From positions 1-64,000 of the forward strand of contig JAGAIY010000014.1 in assembly GCA_017626355.1 (NCBI GenBank): 64,000 bases of DNA. Direction: 5' to 3'. Origin of the DNA: Bacteroidales bacterium. Lineage in GTDB: Bacteria > Bacteroidota > Bacteroidia > Bacteroidales > UBA932. Positions 1 to 64,000 of this stretch are shown one piece after another (position 1 is the stretch's first letter; each line of letters starts with the position of its first letter). Below the pieces are notes generated by a model. That model did not search any database, had not been told where the DNA came from, and worked only from the letters and a program-made list of their open reading frames with translations. The translations under genes were made by a program, and so were the position numbers.

Positions 1-3
1 TAC

Positions 4-115
<112 letters not shown>

Positions 116-125
116 TTCTTATACG

Positions 126-160
126 ACACCCTGTCATCATCGATGACGGGGTGTTTTGTT
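126..160 (+). terminator. Rho-independent terminator of the rRNA operon
   Basis: A 13-bp stem (126-138 with 142-154, one G-T pair) closes a 3-nt loop and runs into TTTTGTT. It starts 11 nt after the 5S gene, so it should end rRNA transcription. Confidence 0.9.
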
Positions 161-202
161 ATGCCCGAATTGAGGACTTTAGTCCTCAGTATAGTGAATT
201 TG

Positions 203-234
203 TTTGTCATTTGGCGGATTTTTTTATAGTTTTG
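203..234 (+). promoter_or_regulatory. Bacteroides-type promoter of the XylR-like regulator
   Basis: TTTG (203-206) and TAGTTTTG (227-234) are separated by 20 bp, a full match to the Bacteroidota primary-sigma consensus TTTG-N19-21-TAnnTTTG. Transcription would start near 241, giving a very short leader before the ATG at 251. Confidence 0.75.
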
Positions 235-250
235 TAAAAATTGTACTGCT

Positions 251-1453
251 ATGGCAAGAATTATAATGATGACAGACTTCTCCGAGTCTTATCCCAGACG
301 TCTTCTCATCGGTGTTGCTAAGTATGCACATGATATCGGAGAGGCATGGACTCTATGTCGTTTGAACACAACTGACAGAGATAAATATGAAACCGAGTCA
401 CTTGTCGATTATGCAAAGCGTTTTCAAGCTGATGTCATAATCGGACAGTTTCTTAAGACTGATGATCTTTCCGCATTCAAGAAAGCAGGGATTATCCCTA
501 TAGCTCAGGAATTTTCTTCAAGGAATACTACCATCATTAATATTACAGGTGAGCATCATAAGGCCGGTAGGATAGGTGCCGAATACTTCATTAACAAAGG
601 ATTCCATAATTTCGCCTACTTGGGAATGGAGGATGTAGTCTGGTCGGATGAGCGTCTTGAGGGTTTCAGACAGGCAGTACTTGAGTCCGACAAGTCATAT
701 ACGTTTTCGGAATTCAAGCTCCCTCAGCCGTATATATGGCAGAATCTTGACATGACTGAACTTTCGACTTGGATAAAGTCCCTGCCTAAACCTGTAGCCA
801 TTATGGCCTGCGATGACAATCAGGCCTTTCTTGTAGTTGAAGTCTCCAGAAATCTGGCTCTGACGGAGAATGAGACCCGTCTCAGGATTCCTGATGATGT
901 GGCTGTGCTCGGTGTAGATAACGATGAATCCATATGCAGCCTTTCCTATCCTAATCTCTCCTCAATAAATCAGGAGGTTGAGAAAGGCGGCTATGAACTT
1001 GCGCGCTATATAGATACATGTCTGAAAAATCCGAATGCGCCACAGAAGAATATAGTTGTGCCTATCGGAAATGTCATTTCCCGTCAGTCATCCGATATCT
1101 TTGTCAATGACGACCCGTCGATAGCCAAGGTTCTGCGGTATATCCATGAGAACATCGCTACAAAGATTTCAGTCAATGACATAGTCTCCGAGGTCCCTCT
1201 TTCACGAAGGCTCCTTGAATCGAGGTTCAAGAAGGAAATGGGCACATCCATATATGACTACATAATACGGATAAGAATTGAAAAGATCGCTGAGCTGCTC
1301 AGAGATGGAAAGACTGTGTCTGAAGCAGCCTTCGAACTGGGCCTGACTGATATCAAGAATGTATCCCGCTCATTCAAGAGACTCATGGGCTGTACGCCTT
1401 CTGAGTATCGGGACAGCAGGATGGTTTCTGAAGAAGAGGGCCTGCAGGGATGA
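251..1453 (+). CDS. XylR-like regulator: LacI-type sugar sensor fused to a C-terminal AraC-type HTH
   Basis: This is probably a sugar-responsive transcription factor for the glycan operon that follows. Residues ~1-275 look like a periplasmic-binding-protein-like ligand domain as in LacI, but with no N-terminal HTH. Residues ~285-390 form an AraC/HTH_18 domain, with the recognition-helix region LGLTDIKNVSRSFKRLMG and a PSEYR end. This order matches the XylR subgroup. At 400 aa it is full length. It lies on the same strand 103 bp upstream of the GH92 gene and has its own promoter. The ligand cannot be read from the sequence; mannose or a related sugar is inferred from the neighbours. Confidence 0.85.
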   Translation: MARIIMMTDFSESYPRRLLIGVAKYAHDIGEAWTLCRLNTTDRDKYETESLVDYAKRFQADVIIGQFLKTDDLSAFKKAGIIPIAQEFSSRNTTIINITGEHHKAGRIGAEYFINKGFHNFAYLGMEDVVWSDERLEGFRQAVLESDKSYTFSEFKLPQPYIWQNLDMTELSTWIKSLPKPVAIMACDDNQAFLVVEVSRNLALTENETRLRIPDDVAVLGVDNDESICSLSYPNLSSINQEVEKGGYELARYIDTCLKNPNAPQKNIVVPIGNVISRQSSDIFVNDDPSIAKVLRYIHENIATKISVNDIVSEVPLSRRLLESRFKKEMGTSIYDYIIRIRIEKIAELLRDGKTVSEAAFELGLTDIKNVSRSFKRLMGCTPSEYRDSRMVSEEEGLQG

Positions 1454-1513
1454 TATTTTGTTTTTTGAGGATATTTTAGCGCAATATGCGCACGAAACGG
1501 CAGTTAACTTATA

Positions 1514-1521
1514 TAATTTTG
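1514..1521 (+). promoter_or_regulatory. Candidate -7 element of the glycan operon promoter
   Basis: TAATTTTG matches the Bacteroidota -7 motif TAnnTTTG and lies 36 nt before the GH92 start. No good -33 TTTG sits about 20 bp upstream, which would fit a promoter that needs the neighbouring activator. That last point is inference. Confidence 0.45.
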
Positions 1522-1556
1522 TAGAAAATTAATAACCATAGATCTATTATAATACG

Positions 1557-4433
1557 ATGAAGCGCTTTTTATTTTCGCTCCTCGCAGTCATGACTCTTGC
1601 TGGCTGTGCGGAGAATCTTGCACCTGTTGATTATGTTGATCCTATGATCGGAACGGGCTTCCATGCCCACACATATCCAGGTGCTACTGCACCTTTCGGA
1701 ATGGTTCAGCTCAGCCCTGATACAAGGGTCGGCGGCTGGGATGCCTGCTCAGGCTATCATTATTCCGACAATACAATCCTCGGTTTCTCGCATACACATC
1801 TCAGCGGAACAGGTTGTGCAGACCTTTCGGACATTCTTTTCTATCCTACTGTAAAGGCTGTCAAAGCCGACGGAGATGCGTACGAATGTCCTGCACACAT
1901 CTTTTCTCATGATGACGAGGTGGCAAAACCGGGCTATTATTCTGTTGAGATGGACAATGGTGCCATCATGGCTGAACTTACTGCAACTCCTCGCACAGGT
2001 GTTCACAGATACACATTCAACGAGGGTGATGTAAGAGCTATCGTCATCGACCTCAAGCACACAGTGGCGGCTCCGGACGAGACCTTCAAGAGCAGTAACT
2101 TCAAGCTCATTTCAGACACTGAGATTCAGGGTTACAAGAATACAGATGCTTTCGTTCCTGACCAGCATCAGTATTTTTCAGCTCGTTTCTCTGAGCCGTT
2201 CAAGGCTGAAATCCTTTCGGATGCCTATGCACTCCTTACCTTCTCACCTGATGTGGATGAGGTTACTGCAGCTGTATCCCTTTCAGCCGTTTCATACGAG
2301 AATGCGCAGGCAAACGGCCTTGCAGAGGTTCCTGTACTTGATTTTGACAAGGTAAAGGCTGAGGCTCATGCTGCTTGGGCAGAGGAGATGAACGATATCG
2401 TTGTAAAGGGCGGTACCAAGGCTCAGAAGATAAATTTCTACACAGCGGTCTATCACACAAAGATCTGCCCTAACCTGATGAGCGATGTAGACGGAAGCTT
2501 CCGCAGACATGACAATACCATCGGTAAGGTGGCACAGGGTAATTCATATTATTCGACTTTCTCTATCTGGGATACTTTCCGTGCATGGAATCCTCTCCAG
2601 ACCATCATCAATACTGAACTTGTGGATGATATGGTATACAGCATGCTGGAGATGTACAGATATTCAGGTGAACTTCCATTGTGGCCTCTCTGCTCAGGCG
2701 AGACCAACTGTATGATCGGATATCATGCTGTTTCTGTCATCGCCGATGCATATATGAAGGGAATCAGAAACTTCGATGCAGAGTATGCTCTCGAGGCTAT
2801 GGTAAAGTCTTCGAACATCAACAGAAAGGGTTCTGAACTTTATACAAAGCATGATTTCCTTCCAGCAAACAGAGCCAAGGAGTCTGTATCCATCACACTG
2901 GAATTCGTTTATGACGACTGGACTATCGCAAGAATGGCCGAGGCTCTCGGCAAGGAGGATATCGCCAAGGAGTACTACGAGCGCGCTCTCAACTATATGA
3001 ATGTATTTGACGGAAGCACATGCTTCTTCAGAGGACGCAATCTCGACGGTACATGGGTGACTCCGTTCCAGCCTTCCGCTACAGGACGTGACTTTACAGA
3101 GGCTACTCCATGGCATTATCGTTTCTTCGTTCCTCACGATGTGAACGGTCTCATGAAGAACTATCCTTCAAAGGAAGCCTTCATCAAGGCTCTTGACGAC
3201 CTCTTCACTCTTGAGACAGAAATGGATATCGAGGTTTCTGATGTAACAGGTCTCAAGGGCCAGTATGCTCACGGTAATGAGCCGAGCCACCATATGGCAT
3301 ATCTTTTCAGCTATGTCGGCCAGCCTTGGAAGACCCAGAAGTATACCCGCGAACTTCTTGATGAGATGTATACGCCTACACCTGATGGTATCATCGGTAA
3401 CGAGGATGCCGGCCAGATGTCTGCATGGTATGTGCTTTCTGCTCTCGGATTCTATTCAGTATGTCCGGGCTCGAACGAGTTCGTTCTTACTACACCTCTC
3501 TTTGACGAGGCTGTGGTCAAGCTCGCAAACGGCAAGACCCTTACCATCAAGGCTGCAGGTGCTGCCAAGAAGCACTATGTCAAGGATGTTGTCCTCAATG
3601 GCAAGAAAATCGATGTCAATTACCTCACATACGACCAGATCATGAATGGCGGTGAGCTTGTATATACACTTTCTGCCGAGCCTTGCATGGAAAGAGGAAC
3701 AGCTCCGGAGGCAGCTCCATATTCGCTCACTAAGGCTGATATCGTTCCTGCTCCATACACAGAGGCTCAGAGCTACCTCTTCGAGGGTGATCTTGAGGTC
3801 GAGCTGAAGGTCAATGCAGATGCTCAGATCCGTTACACTCTTGACGGCAGCGAGCCTACAGAGAAATCGCCTCTCTATGAGTCTCCTTTCACAATCACCA
3901 AGTCTTGCGTCATCAAGGCCAAGGCATTCAAGGGCGGTGTTGAGAGCCGTACAATGGTTCTCGACGCAGTCAAGGCTGAGAATATCCCTGCAGTGTCAAG
4001 GAAGCTTACTGTAAACGGAGTGAATTACGAGTACTATGAGGGAACAATGTTCAAGACAAATATGATCAGAAAGGGTACTCTCGTTGAAAAGGGTACTATG
4101 CCTGAGCCTACCATAGCCAATGCCCGTCTTACCGATCATTACGGTTATGTGTTCGAAGGATATGTGAACGTTCCTGAGGATGGTATCTGGGAGTTCATGA
4201 CCAAGACTGATGACGGTAGCGTAATGTATGTGGACGGCCAGCTTGTAGTCGACAATGACGGTGGCCATGCCGAGGTTCTCGCATCCGGCCGAATCGCTCT
4301 CGCGAAGGGCTTCCACAAGTACCAGATCCTTTATTTCGAGGATTATGAAGGCGAGGCCTTCAGCTGGGGATGGAAGGCTCCGGGTCAGACCGAGTTCACT
4401 TCTGTTCCTAAGGATGTTTTGTTCTGCAGATAA
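1557..4433 (+). CDS. GH92 alpha-mannosidase, lipoprotein, with chitobiase-like and PA14 C-terminal domains
   Basis: GH92 enzymes are calcium-dependent exo-alpha-mannosidases that trim N-glycans or yeast mannan. The N-terminus is a lipoprotein signal with lipobox LAGC (Cys19), so it should be attached to a membrane and face the periplasm or cell surface. The GH92 body runs to about residue 720. It holds GFSHTHLSGTG near 75, GNEPSHH with the expected acid Glu575, and GNEDAGQMSAW (614-624), where the base and calcium ligands lie. A small domain with YTLDGSEPT (~760-800) resembles the Fn3-like repeat of chitobiase. Residues ~825-955 look like PA14, a likely carbohydrate-binding module. It is the first gene of the operon, 6 nt before the next. 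Linkage specificity is unknown. Confidence 0.95.
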   Translation: MKRFLFSLLAVMTLAGCAENLAPVDYVDPMIGTGFHAHTYPGATAPFGMVQLSPDTRVGGWDACSGYHYSDNTILGFSHTHLSGTGCADLSDILFYPTVKAVKADGDAYECPAHIFSHDDEVAKPGYYSVEMDNGAIMAELTATPRTGVHRYTFNEGDVRAIVIDLKHTVAAPDETFKSSNFKLISDTEIQGYKNTDAFVPDQHQYFSARFSEPFKAEILSDAYALLTFSPDVDEVTAAVSLSAVSYENAQANGLAEVPVLDFDKVKAEAHAAWAEEMNDIVVKGGTKAQKINFYTAVYHTKICPNLMSDVDGSFRRHDNTIGKVAQGNSYYSTFSIWDTFRAWNPLQTIINTELVDDMVYSMLEMYRYSGELPLWPLCSGETNCMIGYHAVSVIADAYMKGIRNFDAEYALEAMVKSSNINRKGSELYTKHDFLPANRAKESVSITLEFVYDDWTIARMAEALGKEDIAKEYYERALNYMNVFDGSTCFFRGRNLDGTWVTPFQPSATGRDFTEATPWHYRFFVPHDVNGLMKNYPSKEAFIKALDDLFTLETEMDIEVSDVTGLKGQYAHGNEPSHHMAYLFSYVGQPWKTQKYTRELLDEMYTPTPDGIIGNEDAGQMSAWYVLSALGFYSVCPGSNEFVLTTPLFDEAVVKLANGKTLTIKAAGAAKKHYVKDVVLNGKKIDVNYLTYDQIMNGGELVYTLSAEPCMERGTAPEAAPYSLTKADIVPAPYTEAQSYLFEGDLEVELKVNADAQIRYTLDGSEPTEKSPLYESPFTITKSCVIKAKAFKGGVESRTMVLDAVKAENIPAVSRKLTVNGVNYEYYEGTMFKTNMIRKGTLVEKGTMPEPTIANARLTDHYGYVFEGYVNVPEDGIWEFMTKTDDGSVMYVDGQLVVDNDGGHAEVLASGRIALAKGFHKYQILYFEDYEGEAFSWGWKAPGQTEFTSVPKDVLFCR

Positions 4434-4439
4434 GATATT

Positions 4440-6374
4440 ATGAAAAGAATATTCGCAACATTTTTGACTTTGGCTTCTGTGCTGATAGGTATGAACCTGT
4501 CAGCGCAGGAGTATCCTGTTCTGCTCCATTCGCATAATGATTATTGGAGGCCTGCTCCATTCTGGACGGCATATTCATATAAGCTTTATTCGTATGAAGC
4601 TGATGTGTATCTTGTTGACGGTGTTGTCTGTGTCGCTCATGACAGGGAGGATATAAAACCCGAGAACAACATAGAGAGCCTTTATATAGAGCCGATGGTT
4701 TCTGTATATAAGGCCAACGGCGGCAAGCCGTGGGAGGATGCGAAGCATGGAATCCAGCTCATGGTGGATATCAAGGATGAGACGGATCCTACAATGGCGG
4801 CCCTTGTAGAGGCATTCGGAAAATATCCGGAGGTCTTTGACCGTTCTGTCAATCCATACGGTGTTCAGATTGTAATCACTGGAAACTTTCCTGATCCGGA
4901 GGACTTTGACAAGTGGCCGGCTTATATGGGAATCGATGGCCGTTTCGATGAAGAATATACTCCTGAGCAGTTTGAAAGGGTTGTCATGTTCAGTGCGCCT
5001 TTATCAGATTATGTGAGATGGAACGGTAAGGGAACGATGATTCCTGAGCAGGAAGCTGAGCTCAAGAAGGCGATAGACAAGGCTCACAGCATGAATCGTC
5101 CTGTCCGTTTCTGGGGTACGCCGGAGTATGAGACCATGTATTATACCTTCTACAATCTCGGTATAGACTTCATCAATACGGATGAACCGGAACTTGCTTC
5201 TGTCTTCTACAGGGATTATGCGAACAAGAATTTTCAGATAGGTGCTGCGTCTTCTTCGCAGGGAGGAGTTACACGCTTCGCTAATCTTGACAAGACCACA
5301 AGGGATTTCGCCGGTTTCCAGAATGATAAGCTTCAGCTTTCAAAGGGCGTAGAAGTATATGAGCCGGAATATGGCAAGACCGGAAAGAAGGTGAAGAATG
5401 TCATCTTCCTTATCGGAGACGGTTTCGGCCTCAATCAGGCGACAGCTGCGTACTATGCCAACAAGGGCGCTCTTACGATTATGAACATCAATAACATAGG
5501 CTTCCAGGTAAATAATGCTCTCGGTGCATTCACAACCGATTCAGCTGCTGCCGGAAGTGCTCTCGCCACAGGTGAAAGTCATGCGAACAGGCACATTTCT
5601 TCAACAGTTGACGGTCAGGCTATCCCGTCTCTCAGTGACTTCTTCGATGAGAAGGGTTATGCTGTAGGTGTGATGACTCTTGGAAATGTCGCAGATGCGA
5701 CTCCTTCCGCTTTCTACGGACATAGCACGGAAAGGGACAATGCTGATGAGATAACCAGATATCTTCTTGACGGTAAGCTCGACCTGCTCTGCGGAAGCGG
5801 TATGCGTGAGTTCACACGCAGGAATGACGGTGTCGATTTCGTAGGCGAACTCAAGAAGGCAGGATACGCTTTCATTACTGATGCCTCACAGATCGATGAG
5901 CAGAACGGAAAGGTGATCTGCATAGATGAGAGAATGGACGAGGCAGTGGAGGAATCCACCCTTGAGTTCCTTGCTGATGCGACAAGGGATGCTATCGACC
6001 TTCTTCAGGACCAGAGCAAGAAGGGCTTCTTCCTTATGGTAGAAGGTGCGAAGATCGATTATGCCGGCCATGCCAAGAGCCTTCCGGGTTCTGTTATCGA
6101 GACTCTCAGCTTCGATCTTGCAGTCGCGGAAGCGCTCAAGTTCGCTGATGAGGACGGTGAGACCCTTGTTGTGGTGACAGGCGATCATGAGACAGGAGGT
6201 CTTGTCCTTCTTGACGGAAACGCAGAGACAGGACATATCATGGGAACTTACGTGACAAACGACCATACTCCTGCCATGCTTCCTGTCTATTCGTACGGAC
6301 CGGGATCGGATAAGTTTACAGGTACATACATGAATACGGAAATAGCCCGTAGAATCAAGGAAATGATAAAATAA
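4440..6374 (+). CDS. Secreted fusion: PLC-like (AIM6-type) phosphodiesterase domain plus alkaline phosphatase
   Basis: A signal peptide ending LSAQ (residues ~1-22) directs export. Residues ~25-270 resemble the PI-PLC/GDPD-like TIM-barrel fold of the AIM6 group: HSHNDY near 31, EADVYL, VAHD, LMVDIKD and INTDEPE are all visible. Residues ~318-644 are an alkaline phosphatase, with metal ligand Asp327 in IGDG, the catalytic Ser368 in TTDSAAAGSA, and GDHETGG (581-587). It may therefore cleave a phosphodiester and then remove the phosphate. It sits between a mannosidase and another glycosidase (gaps of 6 and 7 nt), so a phosphorylated glycan or glycolipid is a plausible substrate. Whether the first domain is catalytic is not shown. 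Confidence 0.88.
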   Translation: MKRIFATFLTLASVLIGMNLSAQEYPVLLHSHNDYWRPAPFWTAYSYKLYSYEADVYLVDGVVCVAHDREDIKPENNIESLYIEPMVSVYKANGGKPWEDAKHGIQLMVDIKDETDPTMAALVEAFGKYPEVFDRSVNPYGVQIVITGNFPDPEDFDKWPAYMGIDGRFDEEYTPEQFERVVMFSAPLSDYVRWNGKGTMIPEQEAELKKAIDKAHSMNRPVRFWGTPEYETMYYTFYNLGIDFINTDEPELASVFYRDYANKNFQIGAASSSQGGVTRFANLDKTTRDFAGFQNDKLQLSKGVEVYEPEYGKTGKKVKNVIFLIGDGFGLNQATAAYYANKGALTIMNINNIGFQVNNALGAFTTDSAAAGSALATGESHANRHISSTVDGQAIPSLSDFFDEKGYAVGVMTLGNVADATPSAFYGHSTERDNADEITRYLLDGKLDLLCGSGMREFTRRNDGVDFVGELKKAGYAFITDASQIDEQNGKVICIDERMDEAVEESTLEFLADATRDAIDLLQDQSKKGFFLMVEGAKIDYAGHAKSLPGSVIETLSFDLAVAEALKFADEDGETLVVVTGDHETGGLVLLDGNAETGHIMGTYVTNDHTPAMLPVYSYGPGSDKFTGTYMNTEIARRIKEMIK

Positions 6375-6381
6375 TCAAGAT

Positions 6382-7986
6382 ATGTTCAAAAGATTTTTCA
6401 TAGCATTGGCAGCTGTCGTTCTTTGCGGCCAGCTCAATGCCCAGGATCTCAAGTCAGGTCCTTATCAGCTCCCTTACAAGAATACATATGTTAAGAATGT
6501 ATTTGTAGCGGAGAACCCATATCGTACTGCAGCTCCTGAAATTGTGCAGCCTAAGTCATATGAAGAGGCTAAGAAGATCCTTCCGTCTCCTGTATGGGAA
6601 GGCCATCAGCAGGAGATCGACATGTACTGGCATGCATGGAAGATTGCCATAGGCAACATCCGTCATCCGCAGGAGGGTTCAGGATTCACTGCTTCGTATC
6701 TTGATGTAGCCTATAACGGCAATATCTTCATGTGGGACTCATGCTTCATGATGCTTTTCGCAAGATACGGCTACCAGTATTTCCCATTCCAGAAGTCGCT
6801 TGACAACTTCTATGCAAAGCAGCATCCGGACGGCTTCATCTGCCGTGAGATCCGTGCAGACGGTTCTGACTGCTTCGAAAGATATGACCCTACTTCTACA
6901 GGTCCGAACCTTCTTCCATGGGTGGAGCTCGAGTATTTCCGTCAGTTCGGCGACATCGACCGTCTCCACCGTATCTTCCCTGCACTCTGCGGTTATGCAA
7001 AGTGGTGGAAGCTCAACCGTACATGGCAGAACGGAACATATTGGTCAAGCGGATGGGGTACAGGTATGGACAACATGCCTCGCGTGGACGATGAATACAG
7101 CCCTATCTACTCACATGGACATATGGTATGGCTCGATACAAACCTCCAGCAGATTCTCGTGAACGAGTCTCTTCTCCAGATCGGATTCTACATCGAGCGC
7201 TGGCAGGAGATCGAAGATATGGAGGATGAGATCAAGCATCTTACCAAGTATGTGAACGAGCAGCTCTGGAGCGATGAGACCAACTTCCTCCATGACCAGT
7301 ATGCAGATGGTTCTCTTTGCCCTACAAAGGGTATCAGCGCGTTCTGGGCTCTTCAGGTGGATGCTCTCGAGAAGGACCGTCTCGACAAGATCGTGGCTCA
7401 TCTCGACAACGAGGCCGAGTTCGACCGTCCTCAGCGCGTACCTTCCCTCTCTGCAGACCATAAGAAGTACAATCCTAAGGGACGTTACTGGCAGGGCGGC
7501 GTATGGCCGGGTGCTACTTATATGGTAATTGACGGACTCTACAACAAGAACTATCGTCAGAAGGCTTATGAAGTGGCTTCCGATCATTACAACGCAGTGT
7601 TCCAGGTATGGAAGGATACAGGTACATTCTGGGAATATTACTCACCAGAGGCAGTGGAGCCAGGCTTCATGGCAAGAAAGGATTTCGTCGGCTGGGCAGG
7701 TCTTCCGCCTATCGCCGTGTTCATAGAGTACATCCTCGGAATCCAGTCAAATTATGCTGAGAACAAGGTTGAGTGGACAGTCAACCAGCTTGAGGCTCAT
7801 GGTATCGACAGGTATCCTTTCGGACCTGAAGGCACCATCGACCTTAAGGTAGCAAAGCGCTCGTCTGCTTCTGCAAGACCGGTTGTGAGCGTCAGGACAG
7901 AGCAGCCGTTCGATCTCGTTGTAAACTGGGGTGACGGACAGACAAAGACAGTACGCGTTGAAAAGAGCGGTGACTACAGACTCTAA
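6382..7986 (+). CDS. Secreted GH63/trehalase-like (alpha/alpha)6 glycoside hydrolase
   Basis: A signal peptide (residues 1-20, ending LNAQ) is followed by an (alpha/alpha)6-barrel glycosidase of the trehalase/GH63/mannosylglycerate-hydrolase type. Family landmarks are FMWDSCFM near 118, SGWGTGMDNMPR with candidate acid Asp230, YWQGGVWPG near 370, and WEYYSPE with candidate base Glu418. At 534 aa it has a complete catalytic module. Related enzymes remove alpha-glucose or alpha-mannose groups, for example the glucose caps of N-glycans. Its place after a GH92 gene supports a glycan-trimming role, but the true substrate cannot be read. Automated annotation may call it trehalase, which is not supported here. 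Confidence 0.85.
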   Translation: MFKRFFIALAAVVLCGQLNAQDLKSGPYQLPYKNTYVKNVFVAENPYRTAAPEIVQPKSYEEAKKILPSPVWEGHQQEIDMYWHAWKIAIGNIRHPQEGSGFTASYLDVAYNGNIFMWDSCFMMLFARYGYQYFPFQKSLDNFYAKQHPDGFICREIRADGSDCFERYDPTSTGPNLLPWVELEYFRQFGDIDRLHRIFPALCGYAKWWKLNRTWQNGTYWSSGWGTGMDNMPRVDDEYSPIYSHGHMVWLDTNLQQILVNESLLQIGFYIERWQEIEDMEDEIKHLTKYVNEQLWSDETNFLHDQYADGSLCPTKGISAFWALQVDALEKDRLDKIVAHLDNEAEFDRPQRVPSLSADHKKYNPKGRYWQGGVWPGATYMVIDGLYNKNYRQKAYEVASDHYNAVFQVWKDTGTFWEYYSPEAVEPGFMARKDFVGWAGLPPIAVFIEYILGIQSNYAENKVEWTVNQLEAHGIDRYPFGPEGTIDLKVAKRSSASARPVVSVRTEQPFDLVVNWGDGQTKTVRVEKSGDYRL

Positions 7987-8009
7987 CAGGCATATAAAAT
8001 AACACTATA

Positions 8010-8834
8010 ATGACTATCGGAATAGATTTGGGCGGAACAAATGTACGTGTTGCGCTCGTAGATGACGGCAAGATACTCAAGGTAGTATCTGAGCCTACAA
8101 GATCAAAGGCTTCTCAGGAAGAAGTCCTTGAACATATAACCGGACTCATCGAGTCTGTAATTACTCCGGACGTTACCGCTATCGGTATGGGAGTGCCAGC
8201 GGTTGTGGATCTCGAGACAGGTACCGTATACGATGTGGTTGCCATTCCTTCGTGGAAGGAAGTGCCTGTAAAGGACATTCTTGAAAAGAAGTTCGGTGTC
8301 CCTGTTTCAGTGAACAATGACTGCAACTGCTTCGGACTTGGAGTGGCTCGCTATGGAGAAGCGAAGGGCTATCGTGATGTGGTGTGCGTAACTCTCGGAA
8401 CAGGTGTAGGCGGCTGCCTCATCATCGACGGCAAGCTCTACAGCGGTCAGAATACAGGTGCCGGAGAAATCGGCAATATCCCTTATCTTGACAAGGACTA
8501 TGAGTATTACTGCTCGAGCCGTGTCTTCGTGGGCAAGGGTACTACAGGCAAGGACCTGTTCATCAAGGCCGGAGAAGGCGATTCTGAGGCTCTTGCTCAG
8601 TGGGACGAGTTCGGAGGTCATATCGGCAAGCTGGTTTCGCTGATAATCAATGCTTATGACCCTCAGGTGATCGTCTTCGGAGGAAGCATCGCCGGTGCAT
8701 TCGATTTCTTCAAGGGAGGCATGTACAAGGAACTTGAGTCGTTCCCTTACCAGAGAAGCGTGGCAAGACTCAAGATAATGACATCATCTATTGATAATGC
8801 AGCCATTCTTGGAGCTGCCTCATTGTGTCTTTAA
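8010..8834 (+). CDS. ROK-family sugar kinase without the usual zinc motif
   Basis: This cytoplasmic ATP-dependent hexose or N-acetylhexosamine kinase probably phosphorylates a monosaccharide released by the neighbouring glycosidases. The N-terminal phosphate-binding loop IGIDLGGTN (residues 3-11) and the LGTGVGGCLIIDG segment are typical of ROK proteins. Two points are unusual. The sugar-binding ExGH motif reads EIGN (Glu153 to Asn156), so the His is replaced. The downstream CxCGxxGCxE zinc-binding cluster is absent (YYCSSRVFVGKG in its place). At 274 aa it is slightly short, fitting loss of the zinc loop. It overlaps the next gene by 1 nt (TAATG). Confidence 0.88.
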   Translation: MTIGIDLGGTNVRVALVDDGKILKVVSEPTRSKASQEEVLEHITGLIESVITPDVTAIGMGVPAVVDLETGTVYDVVAIPSWKEVPVKDILEKKFGVPVSVNNDCNCFGLGVARYGEAKGYRDVVCVTLGTGVGGCLIIDGKLYSGQNTGAGEIGNIPYLDKDYEYYCSSRVFVGKGTTGKDLFIKAGEGDSEALAQWDEFGGHIGKLVSLIINAYDPQVIVFGGSIAGAFDFFKGGMYKELESFPYQRSVARLKIMTSSIDNAAILGAASLCL

Positions 8835-10456
8835 TGAAAAGATTTACTTATGCTATAGCTGCCTGTGCATTCATGATCGGATGCACAGGCACTGTCGTTT
8901 CTCCGGAAACGGTTTCGATTATTCCTGAGCCATCGTCTGTCGAAATGACGGAGGGGGCTTTCAGGCTGACAGAGAAAACTCAGGCCAATTTCCTCTATGA
9001 GGCTCCTGAGCTGGAATATGTGGCATCTGCCCTTGAAGACATCACAGAAGCTGTGTTCGGTCAGGGGGTAAAGATGAACCTTTCTTCACTGGATGCGTCC
9101 CATGGCATAAACTTCATTCTTGACGAGAATATTCCGTCAGAAGGCTACAAGCTTGAAGTGGCTGCCGAGACGATAGATATCGCCAGTTCGACGGCTGCAG
9201 GAGCATTCTATGCACTTCAGACCCTCAGGCAGCTTATGACCGCTGAGGCTTTCACTGCCGGGGATGTAAAGGCTGTGGAGATACCTGCGGTGAGGATCGA
9301 GGATGCACCTCTTCTCGGATACAGGGGAACCATGCTTGATGTAGGCCGTTATTTCTTCCCTGTCGAAGATGTGAAGTGCGTTCTTGATATCATGGCAATG
9401 CACAAGATGAACACCTTCCACTGGCATCTTACAGATGACCAGGGCTGGAGAATCGAGATCGACAAGTATCCGAAGCTGACGGAGGTGGGATCGATGCGTA
9501 AGCGTACCATCATCGGCAAGGATCCGAACGGCGAATATGACGAGAACACACCGTTCGATAATGTGCCTCATGGCGGTTTCTATACTAAGGAGCAGATACG
9601 CGAGGTCGTCGAATATGCGGCAGAACGTTTCATCACTGTGATTCCTGAGATCGAGTTCCCGGGCCATGCTGTGGCCGCCCTTGCTTCATATCCATGGCTC
9701 AGCTGTACCGGTGAGCAGTATGAAGTCCGTCAGAGCTGGGATATAGACGACCGTGTCTTCTGCCCAGGTAAGGAAACGACCTTCGAGTTCATGGAGGGCG
9801 TTCTCGCTGAGGTTGTCGAAATGTTCCCGTCCGAGTACATCCATATCGGAGGTGACGAATGTCCGACCAAGTTCTGGCAGAAATGTCCTCATTGCGCCAA
9901 AAGAATGAAGGAGGAGGGGCTTAAGACATACCGTCAGCTTCAGGGTTACGGAATCGACCGTATCGAGAAGTTCCTTGAGGCTCATGGCAGGCATATGATA
10001 GGCTGGGACGAGATTCTTGAGGCCGGTGTGACTCCTAATTCGATCGTCATGTCATGGCGCGGTACAGAAGGCGGAATCAAGGCTGCAAAGCAGGGAAACC
10101 GTGCTATCATGGCGCCGAGCACCTACTGCTATCTCGATTACTATCAGAGCGAGGACCGTGAGAATGAGCCTCTGGCATGGGGCGGTCATCTACCTCTAGA
10201 GAAAGTCTATTCATTCAATCCTTTCGAGGGCCTTTCAGAGTCCGAGAAGGACTATATCCTTGGCGTTCAGGGTAATCTCTGGACAGAGTATATACCGGAA
10301 ATCAAACAGGCCCAGTACATGCTTCTTCCGCGTCTGGCCGCTTTGTGTGAAGTGGCTTGGACTTCCGATAGGGGAGGATATGATGATTTCATCGAGCGTC
10401 TTCCTGCCCTGGAGGCTCTGTATGATGCTGCCGGCTATCAGCATCGCGCGAGGTAG
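8834..10456 (+). CDS. GH20 beta-N-acetylhexosaminidase, lipoprotein
   Basis: It removes terminal beta-linked GlcNAc or GalNAc by substrate-assisted catalysis. I chose the ATG at 8834, which overlaps the ROK stop as TAATG and gives a lipoprotein signal with lipobox FMIGC; a GTG at 8825 is less likely. A GH20b-like N-terminal domain (~25-140) is followed by the catalytic barrel, with HWHLTDDQGWRIEI near 195 and the catalytic pair Asp341-Glu342 in HIGGDECPTKFW. At 540 aa it is full length. It is the last gene of the operon and is followed by a strong terminator. With GH92 it can dismantle N-glycan-like chains. Confidence 0.94.
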   Translation: MKRFTYAIAACAFMIGCTGTVVSPETVSIIPEPSSVEMTEGAFRLTEKTQANFLYEAPELEYVASALEDITEAVFGQGVKMNLSSLDASHGINFILDENIPSEGYKLEVAAETIDIASSTAAGAFYALQTLRQLMTAEAFTAGDVKAVEIPAVRIEDAPLLGYRGTMLDVGRYFFPVEDVKCVLDIMAMHKMNTFHWHLTDDQGWRIEIDKYPKLTEVGSMRKRTIIGKDPNGEYDENTPFDNVPHGGFYTKEQIREVVEYAAERFITVIPEIEFPGHAVAALASYPWLSCTGEQYEVRQSWDIDDRVFCPGKETTFEFMEGVLAEVVEMFPSEYIHIGGDECPTKFWQKCPHCAKRMKEEGLKTYRQLQGYGIDRIEKFLEAHGRHMIGWDEILEAGVTPNSIVMSWRGTEGGIKAAKQGNRAIMAPSTYCYLDYYQSEDRENEPLAWGGHLPLEKVYSFNPFEGLSESEKDYILGVQGNLWTEYIPEIKQAQYMLLPRLAALCEVAWTSDRGGYDDFIERLPALEALYDAAGYQHRAR

Positions 10457-10484
10457 CTGTAATCGCAAATTGTTGATATATAAT

Positions 10485-10536
10485 ATTTTATGCTATTACG
10501 GGTGTTCCTTAAGGAACACCCGTAATAGCATAAAAT
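10485..10536. terminator. Perfect 26-bp palindrome, bidirectional terminator
   Basis: Positions 10485-10510 and 10511-10536 are exact reverse complements with no spacer. The arms end in T and A runs in each direction. It lies between the convergent GH20 and DUF1015 genes, so it can end both transcripts. Its core CGGGTGTTCC is shared with a second hairpin at 30789-30814. Confidence 0.85.
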
Positions 10537-10569
10537 GCTGATATGTAATCAGTTGTGTGTTTTAATCGT

Positions 10570-11808
10570 TTAGCTGAGCTTGTGGATTGCGAGGCCGCTT
10601 CTGAGCTTAGGCTCGAACCAGGTGGTCTTAGGAGGCATGATGTTGCCGGAATCGGCGATATCTACAAGCTGCTGCATCGATACAGGATAAAGTGCGAATG
10701 CAACTGCCATCTCACCGCTGTCCACCCTGCGCGAAAGTTCGTCGAGGCCACGGATGCCGCCTACGAAATCAATCCTCTTGTCTGTGCGGAGATCCTTTAT
10801 TCCGAGAATCTTGTCAAGAACCAGATTTGAAAGGATTGTGACATCGAGGACACCTATCGGATCATTGTCATCATATCTGCCTTCCTTTGCAACGAGAGAA
10901 TACCACTTGCCTCCAAGATACATCGAGAACTCATGGAGTCTGCCCGGCTTGTAGATCTCAGTTCCCTCTTCACGGACATCGAAATCTTCTTTCAGAGCTG
11001 CAACGAGCTGTTCAGAAGTGAGTCCGTTAAGATCCTTGACCACGCGGTTGTAGTCGATGATCTTGAGCTGGCTGTCCGGGAATACGACGGTCATGAACCA
11101 GTTGTATTCCTCCTCTCCGGTATGAGCCGGGTTCTGTGCCTTCTTTTCTGCTCCCACAAGAGCGGCTGCCGCTGTACGATGATGACCGTCAGCCACATAG
11201 AAGGCCGGAATCTCGGCAAAGACTGCTGTAATGCGGTCGATGTCTGCCTGGTCGTCTATCACCCAGAAATGGTGACCGAAGCCGTCAGCAGCAACGAAAT
11301 CATACTCAGGCTCATCTGTGATATACTTGTTTACAATGGCGTCGATCTCGTCATTGTCAGGATATGAGAAGAATACCGGTTCGATGTTGGCATCCTGGAT
11401 GCGTACATGGATCATACGGTCCTCTTCCTTGTCCTTGCGGGTCAGCTCGTGCTTCTTGATCTTGCCTTCTGCATAGTCATCTGTATGTGCGCATACTACG
11501 AGTCCGTACTGGGTACGTCCTTCCATGGTCTGTGCATATACATAATAATATGGCTTTTCATCCTGCACAAGCCAGCCTTTTTCCTGCCATGCCTTGAAGT
11601 TGTCGACAGCCTTGTCATATGCAGGCTGGCTGTGTTCGTCGATTATCGGGTCGAAGTCAATCTCTGGCTTTGTGATGTGGAGGAGGGATTTCTCTCCTGC
11701 CTCGGCCTTGGCTTCCACTGAGTTGAGGACGTCATAAGGTCTTGCAGCAACTTCCTCTACATACTGCTTTGGCGGACGTACCGCCGCGAATGGCTTAACT
11801 CGTACCAT
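10570..11808 (-). CDS. DUF1015 family protein of the serine-biosynthesis operon
   Basis: DUF1015 proteins (about 410 aa, UCP033563) have no role I can state with certainty. This one is cytoplasmic, with no signal peptide. It opens with AVRPPKQYVEEVAARPYDV, and it carries a conserved ADGHHR motif (Asp207 to Arg211) that resembles the DGHxR motif of ParB/sulfiredoxin-fold nucleotide-binding proteins such as archaeal serine kinase SerK. It is the third gene after serC and serA, with only 5 nt between it and serA. This window shows no phosphoserine phosphatase gene (serB). A function in serine or phosphoserine metabolism is therefore a reasonable inference, not a demonstrated one. Confidence 0.85.
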   Translation of the reverse strand: MVRVKPFAAVRPPKQYVEEVAARPYDVLNSVEAKAEAGEKSLLHITKPEIDFDPIIDEHSQPAYDKAVDNFKAWQEKGWLVQDEKPYYYVYAQTMEGRTQYGLVVCAHTDDYAEGKIKKHELTRKDKEEDRMIHVRIQDANIEPVFFSYPDNDEIDAIVNKYITDEPEYDFVAADGFGHHFWVIDDQADIDRITAVFAEIPAFYVADGHHRTAAAALVGAEKKAQNPAHTGEEEYNWFMTVVFPDSQLKIIDYNRVVKDLNGLTSEQLVAALKEDFDVREEGTEIYKPGRLHEFSMYLGGKWYSLVAKEGRYDDNDPIGVLDVTILSNLVLDKILGIKDLRTDKRIDFVGGIRGLDELSRRVDSGEMAVAFALYPVSMQQLVDIADSGNIMPPKTTWFEPKLRSGLAIHKLS

Positions 11809-11813
11809 GGGAT

Positions 11814-12725
11814 TTATTTGTTAACCTGGAATTTTGTGCAACCTGTTGCAAAGTAACCTACGATCTGGTTTGCTGCGGCAAGACCTGCGTTGATGTTGGC
11901 TTCGGCAGTCTCCGCACCCTGCTTCTTAGGGGTGGCGAAGATCTGCTTTGCATACTTCTCCTTGAGCTCTGCATAAGCCACAGGAGCGATGTCTGTCGCA
12001 TACTTGAGGTCTGCTCTCTCTGCAAGGGCCTTGTCGAGGCCTTCCTCGCAGATGATCTCCTTACGTGCGGTGTTGATGAGGCAGCCGCCCTTAGGCATCT
12101 TCGAAAGGAGTTCATATCCTATCATGCCCTTTGTCTCAGGAGTTGCAGGGATGTTCACAGAAACGAAGTTACATTTGCTGTAAAGCTCCTCGATCGTAGG
12201 AACGGTGTTCCAGCCCTGATGCTTTTCAGCAGGCTGCGGTGCAAGCACGAGCACGTTCATTCCGAGGCCGACAGCCTTCTTCGCTACAAGCTGGCCGATG
12301 TTTCCGAAGCCCTGGATTCCGATTGTCTTTCCGCTGAGTTCGGCACCTGTTCCAGGAGTGAACTGATTGCGTGACATATATATCATGAGGCCGAGGGCAA
12401 GCTCAGCAACGGCATTGGAGTTCTGTCCGGGAGTGTTCATCGCAACGATGCCGCGCTCTGTGCATGAAGGAAGGTCAAGGTTGTCATAACCGGCTCCGGC
12501 GCGGACTACGATCTTGAGCTGCTTCGCTGCAGCCACCACGTCAGCTGTAACCTTGTCGGAACGTACAATGAGAGCGTCAGCGTCAGCTACGGCAGCGAGA
12601 AGCTGATCCTTTTCTGTATATTTTTCGAGGAGTGCAAGCTCATGGCCGGCACCTTCAACGATTTCACGTATGCCGTTCACAGCCGCTGCTGCGAAAGGCT
12701 TCTCAGTTGCTACTAATACTTTCAT
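11814..12725 (-). CDS. serA: D-3-phosphoglycerate dehydrogenase, short form with Lys in place of the catalytic His
   Basis: It catalyses the first step of serine synthesis, oxidising 3-phosphoglycerate to 3-phosphohydroxypyruvate with NAD. A catalytic and a Rossmann domain are present: GIQGFGNIGQLV near 140 binds NAD, and INTARKE near 225 carries the substrate-binding Arg. There is no C-terminal ACT regulatory domain (303 aa). Where most D-2-hydroxyacid dehydrogenases have TPH, this protein has TPKKQG, with Lys267 at the His position. That feature defines the type III-K enzymes described from Entamoeba histolytica and Bacteroides relatives. I chose the ATG at 12725 over a TTG two codons upstream. 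Confidence 0.93.
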   Translation of the reverse strand: MKVLVATEKPFAAAAVNGIREIVEGAGHELALLEKYTEKDQLLAAVADADALIVRSDKVTADVVAAAKQLKIVVRAGAGYDNLDLPSCTERGIVAMNTPGQNSNAVAELALGLMIYMSRNQFTPGTGAELSGKTIGIQGFGNIGQLVAKKAVGLGMNVLVLAPQPAEKHQGWNTVPTIEELYSKCNFVSVNIPATPETKGMIGYELLSKMPKGGCLINTARKEIICEEGLDKALAERADLKYATDIAPVAYAELKEKYAKQIFATPKKQGAETAEANINAGLAAANQIVGYFATGCTKFQVNK

Positions 12726-12741
12726 TTTCAATGGAGTTGGG

Positions 12742-12762
12742 ATCCCCGGACGAGCCGGGGAT
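12742..12762. repeat. Palindromic repeat ATCCCCGG-N5-CCGGGGAT
   Basis: Two perfect 8-nt arms flank ACGAG in the serC-serA spacer. The same arms recur at 28506-28526 with a different loop, and a longer relative lies at 58643-58681. It has no T-run, so it is more likely a REP-like element or RNA-processing hairpin than a simple terminator. Confidence 0.75.
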
Positions 12763-12767
12763 TACGA

Positions 12768-13841
12768 TTATTTCTTCAATGCTTCAAACTCCTTCATGCA
12801 GTCGACAAGAGCCTGTACGCTTTCAACAGGACATGCGTTGTAGATGGATGCACGGAAACCTCCGACAGACCTGTGGCCCTTGATTCCCACCATTCCTCTT
12901 TCCTTCGCAAAGTTCATGAACTCGTCCTGAAGATCCTCATGACCTGGAGCCATAACGAAACATACGTTCATGATAGAACGGTCTTCCTTTGCAGCCGTTC
13001 CCACGAAGAGGGAGTTGCGGTCGATCTCGTCGTAGAGGATTGCAGCCTTCTCCTTGTTGATCTTGTGGATAGCCTCGACTCCGCCGAGTTCCTTGACCCA
13101 CTTGAGGGTCTCGTTCATGACGAAGATAGGGAATACAGGAGGGGTGTTGAACATTGAACCGCCGTCGATATGGGTGCGGTAGTCAAGCATTGTAGGGATA
13201 TAGCGGCTTACCTTGCCGAGCACATCCTTGCGGACGATCACGAAAGTCACACCTGCAGGGCCTACATTCTTCTGGGCGCCACCATAGATGACAGCATACT
13301 TGCTCACGTCCACAGGGCGGCTCATGATGTCTGATGACATGTCAGCTACGAGCGGAACAGGGCAGTCCATGTCCTCATGGATTTCCGTACCGTAGATGGT
13401 GTTGTTGGTAGTGATGTGGAAGTAGTCGAGGTCGGCAGGAATCTCATATCCCTTAGGAATATAGTTGAATGTAGTGTCTGCCGATGATGCAACTGCATAA
13501 GCATTGCCGAGTCCCTTGGCCTCTTTCAATGCCTTCTTTGCCCATACTCCTGTCTCAAGGTATCCGGCCTTGTTCTCGAGGAGATTCATCGCAACATAAA
13601 GAAAGCCCATGCTTGCTCCGCCACCGAGGAAAAGGACCTCGTGTGTGTCAGGAATGTTGAGGAGCTCCTTCCAGAGGGCGCGGCATTCATCCATGACGGC
13701 GCTCCACTCCTTGCTTCTGTGTGAGACGCAGATCACCGGCATTCCGGTTCCTGCAAAATCCTTGAGGGCGTCGATTGCCTTGTCGACAGCCTGCTGCGGC
13801 AGGGCACATGGACCTGCATTGAAATTGTGTACTTTCTTCAT
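12768..13841 (-). CDS. serC: Phosphoserine aminotransferase
   Basis: This PLP-dependent class V aminotransferase converts 3-phosphohydroxypyruvate and glutamate to phosphoserine and 2-oxoglutarate; it also serves pyridoxal phosphate synthesis in many bacteria. The PLP lysine is Lys191 in [11 protein letters not shown]. The FNAGPCALP start and the [10 protein letters not shown] end are characteristic. At 357 aa it is full length. It is the first gene of the serC-serA-DUF1015 operon. Confidence 0.97.
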
Positions 13842-13897
13842 TGTTATGTGGTTTTTATAGTTTTTAATTTGTTGGCCCGTAAAAGTAATGATTTATT

Positions 13898-14350
13898 TTA
13901 AAAAAGCCCCTTGATGCCTGAAGTTTTTTCGCAAAAATGGCATAAAAGTAAGATTTCGTCATCTTTTACAAGCGTTGTGAACCTTGTTTTGATCGGCTGG
14001 TGGTTGGTGACGCACTTCGGGTTCTGGCATTTTGCGATTCCGACAATCTCGTGCGGCATCTTGAGCACCTTCTTCTCCACGACCTTGAAATCACGGATTA
14101 TGTTGACCGTCGCCTTAGGTGCTATGAGGGCAAGCTTGTTGAGCTCGTCGTCCTCGAAGAACTTGTCGGCGATCTTTATGATGCCCTTGCGTCCGTTAAG
14201 CTTGCTCGCAAGGTTGATGCCTATGGTGATCTGGTTCTCTACACCCTTGAGATTGAGGAGGTCCAGAGCCTTGTATACGTTTTCTGCAGGGATATGGTCC
14301 AGTACGGTTCCATTCTCCAATGCGCTTACTACTAATTCTTTTCTTGACAT
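13898..14350 (-). CDS. pyrI: Aspartate carbamoyltransferase regulatory chain
   Basis: This is the non-catalytic chain of class B aspartate transcarbamoylase. It binds nucleotide effectors and holds catalytic trimers together. The N-terminal allosteric domain covers residues ~1-100. The C-terminal zinc domain shows the four expected cysteines in CQNPKC and CHFC. At 150 aa it has the usual length. It follows pyrB with an 18-nt gap, so the two chains should be made together, implying a feedback-regulated enzyme. Confidence 0.96.
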   Translation of the reverse strand: MSRKELVVSALENGTVLDHIPAENVYKALDLLNLKGVENQITIGINLASKLNGRKGIIKIADKFFEDDELNKLALIAPKATVNIIRDFKVVEKKVLKMPHEIVGIAKCQNPKCVTNHQPIKTRFTTLVKDDEILLLCHFCEKTSGIKGLF

Positions 14351-14368
14351 AATGATGTAGATTTCTCT

Positions 14369-15274
14369 TTAACGGTAACCCAGAAGATAGCTGATTATGG
14401 CCATGCGGACATAGAGTCCGTTCTCGGCCTGCTTGAAATAATATGCATAAGGTGTGTCGTCCACGTCCTGGGCAATCTCGTTCACGCGAGGAAGCGGATG
14501 CAGGATCTTCATGTTCTCCTTCACACCTCCAAGCATCTGCGCGTCAAGGCTGTATACGTCCTTCACCCTTTCATATTCCATAAGGTCCGTGAACCTTTCC
14601 TGCTGCACACGGGTCATATAGAGGATGTCGCAGTCGTTCAGATGCTCTTCCAGGGATGTGGTCTCGATGTATTCTATGCCTTTGGCATCGAGGAAGTCCT
14701 TGTATTCCTGAGGCATCATCAGTTCCTTTGGAGAGGTGAATATGAACTTAGGATTGAAATGGGACATGGCCTGAAGGAGCGAATGTGTGGTGCGTCCGTA
14801 TTTCAGGTCTCCTACCATGTTGATGGTCAGTCCTTCGAGCTTTCCCTGTGTCTGGAGGATCGAATAAAGGTCAAGGAGAGTCTGTGAAGGATGCTGGTTG
14901 GCTCCATCGCCTGCATTGACCACGGGAACCGAGGCCACTTCCGAAGCGTAGCGTGAACTGCCTTCGAGCGGATGTCGCATAACGATCATGTCCACATAGT
15001 TTGAAACCATCTTGATCGTATCCTTGAGGGTTTCTCCCTTGCTCTGGCTTGTGTTTGTGGCATCGGAGAAGCCGATGACCTTTGCACCCAGACGGTTGAT
15101 GGCTGTCTCGAAACTGAGCCTTGTTCTTGTTGACGGCTCGAAGAAAAGGCTGGCTATCACCTTGCCTTCAAGGAACTTCTGCTCCTTGTTCTGCTCGAAT
15201 TCCTTTGCCGTCTCGAGCACATGAAGGATCTCCTCTTTGGTGAAATCCCTGATTGAAATCAAACTTTTCCTCAT
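14369..15274 (-). CDS. pyrB: Aspartate carbamoyltransferase catalytic chain
   Basis: It forms N-carbamoyl-aspartate from carbamoyl phosphate and aspartate in pyrimidine synthesis. Visible signatures are [15 protein letters not shown] (carbamoyl-phosphate binding), [12 protein letters not shown], and [12 protein letters not shown] (residues ~125-140). I chose the ATG at 15274 (301 aa) because [11 protein letters not shown] matches the family N-terminus; an upstream ATG at 15322 would add 16 residues that look unrelated. It lies between yigZ and pyrI in one operon. Confidence 0.96.
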
Positions 15275-15326
15275 ATGTTTAATGTTATCTGTTTTTATTT
15301 TCTTCTGTCCGGTCGGATGCATGGTG

Positions 15327-15941
15327 TCACAGCTCTTCTACATGGCAGCCTTCCACGTCTTCCATCCTTTCCAGGAAGGTGCCCTCAAGGGACAGGCGGA
15401 CATTGGTCTCGAGACTGCACTCCATGTCGAACTTCTGGTTCTTCTGCTCCAGATTCAGGTCCTTCATCACCTTCATGATCCCGTTCATGCTCATGTATCC
15501 GAAATGTACCCTGTAGCGTCTGGATGCTATCTTCTCGATGATCTCGGCATTGGCCAGAGCATCTGCTGTCGAAGTCTTGTAGGCTCGTATGAGCCCCGGT
15601 ATGCCCAGCTTTATGCCGCCGAAATACCTTATCACCACTACAAGTATGTCGCTCAGTCCGCAGGAGTCGATCTGGCCCAGGACAGGTCGTCCTGATGAAC
15701 CGGAAGGCTCTCCGTCGTCATTTGCGCGGAACTTGTCCCCCTTGTATCCCAGCCTGTAGGCATAGACATGATGCCTCGCATCGTAGTACTCCTTTTTCAG
15801 GGAAGCTACGATTTCCTTTACCTCTTCTTCTGTTTCAACGGGATACGCCCGGGCAATGAAACGGCTTCCATTGTCCTTGAAAAGTCCGTCCGACGGGGCG
15901 GCGATGCTCTTGTACGAATCTTGGATTTGAGATGTATCCAT
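15327..15941 (-). CDS. YigZ/IMPACT family protein
   Basis: The IMPACT N-terminal fold is clear from [29 protein letters not shown] and [17 protein letters not shown] (residues ~20-100). A C-terminal ferredoxin-like YigZ domain follows to residue 204. Bacterial members are conserved but poorly understood; the eukaryotic relative controls Gcn2. I chose the ATG at 15941 because a -7 promoter element (15951-15958) lies just upstream, inside what a longer reading would make coding. It leads the yigZ-pyrB-pyrI operon. Confidence 0.88.
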
Positions 15942-15950
15942 ACTAAATTC

Positions 15951-15958
15951 CAAAATTA
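15951..15958 (-). promoter_or_regulatory. -7 element for the yigZ-pyrB-pyrI operon
   Basis: On the minus strand the sequence reads TAATTTTG, a match to TAnnTTTG. It ends only 9 nt before the yigZ ATG, so the transcript would have a leader of just a few bases or none. No clear -33 box is seen. Confidence 0.5.
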
Positions 15959-16001
15959 GCATTTTTCTGAAATAAATTGAAATAAATATTTGACTTTTTA
16001 C

Positions 16002-16009
16002 TACCTTTG
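16002..16009 (+). promoter_or_regulatory. Candidate -7 element before the PRiA4_ORF3-like gene
   Basis: TACCTTTG fits TAnnTTTG; an imperfect -33 (ATTG, 15976-15979) is 22 bp upstream. The leader to the ATG at 16067 would be about 50 nt. Confidence 0.4.
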
Positions 16010-16066
16010 GGTTCGCTTCCGGTGGATACGGGAGCGTTTTTAATCATGATTCAATCCTAACTTACT

Positions 16067-16603
16067 ATGATACTGAAATATAGAGTTTCTCTTCCCGGAA
16101 TAAAGGGTTTTGCAAGAGTATATGAGCTGAAGGATACGACTTCTCTTTATTCTTTCCATAAGCAGATGAGAGCGGATATGGATTTCCCTCAGGATCAGCT
16201 TGTGCTTTTCAAGGCGTTCGATATGCAGGGTGACGTCTCGGCAAGGTACGGCGTGTTCGATCTCGGAAGCGGAACCATTGATGACGTGACTGCAGGGCAG
16301 TGCCACAAGAAGGGCGAAGACAAGTTCGTTTATTTCTATGATACTACGAATGTAAAGAGCGTGAACGTTGCCTTCGATGGTGAAGGAGAATTCCGCAAAG
16401 GTGTCATATATCCTCTTCTTGTTGAGACCAAGGGTCCTAACCCTATCGAGTTCGAGAACGGTTATGTGGCATTCGAGGACCTTCCTGACGACAAGAAGAA
16501 GGATCCGGACGATGATGATTTCGACGATTTCGATGACGATGACCTGTCAGAGGATTCTGATGACGAGACCGAAGAGATTTACGGAGACGATGACGAAGAA
16601 TAG
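16067..16603 (+). CDS. PRiA4_ORF3-like protein with a strongly acidic C-terminal tail
   Basis: Residues ~1-135 resemble the IS1096-TnpR/pRiA4b ORF3-like domain, a small conserved fold found in many bacteria, usually without a known role: ILKYRVSLPGIKGFARVYEL, then DTTSLYSFHKQM and DQLVLFKAFD. The last ~35 residues are nearly all Asp and Glu (DPDDDDFDDFDDDD and more). Such tails are common on proteins that contact RNA- or DNA-binding partners. The gene overlaps miaA by 14 nt, suggesting translational coupling. Despite the family name, nothing nearby marks a transposon. Confidence 0.72.
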   Translation: MILKYRVSLPGIKGFARVYELKDTTSLYSFHKQMRADMDFPQDQLVLFKAFDMQGDVSARYGVFDLGSGTIDDVTAGQCHKKGEDKFVYFYDTTNVKSVNVAFDGEGEFRKGVIYPLLVETKGPNPIEFENGYVAFEDLPDDKKKDPDDDDFDDFDDDDLSEDSDDETEEIYGDDDEE

Positions 16604-17453
16604 ACTGATAATCATTCTGGGCCCAACAGCTGTAGGCAAGACAGACTACAGCATCGAGGCTGCGCTCGGATATGGTTCTCCTGTCATTTCATGCGACTCA
16701 CGTCAGATATATAAGGAAATGACCATAGGCACAGCCGTGCCATCTGCTGCGCAGCTTTCCGCTGTGCAGCATTATTTTATTCATTCACATACGGTTACGG
16801 AACTGTATACGGCAGGAAAATATGAGATTGAAGCTCTTGAACTCATAAACAGGCTGTTCTCGGAGGGACATGATACCCTTGTCATGGCAGGAGGTTCCGG
16901 TTTCTATGTGGATGCTCTTGTAAACGGACTAGACGATTTCCCAGAGGCGGATCTTCAGCTTCGTTCCGAGCTTACGGCCCGTCTTGCGGAAGAAGGGGTG
17001 GAGTCCCTGCGTCTTGAACTGAAGGCTCTCGATCCGGAGAGCTATGCGACAATCGATATCGCAAACGGCCAGAGGGTCGTCAGGGCGCTTGAAGTCTGTC
17101 TTATGACAGGCAGGCCCTTCTCGTCTTTCAAGACGGCTCCGGCAAAGAAACGTGATTTCGAGGTCGAGAAGATCGGTCTGACCAGACCACGCGACATCCT
17201 GTATGACCGTATAGACCGTAGAGTCCTTCAGATGATCGACGAAGGACTTGTCGATGAAGTCCGTTCATTGACGCAATATCGTGACCTGGCGGCCTTGAAG
17301 ACCGTAGGTTATAAGGAGATATTCGATTATCTTGACGGAAACTGCTCCCTTGACCGCGCGGTCGAACTGATCCAGCGCAATACCCGCCGCTATGCCAAGC
17401 GGCAGCTTTCCTACTGGGGCAGGGACAAGGATATACGTTGGATGGAACTTTAG
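16590..17453 (+). CDS. miaA: tRNA dimethylallyltransferase
   Basis: It transfers a dimethylallyl group to N6 of A37 in tRNAs that read UNN codons. The N-terminal P-loop is ILGPTAVGKTDYS (residues ~8-20); SCDSRQIYKEM follows, then MAGGSGFYVDAL and YDRIDRRVLQMIDEGLVDEV. At 287 aa it is a typical length. The start is the ATG at 16590, inside the end of the upstream gene. Its 3' end overlaps recQ on the other strand by 4 nt. Confidence 0.96.
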   Translation: MTKNRLIIILGPTAVGKTDYSIEAALGYGSPVISCDSRQIYKEMTIGTAVPSAAQLSAVQHYFIHSHTVTELYTAGKYEIEALELINRLFSEGHDTLVMAGGSGFYVDALVNGLDDFPEADLQLRSELTARLAEEGVESLRLELKALDPESYATIDIANGQRVVRALEVCLMTGRPFSSFKTAPAKKRDFEVEKIGLTRPRDILYDRIDRRVLQMIDEGLVDEVRSLTQYRDLAALKTVGYKEIFDYLDGNCSLDRAVELIQRNTRRYAKRQLSYWGRDKDIRWMEL

Positions 17454-19648
17454 TTAGCGACTTCGCAGAGGAACTTGATGCGTACAAGGCGTACTTCCAT
17501 CTCGTCGTAATCGTCTCCAAGCACTTCCATTGCCGCTTCCAGCGAGTCTGATTCAGCCTCTTCCCTGAAATATTCATAGATCTCGTCCACTACGTCGTCA
17601 TCGAGGTTCTGTTCTATATAGTAGTCGAGATTGAGTTTCGTGCCGGAATATACTATTGCTTCGATTTCATTGAGAAGCTCGTCCATTTCCATTTCCTTCG
17701 AGTCCGCAATGTCGTCAAGAGGAAGCTTGCGGTCGACGCTCTGGATGATGTATACCTTGTTTACGGACTTGTTGACGATGGATTTCATCACGAAATCATC
17801 CGGTCTGACGATCTCGTTCTCCTCAACATATTTTGCTATGAGTTCAAGGAATTCCTTGCCGAACTTCCTTGCCTTTCCTTCTCCTACTCCCTGACAGTTC
17901 TTCAGCTCATCTACGGTAATAGGGTACATTATGGACATGTCTTCAAGAGAAGGGTCTCCGAAGATTACCCATGGCTGAAGCCTGCGTTTGCGGGCCACGT
18001 CCTTGCGCAGATCCTTGAGCATGGCAAGAAGCTGTTCGTCTCCTCCTCCGCCACCTCTTGCTCCGGCAGCAGGCATGTCGTCGTCATCATCCTCACCTTC
18101 GACAAATTCACGGTCTTCCGTGAGCATCAGCTCGTACGGATTCTCGAGGAATTCCATGCCTTTCGGCGTAGCTGAGATCAGGCCGTATGACTCTATGTCC
18201 TTGTGGAGCAGATGAAGAATTATTCCCTGATGGATTACAGCGTTCCAGAATCTTACCGAATGCTCCTTTCCTGCTCCGAACAGTTCCAGCTTGTCGTGCT
18301 TGTATGACTTTATTATGGAGTTGTTCTCTCCTGCAAGGACATTCGCCAGATGTTCGGTCTTGAAATGTTCCGGAAGCATGGTTATGAGCTCTATGATCAT
18401 GGCCATCTCCTCGCGGCCGTCGAACTGTTTCTTTGGGTGTAGACAGTTGTCGCAGGCTCCGCAGTTCTTTTCGGTGTATTCTTCTCCGAAATAATTGAGC
18501 AGCAGCTTTCTGCGGCATGAATTTGACTCCGCATAGGCCACAGTCTCCATAAGGAGCTGCTTTCCTATCTCCTGCTCCGCAATAGGCTTGCCCTGCATGA
18601 ACTTCTCCAGCTTCTGTATGTCCTTGTAGCTGTAGAAGGTTATGCACTGGCCTTCCTGGCCGTCTCTTCCGGCACGTCCGGTCTCCTGATAATACCCTTC
18701 GATACTCTTAGGTATGTCGTAGTGGATGACGAAGCGTACGTCCGGCTTGTCTATGCCCATGCCGAAGGCGATGGTCGCTACGATCACATCGACTTCCTCC
18801 ATCAGGAACTTGTCCTGGTTCTCGGCTCTTGTCTTCGCATCGAGGCCGGCATGGTACGGCAGCGCCTTGATGCCGTTGATGTTCAGGAGTTCGGCCAGTT
18901 CCTCGACCTTCTTTCTGCTCAGACAGTAGATGATGCCCGACTTGCCGGGATTCTGCCTTATGTATCTGATGATGTCCCTTTTAGGGTCGGACTTGTCCCT
19001 TATTTCATAATAGAGGTTCGGACGGTTGAATGAGGATTTGAACACCGTCGCATCCGGCATTCCGAGATTCTTCAGGATGTCGCTCTGGACCTTCGGTGTG
19101 GCTGTGGCCGTCAAGGCTATTATAGGTGCGATTCCGATCTCTTCGATGATGCTGCGTATCCTTCTGTATTCCGGTCTGAAGTCATGGCCCCATTCGGAGA
19201 TGCAGTGCGCTTCGTCAATGGCATAGAACGAGATCTTTATCTCCTTGAGCATGGCTATGTTCTCGGCCTTTGTGAGCGATTCCGGAGCGACATACAGGAG
19301 CTTGGTGGCTCCGGAAAGAAGGTCGTTGCGCACTTCCGTTATCTGGGCCTTGTTCAGGGATGAGTTGAGGAAATGCGCGATTCCGTCGTTCTGAGCGACG
19401 AAACCTCTGATGGCGTCGACCTGATTCTTCATGAGCGCAATCAAAGGGGAAATTACGATTGCAGTGCCTTCCATTACAAGGGCGGGAAGCTGATAGCACA
19501 GCGACTTGCCTCCGCCTGTCGGCATCAGCACAAAGGCGTTGTTCCCGTCCACCAGATGTCTTACAATGTTTTCCTGATCGGATTTGAATGAGTCGAATCC
19601 GAAGAATTCCTTAAGTTTTGAATGCAGCTCAGAAGTCTCAATTTTCAT
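17450..19648 (-). CDS. recQ: ATP-dependent DNA helicase RecQ
   Basis: This 3'-5' superfamily 2 helicase acts in recombination and fork repair. Helicase motifs are visible: Walker A MPTGGGKSLCYQLPAL, AIDEAHCISEWGHDFRP, and TGRAGRDGQ. The RQC zinc cysteines lie in CRRKLLLNYFGEEY and CGACDNC. An HRDC domain (VDELKNCQGVGEGKARKFG) sits near residue 570. An acidic C-terminal extension of ~110 residues is common in Bacteroidota RecQ. I chose the ATG at 19648 (732 aa); upstream codons read a hydrophobic stretch with no homology. Confidence 0.96.
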   Translation of the reverse strand: MKIETSELHSKLKEFFGFDSFKSDQENIVRHLVDGNNAFVLMPTGGGKSLCYQLPALVMEGTAIVISPLIALMKNQVDAIRGFVAQNDGIAHFLNSSLNKAQITEVRNDLLSGATKLLYVAPESLTKAENIAMLKEIKISFYAIDEAHCISEWGHDFRPEYRRIRSIIEEIGIAPIIALTATATPKVQSDILKNLGMPDATVFKSSFNRPNLYYEIRDKSDPKRDIIRYIRQNPGKSGIIYCLSRKKVEELAELLNINGIKALPYHAGLDAKTRAENQDKFLMEEVDVIVATIAFGMGIDKPDVRFVIHYDIPKSIEGYYQETGRAGRDGQEGQCITFYSYKDIQKLEKFMQGKPIAEQEIGKQLLMETVAYAESNSCRRKLLLNYFGEEYTEKNCGACDNCLHPKKQFDGREEMAMIIELITMLPEHFKTEHLANVLAGENNSIIKSYKHDKLELFGAGKEHSVRFWNAVIHQGIILHLLHKDIESYGLISATPKGMEFLENPYELMLTEDREFVEGEDDDDDMPAAGARGGGGGDEQLLAMLKDLRKDVARKRRLQPWVIFGDPSLEDMSIMYPITVDELKNCQGVGEGKARKFGKEFLELIAKYVEENEIVRPDDFVMKSIVNKSVNKVYIIQSVDRKLPLDDIADSKEMEMDELLNEIEAIVYSGTKLNLDYYIEQNLDDDVVDEIYEYFREEAESDSLEAAMEVLGDDYDEMEVRLVRIKFLCEVAN

Positions 19649-19747
19649 AGTATGAAAAATTAGGCTTACTAAGTTAATGATTATTTCGGAATGTACAACG
19701 ATTTTTCTTCTAAAACAGATTTTTATTTCCTTGTCGAAAAAATACAT

Positions 19748-19755
19748 TATATTTG
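19748..19755 (+). promoter_or_regulatory. -7 element before the FKBP lipoprotein gene
   Basis: TATATTTG matches TAnnTTTG exactly and lies 50 nt before the ATG at 19806. A perfect -33 TTTG is not present at the expected spacing. Confidence 0.5.
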
Positions 19756-19805
19756 CAGCTTGTATCAAAATTTGACACAAGTTATTTAAAAATAGAACAG
19801 AAAAG

Positions 19806-20552
19806 ATGAAAGCAATCAAGATTCTTGCTGCTGCATTTATGGCATCTATGGTTATGTCATGCGGCACGACTCCAAAGGAGAATGTTAAAGTAGATGTAGA
19901 ACTCCCTTCATCAGGTCAGGTGGACTCGGTAAGCTACCTTCTTGGTGTGAACTTCGGTTCGATGATCAAGCAGAACAACTTCGCTGAGGTGCTTGAGGAA
20001 CTCAATATGACTGAGATGAAGAAGGGTATGCAGGACTTCCTCGCTGCAGAAGGTTCACCATATGATGAGAAGTTCGGCGAGCAGTTCAAGGTAAACCCTA
20101 ACACAATGAACGAGCTTTTCAACAGCTTCATTTCTAAGAGACAGGAGTACATGGCTGCCGTAAACCTTGCAAAGGAGGAGGCTTTCCTTGCTGAAAACGC
20201 AAAGGAGGAAGGCGTTCAGACTACAGAGAGCGGTCTCCAGTACAGACTCATCAGCGCCGGTGACGATTATAAGGTACAGCCACAGGATACAGTATGGGTT
20301 TCATACAAGGGTACTCTTCTTGACGGTACAGTATTCGATCAGAACGATTCTACCCAGTTTGTCGCAAACCGCGTGATCAAGGGTTGGACAGAGGGTCTCG
20401 GTCTTCTCGGCGAGGGCGGTGAGGCTACATTCTTCATCCCTGCCGAGCTTGCTTACGGTCCAAGAGGCAACCGCGCGATCGGTCCTAACTCAACCCTTAT
20501 CTTCGATGTGACTGTTCACAAGGTAGCTAAGTTCGTAGAGAAGAGCAAGTAA
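19806..20552 (+). CDS. FKBP-type peptidyl-prolyl isomerase, lipoprotein
   Basis: It should be a periplasmic protein-folding catalyst. The lipoprotein signal has the lipobox VMSC (Cys at ~19). Residues ~35-130 match the alpha-helical FKBP_N dimerisation arm of FkpA/Mip-like proteins. Residues ~155-245 form the FKBP_C domain, with VSYKGTLLDGTVFDQ, VIKGWTEGLGLLGEGGEATFFIP and AYGPRG. At 248 aa it is complete. The DUF3127 gene follows after 2 nt. Confidence 0.93.
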   Translation: MKAIKILAAAFMASMVMSCGTTPKENVKVDVELPSSGQVDSVSYLLGVNFGSMIKQNNFAEVLEELNMTEMKKGMQDFLAAEGSPYDEKFGEQFKVNPNTMNELFNSFISKRQEYMAAVNLAKEEAFLAENAKEEGVQTTESGLQYRLISAGDDYKVQPQDTVWVSYKGTLLDGTVFDQNDSTQFVANRVIKGWTEGLGLLGEGGEATFFIPAELAYGPRGNRAIGPNSTLIFDVTVHKVAKFVEKSK

Positions 20553-20554
20553 TC

Positions 20555-21010
20555 ATGGCAATGGAACTTGAGGGCAGGATTGTACGTAAACTCGCCGTAC
20601 AGTCAGGCAATTCTGCAAGGGGCACATGGTCCAAGCAGGAATTCATTTTCGAGTATCAGGAAGGCAATTATCCGTCTCAGGTGTGCATGAATGTCTGGGG
20701 TGAGGAGAAGGTCAAGGATCTGGAGAAGTATCAGATCGGTGACAAGGTCAAGATTTCCTTCAATCTCAGCAGCCGTGAGTACAACGGACGTTGGTATACG
20801 GATGTAAGGGCATGGAGGATAGAGCCTGCCGGTTCGACAGGAAGCTATTCTGCTCCTACACAGGGTTATGACTATGAGACAGGAGCAGTGGCTGGCGGTG
20901 CCGGCTATGTAGGCGCTCAGGCCCCTGCACCAGCTCCGCAGGGTTATGACTATGCCGCTTCTGCAGGAAGCTATGCGGCTCCTCTTTCTGAGGACGACCT
21001 TCCGTTCTAA
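20555..21010 (+). CDS. DUF3127 protein, SSB-like OB fold with an SSB-type C-terminal tip
   Basis: Residues ~1-90 match DUF3127, a Bacteroidota family thought to have a single-strand-binding-like OB fold: GRIVRKLAVQSGNS, WSKQEFIFEY, VWGEEKVKDLEKYQIGDKV and GRWYTDVRAWRIE. A Gly/Ala/Tyr/Pro-rich linker with two GYDYxxxA-type repeats follows. The protein ends SEDDLPF, much like the DDDIPF tip by which SSB recruits repair proteins. It may bind single-stranded nucleic acid and partners such as RecQ, whose gene is close by; that is inference. It is cytoplasmic, unlike the FKBP lipoprotein upstream. Confidence 0.88.
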   Translation: MAMELEGRIVRKLAVQSGNSARGTWSKQEFIFEYQEGNYPSQVCMNVWGEEKVKDLEKYQIGDKVKISFNLSSREYNGRWYTDVRAWRIEPAGSTGSYSAPTQGYDYETGAVAGGAGYVGAQAPAPAPQGYDYAASAGSYAAPLSEDDLPF

Positions 21011-21028
21011 GACGGGTCTCCAGAAAAT

Positions 21029-21069
21029 AAGAAAATCCATCAGTCGGTTTCCGGCTGATGGATTTTCTT
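21029..21069. terminator. Bidirectional terminator, 19-bp stem
   Basis: AAGAAAATCCATCAGTCGG (21029-21047) pairs along its whole length with 21051-21069 (one G-T pair) around a TTT loop. The A and T ends serve both strands. It lies between the convergent DUF3127 and PHP genes. Confidence 0.92.
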
Positions 21070-21071
21070 GT

Positions 21072-21914
21072 TTATAGCGGAAGCTGGATGAGCCTGCGTT
21101 TTTCGTAGTGAGCGGTCCAGCGGAAACCGAGATGCCGCAGAAATTCCGCGAAGCAGTCGAATCTGTCTCCCGGACGCTGAGGGTCGTGCGAATCCGATCC
21201 GAGGCTGATGATCTCTCCTCCGAGCTCCCTGTACCTCATGTATACTTCCGGATCCGGCTGGGGGTGTCTTCCCTTGTAGTCCTGATAGCTTTTCGTATTG
21301 ATCTCCAAGGCCTTTCCCTCGCTGATCAGATAACGGAAGATCTCATCGAAAATGTCGCTGAAATCCTTGTAAAGAACGCTTTCCTGGGGATAGGGGGCAT
21401 ATCTGGCTATATAGTCATAATGAGCCATGATGTCGAAGTCCTTCAGCCATGTCATCTCTCTGTAGATGGTCTCGAGATATCTTCCGTAAGCCTGCTTCCA
21501 ATCCTTGTCGTCATAGTAGCCTCCGTAGTATGGATCTGTCTCCTCTATGTAGTGGACGGATGCTATGACCTGGTCGAAGCTGTGTCCGTCAAGATGCCTG
21601 CGGATCTGTGGACGGATGTCCTCATACATTCCGATCTCGATGCCTTTCAGGATCCTGAACCCGTCGGCACCCTGTGCGTCCATCATTGCCTGGACCCGGT
21701 CTATTTCGGCCTGCTGCGCCGTGATGTCGAATTCTTCAGGTACAAGATTCTCGAAGGAGGCCTTCATGGGGGCTACATAAAGGTCGCAATGATCGCTGAA
21801 GCAGATTCCCCCGAGTCCTTTGCTTCTGGCGCTGAGGGCGGATGCTTCGACAGATGTCTTCTTCCCGTCAAAGGAAAACTGGCTGTGGTTGTGGTTGTCG
21901 AACAGTCCTTTCAT
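21072..21914 (-). CDS. PHP-domain phosphatase, histidinol-phosphatase (HisK) type
   Basis: The metal-binding PHP motifs are present: DNHNHSQFSFDG near the N-terminus, CFSDHCDLYV near 38-47, a KGIEIGMYE segment and, near the end, SLGSDSHDPQ. Length (280 aa) and layout match the HisJ/HisK histidinol-phosphatase group, which performs the penultimate step of histidine synthesis. No other his gene is seen here, so the substrate stays open. The start codon overlaps the fhs stop as ATGA, so it should be translated with fhs. Confidence 0.85.
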   Translation of the reverse strand: MKGLFDNHNHSQFSFDGKKTSVEASALSARSKGLGGICFSDHCDLYVAPMKASFENLVPEEFDITAQQAEIDRVQAMMDAQGADGFRILKGIEIGMYEDIRPQIRRHLDGHSFDQVIASVHYIEETDPYYGGYYDDKDWKQAYGRYLETIYREMTWLKDFDIMAHYDYIARYAPYPQESVLYKDFSDIFDEIFRYLISEGKALEINTKSYQDYKGRHPQPDPEVYMRYRELGGEIISLGSDSHDPQRPGDRFDCFAEFLRHLGFRWTAHYEKRRLIQLPL

Positions 21915-23581
21915 CAGCTGAGTCCTTCGATCTCTCCGTCAACGATGTCAATTCTCTGAGCCTGAGGGTATCTCGGCAGGCCTGGCATTCTGATGATGCT
22001 TCCTGCGATGGCCACGATCATCTCCGATCCGGTGTTTATGACAATGTCCTGGATCTCGAAGTCGAATCCCTCAGGTGCTCCGTAGGCATTCGGGTCCTGT
22101 GAGAACGAATACTGTGTCTTTGCTATGCAGACAGGGAAGTGGCAGAGTCCCATCTTCTCAGCCGCTGCAATCTTTCGTGAAGCTGCAGCCGAATAGCTGA
22201 TGTTTGCCGCTCCATAGATGTTCTTTACTACGCTTTCGATCTTCTCCTTGATGCAGATGTCGTCGCTGTATGTGAACTTCAGGTCGCCTGAAGGATTGCT
22301 GTCGATAGTGTCAACTACAAGATTAGCCAGATCCACGGCGCCTTCTCCACCCTCCATGTATGCGTTGTTGAGGGCGAACGGCACTCCCATCTGTTCGCAA
22401 TGGCTTCTTACCATTTCGATCTCGATCTCCGTATCCGATGCGTATCTGTTGAAGCATACGACTACAGTCTGTCCGAAGCTCCTGAGGTTCCTGATGTGCT
22501 TGTCAAGGTTGGCGAATCCTCTTCTGACTCCTTCTTCGTCAGGTTCCTTTATCTTTGAAAGTTCTGTGCCTCCGTGCATCTTGAGACCGTTGAGGGTGGC
22601 GACGAGAACTGTAAGGTCGGGCTTGAGTCCGCCCTTGCGGCATTTGATGTTGAAGAATTTCTCTGCACCGAGGTCGGCTCCGAAGCCTGCTTCGGTAATA
22701 ACATAGTCACCGAAGGTCATGGCTGTCTTTGTGGCTATCAGCGAGTTGCAGCCGTGGGCTATGTTCGCGAACGGACCTCCGTGGATGAAGGCCGCTGTGC
22801 CTTCCGTTGTCTGCACGAGGTTTGGCTTCATCGCGTCGAGGAGGAGAGTGAGGATGGCTCCGGTGATGCCGAGTTCCTTGACTGTGAACGGCTTGTCGTC
22901 GAAGGTGTATCCGAGGAGGATGTTGTCTATCCTGCGCCTCATGTCAAGCGGATCCTTTGACAGGCAGAGTATGGCCATGATTTCTGATGCAGGAGTTATG
23001 TCGAAACCGGATTCCTGCGGTATGCCGTTGGCGCGTGGGCCGAGGCCGGTGACAATGTTCCTGAGAGAGCGGTCGTTTACATCGAGGACCCTCTTCCAGA
23101 TTATTTCCTTCAGGGAAAAGCCTTCTTCCTGATGCTGGTAGATGTAATTGTCCAGAAGGGCGGATATCATGTTGTGGGCAGAAGTGACCGCATGGAAGTC
23201 ACCTGTGAAATGAAGGTTGATCTTCTCCATAGGGAGTACCTGGGCATATCCGCCGCCGGCCGCTCCTCCTTTCATACCGAAACATGGACCAAGCGAAGGC
23301 TCGCGGAGAGCGACTACCGCCTTCTTGCCTATCTTGTTCAGACCCAGGGCGAGGCCCACCGATACTGTGGTCTTTCCGATGCCGGCCTTGGTCGCGGTTA
23401 TCGCAGTCACAAGGATGAGCTTGCTTTTTGCCACTTTGTTTTCATCTATGAGGGTCGGAGGTACCTTGGCCATGTAATGACCGTACTGTTCAATGTCTTC
23501 CCTGTTGATTCCGATGCTTTCAGCAACTTCGGTAATCTTGCGCATCTTGACGCTTCTTGCTATTTCAATATCCGTTTTCAT
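21914..23581 (-). CDS. fhs: Formate-tetrahydrofolate ligase
   Basis: It makes 10-formyl-tetrahydrofolate from formate, THF and ATP, feeding one-carbon metabolism. The P-loop region is [20 protein letters not shown] (residues ~57-76). Other landmarks are [29 protein letters not shown] and [17 protein letters not shown]. At 555 aa it is full length. The PHP phosphatase follows it with a 1-nt overlap. Confidence 0.97.
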
Positions 23582-23667
23582 ACACTATCTGTAACTTGTT
23601 CTCCACCGTAATATCCGTTGTTTACGAATGAAGTCGCGAAATTAATAAAATAATTGCTGAAAATTGC

Positions 23668-23675
23668 TAAATTTG
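23668..23675 (+). promoter_or_regulatory. -7 element before the DUF308-dnaG operon
   Basis: TAAATTTG matches TAnnTTTG, 54 nt before the ATG at 23730. No strict -33 TTTG is seen. Confidence 0.45.
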
Positions 23676-23729
23676 CATTTTATGTGTATGATGGGACGCA
23701 TGTCGCTTCCCGGATAATATCTTATTGAA

Positions 23730-24332
23730 ATGAAAATGTTTACATTCGGTTATTCCAATAGGCTCAGCGGTCCCATGAGGGCAGTTGTGGCAATCGCTGT
23801 GGGTGTCATCATGATGGTCTACAACGAACAGGCTATGAATATCGTGGTGAAGATCATCGCCGCCCTTCTTTTCGCTTCCGGCATAGTTTCTCTTGCGGTG
23901 GGATTGAAAAAGAAGCATGACAGCACATCCAAGCTGATGAACTTCAATGCTGTGGTCGATATCATCATAGCGGCTCTGCTTTTCATCTTCAACGGTTTTG
24001 TAGCCAATCTGATAATCTATCTTATCGGTATTGTTCTCGCCGGCTTCGGACTCTTCCAGATCTTTGCGCTTCTGGGTGCGAACAGGATTACCAAGGTGGG
24101 AGGCTGGGCTTTCCTCATGCCTGTGCTTGTGACAGGCGCCGGTGTCTTCCTTCTTTTCACTCCGGAGTTCGCAAAGTCATCCATCAGCCTGATTGCAGGA
24201 ATTTCACTGCTGATCTATGGAGTTTCTGAGCTTCTTTCTTCATGGAAGATGAAGAAGGCGATCGATGAGTATGAGGTCATGGATGTGAAAGGAGCGAAGG
24301 ATGTCGAATACGAAAAGGTGGACGAGCAGTAG
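23730..24332 (+). CDS. DUF308/HdeD-family integral membrane protein
   Basis: Six hydrophobic helices can be seen between residues ~15 and 175, arranged in pairs, as in HdeD/DUF308 proteins. A charged cytoplasmic tail with EYEVMDVKGAKDVEYEKVDE follows. E. coli HdeD is linked to acid resistance, but the family has no settled biochemical role. The gene ends 3 nt before dnaG, so it may share a transcript with it. An in-frame ATG two codons later (23736) is a possible alternative start. Confidence 0.85.
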   Translation: MKMFTFGYSNRLSGPMRAVVAIAVGVIMMVYNEQAMNIVVKIIAALLFASGIVSLAVGLKKKHDSTSKLMNFNAVVDIIIAALLFIFNGFVANLIIYLIGIVLAGFGLFQIFALLGANRITKVGGWAFLMPVLVTGAGVFLLFTPEFAKSSISLIAGISLLIYGVSELLSSWKMKKAIDEYEVMDVKGAKDVEYEKVDEQ

Positions 24333-24335
24333 AAG

Positions 24336-26306
24336 ATGATACCACAGGACACCGTCAACAGGATTCTCGATACGGCTCAGATAGTCGATGTGATAGGGGA
24401 CTTCGTCACTTTGAGGAAACGGGGTGCCAACTATATTGCATGCTGTCCGTTCCATAATGAGAAGACTCCTTCTTTTTCGGTGTCCCCGTCCAAGGGAATA
24501 TACAAGTGCTTCGGCTGCGGAAAGTCAGGTACTGCCGTCGGTTTTGTCATGGAGCATGAGAGCCTTTCCTATGCGGAGGCTCTGAGATATCTGGCGCGTA
24601 AATATCATATAGAGGTCGTTGAAAAGGAAGAAACGGCCGAGGATATAGCCCGGAGGCAGAAGAACGAGAGCCTGCTTCTTGTTTCGGAATTTGCGGGCAG
24701 GTTCTTTCAGGAGAGTCTCGGGACCCGGGAAGGTCAGGCCATAGCTTATCAGTATTTCAGGAGCAGGGGGCTGGAAGACGAGACCATACGGAAGTACGGC
24801 CTGGGCTGGGCTCCGATAGGTCGCAAAGCCTTTACCGAGGCCGCAAGGACAGCCGGATATAAGGAAGAGTTCCTGATTGAAACCGGCCTGTCGGTCAGAT
24901 ATGACGACGGGCGTCTTGTGGACCGTTTCCATGACAGGGTGATGTTCCCGATCCATTCGGTAAGCGGCCGTGTCATAGCGTTCGGAGGCCGTACCCTAAA
25001 GACGGACAAGAGTGTGGCGAAGTATGTCAATTCGCCTGAAACAGAGATATATGTGAAGAGCCGCTCCTTGTACGGAATATACTTCGCAAAGAGCGAGATC
25101 TCCAAGAAGGATAAATGTATTCTCGTCGAGGGTTACCTCGATGTCCTTTCGATGCATCAGCTCGGCATAACCAATGTGGTGGCTTCGAGCGGTACGTCCC
25201 TGACGGTGGAACAGATAAGGCTGATCCATAAGTTCACGGACAATGTGACTATAATATACGACGGCGACGGTGCCGGAATCCATGCGGCCCTGAGGGGTAT
25301 AGATCTGGTGCTGAAGGAAGGTATGAACGTGAAGGTCGTGCTTCTTCCTGACGGTCAGGATCCTGACGACTTCGCCAAAAGGCATACGCTTGAGGAGGTG
25401 CAGGACTATATAGCGCAGAAGGAGAGGGATTTCATCGGATTCAAGGTGGACCTTCTGCTTGATGAAGCTGGAAATGACCCCCTCAAGAGGGCGGAACTCA
25501 TAAACGATGTTACTGACTCGGTGGCTCTTATGCCCGATCCTGTCAAACGGGCGGTGTATGTGCGCACATGTGCGGAGAAGTTTGCCATCGACGAGCAGAT
25601 TCTTCTTGAGCGTGTCAGCCGCAAGAGGGCGGATATGATCCTTTCCGAGCAGAAGCAGGCTGAAAGGGACAGGTTGAGGGCAGTGCCTCCACCGCCTTCG
25701 GACGATTATCCGGAACCTGTGACGGAACCTGTGGTGATGCCGGTCGATGACGGGCTTGTCCTGAGCGATCCGTTTCTGGCTCCGTGCGAGAAGGAACTTC
25801 TGGGATTCATTCTTGAAGACGGCTGCTCGCCTCTGAAGTTCGACAGGGATTCGAAGTACTATGATGAGGAGCAGGTGAATGTGGCGGAATTCATAGATGG
25901 GGCTCTGGCTGGCGATGTGTTCGCGAATCCTTCTTACAGAAAGGTTTATGATGAGTACTTTGCCATGTATGATGAGGGGCTGGACCAGAGGCAGATCCAG
26001 ACGAGGCTTCTGAACAGCCTGGATCCTGAAGTGGTTGCAGTGGCAAAGGAACTTCTTATAGAGAAGTACCAGCTGACTGTCAAGGCTTTTGAGGATTCGC
26101 TGACTACGAATGACACCCGCCTTGTTATGTATGTGCCAAAGTGCCTGATGACATATCAATGCCGCAAGTTCGAGGTCCTGATAAAGGAACTCAGTGCGGA
26201 GCTTGCCGCTTCGGAAGATTCCGTAAGGCAGATCGAAATCTTGGGAAAGATCGAGGAATATAACCGTGCCCGCACCCGTCTTAACAACGAGCTGGGCAGA
26301 GTATGA
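24336..26306 (+). CDS. dnaG: DNA primase
   Basis: It makes RNA primers for DNA replication. The N-terminal CHC2 zinc finger is clear (CPFHNEKTPSFSVSPSKG then YKCFGCG, residues ~37-65). The TOPRIM domain has LVEGYLDVLSMHQ with the catalytic Glu (~265), and DGDGAG near 310. The C-terminal ~200 residues are divergent and include a proline-rich linker (VPPPPSDDYPEPVTEP), then the helicase-interaction region. At 656 aa it is a normal Bacteroidota length. Confidence 0.97.
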   Translation: MIPQDTVNRILDTAQIVDVIGDFVTLRKRGANYIACCPFHNEKTPSFSVSPSKGIYKCFGCGKSGTAVGFVMEHESLSYAEALRYLARKYHIEVVEKEETAEDIARRQKNESLLLVSEFAGRFFQESLGTREGQAIAYQYFRSRGLEDETIRKYGLGWAPIGRKAFTEAARTAGYKEEFLIETGLSVRYDDGRLVDRFHDRVMFPIHSVSGRVIAFGGRTLKTDKSVAKYVNSPETEIYVKSRSLYGIYFAKSEISKKDKCILVEGYLDVLSMHQLGITNVVASSGTSLTVEQIRLIHKFTDNVTIIYDGDGAGIHAALRGIDLVLKEGMNVKVVLLPDGQDPDDFAKRHTLEEVQDYIAQKERDFIGFKVDLLLDEAGNDPLKRAELINDVTDSVALMPDPVKRAVYVRTCAEKFAIDEQILLERVSRKRADMILSEQKQAERDRLRAVPPPPSDDYPEPVTEPVVMPVDDGLVLSDPFLAPCEKELLGFILEDGCSPLKFDRDSKYYDEEQVNVAEFIDGALAGDVFANPSYRKVYDEYFAMYDEGLDQRQIQTRLLNSLDPEVVAVAKELLIEKYQLTVKAFEDSLTTNDTRLVMYVPKCLMTYQCRKFEVLIKELSAELAASEDSVRQIEILGKIEEYNRARTRLNNELGRV

Positions 26307-26330
26307 TGAAATTTTAAAATGTAACGATAT

Positions 26331-28496
26331 ATGAGCAAGAATTACAACAGAACACTTGTGACCTGTGCGCTCCCATATGCGAACGGTCCGGTCCACATCG
26401 GCCACCTTGCCGGTGTGTATGTGCCTGCAGACATCTATGTGAGATATCTGAGGATGAGAGGAGAGGATGTACTCTATGTCTGCGGATCCGATGAGCACGG
26501 AGTGCCTATCACCATCAAGGCGCAGAAGGAAGGCTGTACCCCGCAGGATATAGTGGACAGGTATCACAGGATAATAAAGGATTCGTTCACAGGTCTTGGA
26601 ATCAATTTCGACATATATTCCAGGACTTCTTCAAAGACCCATCACAAGAATGCGGCAGATTTCTTCCGCAGGCTCTACGATGAGGGCAAGTTCATAGAGA
26701 AGGTGAGCGAGCAGTATTATGACGAAGAGGCAAAGACCTTTCTTGCAGACCGTTATATCACCGGTACCTGCCCTCGATGCGGTGCTGAAGGTGCCTATGG
26801 AGACCAGTGCGAGAAATGTGGAGCTACCCTCAGCCCGGATGAACTGATAAATCCTAAATCCGCCCTCAGCGGAGGCGAGCTTGTAAAGAAGGAGACCAAG
26901 CACTGGTATCTTCCTCTGGACAAATATGAGGGCTGGCTGTCGGAGTGGATCCTTGACGGTCACAAGGAGTGGAGAAGCAATGTGTACGGCCAGTGCAAGA
27001 GCTGGATCGACGGCGGTCTTCAGCCTCGTGCCGTAAGCCGTGACCTGAACTGGGGTGTCCCTGTGCCTGTGGAAGGTTCGGAGGGCAAGGTTCTGTATGT
27101 ATGGTTCGATGCTCCTATCGGATATATCTCCAACACTCAGGAACTTCTTCCTCAGAGCTGGGAGAAATGGTGGAAATCGGAGGATACCAAGCTTGTCCAT
27201 TTCATCGGAAAGGACAACATCGTGTTCCACTGCATCGTCTTCCCTTCAATGCTCAAGGCAGACGGAAGCTACATACTTCCGGACAATGTGCCTGCTAACG
27301 AGTTCCTTAACCTCGAAGGCGACAAGATCTCGACTTCACGCGGCTGGGCCGTATGGCTCCATGAATATCTTGAGCAGTTCCCTGGTCAGGAGGACGTGCT
27401 TCGTTACGTGCTTACCGCCAATGCTCCTGAAACCAAGGACAACGACTTCTCATGGAAGGATTTCCAGGCGCGCAACAACAGCGAGCTCGTGGCGATCCTC
27501 GGCAACTTCGTCAACCGTGCAGTGGTGCTGACCCACAAGTACTTCGAGGGCCGTGTTCCAGCCGATCTCAAGCCGGAGGCCATTGATGCGGAGACTCTTG
27601 CACAGATCCAGCCTTTGCGTGAGGCCATGGAGAAGTATCTTGACGGATACAAGTTCCGCGAGGCTCTCAAGGAGGCGATGAACATCGCACGTCTTGGAAA
27701 CAAGTACCTTACCGACACCGAGCCGTGGAAGGTGGCGAAGACAGATATGGACAGGACTGCATCTATTCTCAATGTGTCTCTTCAGATCTGCGCTTCGCTT
27801 GCAATCGCCTTCGAACCGTTCCTTCCTTTCTCATCAGAAAAGCTCCGCAGCATCCTGAATGTCGGAATAACCGCCGGTGCGGACCATCGTGCAGGTGAAG
27901 AAGGATCCGTAAGCGAGAACATCTACAAGGCCGGTGAAGGAGCAGCCCTTCATACAGGACTTTCATATGACGGTCTTACCCTTTCATGGGACGACCTTGG
28001 CAAGGCTGTACTCCTGCCTGCAGGCCATCAGCTCAACCCTGCAACCCTTCTCTTCGCCAAGATAGAGGATGAGGTAGTGGATGCTCAGATCGCCCGTCTT
28101 GAGGCTATCCGTGCCGAGCGCGAGGCTGCTGCAAAGGCTGCCGAGGCCGCTGTCGTTACTCCTCAGAAGGAGGAATGCACTTTCGAGGATTTCGAGAAGA
28201 TGGACATCAGGACTGCAACAGTCCTCGAAGCTGAGCGTGTTCCTAAGACGGACAAGCTCCTCAAGCTTACCATCGATACAGGCATTGACAAGAGAGTTAT
28301 CGTTTCAGGTATCGCCGAGCAGTATTCTCCGGAAGAGATGGTAGGAAAGCAGATCTGCATCCTCGCCAACCTTGCTCCACGCAAGATCCGCGGCATCGAG
28401 TCCAAGGGCATGATTCTCATGGCCCGTCAGAACGACGGAAAGATGCGTTTCGTTACGCCTGCTGAGACTCTTTGCAACGGTGCTGAGATAGGTTAG
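26331..28496 (+). CDS. metG: Methionyl-tRNA synthetase
   Basis: This class I synthetase charges tRNA-Met. The HIGH motif lies in [16 protein letters not shown] (residues ~11-26). A zinc knuckle shows [18 protein letters not shown] (~145-165). The KMSKS loop reads KISTS in [13 protein letters not shown]. The C-terminal ~110 residues (from ~610) form an EMAP/Arc1p-like tRNA-binding domain ([31 protein letters not shown]). At 721 aa it is full length. Confidence 0.97.
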
Positions 28497-28505
28497 TCAC
28501 CATTC

Positions 28506-28526
28506 ATCCCCGGCTTGACCGGGGAT
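28506..28526. repeat. Palindromic repeat ATCCCCGG-N5-CCGGGGAT
   Basis: The arms are identical to those at 12742-12762, with the loop CTTGA. It fills most of the 41-nt spacer between metG and murB. It lacks a T-run and may be a REP-like or RNA-processing element. Confidence 0.75.
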
Positions 28527-28537
28527 CTGAAAATACT

Positions 28538-29611
28538 ATGATAAATACTAGTTACTATAAGGATCTGACGAAGATGAACACCTTCGGAATGAAGGTGAAG
28601 GCCCGCTGTTTCATCGAGTATGATTCTGTAGCGGATCTTGTCGACATCGAGTTCGGAGAGCTTGCCCGTCCGGTTCTTCATATCGGAGGCGGCAGCAATC
28701 TTCTATTCACTGACGATTTCAAGGGCACTGTCCTTCATTCCAGGATCGATTTCATCGAGATTCTGGACGAGGGACAGAATAACCCTGAGGGTCAGGTTCT
28801 TGTGTCGGTCGGTGCAGGGGTCGTGTTTGATGATTTCTGTGCCTGGGCCGCCAAGGAAGGCCTTTGGGGAGTGGAGAATCTTTCGCATATCCCTGGCGAG
28901 GTGGGTGCCTCTGCAGTCCAGAATATCGGCGCCTATGGAGTGGAAGTGAAGGATGTGATCCGCAAGGTATATTGCTATGATACCGTCGAGGAGGAATTTG
29001 TTCATTTCGAAGTGTCGGAGTGCGGCTATGCTTATCGTGATTCCATTTTCAAGAATCCTGAAATCAAGGGCAGATATATAGTTACTCATGTGCTCTTTGC
29101 CCTTTCTAAGCAGCCCCGGCCGATGTTGGACTATGGCCACCTCAAGGAGGCTGTCACCGAAGCGGCGGCACCTTCCTGCGGCTCTGACAATCAGAGCCTT
29201 ACTCCTGCTTTAATAAGAAAAACCATAATCAGGATACGTAAGGAGAAACTTCCGGAGCCTTCGGTCATGGGAAGTGCGGGCAGTTTCTTCAAGAATCCTG
29301 TTGTTCCCATGGAGCAGTTTGTCCGTATAGAGGCGGCGGCCAAGGCGGAGCATGGGGCTGATTATAAGGTGCCTCATTATCTTCTCCCGGATGATATGGT
29401 GAAGATTCCTGCTGCATGGATGATAGAGCAATGCGGCTGGAAGGGCCGCCGCAGCGGAGGAGCGGCTGTCTATGAGAAGCAGCCTCTGGTCATCGTCAAT
29501 TATACCGGTGAAGCTTATCCGGAAGAGATTGTCGGTCTTGAGCGACGTATAATGACTTCTGTCAGGGACAGGTTCGGAGTGGAGCTCTGTCCGGAAGTTG
29601 AACACATATGA
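28538..29611 (+). CDS. murB: UDP-N-acetylenolpyruvoylglucosamine reductase
   Basis: This FAD enzyme performs the second committed step of peptidoglycan precursor synthesis, acting on the MurA product. The FAD_binding_4 domain shows LHIGGGSNLLFTDDF near 47 and IPGEVGASAVQNIGAYGVE near 120. The C-terminal domain carries MGSAGSFFKNPVVP with the catalytic Ser region and AAWMIEQCGWKG. It is a type I MurB of 357 aa. murA lies one gene downstream. Confidence 0.96.
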   Translation: MINTSYYKDLTKMNTFGMKVKARCFIEYDSVADLVDIEFGELARPVLHIGGGSNLLFTDDFKGTVLHSRIDFIEILDEGQNNPEGQVLVSVGAGVVFDDFCAWAAKEGLWGVENLSHIPGEVGASAVQNIGAYGVEVKDVIRKVYCYDTVEEEFVHFEVSECGYAYRDSIFKNPEIKGRYIVTHVLFALSKQPRPMLDYGHLKEAVTEAAAPSCGSDNQSLTPALIRKTIIRIRKEKLPEPSVMGSAGSFFKNPVVPMEQFVRIEAAAKAEHGADYKVPHYLLPDDMVKIPAAWMIEQCGWKGRRSGGAAVYEKQPLVIVNYTGEAYPEEIVGLERRIMTSVRDRFGVELCPEVEHI

Positions 29612-29633
29612 TAACCACATAAATCTAAACGCC

Positions 29634-30746
29634 ATGAAAAAGTTAATTGTCACCATCTTAGGACTTGCTTTCGCAGTCAGTGCATCTGCTCAGTTCTATT
29701 ATCAGGACTCGCACAATGTCGATATGCTTCGTCATGCAAGGCAGACGGCAGCGGAAAGAGTCGAGATCATTCTTCCTCAGGTAAACGGATACAATGTGTA
29801 CAAGGCTGACCTGCATCTGCACACTGTGTTCTCGGATGGTTCTGTAACACCGGGATTTCGCGTGCGCGAGGCATGGAATGACGGCCTTGATATAGTGGCT
29901 TCTACCGAGCATGTCGAGTATCGTCCTCATGAAGGATATATGAGCGAGGACGTCAAGACGGATCTCAATTATTCTGTAAAGCGTTATCAGGCAGCTTCTG
30001 CAGGATATGGCATAACTGTCATTCCGGGCGCGGAGATAACACGTGACCCTCTTACCGTCGGTCATTACAATGCTCTTTTTACGGTAGACAACAATACGGT
30101 CTATGATGACGATCCGGCTCAGTCGATGCGTAATGCCAGAGCTCAGGGAGCGATAATAATGCAGAACCATCCAGGCTGGAGACGCTCGGATGTTACCATG
30201 ATGGAGTTTGAGACAAAGGTTTATGGAGAAGGTCTGATCGACGGCATCGAGATCATGAACGGAACCGAGTTCTATCCGAAAGCCATAGAAAGAGCCAAGG
30301 AGAACGGTTTCTTCATGTCTGCCAATACTGATGCGCACAGCTCGACAAGCGAGACATATGGTCTTAACGGTTCATTCAGGAACATGACCCTTATCCTTGC
30401 CCATGACAAGTCTCTCGAGTCACTGAAGGAGGCCCTTCTTGCACATCGTACCCTTGCATATGCCTTTGGTACGCTCGCCGGTGAGGAGCAGCTTCTTAAG
30501 GATTTCTTCAAGGCTGCCATGGCCGTAAAGGTTCTGAATGTGGATTCAAAGGGCAGAAAGACAGTGGCCCTTACCAACATGACATCCTTCCCGTATATCC
30601 TTGATTTCGGAGGCAATCCGGTGATTGTCAATCCTTTCTGTTCCATCAGAAGAACAGTGGGGCCTGATGAGGACATCAAGTTGACAGTAGCGAACATGTG
30701 GTGTGGCGAGGACGCTCACCCGGAAGTTGTTCTTGATGTGGAATAG
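29634..30746 (+). CDS. Secreted PHP-domain phosphodiesterase (Sb-PDE-like)
   Basis: A signal peptide (1-20, ending ASAQ) exports it. The PHP active site is visible: KADLHLHTVFSDGSVTP near 60-75, STEHVEYRPH near 95, IPGAEITRD near 135, NHPGW near 170, and ANTDAHSS near 235. It resembles the Sb-PDE group, named for an organophosphate diesterase from Sphingobium. The natural substrate in Bacteroidales is unknown. I chose the ATG at 29634, where a good signal peptide begins; the longer reading overlaps murB with no signal. Confidence 0.85.
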   Translation: MKKLIVTILGLAFAVSASAQFYYQDSHNVDMLRHARQTAAERVEIILPQVNGYNVYKADLHLHTVFSDGSVTPGFRVREAWNDGLDIVASTEHVEYRPHEGYMSEDVKTDLNYSVKRYQAASAGYGITVIPGAEITRDPLTVGHYNALFTVDNNTVYDDDPAQSMRNARAQGAIIMQNHPGWRRSDVTMMEFETKVYGEGLIDGIEIMNGTEFYPKAIERAKENGFFMSANTDAHSSTSETYGLNGSFRNMTLILAHDKSLESLKEALLAHRTLAYAFGTLAGEEQLLKDFFKAAMAVKVLNVDSKGRKTVALTNMTSFPYILDFGGNPVIVNPFCSIRRTVGPDEDIKLTVANMWCGEDAHPEVVLDVE

Positions 30747-30788
30747 TCAGGGTTTGTAGTATTCTGATTGTCAGCGACTTAACTGTTT

Positions 30789-30814
30789 TCGGGTGTTCCT
30801 GAAGGTGCACCCGA
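30789..30814. repeat. Hairpin with core CGGGTGTTCC, related to the 10.5-kb palindrome
   Basis: TCGGGTG (30789-30795) pairs with CACCCGA (30808-30814). The sequence differs by only a few bases from the centre of the perfect palindrome at 10485-10536. It lies in the 127-nt PHP-murA spacer and has no T-run downstream. The rest of that spacer shows nothing else I can name. Confidence 0.65.
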
Positions 30815-30873
30815 GAAGTTGTAAGATGTTGAGGGATAGGGTGTTGGCTGACAAGAAAAATTAAAGGAAAGAT

Positions 30874-32187
30874 ATGAGTTCGTTTATTGTAGAAGGCGGG
30901 CACCGTCTGAGTGGTGTCATCAGACCGCAGGGTGCCAAGAACGAGGCCCTGCAGGTGATCAGCGCTGTGCTTCTGACTGATGAGGAAGTGACGATTTCCA
31001 ATATTCCGGAGATTCTGGATGTGAAGAATCTGATTCTGCTTCTGGAGGGAATGGGAGTCAAGGTCACAAGGCATGAGAAGGGAGTATATACGTTCAAGGC
31101 CGATGAGATAGACACGGAATACATCATGAGTGTTGATTTCGTGGAAAAGTGTGCCAAGCTTCGTGGCTCGGTGATGGTGGTCGGTCCTCTTCTGACTCGT
31201 TTCGGCAGGGCTTATTTCCCTAAGCCGGGTGGAGACCAGATCGGCCGCCGCAGGGTGGATACGCATATCCTCGGATTCATGAACCTGGGTGCGGCTCAGG
31301 AATATGACACAGAAAGGAAGGCCTTCTATCTTCATGTTCCGGAAGGTAAGACGCTGGAGGGCAGATACATGCTTCTGGATGAGGCTTCCGTAACCGGAAC
31401 CGCTAATATCGTGATGGCGGCTGCCTTGGCTGAAGGTGTGACTACAATCTACAATGCTGCATGTGAACCGTATCTCCAGCAGCTTTGCAAGATGCTTGTG
31501 AGGATGGGAGCCAGAATAGAGGGTATCGGTTCCAATCTGCTGACAATCACCGGTGTGAAGAAACTTGGCGGAACAGAGCACAGGATTCTTCCCGATATGA
31601 TCGAAATCGGATCCTTCATAGCCCTTGCTGCCATGAACCAGAGTTCGATAACCATAAAGGATGTGGCATATGACGAGCTTGGAATGATTCCGGACGTGTT
31701 CCGCAAGCTCGGCGTGAACCTAGAGCGCAGGGGAGACGACATCTATGTGCCTGAGCAGGAGCATTATGTCATCGATTCGTTCCTTGACGGTTCCATCATG
31801 AACATTGCGGATGCTCCATGGCCCGGACTTTCGCCGGACCTTCTCAGTGTCATCCTTGTTACGGCAACCCAGTGTCAGGGAAGCGTCCTGATACATCAGA
31901 AGATGTTTGAAAGCCGCCTTTTCTTTGTTGACAAGCTCATAGACATGGGAGCCCAGATCATTCTCTGTGACCCTCACAGGGCTGTTGTCGTGGGGCATGA
32001 CCATCGTTGTCAGCTGCGTGCAGGAAAGATGTCCTCTCCGGATATCCGTGCGGGAATCGCTCTTCTTATCGCTGCGATGTCGGCAAAGGGTACAAGCGTG
32101 ATAAGCAATATCGATCAGATCGATCGAGGATACGAGGATATTGATGTGAGACTCAATGCTTTGGGTGCTAAAATAACAAGACAGTAA
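30874..32187 (+). CDS. murA: UDP-N-acetylglucosamine 1-carboxyvinyltransferase, Cys-to-Asp variant
   Basis: It transfers enolpyruvate from PEP to UDP-GlcNAc, the first committed step of peptidoglycan synthesis. The EPSP-synthase-like fold is clear: GGHRLSGVIRPQGAKNEAL (start), NIVMAAALAEG, and EIGSFIALAAM. The active-site loop reads GGDQIGRRRVDTH, so the usual Cys115 (E. coli numbering) is Asp121 here. In other bacteria this Asp form is active but not blocked by fosfomycin. At 437 aa it is full length. Confidence 0.97.
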   Translation: MSSFIVEGGHRLSGVIRPQGAKNEALQVISAVLLTDEEVTISNIPEILDVKNLILLLEGMGVKVTRHEKGVYTFKADEIDTEYIMSVDFVEKCAKLRGSVMVVGPLLTRFGRAYFPKPGGDQIGRRRVDTHILGFMNLGAAQEYDTERKAFYLHVPEGKTLEGRYMLLDEASVTGTANIVMAAALAEGVTTIYNAACEPYLQQLCKMLVRMGARIEGIGSNLLTITGVKKLGGTEHRILPDMIEIGSFIALAAMNQSSITIKDVAYDELGMIPDVFRKLGVNLERRGDDIYVPEQEHYVIDSFLDGSIMNIADAPWPGLSPDLLSVILVTATQCQGSVLIHQKMFESRLFFVDKLIDMGAQIILCDPHRAVVVGHDHRCQLRAGKMSSPDIRAGIALLIAAMSAKGTSVISNIDQIDRGYEDIDVRLNALGAKITRQ

Positions 32188-32192
32188 CCGGT

Positions 32193-33341
32193 ATGAAACG
32201 GATTTTGCCATTGATAATTCTGTGCTTGTCATTTCTTGAGGCAGGCGCATTCAGCTGGAAGCCTCAGTCCAATGAGGATTTGAGAAGCGACATGTTTGCT
32301 TTTGTCGAGAAATTCATCGACAGCACATCGGACAGGAAACTTGCCGGAGAACTGGAAACCTTCCTCTCTCGACAGAAGGAGATTGCAGATTCACAGCCTT
32401 ATGTGTGGATCCAGCAGACCCATGATTTTGTCGACCGTCTCATGGAAAGGTATCCTGCGGAAATCTCCGATGGCGGAAACTGCAGCCTTGAAAGACGTAA
32501 CCTTCTGTTGCTCAGGGATTATCCTATGCATGCGGATAATAAGCCAAAGGATGCTCCGCAAGGTCTGAAGGATGCATATGAGGCATCTGTCAGAGGACTT
32601 TATGCCGATGCCGAGGCAGAAGCTCTCCGCTGGCTTGCAGAAGGGAAAGACTCAAGGAAACTGGATATATTCAAGGTCTATAACATGGGCTTCATCTTCC
32701 GTTCGCAGGGGCAGACTGTGGGAATAGACCTGCAGTGGTCCGGAGACAGGAAGCAGATGGAGGAACTGGCTTCGTATCTTGATGTCCTGTTCATCACCCA
32801 TCCTCACGGTGACCATTTCGATGGCGGGCTTCTGGAGGTCATGGTAGAGGCGGGCAAGCCTGTAGTGCTCCCATGTGATCTGTTGCCTGAGAACAGCAGC
32901 CCGTTCAAGATTGTAGTCGGTGGAGACAATCCTTATGGCAAGACGGTAGGAGGAGTGGATTTCAAGAGCATGATGGGCAATCAGGGGCCGAGGACTCCAT
33001 GCAATGTGTATCTGATTACTATCGGAGGATGGAATATAGTCCATAACGGGGACAATGCTGTGCCTGAGGCAGAGGACTACCTCTCTTCAGAGAAGACAGA
33101 TGTGCTCGTCTCTGCCTGCTGGAACGGAGTCAAGGACACCATGGACAAGATAAAGGCAAGTCCGGAAGGAAAGGATTGCATCTGGCTTTCAGCCCATGAA
33201 AACGAGTGGAGGCATACGGTAGACCACAGAGAGTCTTACGAAGAGCTCTTCAGGGATGAAGGCCGACTCGGAGACCCCGGCTACGACTACTTCAAAGCAG
33301 TCGTACTGGATGCTGCCGGAGACAGATTCACTTTGAAATGA
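32193..33341 (+). CDS. Exported metallo-beta-lactamase-fold hydrolase
   Basis: A signal peptide (1-20, ending EAGA) is followed by a helical region of ~130 residues with no recognised family. The MBL domain begins near 150 and carries HPHGDHFDGG (His203, His205, Asp207, His208), then HNGDNAVPEAE and WLSAHENEW. The function is unknown; relatives act on lactones, phosphodiesters or other substrates. It begins 5 nt after murA, so it is probably co-transcribed. Its end is only 3 nt from that of the convergent methyltransferase gene. Confidence 0.82.
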   Translation: MKRILPLIILCLSFLEAGAFSWKPQSNEDLRSDMFAFVEKFIDSTSDRKLAGELETFLSRQKEIADSQPYVWIQQTHDFVDRLMERYPAEISDGGNCSLERRNLLLLRDYPMHADNKPKDAPQGLKDAYEASVRGLYADAEAEALRWLAEGKDSRKLDIFKVYNMGFIFRSQGQTVGIDLQWSGDRKQMEELASYLDVLFITHPHGDHFDGGLLEVMVEAGKPVVLPCDLLPENSSPFKIVVGGDNPYGKTVGGVDFKSMMGNQGPRTPCNVYLITIGGWNIVHNGDNAVPEAEDYLSSEKTDVLVSACWNGVKDTMDKIKASPEGKDCIWLSAHENEWRHTVDHRESYEELFRDEGRLGDPGYDYFKAVVLDAAGDRFTLK

Positions 33342-33344
33342 CCG

Positions 33345-33983
33345 CTATTTCTTGCGGATCAGGTTCAGGCCGTCGCGAAGGGGGAGGATCACCGACTCTA
33401 CGCGGCGGTCTTCCTTTATCATGTCGTTGAAGCGGGCTATGCCGAGGGTCTGTTTGTCCTGAGGAAGCGGATCCTGGCATACTTTGCCGTCCCAAAGCAC
33501 ATTGTCGGCGAGAATGAGGCCGCCGGGGCGCACCATATCGAAGATGAGGTCGTAGTATTCGCAGTATTCGCGTTTGTTGGCATCCATGTACACAAGGTCA
33601 TACATCCTGCCTTCTCCGGCGAACCTGCGGAGGGTCTCCTTACAATCACCGATATGCAGGTCGATCCTTTCCGAGAGGCCGGCGCGCTCGAATCCTTCGA
33701 GGATGAGATCCTCGAGTTCGTCATTTATTTCAAGGGTGTCCAGATGGCCGTCAGCAGGCATTGCGGCACCGAGACATATTGCCGAATACCCCGTGAACGT
33801 GCCGAGTTCGAGAATGTCCCTGGCTCCGCACATCTGCACGATCATCCTCATGACCTGCCCCTGGACTGCTCCTGACAGCATCCTCGCATGGTTTGTCCTG
33901 ATGTGCGTCTGTTTCTCCACCCAAGCCAGAGCCTCGCTCTGAGGGGTGGCATGTCCGGCAATGTATCTGTATATCTTTTCCAT
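33345..33983 (-). CDS. SAM-dependent O-methyltransferase, caffeoyl-CoA OMT-like
   Basis: It is a class I methyltransferase of the Methyltransf_3 (metal-dependent catechol/caffeoyl-CoA OMT) type. Motifs are ILELGTFTGYSAICLG (SAM binding), MYDLVYMDANKREYCEYY and LILADNVLWDGKV, which together supply the Asp/Asp/Asn metal ligands. The substrate in bacteria of this kind is unknown. The ATG at 33983 overlaps the M16 peptidase stop as ATGA, so the TTG at 33986 is unlikely. It is 212 aa. Confidence 0.9.
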   Translation of the reverse strand: MEKIYRYIAGHATPQSEALAWVEKQTHIRTNHARMLSGAVQGQVMRMIVQMCGARDILELGTFTGYSAICLGAAMPADGHLDTLEINDELEDLILEGFERAGLSERIDLHIGDCKETLRRFAGEGRMYDLVYMDANKREYCEYYDLIFDMVRPGGLILADNVLWDGKVCQDPLPQDKQTLGIARFNDMIKEDRRVESVILPLRDGLNLIRKK

Positions 33984-35212
33984 CAAATGTATATTAGTCT
34001 TGAAAGATTTTCAGGAGCGAATATCCTGCGTGCCATATCCCTTACATCTTCTGCGCTGATGCCTTCGATAAGTTCCTTGGTCTCTTTGCCGCCTGTTATC
34101 CTGCCATATGCAAGCAGGCCTTTTCCCATGGACAGGCACTGTGTCTCTCCGTTGTCGCTGCTTATGGCCAGCTGGCCCAGAAGCTGTTTCTTTGCGGCCT
34201 TCATCTTCCTGTCTGTCAAGGCTTCTGCCTGAAGCTTGCCTGTTTCCTTTTCTATGGCCTTGAGACACTTTTCCAGATTGGCCTTGTCGCAGCCGAGACT
34301 GATGGCCACCAGCCCCGTGTCGGCAAACTGGGTGTATGAACATTCCACTCCATAGACCCAGCCGTTCTTTTCCCTTAGCACGTTGTTCAGTATGGAATTG
34401 CTTGCCGGACCTCCGAGAATATTGCACAGCAGAACCGTAGCCAGTCTTTCCTTCTCCTGATAAAGCGACGGAGCAAGGCCGCCTATGATGCAGTTGGCCT
34501 GATGGTTTCTCTTGTTGAGGGTCTTGTCGAAATGTTCCGGTACAGGTGGATTCAGCTCCGGAGCACAGTCCTGAACCACAGGAGCGGTACCGAAGAACCT
34601 GCCTATGAGTCTGAGCACATCCTTCTCCATCTTCTTCTCGTCAATGTCTGCGACGATAGTGAAGGCCATCTTTCCGGGAACGAATTTCTCACCCACGAAC
34701 TTCAGCAGCTCTTCTCTTGTTATCTTCTTGACGGATGCCGTAGTGCCGAGTATCGGGCCGCTAAGGGGATGGCCCTTGAATATCATTTCTTCAAAACGGT
34801 CGTATATGTCTTCCGAAGGAGTGTCCTTGTATGAGTGGATCTCATCTATGACCACACCCTTTTCTGTGTTTATCTCATGCTCGGGAAATGTCGGGCTTGT
34901 CGCCAGCTCGAACAGGAGGGAGGCTGCCTTGATGAGGTCTTCCTTCAGTACGGTGGCGTGGAAGACAATCTCTTCCTTTGTCGTGAACGCATTCAGCTCA
35001 CCGCCTAAACGGTCGAGGTAACCGTTTATCACAGAAGCACTTCGCTTTGCAGTGCCTTTGAATATCGTATGTTCCGTGAAATGCGCGATCCCGCTGTGAA
35101 AGCCTCTTTCGTCACGTGTTCCGCATTTTATGCTGAGCGCACAGTATCCTACGGCCGAACCGCCTTTCCTTACTGCATACTGAAGCCCGCAATCCGCTTT
35201 TCCGCTGATCAT
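33983..35212 (-). CDS. M16-family zinc peptidase (pitrilysin type)
   Basis: The inverted zinc motif HxxEH is present as HFTEH (His44, Glu47, His48). A second zinc ligand region (ATSPTFPEHEINTEKGVVIDEI) follows, and an M16C domain occupies residues ~170-400. No signal peptide is visible, so it should be cytoplasmic, like the processing-peptidase-like YmxG group. At 409 aa it is a single M16 unit. It is translationally coupled to the methyltransferase gene and starts 5 nt after the hypothetical gene upstream. Confidence 0.93.
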   Translation of the reverse strand: MISGKADCGLQYAVRKGGSAVGYCALSIKCGTRDERGFHSGIAHFTEHTIFKGTAKRSASVINGYLDRLGGELNAFTTKEEIVFHATVLKEDLIKAASLLFELATSPTFPEHEINTEKGVVIDEIHSYKDTPSEDIYDRFEEMIFKGHPLSGPILGTTASVKKITREELLKFVGEKFVPGKMAFTIVADIDEKKMEKDVLRLIGRFFGTAPVVQDCAPELNPPVPEHFDKTLNKRNHQANCIIGGLAPSLYQEKERLATVLLCNILGGPASNSILNNVLREKNGWVYGVECSYTQFADTGLVAISLGCDKANLEKCLKAIEKETGKLQAEALTDRKMKAAKKQLLGQLAISSDNGETQCLSMGKGLLAYGRITGGKETKELIEGISAEDVRDMARRIFAPENLSRLIYI

Positions 35213-35217
35213 ATCCT

Positions 35218-36078
35218 TTACTGTCTGTTCTTAGGGCGTGGAGCTGCTATGCGCTTTATGTCTTCGGCGAGGAAGCCGGGGCCGACCTTCTTTCCGATCT
35301 TGTGCTTGCGGAAATAATAAAGTTCGTGGTTGTTGGCGTCGATGAGTATCTTGTAGCAGAATGAGCCCGGAATCGGGTTGGACGGCGCTACCACATAACT
35401 TACGAGAGTGTTGGGAGTACCGGCTTCCGCCACCTCATCAGCCTCGTCAGCCTCCATGATCTCCATTCCGCTTAAGAATTCCTCAGCACGCACATCTTCA
35501 GTTATTTCCGCACTCAGGTCCTCTTCTGCAAACACGATATCCATTTCGGAAGATTTTGAAAGGCTTGTAGCAAAATTGCTGAGACCTCCCAAGTTGCTGA
35601 AATCCTTCTCGATGGAACCGAGGGCATAGTTCTGTATGATGTCAAGCAGAGCAGGAAAATAGGTCATCTCACGGCCTGAAGGATCGTCTGCAGCGGCGAA
35701 AGGGACAGTGGCTACCTCAAGCATCTCGTCGATACCTTTCGCAGCATCTGCTCCTCCCTTTACAAGAGTCAGGAACTGGAGTCCCGGTTCCTTCTCTTTC
35801 CTGAACTGTCCCTGGGTAAGGAGAAGAAAGTAGTACTGGTCATTTCCCTTGAGGCCTTCGAATTCCTCCAAGGTACAGAATTCATATGGAGAGACCCTCC
35901 ATCTTGATGATACATCTTCCTGGAAAGCTCCGTCGTAGAAGGTGTTTCCTGGGAGAACTATTTTGGTGACCTTCTGTGGAAAGTCAGCAATCTTCATCTT
36001 CTTGGTGTTTATCTGTGCCTGAGCTGAGGCGAAAACGGGCATGAGAGCCGCAGCGAGTAAAATCAAAAACTTTTTCAT
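35218..36078 (-). CDS. Exported hypothetical protein
   Basis: I do not recognise a family. A signal peptide (MKKFLILLAAALMPVFASAQ) gives the start at 36078; a longer reading upstream crosses the promoter region. The mature part (about 266 aa) has an acidic stretch near 195-235 (EEDLSAEITEDVRAEEF, MEADEADEVAEAG) and a basic end with YYFRKHKIGKKVGPGFLAEDIKRI. It is the first gene of a three-gene minus-strand operon with the M16 peptidase and the methyltransferase. Confidence 0.8.
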   Translation of the reverse strand: MKKFLILLAAALMPVFASAQAQINTKKMKIADFPQKVTKIVLPGNTFYDGAFQEDVSSRWRVSPYEFCTLEEFEGLKGNDQYYFLLLTQGQFRKEKEPGLQFLTLVKGGADAAKGIDEMLEVATVPFAAADDPSGREMTYFPALLDIIQNYALGSIEKDFSNLGGLSNFATSLSKSSEMDIVFAEEDLSAEITEDVRAEEFLSGMEIMEADEADEVAEAGTPNTLVSYVVAPSNPIPGSFCYKILIDANNHELYYFRKHKIGKKVGPGFLAEDIKRIAAPRPKNRQ

Positions 36079-36107
36079 CTTATATCCCTTATATGTACAA
36101 TCGGGCA

Positions 36108-36115
36108 CAAAGTTA
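36108..36115 (-). promoter_or_regulatory. -7 element of the hypothetical-M16-OMT operon
   Basis: The minus strand reads TAACTTTG, matching TAnnTTTG, 30 nt before the ATG at 36078. It is divergent from the dnaX -7 element 13 bp away. Confidence 0.5.
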
Positions 36116-36128
36116 CAAAATAAATGCC

Positions 36129-36136
36129 TATATTTG
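36129..36136 (+). promoter_or_regulatory. -7 element of dnaX
   Basis: TATATTTG matches TAnnTTTG, 22 nt before the dnaX ATG (36158). No perfect -33 box was found. Confidence 0.5.
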
Positions 36137-36157
36137 CTGAGTTTGAGAAATACATTT

Positions 36158-37891
36158 ATGGCGCAGTACATTGTATCAGCAAGAAAGTACAGGCCTGACT
36201 CCTTCGGGACGCTCATCGGCCAGGACAATATAGCCCAGACCCTCAAGAATTCGATTCTCAGAGGTCAGCTGGCCCATGCATATCTTTTCTGTGGACCGCG
36301 AGGTGTGGGAAAGACCACCACGGCCCGTATATTTGCCAAGATGATAAACTGTTCCGATCCTACTCCGGATATGGAACCATGTGGAAAATGCGAATCATGC
36401 CAGTCTTTTGCTGAAGGCCGTTCCTACTGCATACATGAACTTGACGCAGCATCCAACAACGGTGTCGAGGATATAAAGACCCTTATGGACCAGGTGCGCA
36501 TACCGCCTCAGGTGGGAAGGTACAGCGTATATATCATAGACGAGGTGCATATGCTCTCCCAGGCTGCCTTCAATGCCTTCCTGAAGACTCTGGAGGAACC
36601 GCCTGCACACGCCATATTCATTCTCGCCACCACTGAAAAACACAAGATACTTCCGACCATCCTTTCCCGTTGCCAGACCTATGACTTCAACAGGATCACT
36701 GTAGAGAATATAGTAAGAAACCTGAGGATGGTTGCCTCAAGCGAAGGCGTCTCAATAGACGACGAGTCGCTTCATGTAATAGCGCACAAGGCCGACGGCG
36801 CCATGCGCGATGCTCTGACAATCTTCGACCAGACGGTTGCTTTCTGCGGTACTGACGTCAAGTATCAGGATGTGCTCCGCAATCTTAATGTGCTCGATTA
36901 CGAGTACAGTTTCTCGCTTGTGGATGCGTTCCTGAAGGGTGATTATCCTTCAGCCCTGCTCCTTTTTGACGAGGTGCTGACCAAGGGCTTCAATGCCCTG
37001 CATTTCGTCGCGGCTCTTTCATCCCATCTGCGAGACCTGATCGTAAGCAGGAGCGGCGGACTTGAAGCCCTCCTCGAACTGCCTCAGTCCCTTAAGACGA
37101 GGTATCAGGAACAGGCCGGCAGATGTCCGCTTCAGTTCCTGTATGATGCCCTGTCCATTACCACGCAATGCGAGTCCGGTTACAGGGCCAGCATCAATCC
37201 GCGTCTGCATATAGAATTTGCACTGATGCGGCTGAGTTTCCTGTGCGGAAAGATGAATGCTCCGCAACCTGTTGCAGCTCCTGTCTCGGCTCCTGCTCCT
37301 GCTCCGATGCCGGAAATGGCGCGTCAGGCAGCAGCTCCGTCAGCCCCGTCGGCTCCTTCAGCAGAGGTGCCGGCTGCACCAGCTGTTTCCGCTGTGACTG
37401 AAGAAGCTCCGCAGCGCCGTTCAAGGGCTGCCCGTGCGGCATCATCATTGTCGATGAAATCGATGATGGATTCTCCTCAGGAAAAGGCAACTGAGGCTCC
37501 GGTGGAGCAGGATGCCCCTTCTGAGGAACTTCTCAAGGCGAAATGGCCTGAACTTGCCAAGGCTTATGAGTCGAAGCCTCGTCTTGCCAGCATGCTGTCC
37601 ACATCGTCCCTCGCCATAGAGGATGCGGCGGACGGGTCAAGACAGGTCACGTTCCGCGTGGTCAACGAAGCTCAGAAGGATTGGGTGGAGTCAAAGCTTC
37701 TCCACGAACTTGAAGGAAATTTCAGAAAGATCGTCGGTTCGTCCAAAGTGTACCTGCGTGTTGCAGTCGTGCCGGACGATGCGGCAGAAACGGCAAAAGT
37801 ATATATGCCGAGCGATCAGGCAAAGGTGCTGATGGCTCAGAATGAGGAGGTTAAAAGCCTTGTTAAGGATCTTGAACTTGATATAAAGTAA
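36158..37891 (+). CDS. dnaX: DNA polymerase III subunit gamma/tau
   Basis: It is the clamp-loader ATPase subunit. The start is MAQYIVSARKYRPDSFGTLIGQ, the family consensus. The P-loop is GPRGVGKTTTARIFAK, the zinc cysteines include CGKCESC, the Walker B/DEVH region is VYIIDEVHMLSQAAFNAFLKT, and the SRC motif is ILSRCQ. Residues ~370-440 form an Ala/Pro/Ser-rich linker, followed by a tau-like C-terminal domain (577 aa in total). I see no A-rich slippery run of the E. coli type, so a separate gamma form is not predicted. Confidence 0.97.
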   Translation: MAQYIVSARKYRPDSFGTLIGQDNIAQTLKNSILRGQLAHAYLFCGPRGVGKTTTARIFAKMINCSDPTPDMEPCGKCESCQSFAEGRSYCIHELDAASNNGVEDIKTLMDQVRIPPQVGRYSVYIIDEVHMLSQAAFNAFLKTLEEPPAHAIFILATTEKHKILPTILSRCQTYDFNRITVENIVRNLRMVASSEGVSIDDESLHVIAHKADGAMRDALTIFDQTVAFCGTDVKYQDVLRNLNVLDYEYSFSLVDAFLKGDYPSALLLFDEVLTKGFNALHFVAALSSHLRDLIVSRSGGLEALLELPQSLKTRYQEQAGRCPLQFLYDALSITTQCESGYRASINPRLHIEFALMRLSFLCGKMNAPQPVAAPVSAPAPAPMPEMARQAAAPSAPSAPSAEVPAAPAVSAVTEEAPQRRSRAARAASSLSMKSMMDSPQEKATEAPVEQDAPSEELLKAKWPELAKAYESKPRLASMLSTSSLAIEDAADGSRQVTFRVVNEAQKDWVESKLLHELEGNFRKIVGSSKVYLRVAVVPDDAAETAKVYMPSDQAKVLMAQNEEVKSLVKDLELDIK

Positions 37892-37895
37892 GACT

Positions 37896-38675
37896 ATGAA
37901 ACTTAGATGTGAAAATCTGGTAAAGAAGTATGGCCCGAGAACCGTGGTGAAAGGTGTGTCGATGGAAGTTCAGCAGGGCGAAATCGTAGGCTTTCTCGGC
38001 CCGAACGGTGCGGGAAAGACCACCAGTTTCTATATGATAACCGGACTTATCGTGCCTAATGCCGGCAGAATTTATCTTGATGACGAGGATATCACCGATC
38101 TTCCTATGTTCAAGAGGTCTCAGAGGGGAGTGGGATATCTTGCCCAGGAGGCTTCAGTCTTCCGTCACATGAGCGTGGAGGACAACATCATGTCGGTCAT
38201 GGAGATGTCCAAGCAGTTCACCAAGGCTGAGCGCAAGGAGAGACTTGAGTCTCTTCTGGATGAGTTCAACCTTCATAAGGTACGCAAAAGCAAGGGTATT
38301 CAGCTGTCGGGAGGTGAGCGTCGTCGTTGCGAAATCGCCCGCGCTCTTGCCATTGACCCTAAGTTCATCCTTCTTGACGAGCCTTTTGCCGGAGTCGACC
38401 CTATTGCGGTGGAAGATATCCAGTACATCATCGCCAAGCTCAAGTATAAGAACATCGGTGTCATAATCACCGACCACGATGTGGGCGAAACCCTCGCCAT
38501 CATCGACAGAGCCTATCTTCTGTATGAAGGATCCATCCTTCAGAGCGGAACTCCGGAAGCTCTTGCAGCCGATGACGAGGTGCGCACGAAATATCTCGGT
38601 TCGAATTTCGTGCTCAAGCGTTCGGACGCCTTCCTTCGCGCCGAATCCGGCGGCCCGCAGCGCATCAATCAGTAA
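37896..38675 (+). CDS. lptB: LPS export ABC transporter ATP-binding protein
   Basis: LptB is the ATPase that powers lipopolysaccharide extraction from the inner membrane and its transport to the outer membrane. It has Walker A GPNGAGKTTSF (residues ~36-46), the signature LSGGERRRCEIARAL (~137-151), and Walker B ILLDEPFAGVDPIAVEDI. The LptB-type Q-loop segment VGYLAQEASVFRHMSVEDN is also clear. At 259 aa it carries a short C-terminal extension. It starts 4 nt after dnaX. The partner permease genes lptF and lptG are not in the window. Confidence 0.95.
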   Translation: MKLRCENLVKKYGPRTVVKGVSMEVQQGEIVGFLGPNGAGKTTSFYMITGLIVPNAGRIYLDDEDITDLPMFKRSQRGVGYLAQEASVFRHMSVEDNIMSVMEMSKQFTKAERKERLESLLDEFNLHKVRKSKGIQLSGGERRRCEIARALAIDPKFILLDEPFAGVDPIAVEDIQYIIAKLKYKNIGVIITDHDVGETLAIIDRAYLLYEGSILQSGTPEALAADDEVRTKYLGSNFVLKRSDAFLRAESGGPQRINQ

Positions 38676-38679
38676 AAAC

Positions 38680-38718
38680 ACAAGAGGAGGATGGTCTTGA
38701 AGGCCATCCTCCTCTTGT
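38680..38718. terminator. Bidirectional terminator between lptB and efp
   Basis: ACAAGAGGAGGATGG (38680-38694) is fully complementary to 38704-38718. The stem sits between two convergent genes, and an A-run precedes it. The T-run on the plus side is poor, so it may stop minus-strand transcripts better. Confidence 0.75.
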
Positions 38719-38737
38719 ATTCATATAAAGTGAAGTC

Positions 38738-39304
38738 TTACTTCACACGCTCACCATATGAACGGTCAGTTGTGTTCACACGGATCTTCTCACCGATGTT
38801 GATGAAGAGAGGAGCCATGATGATCGCTCCGGTCTCGAGAGTGATCTCCTTCTGCGCATTGGTAGAAGCTGTGTCACCCTTAACGGCTGGCTCTGTGTAT
38901 GTAACCTCAAGCTCGACATATGTAGGGAGCTCGCAGGTAAGGCAGCGCTCCTCGTCAGCAAGGAACATCATCTCGACATGCTGGCCCTCCTTCATGAGGT
39001 CTGCATTGTCAACGAGGTCTGTATCGAGGTGGATCTGCTCATAAGTCTCCTCATGCATGAAGTTGAATCCGTCCTCATCCTTGTAAAGGAACTGGTAAGG
39101 TCTTCTCTCTACATTGATTGTCTCGATCTTTGCACCTGCAGTGAAAGTGTTCTCGAGGATACGACCGTTCTCAAGGTTTCTGAGCTTGGTCTTTACGAAA
39201 GCAGGACCCTTTCCTGGCTTTACGTGCTGGAACCATACGATAGAGCATGGCTTGCCGTTGAAGTTGAGATAAAGTCCGTTTTTGAAATCAGCTGTTGTTG
39301 CCAT
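38738..39304 (-). CDS. efp: Translation elongation factor P
   Basis: EF-P relieves ribosome stalling at polyproline stretches. All three beta-barrel domains are present in 188 aa. The tip loop reads KPGKGPAFVKTKL, so Lys is at the position modified in E. coli. No epmA or epmB-like modification gene is in the window. The gene has its own full promoter and ends at a terminator, so it is monocistronic. Confidence 0.97.
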   Translation of the reverse strand: MATTADFKNGLYLNFNGKPCSIVWFQHVKPGKGPAFVKTKLRNLENGRILENTFTAGAKIETINVERRPYQFLYKDEDGFNFMHEETYEQIHLDTDLVDNADLMKEGQHVEMMFLADEERCLTCELPTYVELEVTYTEPAVKGDTASTNAQKEITLETGAIIMAPLFINIGEKIRVNTTDRSYGERVK

Positions 39305-39377
39305 AAAATATGTTTTTTGTTGTTATTTGTTCATTGTCAGGCAGAAGCCATATCCGGCCTCCGTCGGAAAACGGCTG

Positions 39378-39409
39378 CAAAATTATAAAATTGTCCTAAT
39401 CTATACAAA
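39378..39409 (-). promoter_or_regulatory. Bacteroides-type promoter of efp
   Basis: On the minus strand TTTG (39409-39406) and TAATTTTG (39385-39378) are separated by exactly 20 bp, a complete consensus match. The start would be near 39372, with a leader of about 65 nt. Confidence 0.8.
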
Positions 39410-39418
39410 TTTATTAGC

Positions 39419-40405
39419 TCAGTCGTTCACCTCTCCGTACTTTTCCTCCCAGTCGGGAACGAATCTGTTGAGGTCGAGGATGTTCTCCGCCACTTCTTCC
39501 AGAAGCCATTTAGGAGTCGAGGTCGCTCCGCATACTCCGACCCTGTCGTCTGCACGGAACCATTCCCTCTTTATCTCAGAAACGGAGTCTATGTGGTATG
39601 TTCTGATATTCAGTGATTTGCACAGGTCGCAAAGCACTTTGCCGTTCGAACTTGCCTTTCCTGCCACGAAGACGATGATGTCATGCTCGAGAGCAAACTG
39701 TGACAGCCTTTCGTGTCTTGTCGCCACCTGCGAGCAGATGGTGTTGTGGATGTTGAGCATCTTCATGCCCTTGAATCTTTCGAGAGGAAGTTCGTGGTAC
39801 CTTGCCATAGCCTCTTCGAGACGGGAACATAACATGGCATATTCTGCGGGACTCTTTGTCGTCTGACTGAATATTTCAGTAGGCTGGTCAAGCTTTATGA
39901 TGCCTTGCTGCACAGCTTCTTCAAGCATGGAAAGATTCTCTACGACAGCAGCGTTGCCGTCAGTCTGGCCCACAAGGCCGAGAACCTCGGCATGGCCGAT
40001 CTTGCCGAAGATGATTATCTGTCCTTTCCCGTCTTCGAGATGTCTGAGATAGGCTTCGCGGATCCTCTGCTGGAGCTTAAGCACGACAGGACAGGTGCAG
40101 TCTATGATCCTGAACCCGAGTTCGGATGCCTTCCTGTATGTCTGAGGCGGCTCTCCGTGGGCCCTGATGAGCAGGACCTCCCCCTTGGCCTCCACCATTT
40201 CTTCAAGGTCTTCCTTGTCTATGGTCACAAGCCCTTGCCTGTGGAGTCTTTCGAGTTCTGAATCGTTGTGCACTATGGCACCGAGGGAATACAGACGTTT
40301 CCCTTCTCCTTCACCCTTGTCCTTCAGGAATTCTTCCGCCTTGCCTATGGCTCTTATCACGCCAGCACAGAAGCCTGAGTTCTTGTCAATATCTACCGTT
40401 ATCAT
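39419..40405 (-). CDS. ispH: 4-hydroxy-3-methylbut-2-enyl diphosphate reductase
   Basis: This iron-sulfur enzyme performs the last MEP-pathway step and makes IPP and DMAPP. The three cluster cysteines are visible in NSGFCAGV, DCTCPVV and VCGATSTPKW. An EIFSQTTKSP segment matches the family. I chose the ATG at 40405 (328 aa), one base past the cmk stop; a TTG at 40429 would overlap cmk. It is co-transcribed with cmk, a common pairing in Bacteroidales. Confidence 0.95.
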   Translation of the reverse strand: MITVDIDKNSGFCAGVIRAIGKAEEFLKDKGEGEGKRLYSLGAIVHNDSELERLHRQGLVTIDKEDLEEMVEAKGEVLLIRAHGEPPQTYRKASELGFRIIDCTCPVVLKLQQRIREAYLRHLEDGKGQIIIFGKIGHAEVLGLVGQTDGNAAVVENLSMLEEAVQQGIIKLDQPTEIFSQTTKSPAEYAMLCSRLEEAMARYHELPLERFKGMKMLNIHNTICSQVATRHERLSQFALEHDIIVFVAGKASSNGKVLCDLCKSLNIRTYHIDSVSEIKREWFRADDRVGVCGATSTPKWLLEEVAENILDLNRFVPDWEEKYGEVND

Positions 40406-40406
40406 A

Positions 40407-41087
40407 TCAGCATCCGAAACGTTCGGCAATAATTTTCCTTATCCAATCCATCTGGTCGTCCATGGTCATCTCTGAGTTGTCGAGCACGATGGCGTCCTTT
40501 GCCTGAGTCAGTGGCGAAACCTCACGGTGCGAGTCGATGTAATCCCTTTCCTGAAGGTTCTTCAACACGTCCTGAAGATCAGTCTTGTCCCCTTTGGCTT
40601 CCATTTCTGCCGCTCTTCTGCGAGCTCTGACCAAAGGATCTGCAGTCATGAATATCTTGAGTTCCGCATCCGGGAATACAGTCGTTCCTATGTCTCTTCC
40701 GTCCATTACGATACGTTTGTTCTTTCCGAATTCGCGCAGTTTCCTGTCGACGAAAGCGCGTACTTCCGCCACTGTCGCGATAGGACTCACCTTCGAGGCT
40801 ACGGCAAGAGAGCGTATTTCCTTCTCGATGCATCTGTCACCAATATATGTGCCTTCCTTGCCGAAATGCAGGTCAAGATTCTCGAGCGCCTTGTCAAGCG
40901 CCGGGACATCTATGGTGTTGTCTTCTGAGATGAAGCCGTTCTCGATTGCGAACAAGGTGACTCCTCTGTAGAGGGCTCCTGAGTCAAGATACAGAAAAGA
41001 AAACTCGTTTGCTATGATTTTTGCAAAGGAACTTTTTCCTGTAGAAGAGTAGCCGTCAATGGCTATGATTATATCTGGTACTTGCAT
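40407..41087 (-). CDS. cmk: Cytidylate kinase
   Basis: It phosphorylates CMP and dCMP. The P-loop is AIDGYSSTGKSSFAK (residues ~8-22); other landmarks are LYLDSGALYRGVTLFA and VMDGRDIGTTVFPDAELKIFM. I chose the ATG at 41087 (226 aa), which matches the family N-terminus; the upstream 17 codons read as a hydrophobic non-homologous run. It lies 49 nt after its promoter -7 element and leads the cmk-ispH operon. Confidence 0.96.
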   Translation of the reverse strand: MQVPDIIIAIDGYSSTGKSSFAKIIANEFSFLYLDSGALYRGVTLFAIENGFISEDNTIDVPALDKALENLDLHFGKEGTYIGDRCIEKEIRSLAVASKVSPIATVAEVRAFVDRKLREFGKNKRIVMDGRDIGTTVFPDAELKIFMTADPLVRARRRAAEMEAKGDKTDLQDVLKNLQERDYIDSHREVSPLTQAKDAIVLDNSEMTMDDQMDWIRKIIAERFGC

Positions 41088-41135
41088 CTGCGGATGTTGT
41101 TGATTCAAAAAGAAAAACAAATGGTTCAAACGGAG

Positions 41136-41167
41136 CAAAATTATAAAATATTGTGTAAACTCCCAAA
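41136..41167 (-). promoter_or_regulatory. Bacteroides-type promoter of cmk-ispH
   Basis: On the minus strand TTTG (41167-41164) and TAATTTTG (41143-41136) are 20 bp apart, a full consensus match. Confidence 0.8.
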
Positions 41168-41205
41168 AATGTCGATATTTGTATGACGCTAACAGTAGGG
41201 TAACG

Positions 41206-41242
41206 TGAAATAACAGATGTTCAATAAAGAAACAAGCGATAA
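41206..41242 (+). repeat. 37-bp direct repeat, copy 1
   Basis: This copy is identical over 37 nt to 41357-41393. It begins TGAAATAACAG and ends AAGCGATAA. The period is 151 bp. Confidence 0.95.
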
Positions 41243-41262
41243 GACTTATGCTCCACGAATGT

Positions 41263-41339
41263 GGTGCAGGTAAGTCCCTTCCCCGAGGGAAGGGATTTAG
41301 GGAAGGGGTAACGTAGACATATTTTCATATTTCTGCACC
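41263..41339. repeat. Structured GC-rich element between the direct repeats
   Basis: TCCCTTCCC (41275-41283) pairs with GGGAAGGGA (41287-41295) around a 3-nt loop; GGGAAGGGG at 41300-41308 offers a second pairing choice. Outer arms GGTGCAG (41263-41269) and CTGCACC (41333-41339) can close the whole element. It looks like a REP- or MITE-like unit, or an RNA with alternative folds. Confidence 0.6.
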
Positions 41340-41356
41340 CCCTTTGATAAATGTGA

Positions 41357-41393
41357 TGAAATAACAGATGTTCAATAAAGAAACAAGCGATAA
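41357..41393 (+). repeat. 37-bp direct repeat, copy 2
   Basis: This is the exact second copy of 41206-41242. It ends 5 nt before the start codon of the response regulator, so it forms most of that gene's leader. Confidence 0.95.
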
Positions 41394-41398
41394 AAAAT

Positions 41399-42547
41399 AT
41401 GAAGATCCTGATAATAGATGACGAAAGGTCAATCCGTAATTCCCTTAAGGAAATTCTTGCGGATGAAGGCTATGATGTAGATGTGGCCGAGAACGGCGTG
41501 ACCGGATGCGAAATGGCTGACAAAGAGAAGTACGGTGTCATTTTCTGTGACATAAAGATGCCTCAGATGGATGGAATGGAAGTACTTGACAAGCTTGCGC
41601 AGATGGGTGTGGACTCCGCTGTAGTGATGATTTCCGGTCATGGAGACATCGACACCGCTGTGGAGTGCATCAAGAAGGGAGCCTTCGACTTCATCCAGAA
41701 GCCGCTCGACCTGAACAGGATTCTTATAACAATCAAGAATGCGACAGAGAAGGTGTCTCTTGTAAAGGAAACCCGCATCCTCAAGAAGAAGGTTTATGGG
41801 CAGGAAATGGTGGGAGAGTCTGCACCGATGAAACATATAAGGGAGATGATAGACAAAGTGGCTCCTACCGATGCAAGGGTGCTGATCATAGGCTCCAACG
41901 GTACGGGAAAGGAACTTGTCGCCCGTAATCTTCACCAGAAGAGCGGACGCAGCTCGGCTCCGTATATAGAAGTCAATTGCGCCGCCATTCCTTCCGAACT
42001 TATCGAAAGTGAACTTTTCGGTCATGAGAAAGGAGCCTTCACCTCTGCGATAAAGCAGCATAAGGGCAAGTTCGAGCAGGCGGACGGAGGAACCCTTTTC
42101 CTTGACGAGATCGGTGACATGTCCCTTGCCGCTCAGGCCAAGGTGCTCCGTGTTCTTCAGGAGAAGAAGCTTTCACGAGTGGGTAGCGATAAGGATATAA
42201 TGGTGGATGTCAGGGTGCTTGCCGCAACCAACAAGAATCTCAAGGAGGAGATCGCCGCTAACAGATTCAGGGAAGACCTGTATCACAGACTCAGCGTGAT
42301 CGTGATAAATGTACCTGCCCTGGATGACCGTAAGGATGACATCCCGTTGCTTGTCGACCATTTCATCGGTCAGATCTGTGCCGAGACAGGCATGCAGCGC
42401 CGTGAGATCGATCCGGATGCGATGCAGCTTCTTGTCGACAAATCATGGACAGGAAACATAAGGGAACTCAGGAATGTTGTGGAAAGGCTTCTGATACTGT
42501 CAGGCAGCCGCATAACAGCAGCAGATGTAAAGGCCTACGTACTGTAG
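41399..42547 (+). CDS. NtrX/NtrC-like response regulator lacking a DNA-binding domain
   Basis: The receiver domain (residues ~1-120) has phospho-acceptor Asp51 in FCDIKMPQMDG and Lys101 in QKPLD. The AAA+ sigma-54-activator domain follows, with Walker A GSNGTGKE (165-172) and Walker B GGTLFLDEIGD. The sigma-54 contact loop GAFTGA reads GAFTSA here (Ser216). The protein ends at 382 aa, just after the AAA+ lid (LRNVVERLLILSGSRITAADVKAYVL), with no Fis-type HTH; NtrC proteins are usually 450-480 aa. It may act from solution or have another output. The likely partner kinase is convergent, 3 nt away. Confidence 0.92.
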   Translation: MKILIIDDERSIRNSLKEILADEGYDVDVAENGVTGCEMADKEKYGVIFCDIKMPQMDGMEVLDKLAQMGVDSAVVMISGHGDIDTAVECIKKGAFDFIQKPLDLNRILITIKNATEKVSLVKETRILKKKVYGQEMVGESAPMKHIREMIDKVAPTDARVLIIGSNGTGKELVARNLHQKSGRSSAPYIEVNCAAIPSELIESELFGHEKGAFTSAIKQHKGKFEQADGGTLFLDEIGDMSLAAQAKVLRVLQEKKLSRVGSDKDIMVDVRVLAATNKNLKEEIAANRFREDLYHRLSVIVINVPALDDRKDDIPLLVDHFIGQICAETGMQRREIDPDAMQLLVDKSWTGNIRELRNVVERLLILSGSRITAADVKAYVL

Positions 42548-42558
42548 GCCTTATTTTT
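42530..42558 (+). terminator. Terminator embedded in the end of the response-regulator gene
   Basis: AAGGCCTAC (42530-42538) pairs with GTAGGCCTT (42544-42552), followed by ATTTTTT. The stem overlaps the last codons and stop of the regulator gene and the last codon of the convergent kinase gene, so it saves space in a 3-nt intergene. Confidence 0.85.
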
Positions 42559-45500
42559 TGTGTCGGGGCAAGGTCACGACAAAGGATGCACCCTTGAGGG
42601 AGAATGACTTTCTGTAGCTTATCTCTCCTTCACATTTTGTTATGATGTTCCTGCAGATGGCCAGTCCGAGTCCTGTACCGGAACTCTTCGTCGTGAAGTT
42701 AGGCGTGAACAGCTTGTGCTGGTTCTCCTCTGACACGCCTGGACCGTTGTCATCGAACACGACATCGTAATAGCCTTCCTTGGTGCTGTTCCTCAGACAG
42801 ATGAGCACCTTTCCTGCAATCATTTCCCCGGTTTCTTCAAATACCTCCTTCTGGTGTATCTCGACAGCCTGTATCGCGTTGGTTATCAGATTCACGAAGA
42901 CACGGATCAATTGTGGCTTCGGCGCCATCACATAGGCATCAGGCATGCCTATATATGAAATGCTGATGTTTTCCTTGTTGTCGAAGATCAGCAGCTGCTC
43001 CTTCAGAGTCTTGTCAAGATCCATGAGTACCGGCTCTTCGCTATACAGCTTCGCAAAGGTTGAAAACTCGTTTGCTGTGTCGGAAAGTATGTCTATATGC
43101 TCAAGTACTACGGCAGTTACCTTGTCGAATTTCTCCTCCCAGGCTGGATTTCCGTTCTGCTTCAGCCTTATGAGCCTCTGTATCTCAAGCTTTATCGGAG
43201 TAAGCGGATTCTTGATCTCATGAGCCACCTGACGTGCCATCTCGCTCCAGGCCTTGTCCCTTTCGGCGGAGGCAAGCTTCTGTGTCGACTCCGCAAGGTC
43301 CTGAACCATCCTGTTGTAGGTGTCCACAAGAGTGGATATCTCGTCCTCCCTCTTGTATATGATGAATTCCGGATTGTGGATATCTGCCTTGGCCATCTTG
43401 TTTCCCATCTCGACCAGAGGCCGGAACATCTGGTTGACTTCATGGGTGCTGAAGAAAAGCGTGCAGATGAGCAGCAGGAGGAAGAGGTTGATTATCAGGG
43501 CTGCATGGAAGAAAGCCTCCCTTCTGAAATCATAGTTTCTTTCCGTATATGGTATGCATATGATGGCCAGCATCTCCCTGCTGTCATTGAAGACAGGAGC
43601 ATAGAGCATCCAGTAGCTGTAGTCGGCTATCTTTTCCCTGTGGATGAAGTATCTCTGGTTTTCGTACCTTATGTTTCTGTAGGCCTCCTCGTTTATCCTG
43701 CTTCCGAGGATCTGCTTCTCGAAAACCTCAGGACATGTCGAGTGGAACACCTTGCCGTCAGGCGTGTATAAGGTGATGTCGGTCTTTGTGTTGTTTCCGA
43801 TGTTCTCGAAAGATGCGGCTGTCTCCTGATTGACGAGATCCTGCCATGTGCGGGCCTGACGCACTCTTGATTCTATGAGGGCCTGAACTGTGCTGATCCT
43901 CGTGGACATGAGGTCGTACATGTTGGTCTCGTTCCTCTTGTATACGAATATCACGCTTATGACCGTCATGCTGAGCAGCACCAGGAACGACGACGTGAAG
44001 AGGATGGTGTTGATCCTTGTCCTGTAATAGTTCCTCTTGAAGATCGTAATCTTCTTCTCGTTCTTTATGAGGAGCATCAGTGCTCCTGCGATTATCAGGA
44101 AAAGATATGACCATGAAGTGAAATACATCATGGGACTTCTCTGCTTCCTTGATATTATGATCAGTTCCTCTTCACTGACCATGCTCATGAAGTGGACATT
44201 GTTCTTTGAACGTACTGTCTGCGATTCGTACATGTCCATCCGGCCCTTGCCGAAGCCGTCCGATACGGTCGGATAAGGATAGGTGCCTTTGTACGATACA
44301 AGGCGGTTGTCAATGTACTTGGCGTATGAGTACATCGACGGAATGTTGATCGAGCCTGGCTTTGAGAACCTTCCCAGAATGCTGTAATATCCTCTGTCCT
44401 CCCTGTTGGAGTTAGGCTCCACTGTCAGCAGCATCCTTGTTATTCCGTACTCCTGTGACCAGAAGAGAAAGGCGCCTGCATATGTACTGTGCCCGTTTCC
44501 ATCTGTCAGGAAAAGGAATCTAGACCCCTCGGATATGGGGGAGCCTGCCCTCATTACATTGTTGAAGAATTCCGTCCCTTTTATGTCGTTCTCCTTGAAG
44601 ATCCTGACTTCTATGAGATTGTCCTGCCTGATTCTGCTCAGGTAGTAATCTGAAATCCTGTTGAGCATGATTCCGGCCGTGTTGTCGAGGGCGGCCAGAC
44701 CGGAGAGCAGCTGGTCGTTGGCTATGTTCTCCTCTACGGAACGCAGCTGGATTTCAAGTGCAAGGTTTCTGTCTACCGCCAGACGGTTTGCCCAGACGGT
44801 CACCCTGTCTCTCTCTTTCCTGAAACCGAGGGTAGAGGATGCGCAAGTGAAGTAAAGGGAGCATACGGCTGCGAAGATGATGATTCCCGTGCGGCTCAGT
44901 ATGTTCAGACGTACTTTTGAACACTTCTGCAGTATCAGCGCGGCTGTCTGGAGCTGAAGCAGGATGCAGAATGCAAGACCTGTGTATGAGGCATATATCA
45001 TGGCCGGATATCCGGCCGAGTCGTTCCATTTGTATGGCTCCAGATTTATGCTTGAGTTGAGGATGAGGCTCTTCAGCGTGACATGTATGTATAAGGCTAT
45101 GGCAGCCGCTCCGATGACCGATGCCACGGCATACAGGCCCATTCCTGCTTTCCTATGCTTCTTCCGTATCAGTGCCATTATCCTGTTCCGCATCATGTAG
45201 ATGCACAGGAAACTCATGCTTATGAATATGTTGGTTATTATGAGTATGCCTATGGAGTTCAGGTACTGTCCGTCCGCATATATGGTCGGAGAGAAGAAGT
45301 CTATCGCCCCGTTCATCTTCCGGGCCCATAGGTATGATAAGGCCATGAGGGCGGTGAGGGCCAGCGTCACCACCATGTATACCTTGAATTTCCTGTGGCT
45401 TTGCAGCAGGAGTATCATGGCGAAGGCAATGAAGAGCAGAGCCAGCCATTTCAATATGGAGTGGCTTAGGAAAGGCGTTGTGAGGCCGTTGTCGGCTATG

Positions 45501-46117
45501 ACCTTGAATAACGGCACCCCGTCCAGTGACACATCGGCTCCTCCACTGTAGCTGAGGGGAAGTACGGAATAGCGCGCAGGCAGCCTCAGTATAGGATTGA
45601 CACCGTTCTCGTTCCTGCGTATGTCGTCTATGAGGGTGTTCTTTATTTCGATGCCGGCTATGATCTTGTCATTCTTGCTGCCGTGTACCGCTTTGGTCAC
45701 ATACCATTTCGGGCCGATGTTGGTGTAGGCCACGTCTTCTTTGATTTCAGAAAGGGGAGAGATGATCCTGTTTCTGAGGTCTGTCATCCTCTGGAAGACA
45801 AGCTTCGAGGAAATGTCATCGTTTATGACGCTGAACTGATTGTTCCACGACAGGAGAGAGTCGTTGACGTATCTGTATATGACGATGTCTTCCGGTACCT
45901 TGCCGATGTCCGGCCATTGGTCTGTCTCCGCGTCCAGTACCTTCGATATGTAGCTGTCCATGAGCTCCATCCTCTTGACAAGCCTCTGACCGGTCGCGTC
46001 AGCAACCTTTCCGATGTCGCTTACATCGGAGTTGCCCGCCATAGATAGGACGAACATGAGGAGCGATATGGCGAAGCATATCAGCGGAAGACTTCTCATT
46101 ATCTTTTTCCTGTTCAT
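42551..46117 (-). CDS. Very large NtrY-like membrane sensor histidine kinase
   Basis: The 1188-residue protein has an N-terminal helix, a ~170-residue extracytoplasmic segment, about six helices between ~215 and 430, a second large extracytoplasmic region (~430-660), two more helices (~665-730), a further sensor loop, and a last helix near 885. A HAMP-like linker (FRPLVEMGNKMAKADI...) precedes the kinase core. The phospho-acceptor is His966 in VAHEIKNPLTPIKLEI; the ATPase has FVNLITNAIQAVEI, DDNGPGVSEE and GTGLGLAICRNII. Known NtrY proteins are usually 700-800 aa. It starts 7 nt after rlmH. The stimulus is unknown. Confidence 0.92.
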   Translation of the reverse strand: MNRKKIMRSLPLICFAISLLMFVLSMAGNSDVSDIGKVADATGQRLVKRMELMDSYISKVLDAETDQWPDIGKVPEDIVIYRYVNDSLLSWNNQFSVINDDISSKLVFQRMTDLRNRIISPLSEIKEDVAYTNIGPKWYVTKAVHGSKNDKIIAGIEIKNTLIDDIRRNENGVNPILRLPARYSVLPLSYSGGADVSLDGVPLFKVIADNGLTTPFLSHSILKWLALLFIAFAMILLLQSHRKFKVYMVVTLALTALMALSYLWARKMNGAIDFFSPTIYADGQYLNSIGILIITNIFISMSFLCIYMMRNRIMALIRKKHRKAGMGLYAVASVIGAAAIALYIHVTLKSLILNSSINLEPYKWNDSAGYPAMIYASYTGLAFCILLQLQTAALILQKCSKVRLNILSRTGIIIFAAVCSLYFTCASSTLGFRKERDRVTVWANRLAVDRNLALEIQLRSVEENIANDQLLSGLAALDNTAGIMLNRISDYYLSRIRQDNLIEVRIFKENDIKGTEFFNNVMRAGSPISEGSRFLFLTDGNGHSTYAGAFLFWSQEYGITRMLLTVEPNSNREDRGYYSILGRFSKPGSINIPSMYSYAKYIDNRLVSYKGTYPYPTVSDGFGKGRMDMYESQTVRSKNNVHFMSMVSEEELIIISRKQRSPMMYFTSWSYLFLIIAGALMLLIKNEKKITIFKRNYYRTRINTILFTSSFLVLLSMTVISVIFVYKRNETNMYDLMSTRISTVQALIESRVRQARTWQDLVNQETAASFENIGNNTKTDITLYTPDGKVFHSTCPEVFEKQILGSRINEEAYRNIRYENQRYFIHREKIADYSYWMLYAPVFNDSREMLAIICIPYTERNYDFRREAFFHAALIINLFLLLLICTLFFSTHEVNQMFRPLVEMGNKMAKADIHNPEFIIYKREDEISTLVDTYNRMVQDLAESTQKLASAERDKAWSEMARQVAHEIKNPLTPIKLEIQRLIRLKQNGNPAWEEKFDKVTAVVLEHIDILSDTANEFSTFAKLYSEEPVLMDLDKTLKEQLLIFDNKENISISYIGMPDAYVMAPKPQLIRVFVNLITNAIQAVEIHQKEVFEETGEMIAGKVLICLRNSTKEGYYDVVFDDNGPGVSEENQHKLFTPNFTTKSSGTGLGLAICRNIITKCEGEISYRKSFSLKGASFVVTLPRHKK

Positions 46118-46124
46118 TGCCGTG

Positions 46125-46598
46125 TCATTCGTGATGGTAAGGTTCTCCTCTCATGATGGTGAATGCCCTGTAGATCTGCTCTGCGGCTATCGCCCTGACC
46201 ATCTGGTGTGAGAAAGTCATCTTCGACAGGGATAGTTTCGAGTCCGCTCTGTCATAGACGGCCTGTGAAAAGCCGTATGCCCCGCCGATGACGAAGACGA
46301 TGTCCTTGCCTGTGTATGAAATCTTGTCCTGCAACGTCTTTGCCAGTTCCACGGACGTGTACTGACGGCCTCTTTCGTCAAACAGTATCACATCGTCTCC
46401 CGGACGGATGTTCTTGAGTATGAGCTCTCCTTCCCTTGTCTTGATCTGGTCGGCCGAAAGGGAGGAAACATTCTTGAGCTCAGGAATTTCCGTGAGGACG
46501 AAAGGAATGTAGTGCTTCAGGCGTGACACATAGATGTCAAGTCCCTGTCTTACCCAGTCCCTGTCTGTCTTTCCTACTGTGAGCAGTGTGATCTTCAT
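46125..46598 (-). CDS. rlmH: 23S rRNA (pseudouridine-1915-N3) methyltransferase
   Basis: RlmH is a SPOUT methyltransferase that modifies helix 69 of 23S rRNA in the assembled ribosome. The SAM-site motif FVIGGAYGFS and the C-terminal LSKMTFSHQMVRAIAAEQIYRAF are diagnostic. At 157 aa it is complete. It is the first gene of an operon with the large kinase. Confidence 0.96.
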   Translation of the reverse strand: MKITLLTVGKTDRDWVRQGLDIYVSRLKHYIPFVLTEIPELKNVSSLSADQIKTREGELILKNIRPGDDVILFDERGRQYTSVELAKTLQDKISYTGKDIVFVIGGAYGFSQAVYDRADSKLSLSKMTFSHQMVRAIAAEQIYRAFTIMRGEPYHHE

Positions 46599-46623
46599 CG
46601 TGTTCCGTCAGTTTGTTCTTATG

Positions 46624-46631
46624 CAAATATA
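46624..46631 (-). promoter_or_regulatory. -7 element of rlmH
   Basis: On the minus strand TATATTTG matches TAnnTTTG, 25 nt before the rlmH ATG (46598). No clear -33 box is present. Confidence 0.5.
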
Positions 46632-46728
46632 GCAAGCTGTTTTGAAATTTGAGCGAAAAAGAAAGAAAACAAACATTGGCGTGAAATTTGCAGTATTATT
46701 TCCTATCCTGTTTACAAAGATTTTGCTG

Positions 46729-47136
46729 ATGAAAAAATGCATATTATGTTCGGTAGTGGCGTTCGTTGCCATGTTTTCAGCCTCGCCGGCCGTGGCTCAG
46801 GACAATGGCTATGATGTCTTTAACCCTATATCAAAATATCTTGGGCTCGGAGACGCGGAAAGGCTGTCTGCATGGTTCTCAGATAATCTTGAGATCACAA
46901 TCTTCTCAGATTCAAATGATTCCAGCAGAAATCAGGCCAGACAGATCATGAAGTCCTTCTTCAATTCCTACACTCCGCGATCTTTCGAAATCACCCATAA
47001 GGCCGGGAGGTCAAACATGAAATATGCTCTGGGAACCTTGAATGCCGGAGGCGAAGTCTTCCTCGTGACGATATTCGTGAACTTCAAGGATTCGGGTTAC
47101 AAAATTCAGCATATAAAGATTGAACAGATGGATTAG
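46729..47136 (+). CDS. Exported DUF4783 protein
   Basis: This Bacteroidota family of small exported proteins has an NTF2-like predicted fold and no known function. The ATG at 46729 starts a signal peptide (MKKCILCSVVAFVAMFSASPAVAQ); a TTG at 46642 is unlikely. The mature ~111 residues include FNPISKYLGLGDAERLSAWF, ITIFSDSNDSSRNQARQIM and VTIFVNFKDSGYKIQHIKIE, typical of the family. It is monocistronic and ends at a strong terminator. Confidence 0.85.
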   Translation: MKKCILCSVVAFVAMFSASPAVAQDNGYDVFNPISKYLGLGDAERLSAWFSDNLEITIFSDSNDSSRNQARQIMKSFFNSYTPRSFEITHKAGRSNMKYALGTLNAGGEVFLVTIFVNFKDSGYKIQHIKIEQMD

Positions 47137-47204
47137 TGGTTTGGCACGAGGTTTGTTAAGTGATGGGTAACGGTTAGTTTAGTTGTTAATAATAGGGTTA
47201 TGGT

Positions 47205-47245
47205 AAAATAAAGGGAAGTTCCTCTGAAGGACTTCCCTTTATTTT
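47205..47245. terminator. Bidirectional terminator between DUF4783 and der
   Basis: AAAATAAAGGGAAGT (47205-47219) is fully complementary to 47231-47245. A and T ends serve both convergent genes. Confidence 0.93.
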
Positions 47246-47251
47246 GTGTGT

Positions 47252-48559
47252 TTATTTCTGTCTCAGGAATATCTGCACCGGACATCCCAGGAAATCGAAC
47301 TTGCTGCGCAGCTTGTTCTCGAGGAATCTCTTGTAAGGGTCTCGTATGTACTGCGGCAGGTTGCAGAAGAAAGCGAAGGATGGAGAACGCGTAGGAAGCT
47401 GGGTTATGTACTTGATCTTAATGTACTTGCCCTTCCATGCAGGTGGCGGATAGTTCTCTATCTCCGGCAGCATTTCCTCGTTTATCTTCGATGTTGAGAT
47501 CTTTCTCGAATAGTTCTCGTAGACATGGGCGGCAGCATCGAGCACATCCATGATCCTCTGCTTGTTGATTACAGAGGTGAAGATGATCGGAAGATCGTTG
47601 AAAGGGGCCAGACGCTCCTTTATGGCGATAGTGTATTCCTTCATCGTGTTGCTGTCCTTCTCGATCGTATCCCACTTGTTCACGACCACGACGCAGCCCT
47701 TCCTGTTTCTCTGGATGAGATTGAAAATGGCCATGTCCTGTGACTCTATGCCGGTCTGGGCATCTATCATGAGTATGCAGACATCGGAGTGCTCTATGGC
47801 GCGGATGGACCTCATCACTGAGTAGAACTCGAGGTCTTCATGAACCTTGGTCTTCTTTCTCATTCCGGCTGTATCCACAAGCATGAATTCATGGCCGAAC
47901 TTATTGTAAAGTGTTGCTATTGAATCTCTTGTGGTACCTGCAATCGGAGTGACGATGTTCCTTTCCTTGCCTAAGAGGGCGTTGGTGAGAGAAGACTTTC
48001 CGACATTCGGCTTTCCCACAATTGTGAAGTGCGGAAGCTCAGGATGCTCGTCCTGGTCCGGATCCTCCTCAGGAAGCAGGCGCACGATCTCATCTAGAAG
48101 GTCACCTGTGCCGCCTCCGTTGGCAGCCGATATGCTCCATACCTCTCCGAGGCCGAGCGAATAGAACTGGAAGGCGTCGTACATCTTCTCGCCTGAATCG
48201 ATCTTGTTCACGGCCAGTACTACAGGCTTGCCGCTGCGGCGGAGAATGTCGGCGATCTCTTCGTCATAATCGGTGATGCCGGTAGCTGCCTCCACCATGA
48301 AGAGTACCACGGAAGCTTCCTCTATGGCGAGGATCACCTGCTTGCGGATCTCTTCCTCGAAGATGTCGTCAGAGTTGGAAGTATATCCACCTGTATCCAC
48401 GACAGAAAATTCATGACCGCACCACTCGCATTTTCCGTAGTGCCTGTCGCGGGTCACTCCGGCTGTTTCGTCAACGATCGCCTGTCTCATTCCGACGAGG
48501 CGGTTGAATAATGTGGACTTACCCACATTTGGGCGTCCTACGATAGCTAAAAGACTCAT
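47252..48559 (-). CDS. der: Ribosome biogenesis GTPase Der (EngA)
   Basis: Der has two tandem GTPase domains and a KH-like C-terminus, and helps 50S subunit assembly. Both P-loops are clear (GRPNVGKST near 7, GKPNVGKSS near 182). NKID and NKWD specificity motifs and two DTGG/DTAG switch motifs follow. At 435 aa it is full length. It is the last gene of a minus-strand group with engB and prs. Confidence 0.97.
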
Positions 48560-48625
48560 AATCTTTGAATTAAATGTTAATATCCCGCCTCACGGCGATG
48601 ATTGCCTGTCCCTATCCGGGACCGT

Positions 48626-48871
48626 CTATCGGCAGCCTGCGCCACAGGATGCGCAACCATCCTCGCTGCATTCCGGCTTGCCGTTCTCGTCTTTTCTGCC
48701 CCAAAGTTTCATCTCTTCCTCCTTGGCGCATTTTATCCCTCTCTTGCGCATTTCCCTGTTGTTCTCTATTTCGGTTTCGGGGAAATGCCCGTCCTTCCGG
48801 AATATGATGTTGAAGCACATTCCGAATACGCATGATGCTACGAGGACCAGAGCGGCGATGAAGATCTCCAT
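48626..48871 (-). CDS. Small membrane-anchored Cys-rich hypothetical protein
   Basis: This 81-residue protein has one N-terminal helix (IFIAALVLVASCVFGMCFNII), a charged middle, and a Cys-rich end CSEDGCASCGAGC with four cysteines that could bind a metal or form disulfides. Short proteins of this layout are often labelled 'membrane or secreted protein' in Bacteroidales. Its start lies 1 nt after the prs stop, so it is translated from the same transcript. I know no function. Confidence 0.75.
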   Translation of the reverse strand: MEIFIAALVLVASCVFGMCFNIIFRKDGHFPETEIENNREMRKRGIKCAKEEEMKLWGRKDENGKPECSEDGCASCGAGCR

Positions 48872-48872
48872 T

Positions 48873-49823
48873 TTAGTTTATGAAGCTTGAACTGATTTCC
48901 TCGTAGTTGTACACCTTGTTGATGATGTTCGCGAAAATGTCGGTCATCGTGAGGACAGTTATCTTGCTCTTGTCCTTTGCAGGATCGCTGTTGAGCGGAA
49001 TGGTGTCTGATACGATCACCTCCTCAAGAGCTGAGTCGGCGATTCTTTCATATGCAGGGCCGGAGAACACTGCGTGTGTCGCACATGCGCGTACGCTGAG
49101 CGCTCCCATGTCCTTCAGCACGTTCGCAGCCTTTGCAAGGGTGCCGGCTGTGTCGATCATGTCGTCCACGATGACGATGTTCTTGCCTGCTACATCGCCG
49201 ATGGCTGTGATCGATGCCACGACATTGGCCTTCTCACGTGACTTGTGGCAGATCACTACCGGACATTCGAGATATCTTGCGTATGCGTTCGCCCTCTTTG
49301 CACCACCCATGTCAGGAGCGGCGATGGCGAGGTTCTCGATGTTGAGTGACTTCAGATAAGGAAGGAACACTGCGCTTGCATAGATGTGGTCTACAGGGAA
49401 GTCGAAGAAGCCCTGGATCTGATCTGCGTGGAGATCGCATGTCATCACACGGTCACATCCTGCAGCATGAAGCATGTTTGCGACAAGCTTCGCTCCGATT
49501 GAAACTCTCGGCTTGTCCTTGCGGTCCTGTCTTGCCCATCCGAAATAAGGCATGACGGCGATAACTCTGTGTGCTGACGCTCTTTTTGCTGCATCCGCCA
49601 TGAGCAGAAGCTCGAAAAGATTGTCTGTAGGAGGATAGGTCGACTGTATGATGAATACAGTGGCTCCTCTGACGCTTTCGTTGAATGACGGCTGGAATTC
49701 ACCGTCGCTGAATGTCAGTACGTCGGATGCGCCGAGCTCGAGACCGAGCGCTTTAGCGACCTTTACTGCAAAGTCCTTTGAGGCTCTGCATGCAAACAAT
49801 TTCATTTTGTGTTCGTTGTGCAT
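48873..49823 (-). CDS. prs: Ribose-phosphate pyrophosphokinase
   Basis: It makes PRPP from ribose 5-phosphate and ATP for nucleotide, histidine and NAD synthesis. FSDGEFQPSFNESVRG, PYFGWARQDRK, CDLHADQIQGFFDFPVD and the PRPP loop NIVIVDDMIDTAGTL are all present. I used the ATG at 49823 (316 aa); an ATG six codons later (49805, MKLFACRAS) is equally possible. Longer upstream readings run into engB. It follows engB by about 23 nt. Confidence 0.95.
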   Translation of the reverse strand: MHNEHKMKLFACRASKDFAVKVAKALGLELGASDVLTFSDGEFQPSFNESVRGATVFIIQSTYPPTDNLFELLLMADAAKRASAHRVIAVMPYFGWARQDRKDKPRVSIGAKLVANMLHAAGCDRVMTCDLHADQIQGFFDFPVDHIYASAVFLPYLKSLNIENLAIAAPDMGGAKRANAYARYLECPVVICHKSREKANVVASITAIGDVAGKNIVIVDDMIDTAGTLAKAANVLKDMGALSVRACATHAVFSGPAYERIADSALEEVIVSDTIPLNSDPAKDKSKITVLTMTDIFANIINKVYNYEEISSSFIN

Positions 49824-49846
49824 TGTATTATGTTTGAGAGGGTTAA

Positions 49847-50455
49847 TCAGTTGTTTTCTTTCAGTGATTCCAGAACGGATCCGATGTAATCGAGGATCTC
49901 GTCCCGCCCGAGGCCTGTTTCCGAGGAACTTACAAAGATCGGAGGAAGCTCTTCCCACAATTCAAGTATCTGCTTCTTGTTCTTCTCTATCTGTGCGGCA
50001 AGCACGTTTGAGCCGCTCTTGTCCCCCTTGGTGAAGATTATGGCGAAAGGTATCTGGCTCTGACCGAGCTCGATGAGGAAGTTCATGTCCACCTGGCCGA
50101 TGTCATGACGCGAGTCGATCAGCACGAAGAGCATTATCATCTCCTCGGAGAAGTTCAGGTAGTTCCTGATGACCTGCTCGAGCTTCTGCTTCGCTGTGGC
50201 GGACATCTTTGCATATCCGTATCCCGGAAGGTCGACAAGATACCACTCCCTGTTTATAAGGAAATGGTTCACAAGCCTGGTCTTTCCCGGCTTGCTCGAT
50301 GTCATGGCCAGCTTCCTGTTCCTGCACAGCATGTTTATCAGCGAGGACTTTCCTACATTTGATCTGCCGATGAAGGCAAATTCAGGAAATTTCTGTTTTG
50401 GCTTCTCCGATATTCTTGTGCTGCTGCCGGCAAAAAGCGCTTCGTTAATCTTCAT
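49847..50455 (-). CDS. engB: Ribosome biogenesis GTP-binding protein EngB (YsxC/YihA)
   Basis: This is a small single-domain GTPase needed for 50S assembly. The P-loop is FIGRSNVGKSSLIN (residues ~28-41), followed by KPGKTRLVNHF, DLPGYG and FTKGDK motifs. At 202 aa it is complete. It leads the engB-prs-small protein-der group, which thus carries two ribosome-assembly GTPases. Confidence 0.96.
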   Translation of the reverse strand: MKINEALFAGSSTRISEKPKQKFPEFAFIGRSNVGKSSLINMLCRNRKLAMTSSKPGKTRLVNHFLINREWYLVDLPGYGYAKMSATAKQKLEQVIRNYLNFSEEMIMLFVLIDSRHDIGQVDMNFLIELGQSQIPFAIIFTKGDKSGSNVLAAQIEKNKKQILELWEELPPIFVSSSETGLGRDEILDYIGSVLESLKENN

Positions 50456-50483
50456 GGTCGGATTGATGTTGAAAATCAGTCGG

Positions 50484-50491
50484 CAAAGATA
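50484..50491 (-). promoter_or_regulatory. -7 element of the engB operon
   Basis: The minus strand reads TATCTTTG, matching TAnnTTTG, 28 nt before the engB ATG. Confidence 0.5.
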
Positions 50492-50544
50492 TTAAATTTA
50501 TTTGATTTCTTATGAATTCATGGTGCGCGTCACGGAAAATTTAC

Positions 50545-50552
50545 TAAATTTG
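50545..50552 (+). promoter_or_regulatory. -7 element of xseA
   Basis: TAAATTTG matches TAnnTTTG and ends 21 nt before the ATG at 50574. Its position supports that start over two upstream codons (50502 TTG, 50520 ATG). Confidence 0.5.
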
Positions 50553-50573
50553 TTGCGCAACAACGAAAACGAT

Positions 50574-51755
50574 ATGGAAAAAGAATACATCGACCTTTTT
50601 GAGTTTCAGACCAGACTTAAGGAGGGGGTGGAATGTCTTTTCCCAAAACGCTTGTGGATCAGGGCGGAAGTCAGCGCGGTCAAGGCTCGTCAGGGCGGAC
50701 ATTGCTGGCTTGAACTGTCCCAGAGCGACCGCAGCGGCCTGGTGGCCAAGGCGTCGGCAGTCATATGGAGCTCCAGATACAGGTTCATAGCTCCTTATTT
50801 TGAGTCGGTGACCGGCTCTCCGATTCAGGAGGGTATGGTCATTCTTGTTGAAATACAGGTAAGTTACAGCCAGCTGTACGGTTTGTCCCTGATTGTGAAC
50901 GACATCGATCCCGAGTATTCGCTCGGTCTGAAGGAGCTGGAACGTCAGAGGACTGTCGAGCGTCTTCAGAGGGAGGGGCTCATGGGGCTGCAGCAGGAAC
51001 TTGAGCTGCCTGTGCTTCCCGGCAGGCTCGCTGTGATATCCGCGGAAGACGCTGCTGGATACAGGGATTTTACAAGGCATCTTGAAGAGAATCCGTACGG
51101 TTTCAGCTTTGATGTCACTCTGTTCCCGGCTCTGATGCAGGGCGCGGAGTGTCCGAAGTCCGTGATTTCGGCTCTCGATGCAGTGCTGGACAGCGGTGTG
51201 GACTACGATGCGGTGCTTGTCCTTCGCGGAGGCGGTGCGCGGCTGGATCTGGCGTGCTTCGATGATTATGAGATGGCGGCTGTGATAGCGCAGTATCCTG
51301 TCCCAGTCCTGACTGCCATAGGACATGACCAGGACCATCATGTGTGCGATATGGTCGCTCATGCATATTTCAAGACCCCTACGGCGCTGGCTGATGGGAT
51401 CATATCGATGTTCGAGGAGGAGGATGCAAGGATTTCTTCCCTGCAGGCCCGGCTGAAGGTCGCCTGCGTCGGACGTGTAGCGGCGGCGGAGGCTGCTGTC
51501 GAGGTGATCCGAAGGCGTGTTCTCGGAGGCTTCTCCATGAAGCTTTCCGCCATGGAGTCCGCTTTGCAGCTGCTCCGCACGAGGATTCAGGCTGCAGATC
51601 CGAGGAGGGTGCTGGAGAGGGGCTATGCTCTGGTGCTGGACGGCGGAGGACGTGTGCTCAAGACCGCGTCAGGAAGGGGCCCGGGCGACAATGTTTCCGT
51701 AATGTTTGCAGACGGTACGCTTAGGTGTACGGTGAATGAAGCAGTAGAAAAATGA
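50574..51755 (+). CDS. xseA: Exodeoxyribonuclease VII large subunit
   Basis: With XseB it degrades single-stranded DNA from both ends. An N-terminal OB domain (~1-100, FPKRLWIRAEVSAVKARQGGHCWLEL) precedes the catalytic domain, with LRGGGARLDLACFDDYEMA and the GHDQDHHVCDMVAHAYFKTPTALAD segment, then a coiled helical end. It is 393 aa from the ATG at 50574. It overlaps xseB as ATGA. Confidence 0.95.
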   Translation: MEKEYIDLFEFQTRLKEGVECLFPKRLWIRAEVSAVKARQGGHCWLELSQSDRSGLVAKASAVIWSSRYRFIAPYFESVTGSPIQEGMVILVEIQVSYSQLYGLSLIVNDIDPEYSLGLKELERQRTVERLQREGLMGLQQELELPVLPGRLAVISAEDAAGYRDFTRHLEENPYGFSFDVTLFPALMQGAECPKSVISALDAVLDSGVDYDAVLVLRGGGARLDLACFDDYEMAAVIAQYPVPVLTAIGHDQDHHVCDMVAHAYFKTPTALADGIISMFEEEDARISSLQARLKVACVGRVAAAEAAVEVIRRRVLGGFSMKLSAMESALQLLRTRIQAADPRRVLERGYALVLDGGGRVLKTASGRGPGDNVSVMFADGTLRCTVNEAVEK

Positions 51756-51940
51756 CGGATATGGAAGAATTTGATTATGCAAAAGCCGTTGAGGAGCTTG
51801 AGGCGATAGCATCCAAGGTGGAGGATCCTCAGACGGGTATAGATGATATAGAGAAGTATATCAGGCGCTCGGAAGAGCTTGTGGAGGCATGCAGGGCTTA
51901 CCTGCGGGGAGTGCGTACAAGGCTCGATTCCATGTCCTGA
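51752..51940 (+). CDS. xseB: Exodeoxyribonuclease VII small subunit
   Basis: This 62-residue helical subunit binds XseA in several copies. DYAKAVEELEAIASKVEDPQTGIDDIEKYI is the family pattern (residues ~6-35). The ATGA overlap with xseA implies translational coupling. A second ATG at 51761 could also be used. Confidence 0.93.
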   Translation: MTDMEEFDYAKAVEELEAIASKVEDPQTGIDDIEKYIRRSEELVEACRAYLRGVRTRLDSMS

Positions 51941-51969
51941 AACAATGATTGAAACTAAAACCATTTGAT

Positions 51970-53988
51970 ATGAGTGCAGAACCAAGAAAGAAAAAGATGA
52001 TCTATGATGCCGATGAATGGCTTGTCCCTTATAAGGAGGTCATAGACAGGAGGCATGAGATGATTCTCGACGTCAAGAAGAGGATGTCTGTTGACGGTCT
52101 TCTCAGCAAGGGGATGAACAACCACATGTACTATGGCCTGCATAGGGACAGCAAGGGAGGCTGGATCTTCCGTGAGTGGGCCCCGAATGCGACCAAGATA
52201 TATATGATAGGCGAGTTCAACAACTGGAAGCGCAGTGATATATATGCCCTGAAGCCGATAGGCGGAGGTAACTGGGAGATAAATCTTCCGGCCATGTTCC
52301 TCGACCACGGCATGCTCTACAAGCTTTATATTGAATGGAAGGGCGGTGGAGCTGAAAGACTTCCTGCCTATGTCACCAGAACCGTTCAGGACCCGCATAC
52401 AAAGACCTTCTGTGCTCAGGTATGGGATCCCGCTCCTTATGAATGGAAGAACGGCAGGCCTGGAAAGCGTCCTCATCCCCTGATCTACGAATGCCATATA
52501 GGAATGGCGGCGGAGGAGGAGAAGGTCGGCACTTTCGAGGAGTTCCGTCTGAATGTGCTTCCTAAGGTGGCCGATCTTGGTTATGATACTCTGCAGATCA
52601 TGGCCCTCCAGGAGCATCCGTACTATGGTTCTTTCGGATATCAGGTGGCTAATTTCTATGCTCTGAGCTCCCGTTTCGGTACTCCGGAGGAGTTCAAGGC
52701 TCTTGTGGACGAGGCTCATGGCATGGGTATAGCCGTGGTGATGGACATAGTGCATTCTCACTCAGTGGACAATGAGGTCGAGGGTCTCGGTATGTTCGAC
52801 GGCAAGGAAGACCTGTATTTCTATACGGGCTGGCAGGGAAGGCATCCTGCCTGGGGTTCCCGCTGCTTCGATTACGGTAAGGATGAGACAAAGTATTTCC
52901 TTCTTTCGAACTGCAAGTACTGGATGGAGGAGTACCATATCGACGGTTTCCGCTTCGACGGTGTGACCAGCATGCTGTACTGGGATCATGGTCTGGAGAA
53001 GGCTTTTGTCGGTTACGACAACTATTTCAATGAAGGAGTGGACGAGAATGCTCTGACATACCTCGCTCTTGCCAACATCCTTATCCATGAAATGAACGAG
53101 GACGCCTTCACGATCGCCGAAGATGTCAGCGGAATGGCCGGCCTTGCCGCTCCGCTTGAAAAAGGCGGTATCGGTTTTGACTTCCGCATGAGCATGGGAG
53201 TGGCGGACAACTGGATCAAATGGATCAAGGAACTTTCGGACGACCAATGGAGCATGGGAGAAATGTGGTGGCAGCTCACCAACAAACGCGAGGATGAGAA
53301 GACCATCAGCTACGCCGAGTGCCATGATCAGGCCATGGTCGGAGACAAGACTATCGCTTTCCGTCTGATGGACAAGGAGATGTATTTCTCAATGAACAAG
53401 GATTCCCAGTCAGACGTGGTCGACAGAGGTATCTCCCTGCATAAGATGATACGTCTGGTGACTCTGGCTACATGCGGTAACGGTTACCTCAACTTCATGG
53501 GTAACGAGTTCGGCCATCCTGAATGGATCGACTTCCCTCGCGAAGGAAACGGATGGTCCTACAAGCATGCAAGGAGGCAGTGGTCTCTTGCTGAACCCGA
53601 TTATCTGAGGTACAGATATTTAAGAAATTTCGACAAGGCGATGGTAGGTCTGGTGCGTCAGGAAGCCGTTCTTGATGAGAAACCGGAACTTTTTGTGCAG
53701 GATGAAGAAAAAAAGATTCTGATTTTCAAAAGAAAAAATTGTATCTTTGCGCTCAATTTCAACCCCACTGCCTCATTTACCGACTATGGCTTCGCGGCAC
53801 CGGCGGGAAAATACGAGGTTGTGCTCAATACGGACGAAAACGAATTTGACGGCTTCTCCAGATTAAAGACTGGAGAGGTGCATTTTAGTGTACCGGTCAG
53901 GAGTGAGAATGGAAGCGGAAAATATGACGACAGTCTTTCGCTTTATCTGCCTAGCCGTTGTGCCGTAGTCCTTAAGAAGATAGATTAA
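51970..53988 (+). CDS. glgB: 1,4-alpha-glucan branching enzyme, GH13_8 (eukaryote-like)
   Basis: It creates alpha-1,6 branch points in glycogen. A CBM48 module (~65-150: FREWAPNATKIYMIGEFNNW) precedes the GH13 barrel. Conserved regions are VVMDIVHSHS, GFRFDGVTSM with nucleophile Asp330, IAEDVSG with acid/base Glu384, and YAECHDQAM. These match the eukaryote-type subfamily GH13_8. I chose the ATG at 51970 (672 aa) over an upstream TTG. Its start lies 29 nt after xseB, so it may share that transcript. It is the first of five glycogen genes. Confidence 0.95.
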   Translation: MSAEPRKKKMIYDADEWLVPYKEVIDRRHEMILDVKKRMSVDGLLSKGMNNHMYYGLHRDSKGGWIFREWAPNATKIYMIGEFNNWKRSDIYALKPIGGGNWEINLPAMFLDHGMLYKLYIEWKGGGAERLPAYVTRTVQDPHTKTFCAQVWDPAPYEWKNGRPGKRPHPLIYECHIGMAAEEEKVGTFEEFRLNVLPKVADLGYDTLQIMALQEHPYYGSFGYQVANFYALSSRFGTPEEFKALVDEAHGMGIAVVMDIVHSHSVDNEVEGLGMFDGKEDLYFYTGWQGRHPAWGSRCFDYGKDETKYFLLSNCKYWMEEYHIDGFRFDGVTSMLYWDHGLEKAFVGYDNYFNEGVDENALTYLALANILIHEMNEDAFTIAEDVSGMAGLAAPLEKGGIGFDFRMSMGVADNWIKWIKELSDDQWSMGEMWWQLTNKREDEKTISYAECHDQAMVGDKTIAFRLMDKEMYFSMNKDSQSDVVDRGISLHKMIRLVTLATCGNGYLNFMGNEFGHPEWIDFPREGNGWSYKHARRQWSLAEPDYLRYRYLRNFDKAMVGLVRQEAVLDEKPELFVQDEEKKILIFKRKNCIFALNFNPTASFTDYGFAAPAGKYEVVLNTDENEFDGFSRLKTGEVHFSVPVRSENGSGKYDDSLSLYLPSRCAVVLKKID

Positions 53989-54010
53989 CTAATTTATTAT
54001 ATTATAACAT

Positions 54011-55939
54011 ATGGCTTTTCTAAAATTCAACAAGTCCGAACTGGTCAACCTTGAGTACTCGCTCAAGCGCGAGATTCTTGAGGCCAACAGGACCGGTGCC
54101 TACTGCAACACGTCCATCGTGACCTGCAACACAAGGCGCTACCACGGATTGCTTGCTGTCCCTGTAGATGAGCTTGGCGGTGGAAAGTATATGCTTCTTT
54201 CCTCTCTCGACGAGAGCCTTGTCCTCAACGGTAAGCAGTTCAATCTTGGAATCCATTGCTATGGCGATACTTATGAGCCAAGAGGCCATAAGTACATCGT
54301 TGACTTCGATGCGAATCCGGTACCGGTAGTGACCTATAAGGTCGGTGGCATCATCTTCACGAAGACCATTACCATGGCTCCTGACAACGATCAGGTCCTC
54401 ATCAAGTATGAGCTTCTTGAAGCGCCTTCAAAACTTACCCTTATGCTCAAGCCATTCCTCGCATTCAGAAGCATCCACAGTCTGACAATGCAGAACTCGG
54501 ATGCCTACACTGCTTATGACGAGGTGGACGGCGGTGTCTCTTTCCGCCTTTACAATGGCTTCCCTGACCTCAACCTTCAACTTTCAGGCAAATCCTCTTT
54601 CAAGTCTCAGCCTTACTGGTACACAGGAGTGACCTATTCAGACGAGTATCGTCGCGGCTTCGACTGCAGGGAGGATCTCTTTGTTCCTGGAACATTCTCT
54701 CTCGAGATGAAGAAGGGTGACTCAGTAGTATTCTCGGCTTCGGTGAACGAAGTCAATCCTAAGGGACTCAAGAGAAAGTTCACAGATACCGTAAAGAAGC
54801 TCGGAACCATCGATTCTTATCATGACCTTCTCGCTCACAATGCTGAGCTCTTCAAGGTCGAGAAGGACGGCAAGGAGCGTATCAACGCCGGTTTCTCATG
54901 GCTCGAGACTGGTCTTCTTCGTGAGACCGTGGCTTCGCTCCCAGGTCTTACTCTTTATGCAAACGGCGACTGTGATGAATTTGAAAAGATCCTTGACACT
55001 CTTATCGCAGATGAGCAGGAGCGTCTTTTCAGACGTACGACCCAGTGCGAGGCTCCTCTCAGACTGACAGATACCATCCAGCAGTACATCCGCTTCAGCG
55101 GCAGGGAAAGACAGATCTGGAAGAAGTACGGAGAGACTCTCAAGGGAATCATAGAAAGTTATGCTCCAGGCCGCAGAAAGGAAGTTGCAATGCATCCGAA
55201 CGGCCTTCTCTGGACACAGATGGACGGAGTGGCTCTCTCATGGATGAACGCATATGTGCACGGCCGTCCTGTAACAGAGCGTGCCGGCTATCAGGTGGAG
55301 ACCAACGCGTTCTGGTACAATGCTCTCTGCTTCGCGATCGACATGGAGAACAAGTACGGTCCTAAGAACAGCGAGTTCTCGGCAAGATGGACTTCTGTCC
55401 GTGACCTTGTCAAGGAGAACTTCCAGCCTACATTCTGGAGAGCTGACTGGGGTTATCTTGCAGACTATGTGAACAACGGATGGCAGGATCAGGCTGTAAG
55501 GCCTAACCAGCTTTTCGCAATCAGCCTCGAGTATGTGGCTGTTGACGACGAAGTCATCTCATATGTTGTAAAGACAATCAACGACGAGCTCGTTACAAAG
55601 AGAGGTCTCAGGTCTCTTTCTCCTCGTAACCCTGCCTACAGGGGCGTGTATGAGGGATCTCAGATCGACCGTGACCTTGCATACCATCAGGGATGCGCCT
55701 TCCCTGACCTTCTCGCTCCATACATCGACGTATGCTTCAAGATGATGGGTGAGACATTCTACGGAAGGGCAAGATATCTCGTAGAGGGATTCTTTGATGA
55801 CATCAGCAAGCACGGTGTGGGTGCATTCTCCGAGCTTTATGACGGAGACCCTCCACATGAGCCGCACGGAGCCATTTCTTCGGCTATGAGTACTGCAGCT
55901 CTTCTGCAGATAGAATATATTATGAACCAGTATGAATAA
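54011..55939 (+). CDS. Glycogen debranching enzyme (amylo-alpha-1,6-glucosidase, GH133 type)
   Basis: It hydrolyses alpha-1,6 branch stubs during glycogen breakdown. The N-terminal bacterial GDE_N domain (~1-220) has the landmark GAYCNTSIVTCNTRRYHGLL. The C-terminal (alpha/alpha)6 domain from ~270 includes ANRTG-type conserved parts such as HPNGLLWTQMDG, AGYQVETNAFWYNAL and QAVRPNQLFAISL. At 642 aa it is typical of bacterial and archaeal GDE rather than of the larger eukaryotic form. Confidence 0.92.
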   Translation: MAFLKFNKSELVNLEYSLKREILEANRTGAYCNTSIVTCNTRRYHGLLAVPVDELGGGKYMLLSSLDESLVLNGKQFNLGIHCYGDTYEPRGHKYIVDFDANPVPVVTYKVGGIIFTKTITMAPDNDQVLIKYELLEAPSKLTLMLKPFLAFRSIHSLTMQNSDAYTAYDEVDGGVSFRLYNGFPDLNLQLSGKSSFKSQPYWYTGVTYSDEYRRGFDCREDLFVPGTFSLEMKKGDSVVFSASVNEVNPKGLKRKFTDTVKKLGTIDSYHDLLAHNAELFKVEKDGKERINAGFSWLETGLLRETVASLPGLTLYANGDCDEFEKILDTLIADEQERLFRRTTQCEAPLRLTDTIQQYIRFSGRERQIWKKYGETLKGIIESYAPGRRKEVAMHPNGLLWTQMDGVALSWMNAYVHGRPVTERAGYQVETNAFWYNALCFAIDMENKYGPKNSEFSARWTSVRDLVKENFQPTFWRADWGYLADYVNNGWQDQAVRPNQLFAISLEYVAVDDEVISYVVKTINDELVTKRGLRSLSPRNPAYRGVYEGSQIDRDLAYHQGCAFPDLLAPYIDVCFKMMGETFYGRARYLVEGFFDDISKHGVGAFSELYDGDPPHEPHGAISSAMSTAALLQIEYIMNQYE

Positions 55940-55944
55940 GGAGG
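55938..55944 (+). promoter_or_regulatory. Strong Shine-Dalgarno site for the GT4 gene
   Basis: AAGGAGG overlaps the stop of the debranching gene and lies 7 nt before the ATG at 55952. Such a clear site is rare in this window, where most starts have none. Confidence 0.75.
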
Positions 55945-55951
55945 AAAAGAA

Positions 55952-57247
55952 ATGAGAGTTCTGATGTTCGGATGGGAGTTCCCTCCTCATATTGCGGGAG
56001 GTCTCGGAACAGCCTGCTACGGTATGACCAAGGGTCTTGCCTACAATGATGTCGATGTTCTTTTTGTCATGCCTTCAGCCTCTGGAGACGAGGATGAGAG
56101 TGCGGTGAAGATCATCAATGCCAGCGACGTGGCTGTGGATACGGTAAGTGCTACCGTAGACGAGTTCCTCGGAAAGGTTCAGTTCGTGCATATCGGTACA
56201 AACATGATTCCTTATGTGGATCCTAACGATTTCAAGACAATGGTCGAAGAGGAGCGCAAGAGGCAGATCAAGGGTTTCCGTGTGCAGTACGGACAGAAAT
56301 ACAAGTTCTCCGGCAAGTACGGAGCAAACCTCATGGAAGAGGTTGCACGCTATGCAATGGTAGGTGCAACCATCGCCATGCAGTACAAGGATCAGTTCGA
56401 TGTGATCCATGCTCATGACTGGCTTACCTATCTTGCAGGTATCGCTGCCAAGCAGCTTACAGGCAAACCTCTCGTAGTGCATATGCATGCGACATCATAC
56501 GACCGTGCAAGCGATGATCAGGTCGATACACGTGTCGTTGACCTTGAGACAAAGGGTATGATGGCGGCAGACAAGGTAATGGCGGTGAGCGAACTCACAA
56601 GAAATATCTGTATCAATCGTTATGGAATCGACCCTGAAAAGGTTGTAGCTGTTCACAATGCCGTTGACTTCAGCGGTCGTGAGAAGCTCGAGGTCGAGAG
56701 GAATGTCAAGGAGAAGGTGGTTACCTTCCTTGGTCGTGTTACCTATCAGAAGGGCCCTGAGTACTTCATTGAGGCTGCAGCCAAGGTTCTCAAGAGATGC
56801 AACAACGTACGTTTCGTGATGGCCGGAAGCGGTGATATGCTCAACAGGTGTATCCGTCACGTCGCACGTCTCGGCATTTCCGACAAGTTCCATTTCACAG
56901 GCTTCCTCCGCGGCAAGGAGGTGCATAAGATGTTCGCTTTGTCGGATGTTTATGTAATGCCTTCTATCTCAGAGCCTTTCGGTATTTCACCGCTTGAGGC
57001 TATGCAGACAAATGTTCCTTCCATCATTTCGAAGCAGTCAGGTTGCGCCGAGATCCTCAGATATGCCCTCAAGGTTGACTTCTGGGATGTGGATGCCATG
57101 GCAGACCAGATCTACGGACTTCTCCAGTATCCTGCTATCGCGCAGCTTGCTGCACGTTGCGGATATGACGAGGTCAACAGCATCAAGTGGAATGACGTTG
57201 CCGCCAAGATAAAGGGTATATATCAGGAAGTTATTGACAAGAAATAA
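55952..57247 (+). CDS. GT4-family glycosyltransferase of the glycogen cluster
   Basis: It has a GT-B fold: N-terminal FGWEFPPHIAGGLGTACYGM, middle IHAHDWLTYLAGIAAKQLTGKP, and a C-terminal nucleotide-sugar domain with FLGRVTYQKGPEYFIEA and MPSISEPFGISPLEAMQ, which contains the E-x7-E pair. In Bacteroidales a GT4 gene of this type is regularly followed by a GH57 amylase, as here. It may build or elongate alpha-1,4-glucan, but donor and product are not known. At 431 aa it is full length. Confidence 0.9.
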   Translation: MRVLMFGWEFPPHIAGGLGTACYGMTKGLAYNDVDVLFVMPSASGDEDESAVKIINASDVAVDTVSATVDEFLGKVQFVHIGTNMIPYVDPNDFKTMVEEERKRQIKGFRVQYGQKYKFSGKYGANLMEEVARYAMVGATIAMQYKDQFDVIHAHDWLTYLAGIAAKQLTGKPLVVHMHATSYDRASDDQVDTRVVDLETKGMMAADKVMAVSELTRNICINRYGIDPEKVVAVHNAVDFSGREKLEVERNVKEKVVTFLGRVTYQKGPEYFIEAAAKVLKRCNNVRFVMAGSGDMLNRCIRHVARLGISDKFHFTGFLRGKEVHKMFALSDVYVMPSISEPFGISPLEAMQTNVPSIISKQSGCAEILRYALKVDFWDVDAMADQIYGLLQYPAIAQLAARCGYDEVNSIKWNDVAAKIKGIYQEVIDKK

Positions 57248-57264
57248 TAAAACATATAAACACT

Positions 57265-58605
57265 ATGAAAAAGAGTATTTGTCTGTATTTTCAGGTACAT
57301 CAGCCAAACAGATTGAGACTATACAGATTCTTTGACATCGGAAAGGATTCACATTACTATGATGACTTTGCGAACAGGACCATCCTCCGCAGGGTAGCTC
57401 AGAAGTGCTACCTTCCTATGAACGCACTTCTTCTCGAGCTTATCGAGGCCAACAAGGGTGCATTCAAGGTTGCATTCTCGATTTCAGGCTCGGTTCTCGA
57501 GCAGTTCGACAGATATGCTCCTGAGGTGATCGACAGCTTCCGCAAGCTTGCAGATACAGGTTGCGTAGAGTTCCTTTCAGAGACTTATTATCACTCTCTT
57601 GCATCGCTTGCATCTCCATCGGAGTTCAAGCATCAGGTCCTCAAGCACAAGGCTGCCATCGAGCACTATTTCGGTGTGACTCCTAAGGCTTTCAGAAACA
57701 CTGAGCTCATCTATTCGGACGCAATCGGTGAGATGGTATATGAAATGGGATTCAAGACCATGCTTACAGAAGGTGCAAGACACGTCCTCGGATGGAAGAG
57801 CCCTAACTTCGTATACAGCGGCGCACAGGCTCCAAGCCTCAAGCTCCTTCTCAAGAATGCTTCTCTCAGCGACGACATCGCTTTCCGTTTCTCAGACAGA
57901 AACTGGTCAGACTGGCCGCTTACAGGCGAGAAGTATCTCTCATGGATCAAGGCTGCTGCGCAGAATGACGAGATCGTGAACCTTTTCATGGATTACGAGA
58001 CCTTCGGTGAGCATCAGAAGGCTTCAAGCGGAATCTTCGATTTCATGAAGTTCTTCCCTGAGGTTGTGCTTGCAGACGGTGAGTTCGAGTTTGTTACCCC
58101 GACTCAGGCTACCAAGAAGCACAGACCGGTTGCAGAGCTTGATGTTCCGGATCCTATCTCTTGGGCAGACGAGGAGCGTGACGTGACTGCATGGCTTGGA
58201 AACGAGCTTCAGAACGACGCTTTCAACAAGCTCAACGAGCAGGTGGAGAAGCTTGGTCTTCTCAACGACGAGGCTCTCTGGTCTGACTTCGGTCATCTTC
58301 AGGAAAGCGACCACTTCTATTACATGTGTACAAAGTTCTTCTCAGACGGAGCTGTCCACAAATATTTCAACCCGTATGATACTCCATATGAGGCGTTTAT
58401 AAACTATATGAACGTTCTTAGTGATTTTATTTTGCGTGTTGATGATGCAATTTCCGTTTCAGATGTTAACTTTGCAGCCGCAAAAACAGCTAAGACTCCT
58501 GTAAAGAAGGCTCCGGCAAAGAAGGCAGCTCCTAAGAAGACTGTTGCCAAGAAGGCGGAACCTAAGGCTAAGAAGCCTGCAGCGAAGAAGACTGTAAAGA
58601 AATAA
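57265..58605 (+). CDS. GH57 alpha-amylase-like enzyme with a Lys/Ala/Pro-rich histone-H1-like tail
   Basis: GH57 enzymes act on alpha-1,4-glucans as amylases, 4-alpha-glucanotransferases or branching enzymes. The N-terminal FQVHQPNRLRLY, the nucleophile Glu147 in FRNTELIY, and the acid/base Asp243 in MDYETFGEHQ are seen. The catalytic part ends near residue 395. Residues 404-446 then form a tail with 17 Lys among 43, built from AAKK, PAKK and TVKK units, like histone H1 or bacterial AlgP/HctA-like tails. No signal peptide is present, so it works in the cytoplasm. The role of the tail is unknown. Confidence 0.92.
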   Translation: MKKSICLYFQVHQPNRLRLYRFFDIGKDSHYYDDFANRTILRRVAQKCYLPMNALLLELIEANKGAFKVAFSISGSVLEQFDRYAPEVIDSFRKLADTGCVEFLSETYYHSLASLASPSEFKHQVLKHKAAIEHYFGVTPKAFRNTELIYSDAIGEMVYEMGFKTMLTEGARHVLGWKSPNFVYSGAQAPSLKLLLKNASLSDDIAFRFSDRNWSDWPLTGEKYLSWIKAAAQNDEIVNLFMDYETFGEHQKASSGIFDFMKFFPEVVLADGEFEFVTPTQATKKHRPVAELDVPDPISWADEERDVTAWLGNELQNDAFNKLNEQVEKLGLLNDEALWSDFGHLQESDHFYYMCTKFFSDGAVHKYFNPYDTPYEAFINYMNVLSDFILRVDDAISVSDVNFAAAKTAKTPVKKAPAKKAAPKKTVAKKAEPKAKKPAAKKTVKK

Positions 58606-58642
58606 CCTCCGTATACATACGGTGTGGGTTTTACCCTTATAT

Positions 58643-58681
58643 ATCCCCGGACGGAACCTTGAAAAGGTTCTGGCCGGGGTA
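58643..58681. repeat. Long hairpin related to the CCCCGG...CCGGGG repeats
   Basis: CCCCGG (58645-58650) pairs with CCGGGG (58674-58679), and inside it GAACCTT (58654-58660) pairs with AAGGTTC (58664-58670). It is a longer relative of the palindromes at 12742 and 28506. It lies between the GH57 gene and the synthase-phosphorylase fusion and has no T-run. Confidence 0.7.
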
Positions 58682-58702
58682 AATAAATGATTAATTATTA
58701 AC

Positions 58703-61700
58703 ATGGCAAAAGAATTGATTAAACCGGATTACCTTTTCGAGGTCAGCTGGGAAGTCTGCAACAAGGTCGGAGGAATCTATACCGTGATTGCGACAAAGTC
58801 CCTCTACCTGAAGAGCGAATACAACAGGCATCATATAATGGTAGGTCCTGATGTATGGATGAATGAAGAGAGTAATCCCGATTTTATTGAAGATCCGGCA
58901 CTGTACAGGTCGTGGAGGATGCTGGCTGCATCTGAAGGACTCAGGGTTCGCGTGGGAAGATGGAACGTTCCGGGAAGGCCTACAGCCATCCTTGTTGACT
59001 TCAAGCAGTTCCTTACCTGTCAGAACGAGATCCTTACCGAATTCTGGAAGAAGTTCGGAGTGGATTCTCTCACAGGAAACTGGGACTACCGTGAGTCAGC
59101 TCTCTTCGGTTATGCGGCCGGAAGGGTGATCGAGAGTTTCTACAAGTATAATCTTGACTCATCCGACAAGGTCGTGGCACAGTTCCATGAGTGGATGACC
59201 GGTTCCGGCCTCCTCTATCTTAAGTCCATCAATATACCAGTCGCTACGGTATTCACTACTCATGCGACCGTGATAGGACGATGTATTGCCGGCAACAATC
59301 TTCCTCTCTATGACGGCATCCTCGGATACGATGCTGATGAGAAGGCAAGACATTTCAATGTTGTGGCAAGACATTCGCTTGAGAAGAAGGCCGCACAGAA
59401 CAGTGATATCTTCACTACTGTAAGTGATATCACGGCTCAGGAGTGCAGGCAGTTCCTCGGCAGACCAGTAGATGTAGTGACCCCTAACGGATTTGAGCCA
59501 AGCTTCACCCCTGCGACAGATGAGGAATATGAGGCTATGCGCGAATCCTCAAGAAAGAAACTCGTTGAGGTGGCTTCGGCCATGTGCGGCGAGGAAGTTC
59601 CGGAGAATGCGGTGCTCGTCGGCATCGGCGGACGTTACGAGTGGAAGAACAAGGGTATCGATGTATTCATCGATGCTCTCGACAAGCTTAACCACACGGA
59701 GTTCAAGGGTAAGTGCGTTCATGCGTTCATCATGATTCCTTCAGGACATAACGGCCCTGACAAGCAGCTCGTTTCGAAGCTTGCCGGTGCGCCTTCCAAC
59801 TATGTCACAAGAACTTCGCACTACCTGATGAATCCGGAGTACGACGCCATCACAAGACGTCTTGACGAGCTCAACTTCAACAATGCGATCGGCGACAAGG
59901 TGAAGGTGTATTTCATCCCTTCATATCTAAACGGCAACGACGGCATCTTCAACAAGTCATACTACGAGCTCCTCTGCGGTCTCGACCTGACTCTGTTCCC
60001 GTCATACTACGAGCCATGGGGCTATACTCCGCTCGAGAGTCTCGCCTTCAGGATCCCTTCACTTACCACAAGCCTCGCCGGCTTCGGTCTCTGGGTGCGT
60101 ACATATTACGGAAAGCCGCATCCGGGCATCACCATTCTCGACAGAAACGATTCGAACTACTTCGAGGTGGTGGATGGAGTGGCAGCGCGTGTTCAGGAGA
60201 TCGCTACCATCCGCAAGGATACAAGAAAGAAATATATGAAGAATGCCAAGGAGGTATCGGAAATCGCCCTCTGGCAGAACAATATCGTATATTATAAGGA
60301 AGCTTACTCTAAAGCTTTGGAGAAATTAATATCGGTCATGGGCTCGTTCCCATCGGCCAGGAACAATAAATCTATGGAATACAGAAAATTTGAAGTAAAT
60401 CAGCCAACATGGAACAGCGTGATTGTTTCACGCCATCTTCCTGATACACTCAAGGACCTTGAGACTCTTTCAAAGAATCTCTGGTGGTGCTGGAATGAAT
60501 CAGCAAAGAAACTTTTTGAATCAGTAGACCCACAGGCATGGGAGGCTTCCGGTCAGAACCCTATCGCCATGCTCGACAAGGTAAGCCTCAAGAGATATCA
60601 TGTTCTCGAGCAGGATACCAAGTTCCTTGCAGACCTCAAGGATGTAATGGACGAGTTCAATTCATATATGGCTCTCAAGGCAGAGCGTACTACTCCTTCA
60701 GTGGCATACTTCTGTATGGAGTACGGTCTTGACACTTCGCTCAAGATCTATTCAGGTGGTCTCGGTATCCTTGCCGGTGACTACATCAAGGAGACATCAG
60801 ACATGAACACCAACCTCGTGGCTGTAGGTCTTCTCTACCGTTTCGGTTACTTCAACCAGAAGCTCACCGCTCACGGAGAGCAGGTTGCAGAGGACGTTGC
60901 ACAGGACTTCAACAAGATCCCTGCAACTCCTGTACGTGACGAGAACGGAAACTGGATGACAATCAGCGTTGCTTTCCCTGGACGTAACCTCAATGCACGT
61001 CTCTGGAGAGTGGATGTAGGCCGTACAGAGCTCTATCTCCTCGATACAGACATTCCTGAGAACCTTCCTGAGGACAGGTCAATCACCTACAACCTATACG
61101 GCGGCGACTGGGAGAACCGTCTCAAGCAGGAGCTCCTTCTCGGTGTCGGCGGTATCCGCGCCCTCCGCAAGCTCGGTGTGAACCCTCAGGTTTACCACTG
61201 CAACGAGGGTCATGCTGCATTCATCGGTCTTGAAAGACTCCGTGAGCTCATCTCAGAGCAGAATCTCGAGTTCCAGGAGGCTCTCGAGGTTGTAAGGGCT
61301 TCATCACTCTTCACAACACATACTCCGGTACCTGCAGGTCACGACGCATTCGACGAAGGCCTTCTCCGCAAGTACATCGGCCACTATCCACAGCGTCTCA
61401 AGGTTGACTGGGAGACTATGATGGGTCTCGGCAAGAACAACGGTGCAGACGTGAACGAGAAGTTCTCTATGTCTATCCTCGCAGCAAACATCTCTCAGGA
61501 GGTGAACGGAGTTTCATGGCTCCACGGTGAGGTTAGCCGTGACATCCTCGGACACATGTGGCCAGGTTATCTTCCAGAGGAGCTTCACGTAAGCTACGTT
61601 ACCAACGGTGTACACTATCCTACATGGACAGCACCTGAGTGGAAGGAAGTTCACGCCAAGGTATTCGGTGAGGAATTCAAGACACACCACTATGACAAGT

Positions 61701-62941
61701 CATGCTTCGACGGTATCTACAAGGTATCTGACGAGGAGGTATGGAACATCCGTACTTCACTCCGCAGGAAGCTCATCGACGAGGTGAAGAGAAGACTTTC
61801 TGATCCTGCAGCTGCAAACCACTACTCTCCTAAGCAGGTGGTTACAATCAAGGAGACTCTCCGTGACGATGTCCTTACCATCGGTTTCGCACGTCGTTTC
61901 GCTACATACAAGAGAGCACACCTTCTTTTCCGTGACCTCGACCGTCTCGACCAGATCGTGAACGATCCTAAGCAGCCTGTACAGTTCCTCTTCGCAGGTA
62001 AGGCTCACCCGGCAGACAAGGCAGGTCAGGACCTCATCAAGATGATCGTGGACATTTCAAAGCAGGAGCGCTTCATCGGTAAGATCGTATTCGTTCCTAA
62101 CTATGATATCACAGTTGCCAAGTATCTCGTTCAGGGTGTTGACGTTTGGATGAACAACCCTACACGTCCTCTCGAGGCATCAGGTACATCAGGCGAGAAG
62201 GCTGCCATGAACGGTGTAATGCACTTCTCTGTACTCGACGGCTGGTGGGTAGAGGGCTACAAGCCAGGCGCAGGCTGGGCACTTCCTATGGAGCGTACTT
62301 ACGAGGACCAGAACTATCAGGACGAGCTCGATGCAGCAACAATCTACAACATCATCGAGAACGAGATCGCTCCTACATTCTACAACAAGAGCCTCTCGAC
62401 AGGCCGCTCTACAGACTGGATCGAGTACATCAAGAACTGTGTCGCTCAGGTAGCATGCAACTTCACAACCAACCGTATGCTCACTGATTACATCGACCAG
62501 TACTATGTGCCTCAGTCAAAGAGATATGACGCAGTAGTAGCTGAGGACTTCGCTCAGGCACGCGAGATCGCTGCATGGAAGAAGAGACTCCGCCGCGAGT
62601 GGAAGAACGTAGAGGTGGTATCGGTAGTGGCTCCTAACAGCGCTGTCAACAACGTAACTCTCGGAAGCGAGTTCAACGCTGAGGTGGTACTCAATATCGG
62701 TGACCTCAATGCTGAGGAGGTAGGAGTAGAGATCCTCTTCGCAACAGTTGACAACAAGGGCAGACTCCACATCCAGGAGAGCTATGAGTTCACTCCGGTA
62801 GAGTGCGCTGACGGTGTCGCTAAATATACAGCTTCAATCAACCCTGACAGATCAGGTCTCTATCAGGTGGCAGGAAGAATCTATGCAAAGAATTCTCTCC
62901 TCCCTCACAGACAGGACTTCGAGCTTGTAAGATGGTTGTAG
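58703..62941 (+). CDS. Fusion of GT3 glycogen synthase and GT35 glycogen (alpha-glucan) phosphorylase
   Basis: Residues 1-~555 are a eukaryote-like GT3 synthase: FEVSWEVCNKVGGIYTVIATK, FHEWMTGSGLLYL, FTTHATVIGR, and the E-x7-E pair Glu437/Glu445 in EPWGYTPLES. GT3 enzymes use UDP-glucose. From Met558 a complete phosphorylase begins (855 aa), with a DUF3417 N-terminal part (WNSVIVSRHLPDTLKDLETL), YFCMEYG, SGGLGILAGDY and the PLP lysine Lys1166 in EASGTSGEKAAMNG. Thus one chain holds enzymes that build and break the same bond. No stop or frameshift lies between them. An internal ATG at 60374 follows AATAAATCT, so a separate phosphorylase form is possible. ribF overlaps its end by 10 nt. Confidence 0.95.
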   Translation: MAKELIKPDYLFEVSWEVCNKVGGIYTVIATKSLYLKSEYNRHHIMVGPDVWMNEESNPDFIEDPALYRSWRMLAASEGLRVRVGRWNVPGRPTAILVDFKQFLTCQNEILTEFWKKFGVDSLTGNWDYRESALFGYAAGRVIESFYKYNLDSSDKVVAQFHEWMTGSGLLYLKSINIPVATVFTTHATVIGRCIAGNNLPLYDGILGYDADEKARHFNVVARHSLEKKAAQNSDIFTTVSDITAQECRQFLGRPVDVVTPNGFEPSFTPATDEEYEAMRESSRKKLVEVASAMCGEEVPENAVLVGIGGRYEWKNKGIDVFIDALDKLNHTEFKGKCVHAFIMIPSGHNGPDKQLVSKLAGAPSNYVTRTSHYLMNPEYDAITRRLDELNFNNAIGDKVKVYFIPSYLNGNDGIFNKSYYELLCGLDLTLFPSYYEPWGYTPLESLAFRIPSLTTSLAGFGLWVRTYYGKPHPGITILDRNDSNYFEVVDGVAARVQEIATIRKDTRKKYMKNAKEVSEIALWQNNIVYYKEAYSKALEKLISVMGSFPSARNNKSMEYRKFEVNQPTWNSVIVSRHLPDTLKDLETLSKNLWWCWNESAKKLFESVDPQAWEASGQNPIAMLDKVSLKRYHVLEQDTKFLADLKDVMDEFNSYMALKAERTTPSVAYFCMEYGLDTSLKIYSGGLGILAGDYIKETSDMNTNLVAVGLLYRFGYFNQKLTAHGEQVAEDVAQDFNKIPATPVRDENGNWMTISVAFPGRNLNARLWRVDVGRTELYLLDTDIPENLPEDRSITYNLYGGDWENRLKQELLLGVGGIRALRKLGVNPQVYHCNEGHAAFIGLERLRELISEQNLEFQEALEVVRASSLFTTHTPVPAGHDAFDEGLLRKYIGHYPQRLKVDWETMMGLGKNNGADVNEKFSMSILAANISQEVNGVSWLHGEVSRDILGHMWPGYLPEELHVSYVTNGVHYPTWTAPEWKEVHAKVFGEEFKTHHYDKSCFDGIYKVSDEEVWNIRTSLRRKLIDEVKRRLSDPAAANHYSPKQVVTIKETLRDDVLTIGFARRFATYKRAHLLFRDLDRLDQIVNDPKQPVQFLFAGKAHPADKAGQDLIKMIVDISKQERFIGKIVFVPNYDITVAKYLVQGVDVWMNNPTRPLEASGTSGEKAAMNGVMHFSVLDGWWVEGYKPGAGWALPMERTYEDQNYQDELDAATIYNIIENEIAPTFYNKSLSTGRSTDWIEYIKNCVAQVACNFTTNRMLTDYIDQYYVPQSKRYDAVVAEDFAQAREIAAWKKRLRREWKNVEVVSVVAPNSAVNNVTLGSEFNAEVVLNIGDLNAEEVGVEILFATVDNKGRLHIQESYEFTPVECADGVAKYTASINPDRSGLYQVAGRIYAKNSLLPHRQDFELVRWL

Positions 62942-63813
62942 CAACCGGCTTTTTTGACGGTGTCCATCTGGGGCACCGTCAGGTTATAAGGCAGCTCGTA
63001 GAAGCTGCAGCAGTACGCGGGGTTGAGAGCACAGTCCTTACTTTCTGGCCTCACCCCCGTAATGTGCTGCAAAAGGAAGCCCGCGATCTGAGGCTTCTGA
63101 CGACTCTTCAGCAGAAGAAGGAAATCCTGCTGGAACTGGGAGTCGACCATGTTGAAGTGCTTCCTTTCACGAAGGACTTCAGTACGATGACCGTCGAGGA
63201 GTATCTTCGCGAGACGGTAATCGGCAAATATGGCGGAACAGCCATCCTGCTCGGTTACGACAACAGGATCGGATGTGATGCAAAGGATGCGGACCATGTG
63301 GCCCGTATAGCGGAATCAATGGGACTTGAGGTCATTCGCGCGGAAATGGTTCTGTCCGGCTCCGGCGTGGCGGTAAGTTCCACCAAGATCCGCGGAAGGC
63401 TTGCGGAGGGAGATGTCGCAGGAGCGGCCGATATGCTCGGATACAGATATTCGCTGCTGGGGGTCGTAGTCGCAGGAAACAGACTGGGACGTACTATAGG
63501 CTTTCCGACAGCAAACATGCAGCTGTATGAGCCTTTGAAGCTCATACCGGCCAACGGTGTGTATTTCGTCAAGGTGAAGACACTCGGGCGTGAATTGTAC
63601 GGGATGTGCAACATCGGCTGCAGACCTACGGTCAGTGAAGGCAATGCCAGAACCATCGAGACCAATATCTTCGGCTTTGACGAGGATATATACGGACTCG
63701 ATATGGAGATTTCCTTTGTGAAGAAGATTCGTGATGAGATACGTTTCGACTCGCTCGAGGCTCTTCAGGCACAGCTGGCCCTTGACCGTGATACCTGTCT
63801 GGGACTTATTTAA
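62932..63813 (+). CDS. ribF: Bifunctional riboflavin kinase/FAD synthetase
   Basis: It converts riboflavin to FMN and then FAD. The FAD synthetase domain begins at once with ATGFFDGVHLGH (residues ~4-15); TKIRGRLAEGDV and the kinase segment GNRLGRTIGFPTANM (~183-197) follow. The N-terminus is about 15 residues shorter than many RibF proteins, but no upstream start exists without deeper overlap with the phosphorylase. At 293 aa it is otherwise complete. Confidence 0.95.
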   Translation: MVVATGFFDGVHLGHRQVIRQLVEAAAVRGVESTVLTFWPHPRNVLQKEARDLRLLTTLQQKKEILLELGVDHVEVLPFTKDFSTMTVEEYLRETVIGKYGGTAILLGYDNRIGCDAKDADHVARIAESMGLEVIRAEMVLSGSGVAVSSTKIRGRLAEGDVAGAADMLGYRYSLLGVVVAGNRLGRTIGFPTANMQLYEPLKLIPANGVYFVKVKTLGRELYGMCNIGCRPTVSEGNARTIETNIFGFDEDIYGLDMEISFVKKIRDEIRFDSLEALQAQLALDRDTCLGLI

Positions 63814-63824
63814 AACATGACGAT

Positions 63825-64000
63825 ATGGAAACGATCATTGGACTGCTATTCATCATTCTCCCGCTTGTATTCAAGCTGATAGAGAAGAAGTTGCAGACGT
63901 CAGGAAAGTCTGAACAGGCCGGAAAGATCCGTGAACTGGCAGAACTGTTTGAAGAATCAGATGAATCGGAAGAACTGGAGGAATCTGCGTTCGAAACTGA
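63825..64000 (+). CDS. Membrane-anchored hypothetical protein, cut by the window end
   Basis: The frame is open from the ATG at 63825 to the edge (58 residues). It starts with one hydrophobic helix (IIGLLFIILPLVFKLI), then a basic stretch, then an acidic region (LFEESDESEELEE). It begins 11 nt after ribF and may be in the same operon. I do not recognise it from this fragment. Confidence 0.6.
   Translation, partial: METIIGLLFIILPLVFKLIEKKLQTSGKSEQAGKIRELAELFEESDESEELEESAFET

What the first reader, a model, noticed from the sequence alone, without database searches (positions are those of the whole stretch)
58703..62941. Glycogen synthase and glycogen phosphorylase fused in one polypeptide
A full GT3 synthase (catalytic Glu437/Glu445) and a full GT35 phosphorylase (PLP Lys1166) form one 1412-residue chain. 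These activities oppose each other and are normally regulated in opposite directions; as far as I know they are separate genes in Bacteroides. A fusion would force 1:1 amounts and may create a switchable or channelled enzyme, or serve glycogen remodelling. The junction (AATAAATCT then ATG at 60374) looks like a former intergene read through in frame, which suggests a recent join. I recall long entries called 'alpha-glucan phosphorylase' in some Bacteroidales, so the fusion may exist in databases without having been studied.
Basis: partly seen in the sequence, partly recalled or inferred. Interest (0 to 1): 0.7.

Follow-up and report, generated by a model that had tools for sequence, protein, structure and literature searches.

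The report
Glycogen maker and breaker in one
One gene of a likely gut bacterium encodes a glycogen-building enzyme and a glycogen-breaking enzyme in a single chain; the same joined gene recurs across the order Bacteroidales, was likely cut apart later in the Bacteroides line, and in this genus is predicted to make extra free breaking enzyme from a second start inside the gene.

Summary
ORF 58703-62941 (1,412 aa) joins a GT3 glycogen synthase to a GT35 alpha-glucan phosphorylase. E445 and K1166 are kept in 185 of 185 distinct fused genes, E437 in 183. The fusion is neither recent nor an artefact: 115 of 126 family rows and 121 of 141 order rows that I counted have frames of 1,350 aa or more; 77 of 80 named loci are fused. 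The separate genes of Bacteroides form one clade inside the fused sequences, so the split looks derived (favoured, not proven: AU p 0.027 concatenated; 0.16 and 0.47 for single halves).

The linker is predicted disordered, so two tethered, independent enzymes are more likely than a channel. The synthase half is the dispensable one: five relatives lack it, and one genus has E437Q (11 of 11). In the window's genus the junction ATG (60374) carries start-codon signatures: a third-position GC dip equal to that of the true start, weak RNA structure, A at -6 and -12. Genes without that Met lack the dip and the weak structure as a group. Internal initiation of free phosphorylase is predicted, untested. 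Seven searches of one open-licence library showed no paper on the fusion.

The parts
58703..62941 (+). fused GT3-GT35 ORF, 1,412 aa
58703..60349 (+). GT3 glycogen synthase half (residues 1-549)
   Evidence: PF05693; alignment A1
60011..60013 (+). E437, first Glu of the E-X7-E pair
   Evidence: 183 of 185 fused genes
60035..60037 (+). E445, second Glu of the E-X7-E pair
   Evidence: 185 of 185
60356..60427 (+). linker, residues 552-575, predicted disordered
   Evidence: pLDDT under 50; W524-to-N592 is 66-74 residues in 113 fused proteins
60359..60403 (+). AT-rich patch around the junction ATG, start-region-like
60374..60376 (+). in-frame ATG (M558), predicted internal start of an 855-aa phosphorylase
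   Evidence: Met in 117 of 121 near relatives; same distance to W570 as the start Met of several split GT35s
60437..62938 (+). GT35 phosphorylase half with DUF3417 (residues 579-1412)
   Evidence: PF11897, PF00343, TIGR02094
62198..62200 (+). K1166, PLP lysine position
   Evidence: 185 of 185
51949..53988 (+). GH13 branching-enzyme-like ORF upstream in the same cluster (true start not determined)
   Evidence: TIGR01515 217 bits, below its cut-off 464; ORF
54011..55939 (+). glycogen debranching enzyme (GDE_N, GDE_C)
55952..57247 (+). GT4-type glycosyltransferase
57265..58605 (+). GH57 enzyme
62932..63813 (+). ribF, overlaps the end of the fused ORF by 10 nt

Best explanation
This gene encodes a single chain holding a GT3 glycogen synthase and a GT35 glycogen phosphorylase, an architecture found across the order Bacteroidales, and it likely works as two independent enzymes tethered on glycogen by a predicted flexible linker, with extra free phosphorylase predicted to come from an internal start codon (ATG 60374) in this genus. 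Shown: the fusion, its order-wide spread, conservation of the catalytic residues, the conserved junction length, the gene cluster (branching-enzyme-like, debranching enzyme, GT4, GH57, fused gene, ribF), and start-like nucleotide signatures at the junction ATG. Inferred: the synthase half adds glucose from a nucleotide sugar, probably UDP-glucose as is usual for GT3; the phosphorylase half releases glucose 1-phosphate; net direction is set by substrate and phosphate levels rather than by the join; the join co-delivers both activities to one particle and permits continuous glycogen turnover. Predicted and untested: internal initiation lets the cell exceed the 1:1 ratio in favour of breakdown.
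For: Domains and residues. Spread. No fusion in 110 genomes outside the order that have DUF3417 (printed frames 550-910 aa), and no further fusion in the phylum GT3 sample. Split clade nested. Linker disordered at 552-575, pTM 0.75 on a 1,200-residue cut. Synthase half separable: five relatives have the cluster without GT3 (in G027 the contig ends inside GT35), and two of them (L091, L092) keep linker residues at the start of the lone GT35. Sole recognised synthase: no GT5 glgA or glgC over cut-off in 15 of 15 family genomes searched. Internal start: third-position GC z -2.72 (27 genes with the Met) against -0.57 (53 without); after thinning to 17 v 34, 9 v 28 and 5 v 23 clusters p is 3e-5, 0.003 and 0.016; the dip at the junction (-0.22) equals that at the true start (-0.21) of the same genes and is -0.02 in genes without the Met; the site is less structured than about 90% of sampled own-gene sites, 61% in genes without the Met; A at -6 in 0.89 v 0.29 and at -12 in 0.59 v 0.24 against 793 other in-frame Mets of the same genes, positions reported as positive determinants in Flavobacterium (PMC6847099, passages read). 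In the window itself z is -2.27 and the lowest 35-codon GC3 windows begin at codons 555-556 and 574. No internal promoter motif (0 of 27).
Against: No assay of either half. Synonymous sites at the junction are not unusually conserved (0.41, 6th percentile). The Met is confined mostly to one clade (11 of 74 family genes, 3 of 41 order genes, 23 of 70 contig loci), so the signature rests largely on one origin. Of all 37 Met genes 16 are not below z -2, and Met carriers outside the clade (L102, L118, L120, L188, L189) show no dip. Ten of the 53 genes without the Met have z below -2. A at -6 partly follows from a conserved Lys codon; the window has A at -6 and -12 but T at -3 and G at -13, and its own folding z is only +0.68. 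A genus with Gln for E437 shows that the synthase need not be active everywhere. Fission order is not settled by two of the single-half AU tests.
Confidence: 0.55

Rival explanations
1. Obligate bifunctional enzyme: only the full chain is made, at 1:1, and the halves are switched or channelled against each other.
For: Both active sites are kept in nearly all fused genes; junction length is kept within 66-74 residues.
Against: Linker predicted disordered; the synthase half was lost or altered in relatives while the phosphorylase stayed; start-like signature at the junction in this genus.
Confidence: 0.25
2. The AT-rich junction patch only reflects relaxed codon selection in a disordered linker; no internal start is used.
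For: No synonymous conservation; 10 of 53 genes without the Met also dip.
Against: As a group, genes without the Met have a variable linker too but no dip in the first ten codons (-0.02 v -0.22); the patch spans the ATG and extends into phosphorylase codons.
Confidence: 0.4
3. The synthase half serves mainly to hold the phosphorylase on glycogen, and chain growth is done by the GT4 enzyme or by the phosphorylase run in reverse.
For: E437Q in 11 of 11 genomes of one genus; four relatives without GT3 and without GT5/glgC over cut-off keep a branching-enzyme-like match.
Against: E437 is kept in 183 and E445 in 185 of 185 fused genes; GT3 matches eukaryotic glycogen synthases at E about 1e-75.
Confidence: 0.12
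4. Recent read-through join of two neighbouring genes, or an assembly error that removed a stop.
Against: Same fusion in 120 of 120 listed homologues and across the order, including records titled as strains.
Confidence: 0.02

Closest known systems
Eukaryotic/GT3 glycogen synthase (human GYS1, yeast Gsy2p)
   Same: PF05693, E-X7-E pair, fold match by Foldseek, 26-28% identity
   Different: shorter (about 549 aa; profile positions 344-413 are not matched); fused to a phosphorylase; regulation not tested
Glycogen phosphorylase of Segatella copri (PDB 9l6i, 20yr)
   Same: same kind of GT35; 54% identity in the structural alignment, best structural match, E 3e-289 by sequence
   Different: the solved chain is about 850 aa and stands alone; the window's is the C-terminal half of a fusion
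Bacteroides glycogen/starch synthase + separate phosphorylase gene pair
   Same: orthologous halves, adjacent and in the same order (12 of 12 split loci fetched)
   Different: two genes; nested inside the fused sequences in the trees, so probably produced by fission
TreS-Mak/Pep2 and GlgB-MalQ fusions of alpha-glucan metabolism (PMC11046441, passages read)
   Same: fusion of two enzymes of alpha-glucan metabolism
   Different: those join other alpha-glucan enzymes; here synthesis and breakdown of the same kind of bond are joined

Membership tests
GT3 glycogen synthase | PF05693 over curated cut-off | tested here: met
   312.7 bits v 27
GT3 glycogen synthase | E-X7-E catalytic pair (role recalled) | tested here: met
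   E437/E445; 183 and 185 of 185
GT3 glycogen synthase | UDP-glucose-dependent activity | not testable with these tools
   no assay
GT35 alpha-glucan phosphorylase, TIGR02094 type | TIGR02094 and PF11897 over cut-off | tested here: met
   824 v 191.7 bits; 115.5 v 25
GT35 alpha-glucan phosphorylase, TIGR02094 type | PLP lysine (role recalled) | tested here: met
   K1166, 185 of 185
GT35 alpha-glucan phosphorylase, TIGR02094 type | phosphorolysis of alpha-1,4-glucan | not testable with these tools
   no assay
Bacteroidales GT3-GT35 fusion | both halves in one frame with conserved junction length | tested here: met
   69 residues W524-N592; range 66-74 in 113
Gene with an internal in-frame translation start | start-like composition, structure and upstream A at the internal ATG | tested here: met
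   (as a group, largely one clade; weaker in the window alone)
Gene with an internal in-frame translation start | constraint on synonymous sites at the start region | tested here: not met
   synonymous identity 0.41, 6th percentile
Gene with an internal in-frame translation start | short protein detected | not testable with these tools
   no expression data; therefore not filed as a member, only predicted

The most novel reading that the evidence does not exclude
An order-wide single-chain glycogen synthase-phosphorylase is the ancestral glycogen enzyme of Bacteroidales; one gene makes two products in Cryptobacteroides through an internal start, Bacteroides later cut it in two, one genus turned its synthase half into a pseudo-enzyme, and the tethered opposing pair drives constant glycogen turnover in these gut bacteria.
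Probability: 0.3. Interest if true: 0.75.

Novelty: new variant of a known kind. Interest (0 to 1): 0.55.

Why it matters
Synthase and phosphorylase are textbook examples of opposed, oppositely regulated enzymes. Here many gut and sediment bacteria keep them on one polypeptide, under database names that, where given, mention only the phosphorylase. The case offers a natural series (fused, split, synthase lost, synthase E-to-Q, candidate internal start) for testing why opposing enzymes are tethered and how bacteria set storage against mobilisation. It bears on glycogen futile cycling, which a rumen review lists for Fibrobacter, with energy spilling of undetermined mechanism also listed for Prevotella bryantii (PMC4432691, passages read).

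Tried and rejected
Recent join and assembly artefact: rejected on spread. Internal promoter at the junction: 0 of 27 Met genes carry TAnnTTTG in -140..-5 (motif recalled). Synonymous conservation as support for the internal start: not found. AU test that all fused rows form one clade (that is, split basal): not rejected by GT3 alone (p 0.47) nor by GT35 without L239 (p 0.16); rejected with L239 (p 0.03; this also forces L239 out) and by the concatenated 50-row set (p 0.027, a subset of 33 fused, 9 split and 8 outgroup rows). First impression that Met558 marks the whole family: wrong, 11 of 74 family genes. G576's 1,891-aa frame: an upstream open frame overlapping GH57, not a third domain. PF01704 search for a UDP-glucose pyrophosphorylase: uninformative, no control rang; TIGR01099 gave only sub-cut-off matches, so the donor-making enzyme was not identified.

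Papers: looked for the fusion or the glycogen enzymes of this group, for the Segatella enzyme, 71 and 72 for start sites. I saw the listings and passages of four papers (PMC11046441 with its section 28, PMC10395257, PMC4432691, PMC6847099); other listed papers were not opened. PMC168755 (P. bryantii glycogen) is not held and is known to me only through PMC4432691.

Rows dropped or left alone: 7 of 120 fused loci shorter than 1,350 aa; 8 identical proteins of 193; L344 (wrong strand frame picked by the script); genes with third-position GC of 0.55 or less in the 27 v 53 comparison (all 37 v 148 are also: z -2.16 v -0.49). Of the 20 counted order rows with frames under 1,350 aa, 8 were fetched and are split pairs; the other 12 were not examined. 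Of 11 such family rows, G001 and G033 were fetched as frame breaks, and G055 was read; the rest were not examined. G142 (DUF3417 at a contig start, no GT3 match) was not fetched.
Full report
What is there. The frame 58703-62941 is open for 1,412 codons. Its first 549 residues hold the match to Glycogen_syn PF05693; residues 579-680 match DUF3417 PF11897 and 667-1270 match TIGR02094, the alpha-glucan family phosphorylases. By sequence the best solved relatives are a standalone alpha-glucan family phosphorylase (E 3e-289) and human and yeast glycogen synthases (E about 1e-75 and 1e-74); by fold, Segatella copri glycogen phosphorylase and GYS1/Gsy2p.

Surroundings. The gene stands near the end of a same-strand cluster: a branching-enzyme-like GH13 (51949-53988), debranching enzyme, GT4, GH57, then the fusion, with ribF overlapping its end by 10 nt. 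Debranching-GT4-GH57 lies directly upstream of the fusion in 58 of 80 loci from a species-level genome collection, and ribF within 250 nt of its end in 36 of 80; several of the others end at contig borders. In 15 family genomes searched, no GT5 glgA and no glgC exceeds its cut-off, so the GT3 half is the only recognised glycogen synthase. A GT5-like fragment in frames of about 270-325 aa and the GT4 gene give weaker hits; the fragment agrees with a remark in PMC11046441 (section 28 read).

How widespread. In 149 genomes of the window's family, 131 have GT3 and 136 have DUF3417; 12 have neither. Of 126 GT3 first-piece rows that I counted, 115 lie in frames of 1,350 aa or more. In 295 genomes of the order, 259 have GT3; of 141 printed rows of this type, 121 are in such frames (the list is cut). 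In 395 genomes of the phylum GT3 exceeds its cut-off in 18 and only the window is fused; the four other order members there have separate GT3 frames of 556-602 aa. In a 198-genome phylum sample, 110 genomes outside the order have DUF3417 and no printed frame exceeds 910 aa. Of 80 loci in named records 77 are fused; L152 and L205 are cut by contig ends and L194 has a frame break. Records titled as strains include Dysgonomonas sp. HGC4, Labilibacter sediminis, Marinifilum caeruleilacunae, Plebeiobacterium sediminum and Capnocytophaga canis. These 80 were picked by similarity to a GT3 alignment led by the window, so they favour the fused type. Where databases name close relatives they say 'alpha-glucan family phosphorylase', for example from Candidatus Cryptobacteroides, which is also the basis for placing the unnamed window genome.

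Fusion or fission first. In 12 of 12 split genomes fetched, GT3 lies directly upstream of GT35 on the same strand; one is Bacteroides ihuae. Outgroup-rooted trees of GT35 (86 rows), GT3 (77 rows) and both halves concatenated (50 rows) put the split rows in one clade (SH-aLRT 100) inside the fused rows. The AU test rejects the alternative in the concatenated set (p 0.027) and in the GT35 set that includes L239 (p 0.03), not in GT3 (0.47) or GT35 without L239 (0.16). I read this as: fused ancestor, one later fission, likely but not proven.

The synthase half is the expendable one. Five family genomes keep debranching-GT4-GH57-GT35 with GT3 missing (in G027 the contig ends inside GT35); the lone GT35 of two of them (L091, L092) still begins with linker-like residues of the fusion, which points to descent by deletion. 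In G134 the first ATG of the lone GT35 frame is the Met (MTTNSPSW) that two fused genomes of the same genus carry inside the linker. In one genus 11 of 11 sequences have Gln for E437 while K1166 stays. In the family sample only G090 has a (partial) GT3 match without DUF3417, not followed up. That four relatives without GT3 keep a branching-enzyme-like match hints that GT4 or reverse phosphorolysis can build glucan; this is inference.

The junction. From W524 to N592 the chain is 66-74 residues in 113 fused proteins. AlphaFold gives pLDDT under 50 for 552-575 between two mostly well-modelled halves; some phosphorylase stretches (937-968, 1154-1161, 1177-1200) are also low, perhaps because the model had to be cut at residue 1200. 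A flexible tether is the natural reading; a rigid channel is not indicated. In the window's genus and close kin the position 12 residues before invariant W570 is Met (117 of 121 near relatives; 37 of 185 overall), the distance at which several split GT35s begin. Around that ATG the genes look like a gene start: the third-position GC dip in the first ten codons (-0.22) equals that at the true start of the same genes (-0.21), while genes without the Met dip at their true start (-0.23) but not at the junction (-0.02); the site is less structured than about 90% of sampled own-gene sites against 61%; codon-permutation z is -2.72 against -0.57, surviving thinning to clusters; in 19 of 27 genes it has the lowest GC3 among own internal Mets more than 40 codons away; A at -6 and -12 is enriched, as reported for Flavobacterium starts (PMC6847099, passages). 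Against: no extra synonymous conservation; essentially one clade; five Met carriers outside it without a dip; ten genes without the Met that dip; and in the window itself T at -3, G at -13 and a folding z of only +0.68. I put the internal start at about even odds.

Mechanism. Most likely both halves work on the same glycogen particle as independent catalysts. Tethering co-delivers them; net flux follows substrate, phosphate and effectors; internal initiation would raise phosphorylase over synthase in this genus. None of this is assayed.

Known or new. The parts are known families. The fused architecture sits in databases in large numbers (6,472 proteins at E <= 0.001, of which the 120 listed are fused). 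Seven paper searches in one library of openly licensed papers listed no study of it by title or abstract start, and the passages that I opened do not mention it. The Chem Rev review of alpha-glucan enzymes (PMC11046441, section 28 and passages read) treats Bacteroidetes GT3 without mentioning the fusion in what I read.

Noticed in passing
window 58637-58686: Strong RNA stem-loop between GH57 and the fused gene (z -3.3 for 58600-58705); the gap is much shorter in several relatives, so it is not generally conserved.
   Followed up: partly
L313, L324, L326-L334: E437Q with a changed neighbourhood (YYQPWGYN) in 11 of 11 genomes of one genus: a possible pseudo-synthase kept in the fusion.
   Followed up: partly
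L090-L094: Phosphorylase alone with the synthase half missing; the four of these five genomes that were searched keep a branching-enzyme-like match without GT5/glgC over cut-off.
   Followed up: partly
L239 (G326): Lone 900-aa GT35 from another order of the class, near the base of the Bacteroidales GT35 tree; its genome is not among the GT3 hits.
   Followed up: no
L048-L056: Nine order genomes carry a full-length eukaryote-like GT3 (frames 612-797 aa); six of them show further GT3 matches, three only this one.
   Followed up: no
L204: Capnocytophaga canis (Flavobacteriaceae) carries the fusion and groups with Butyricimonas: likely horizontal transfer.
   Followed up: partly
L096, L097, L194: Frame breaks inside the fused gene in three assemblies; error or decay not distinguished.
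   Followed up: no
window 55952-57247: GT4 gene with sub-cut-off similarity to glgA_Coryne (119 v 302 bits), a candidate second glucan synthase.
   Followed up: no
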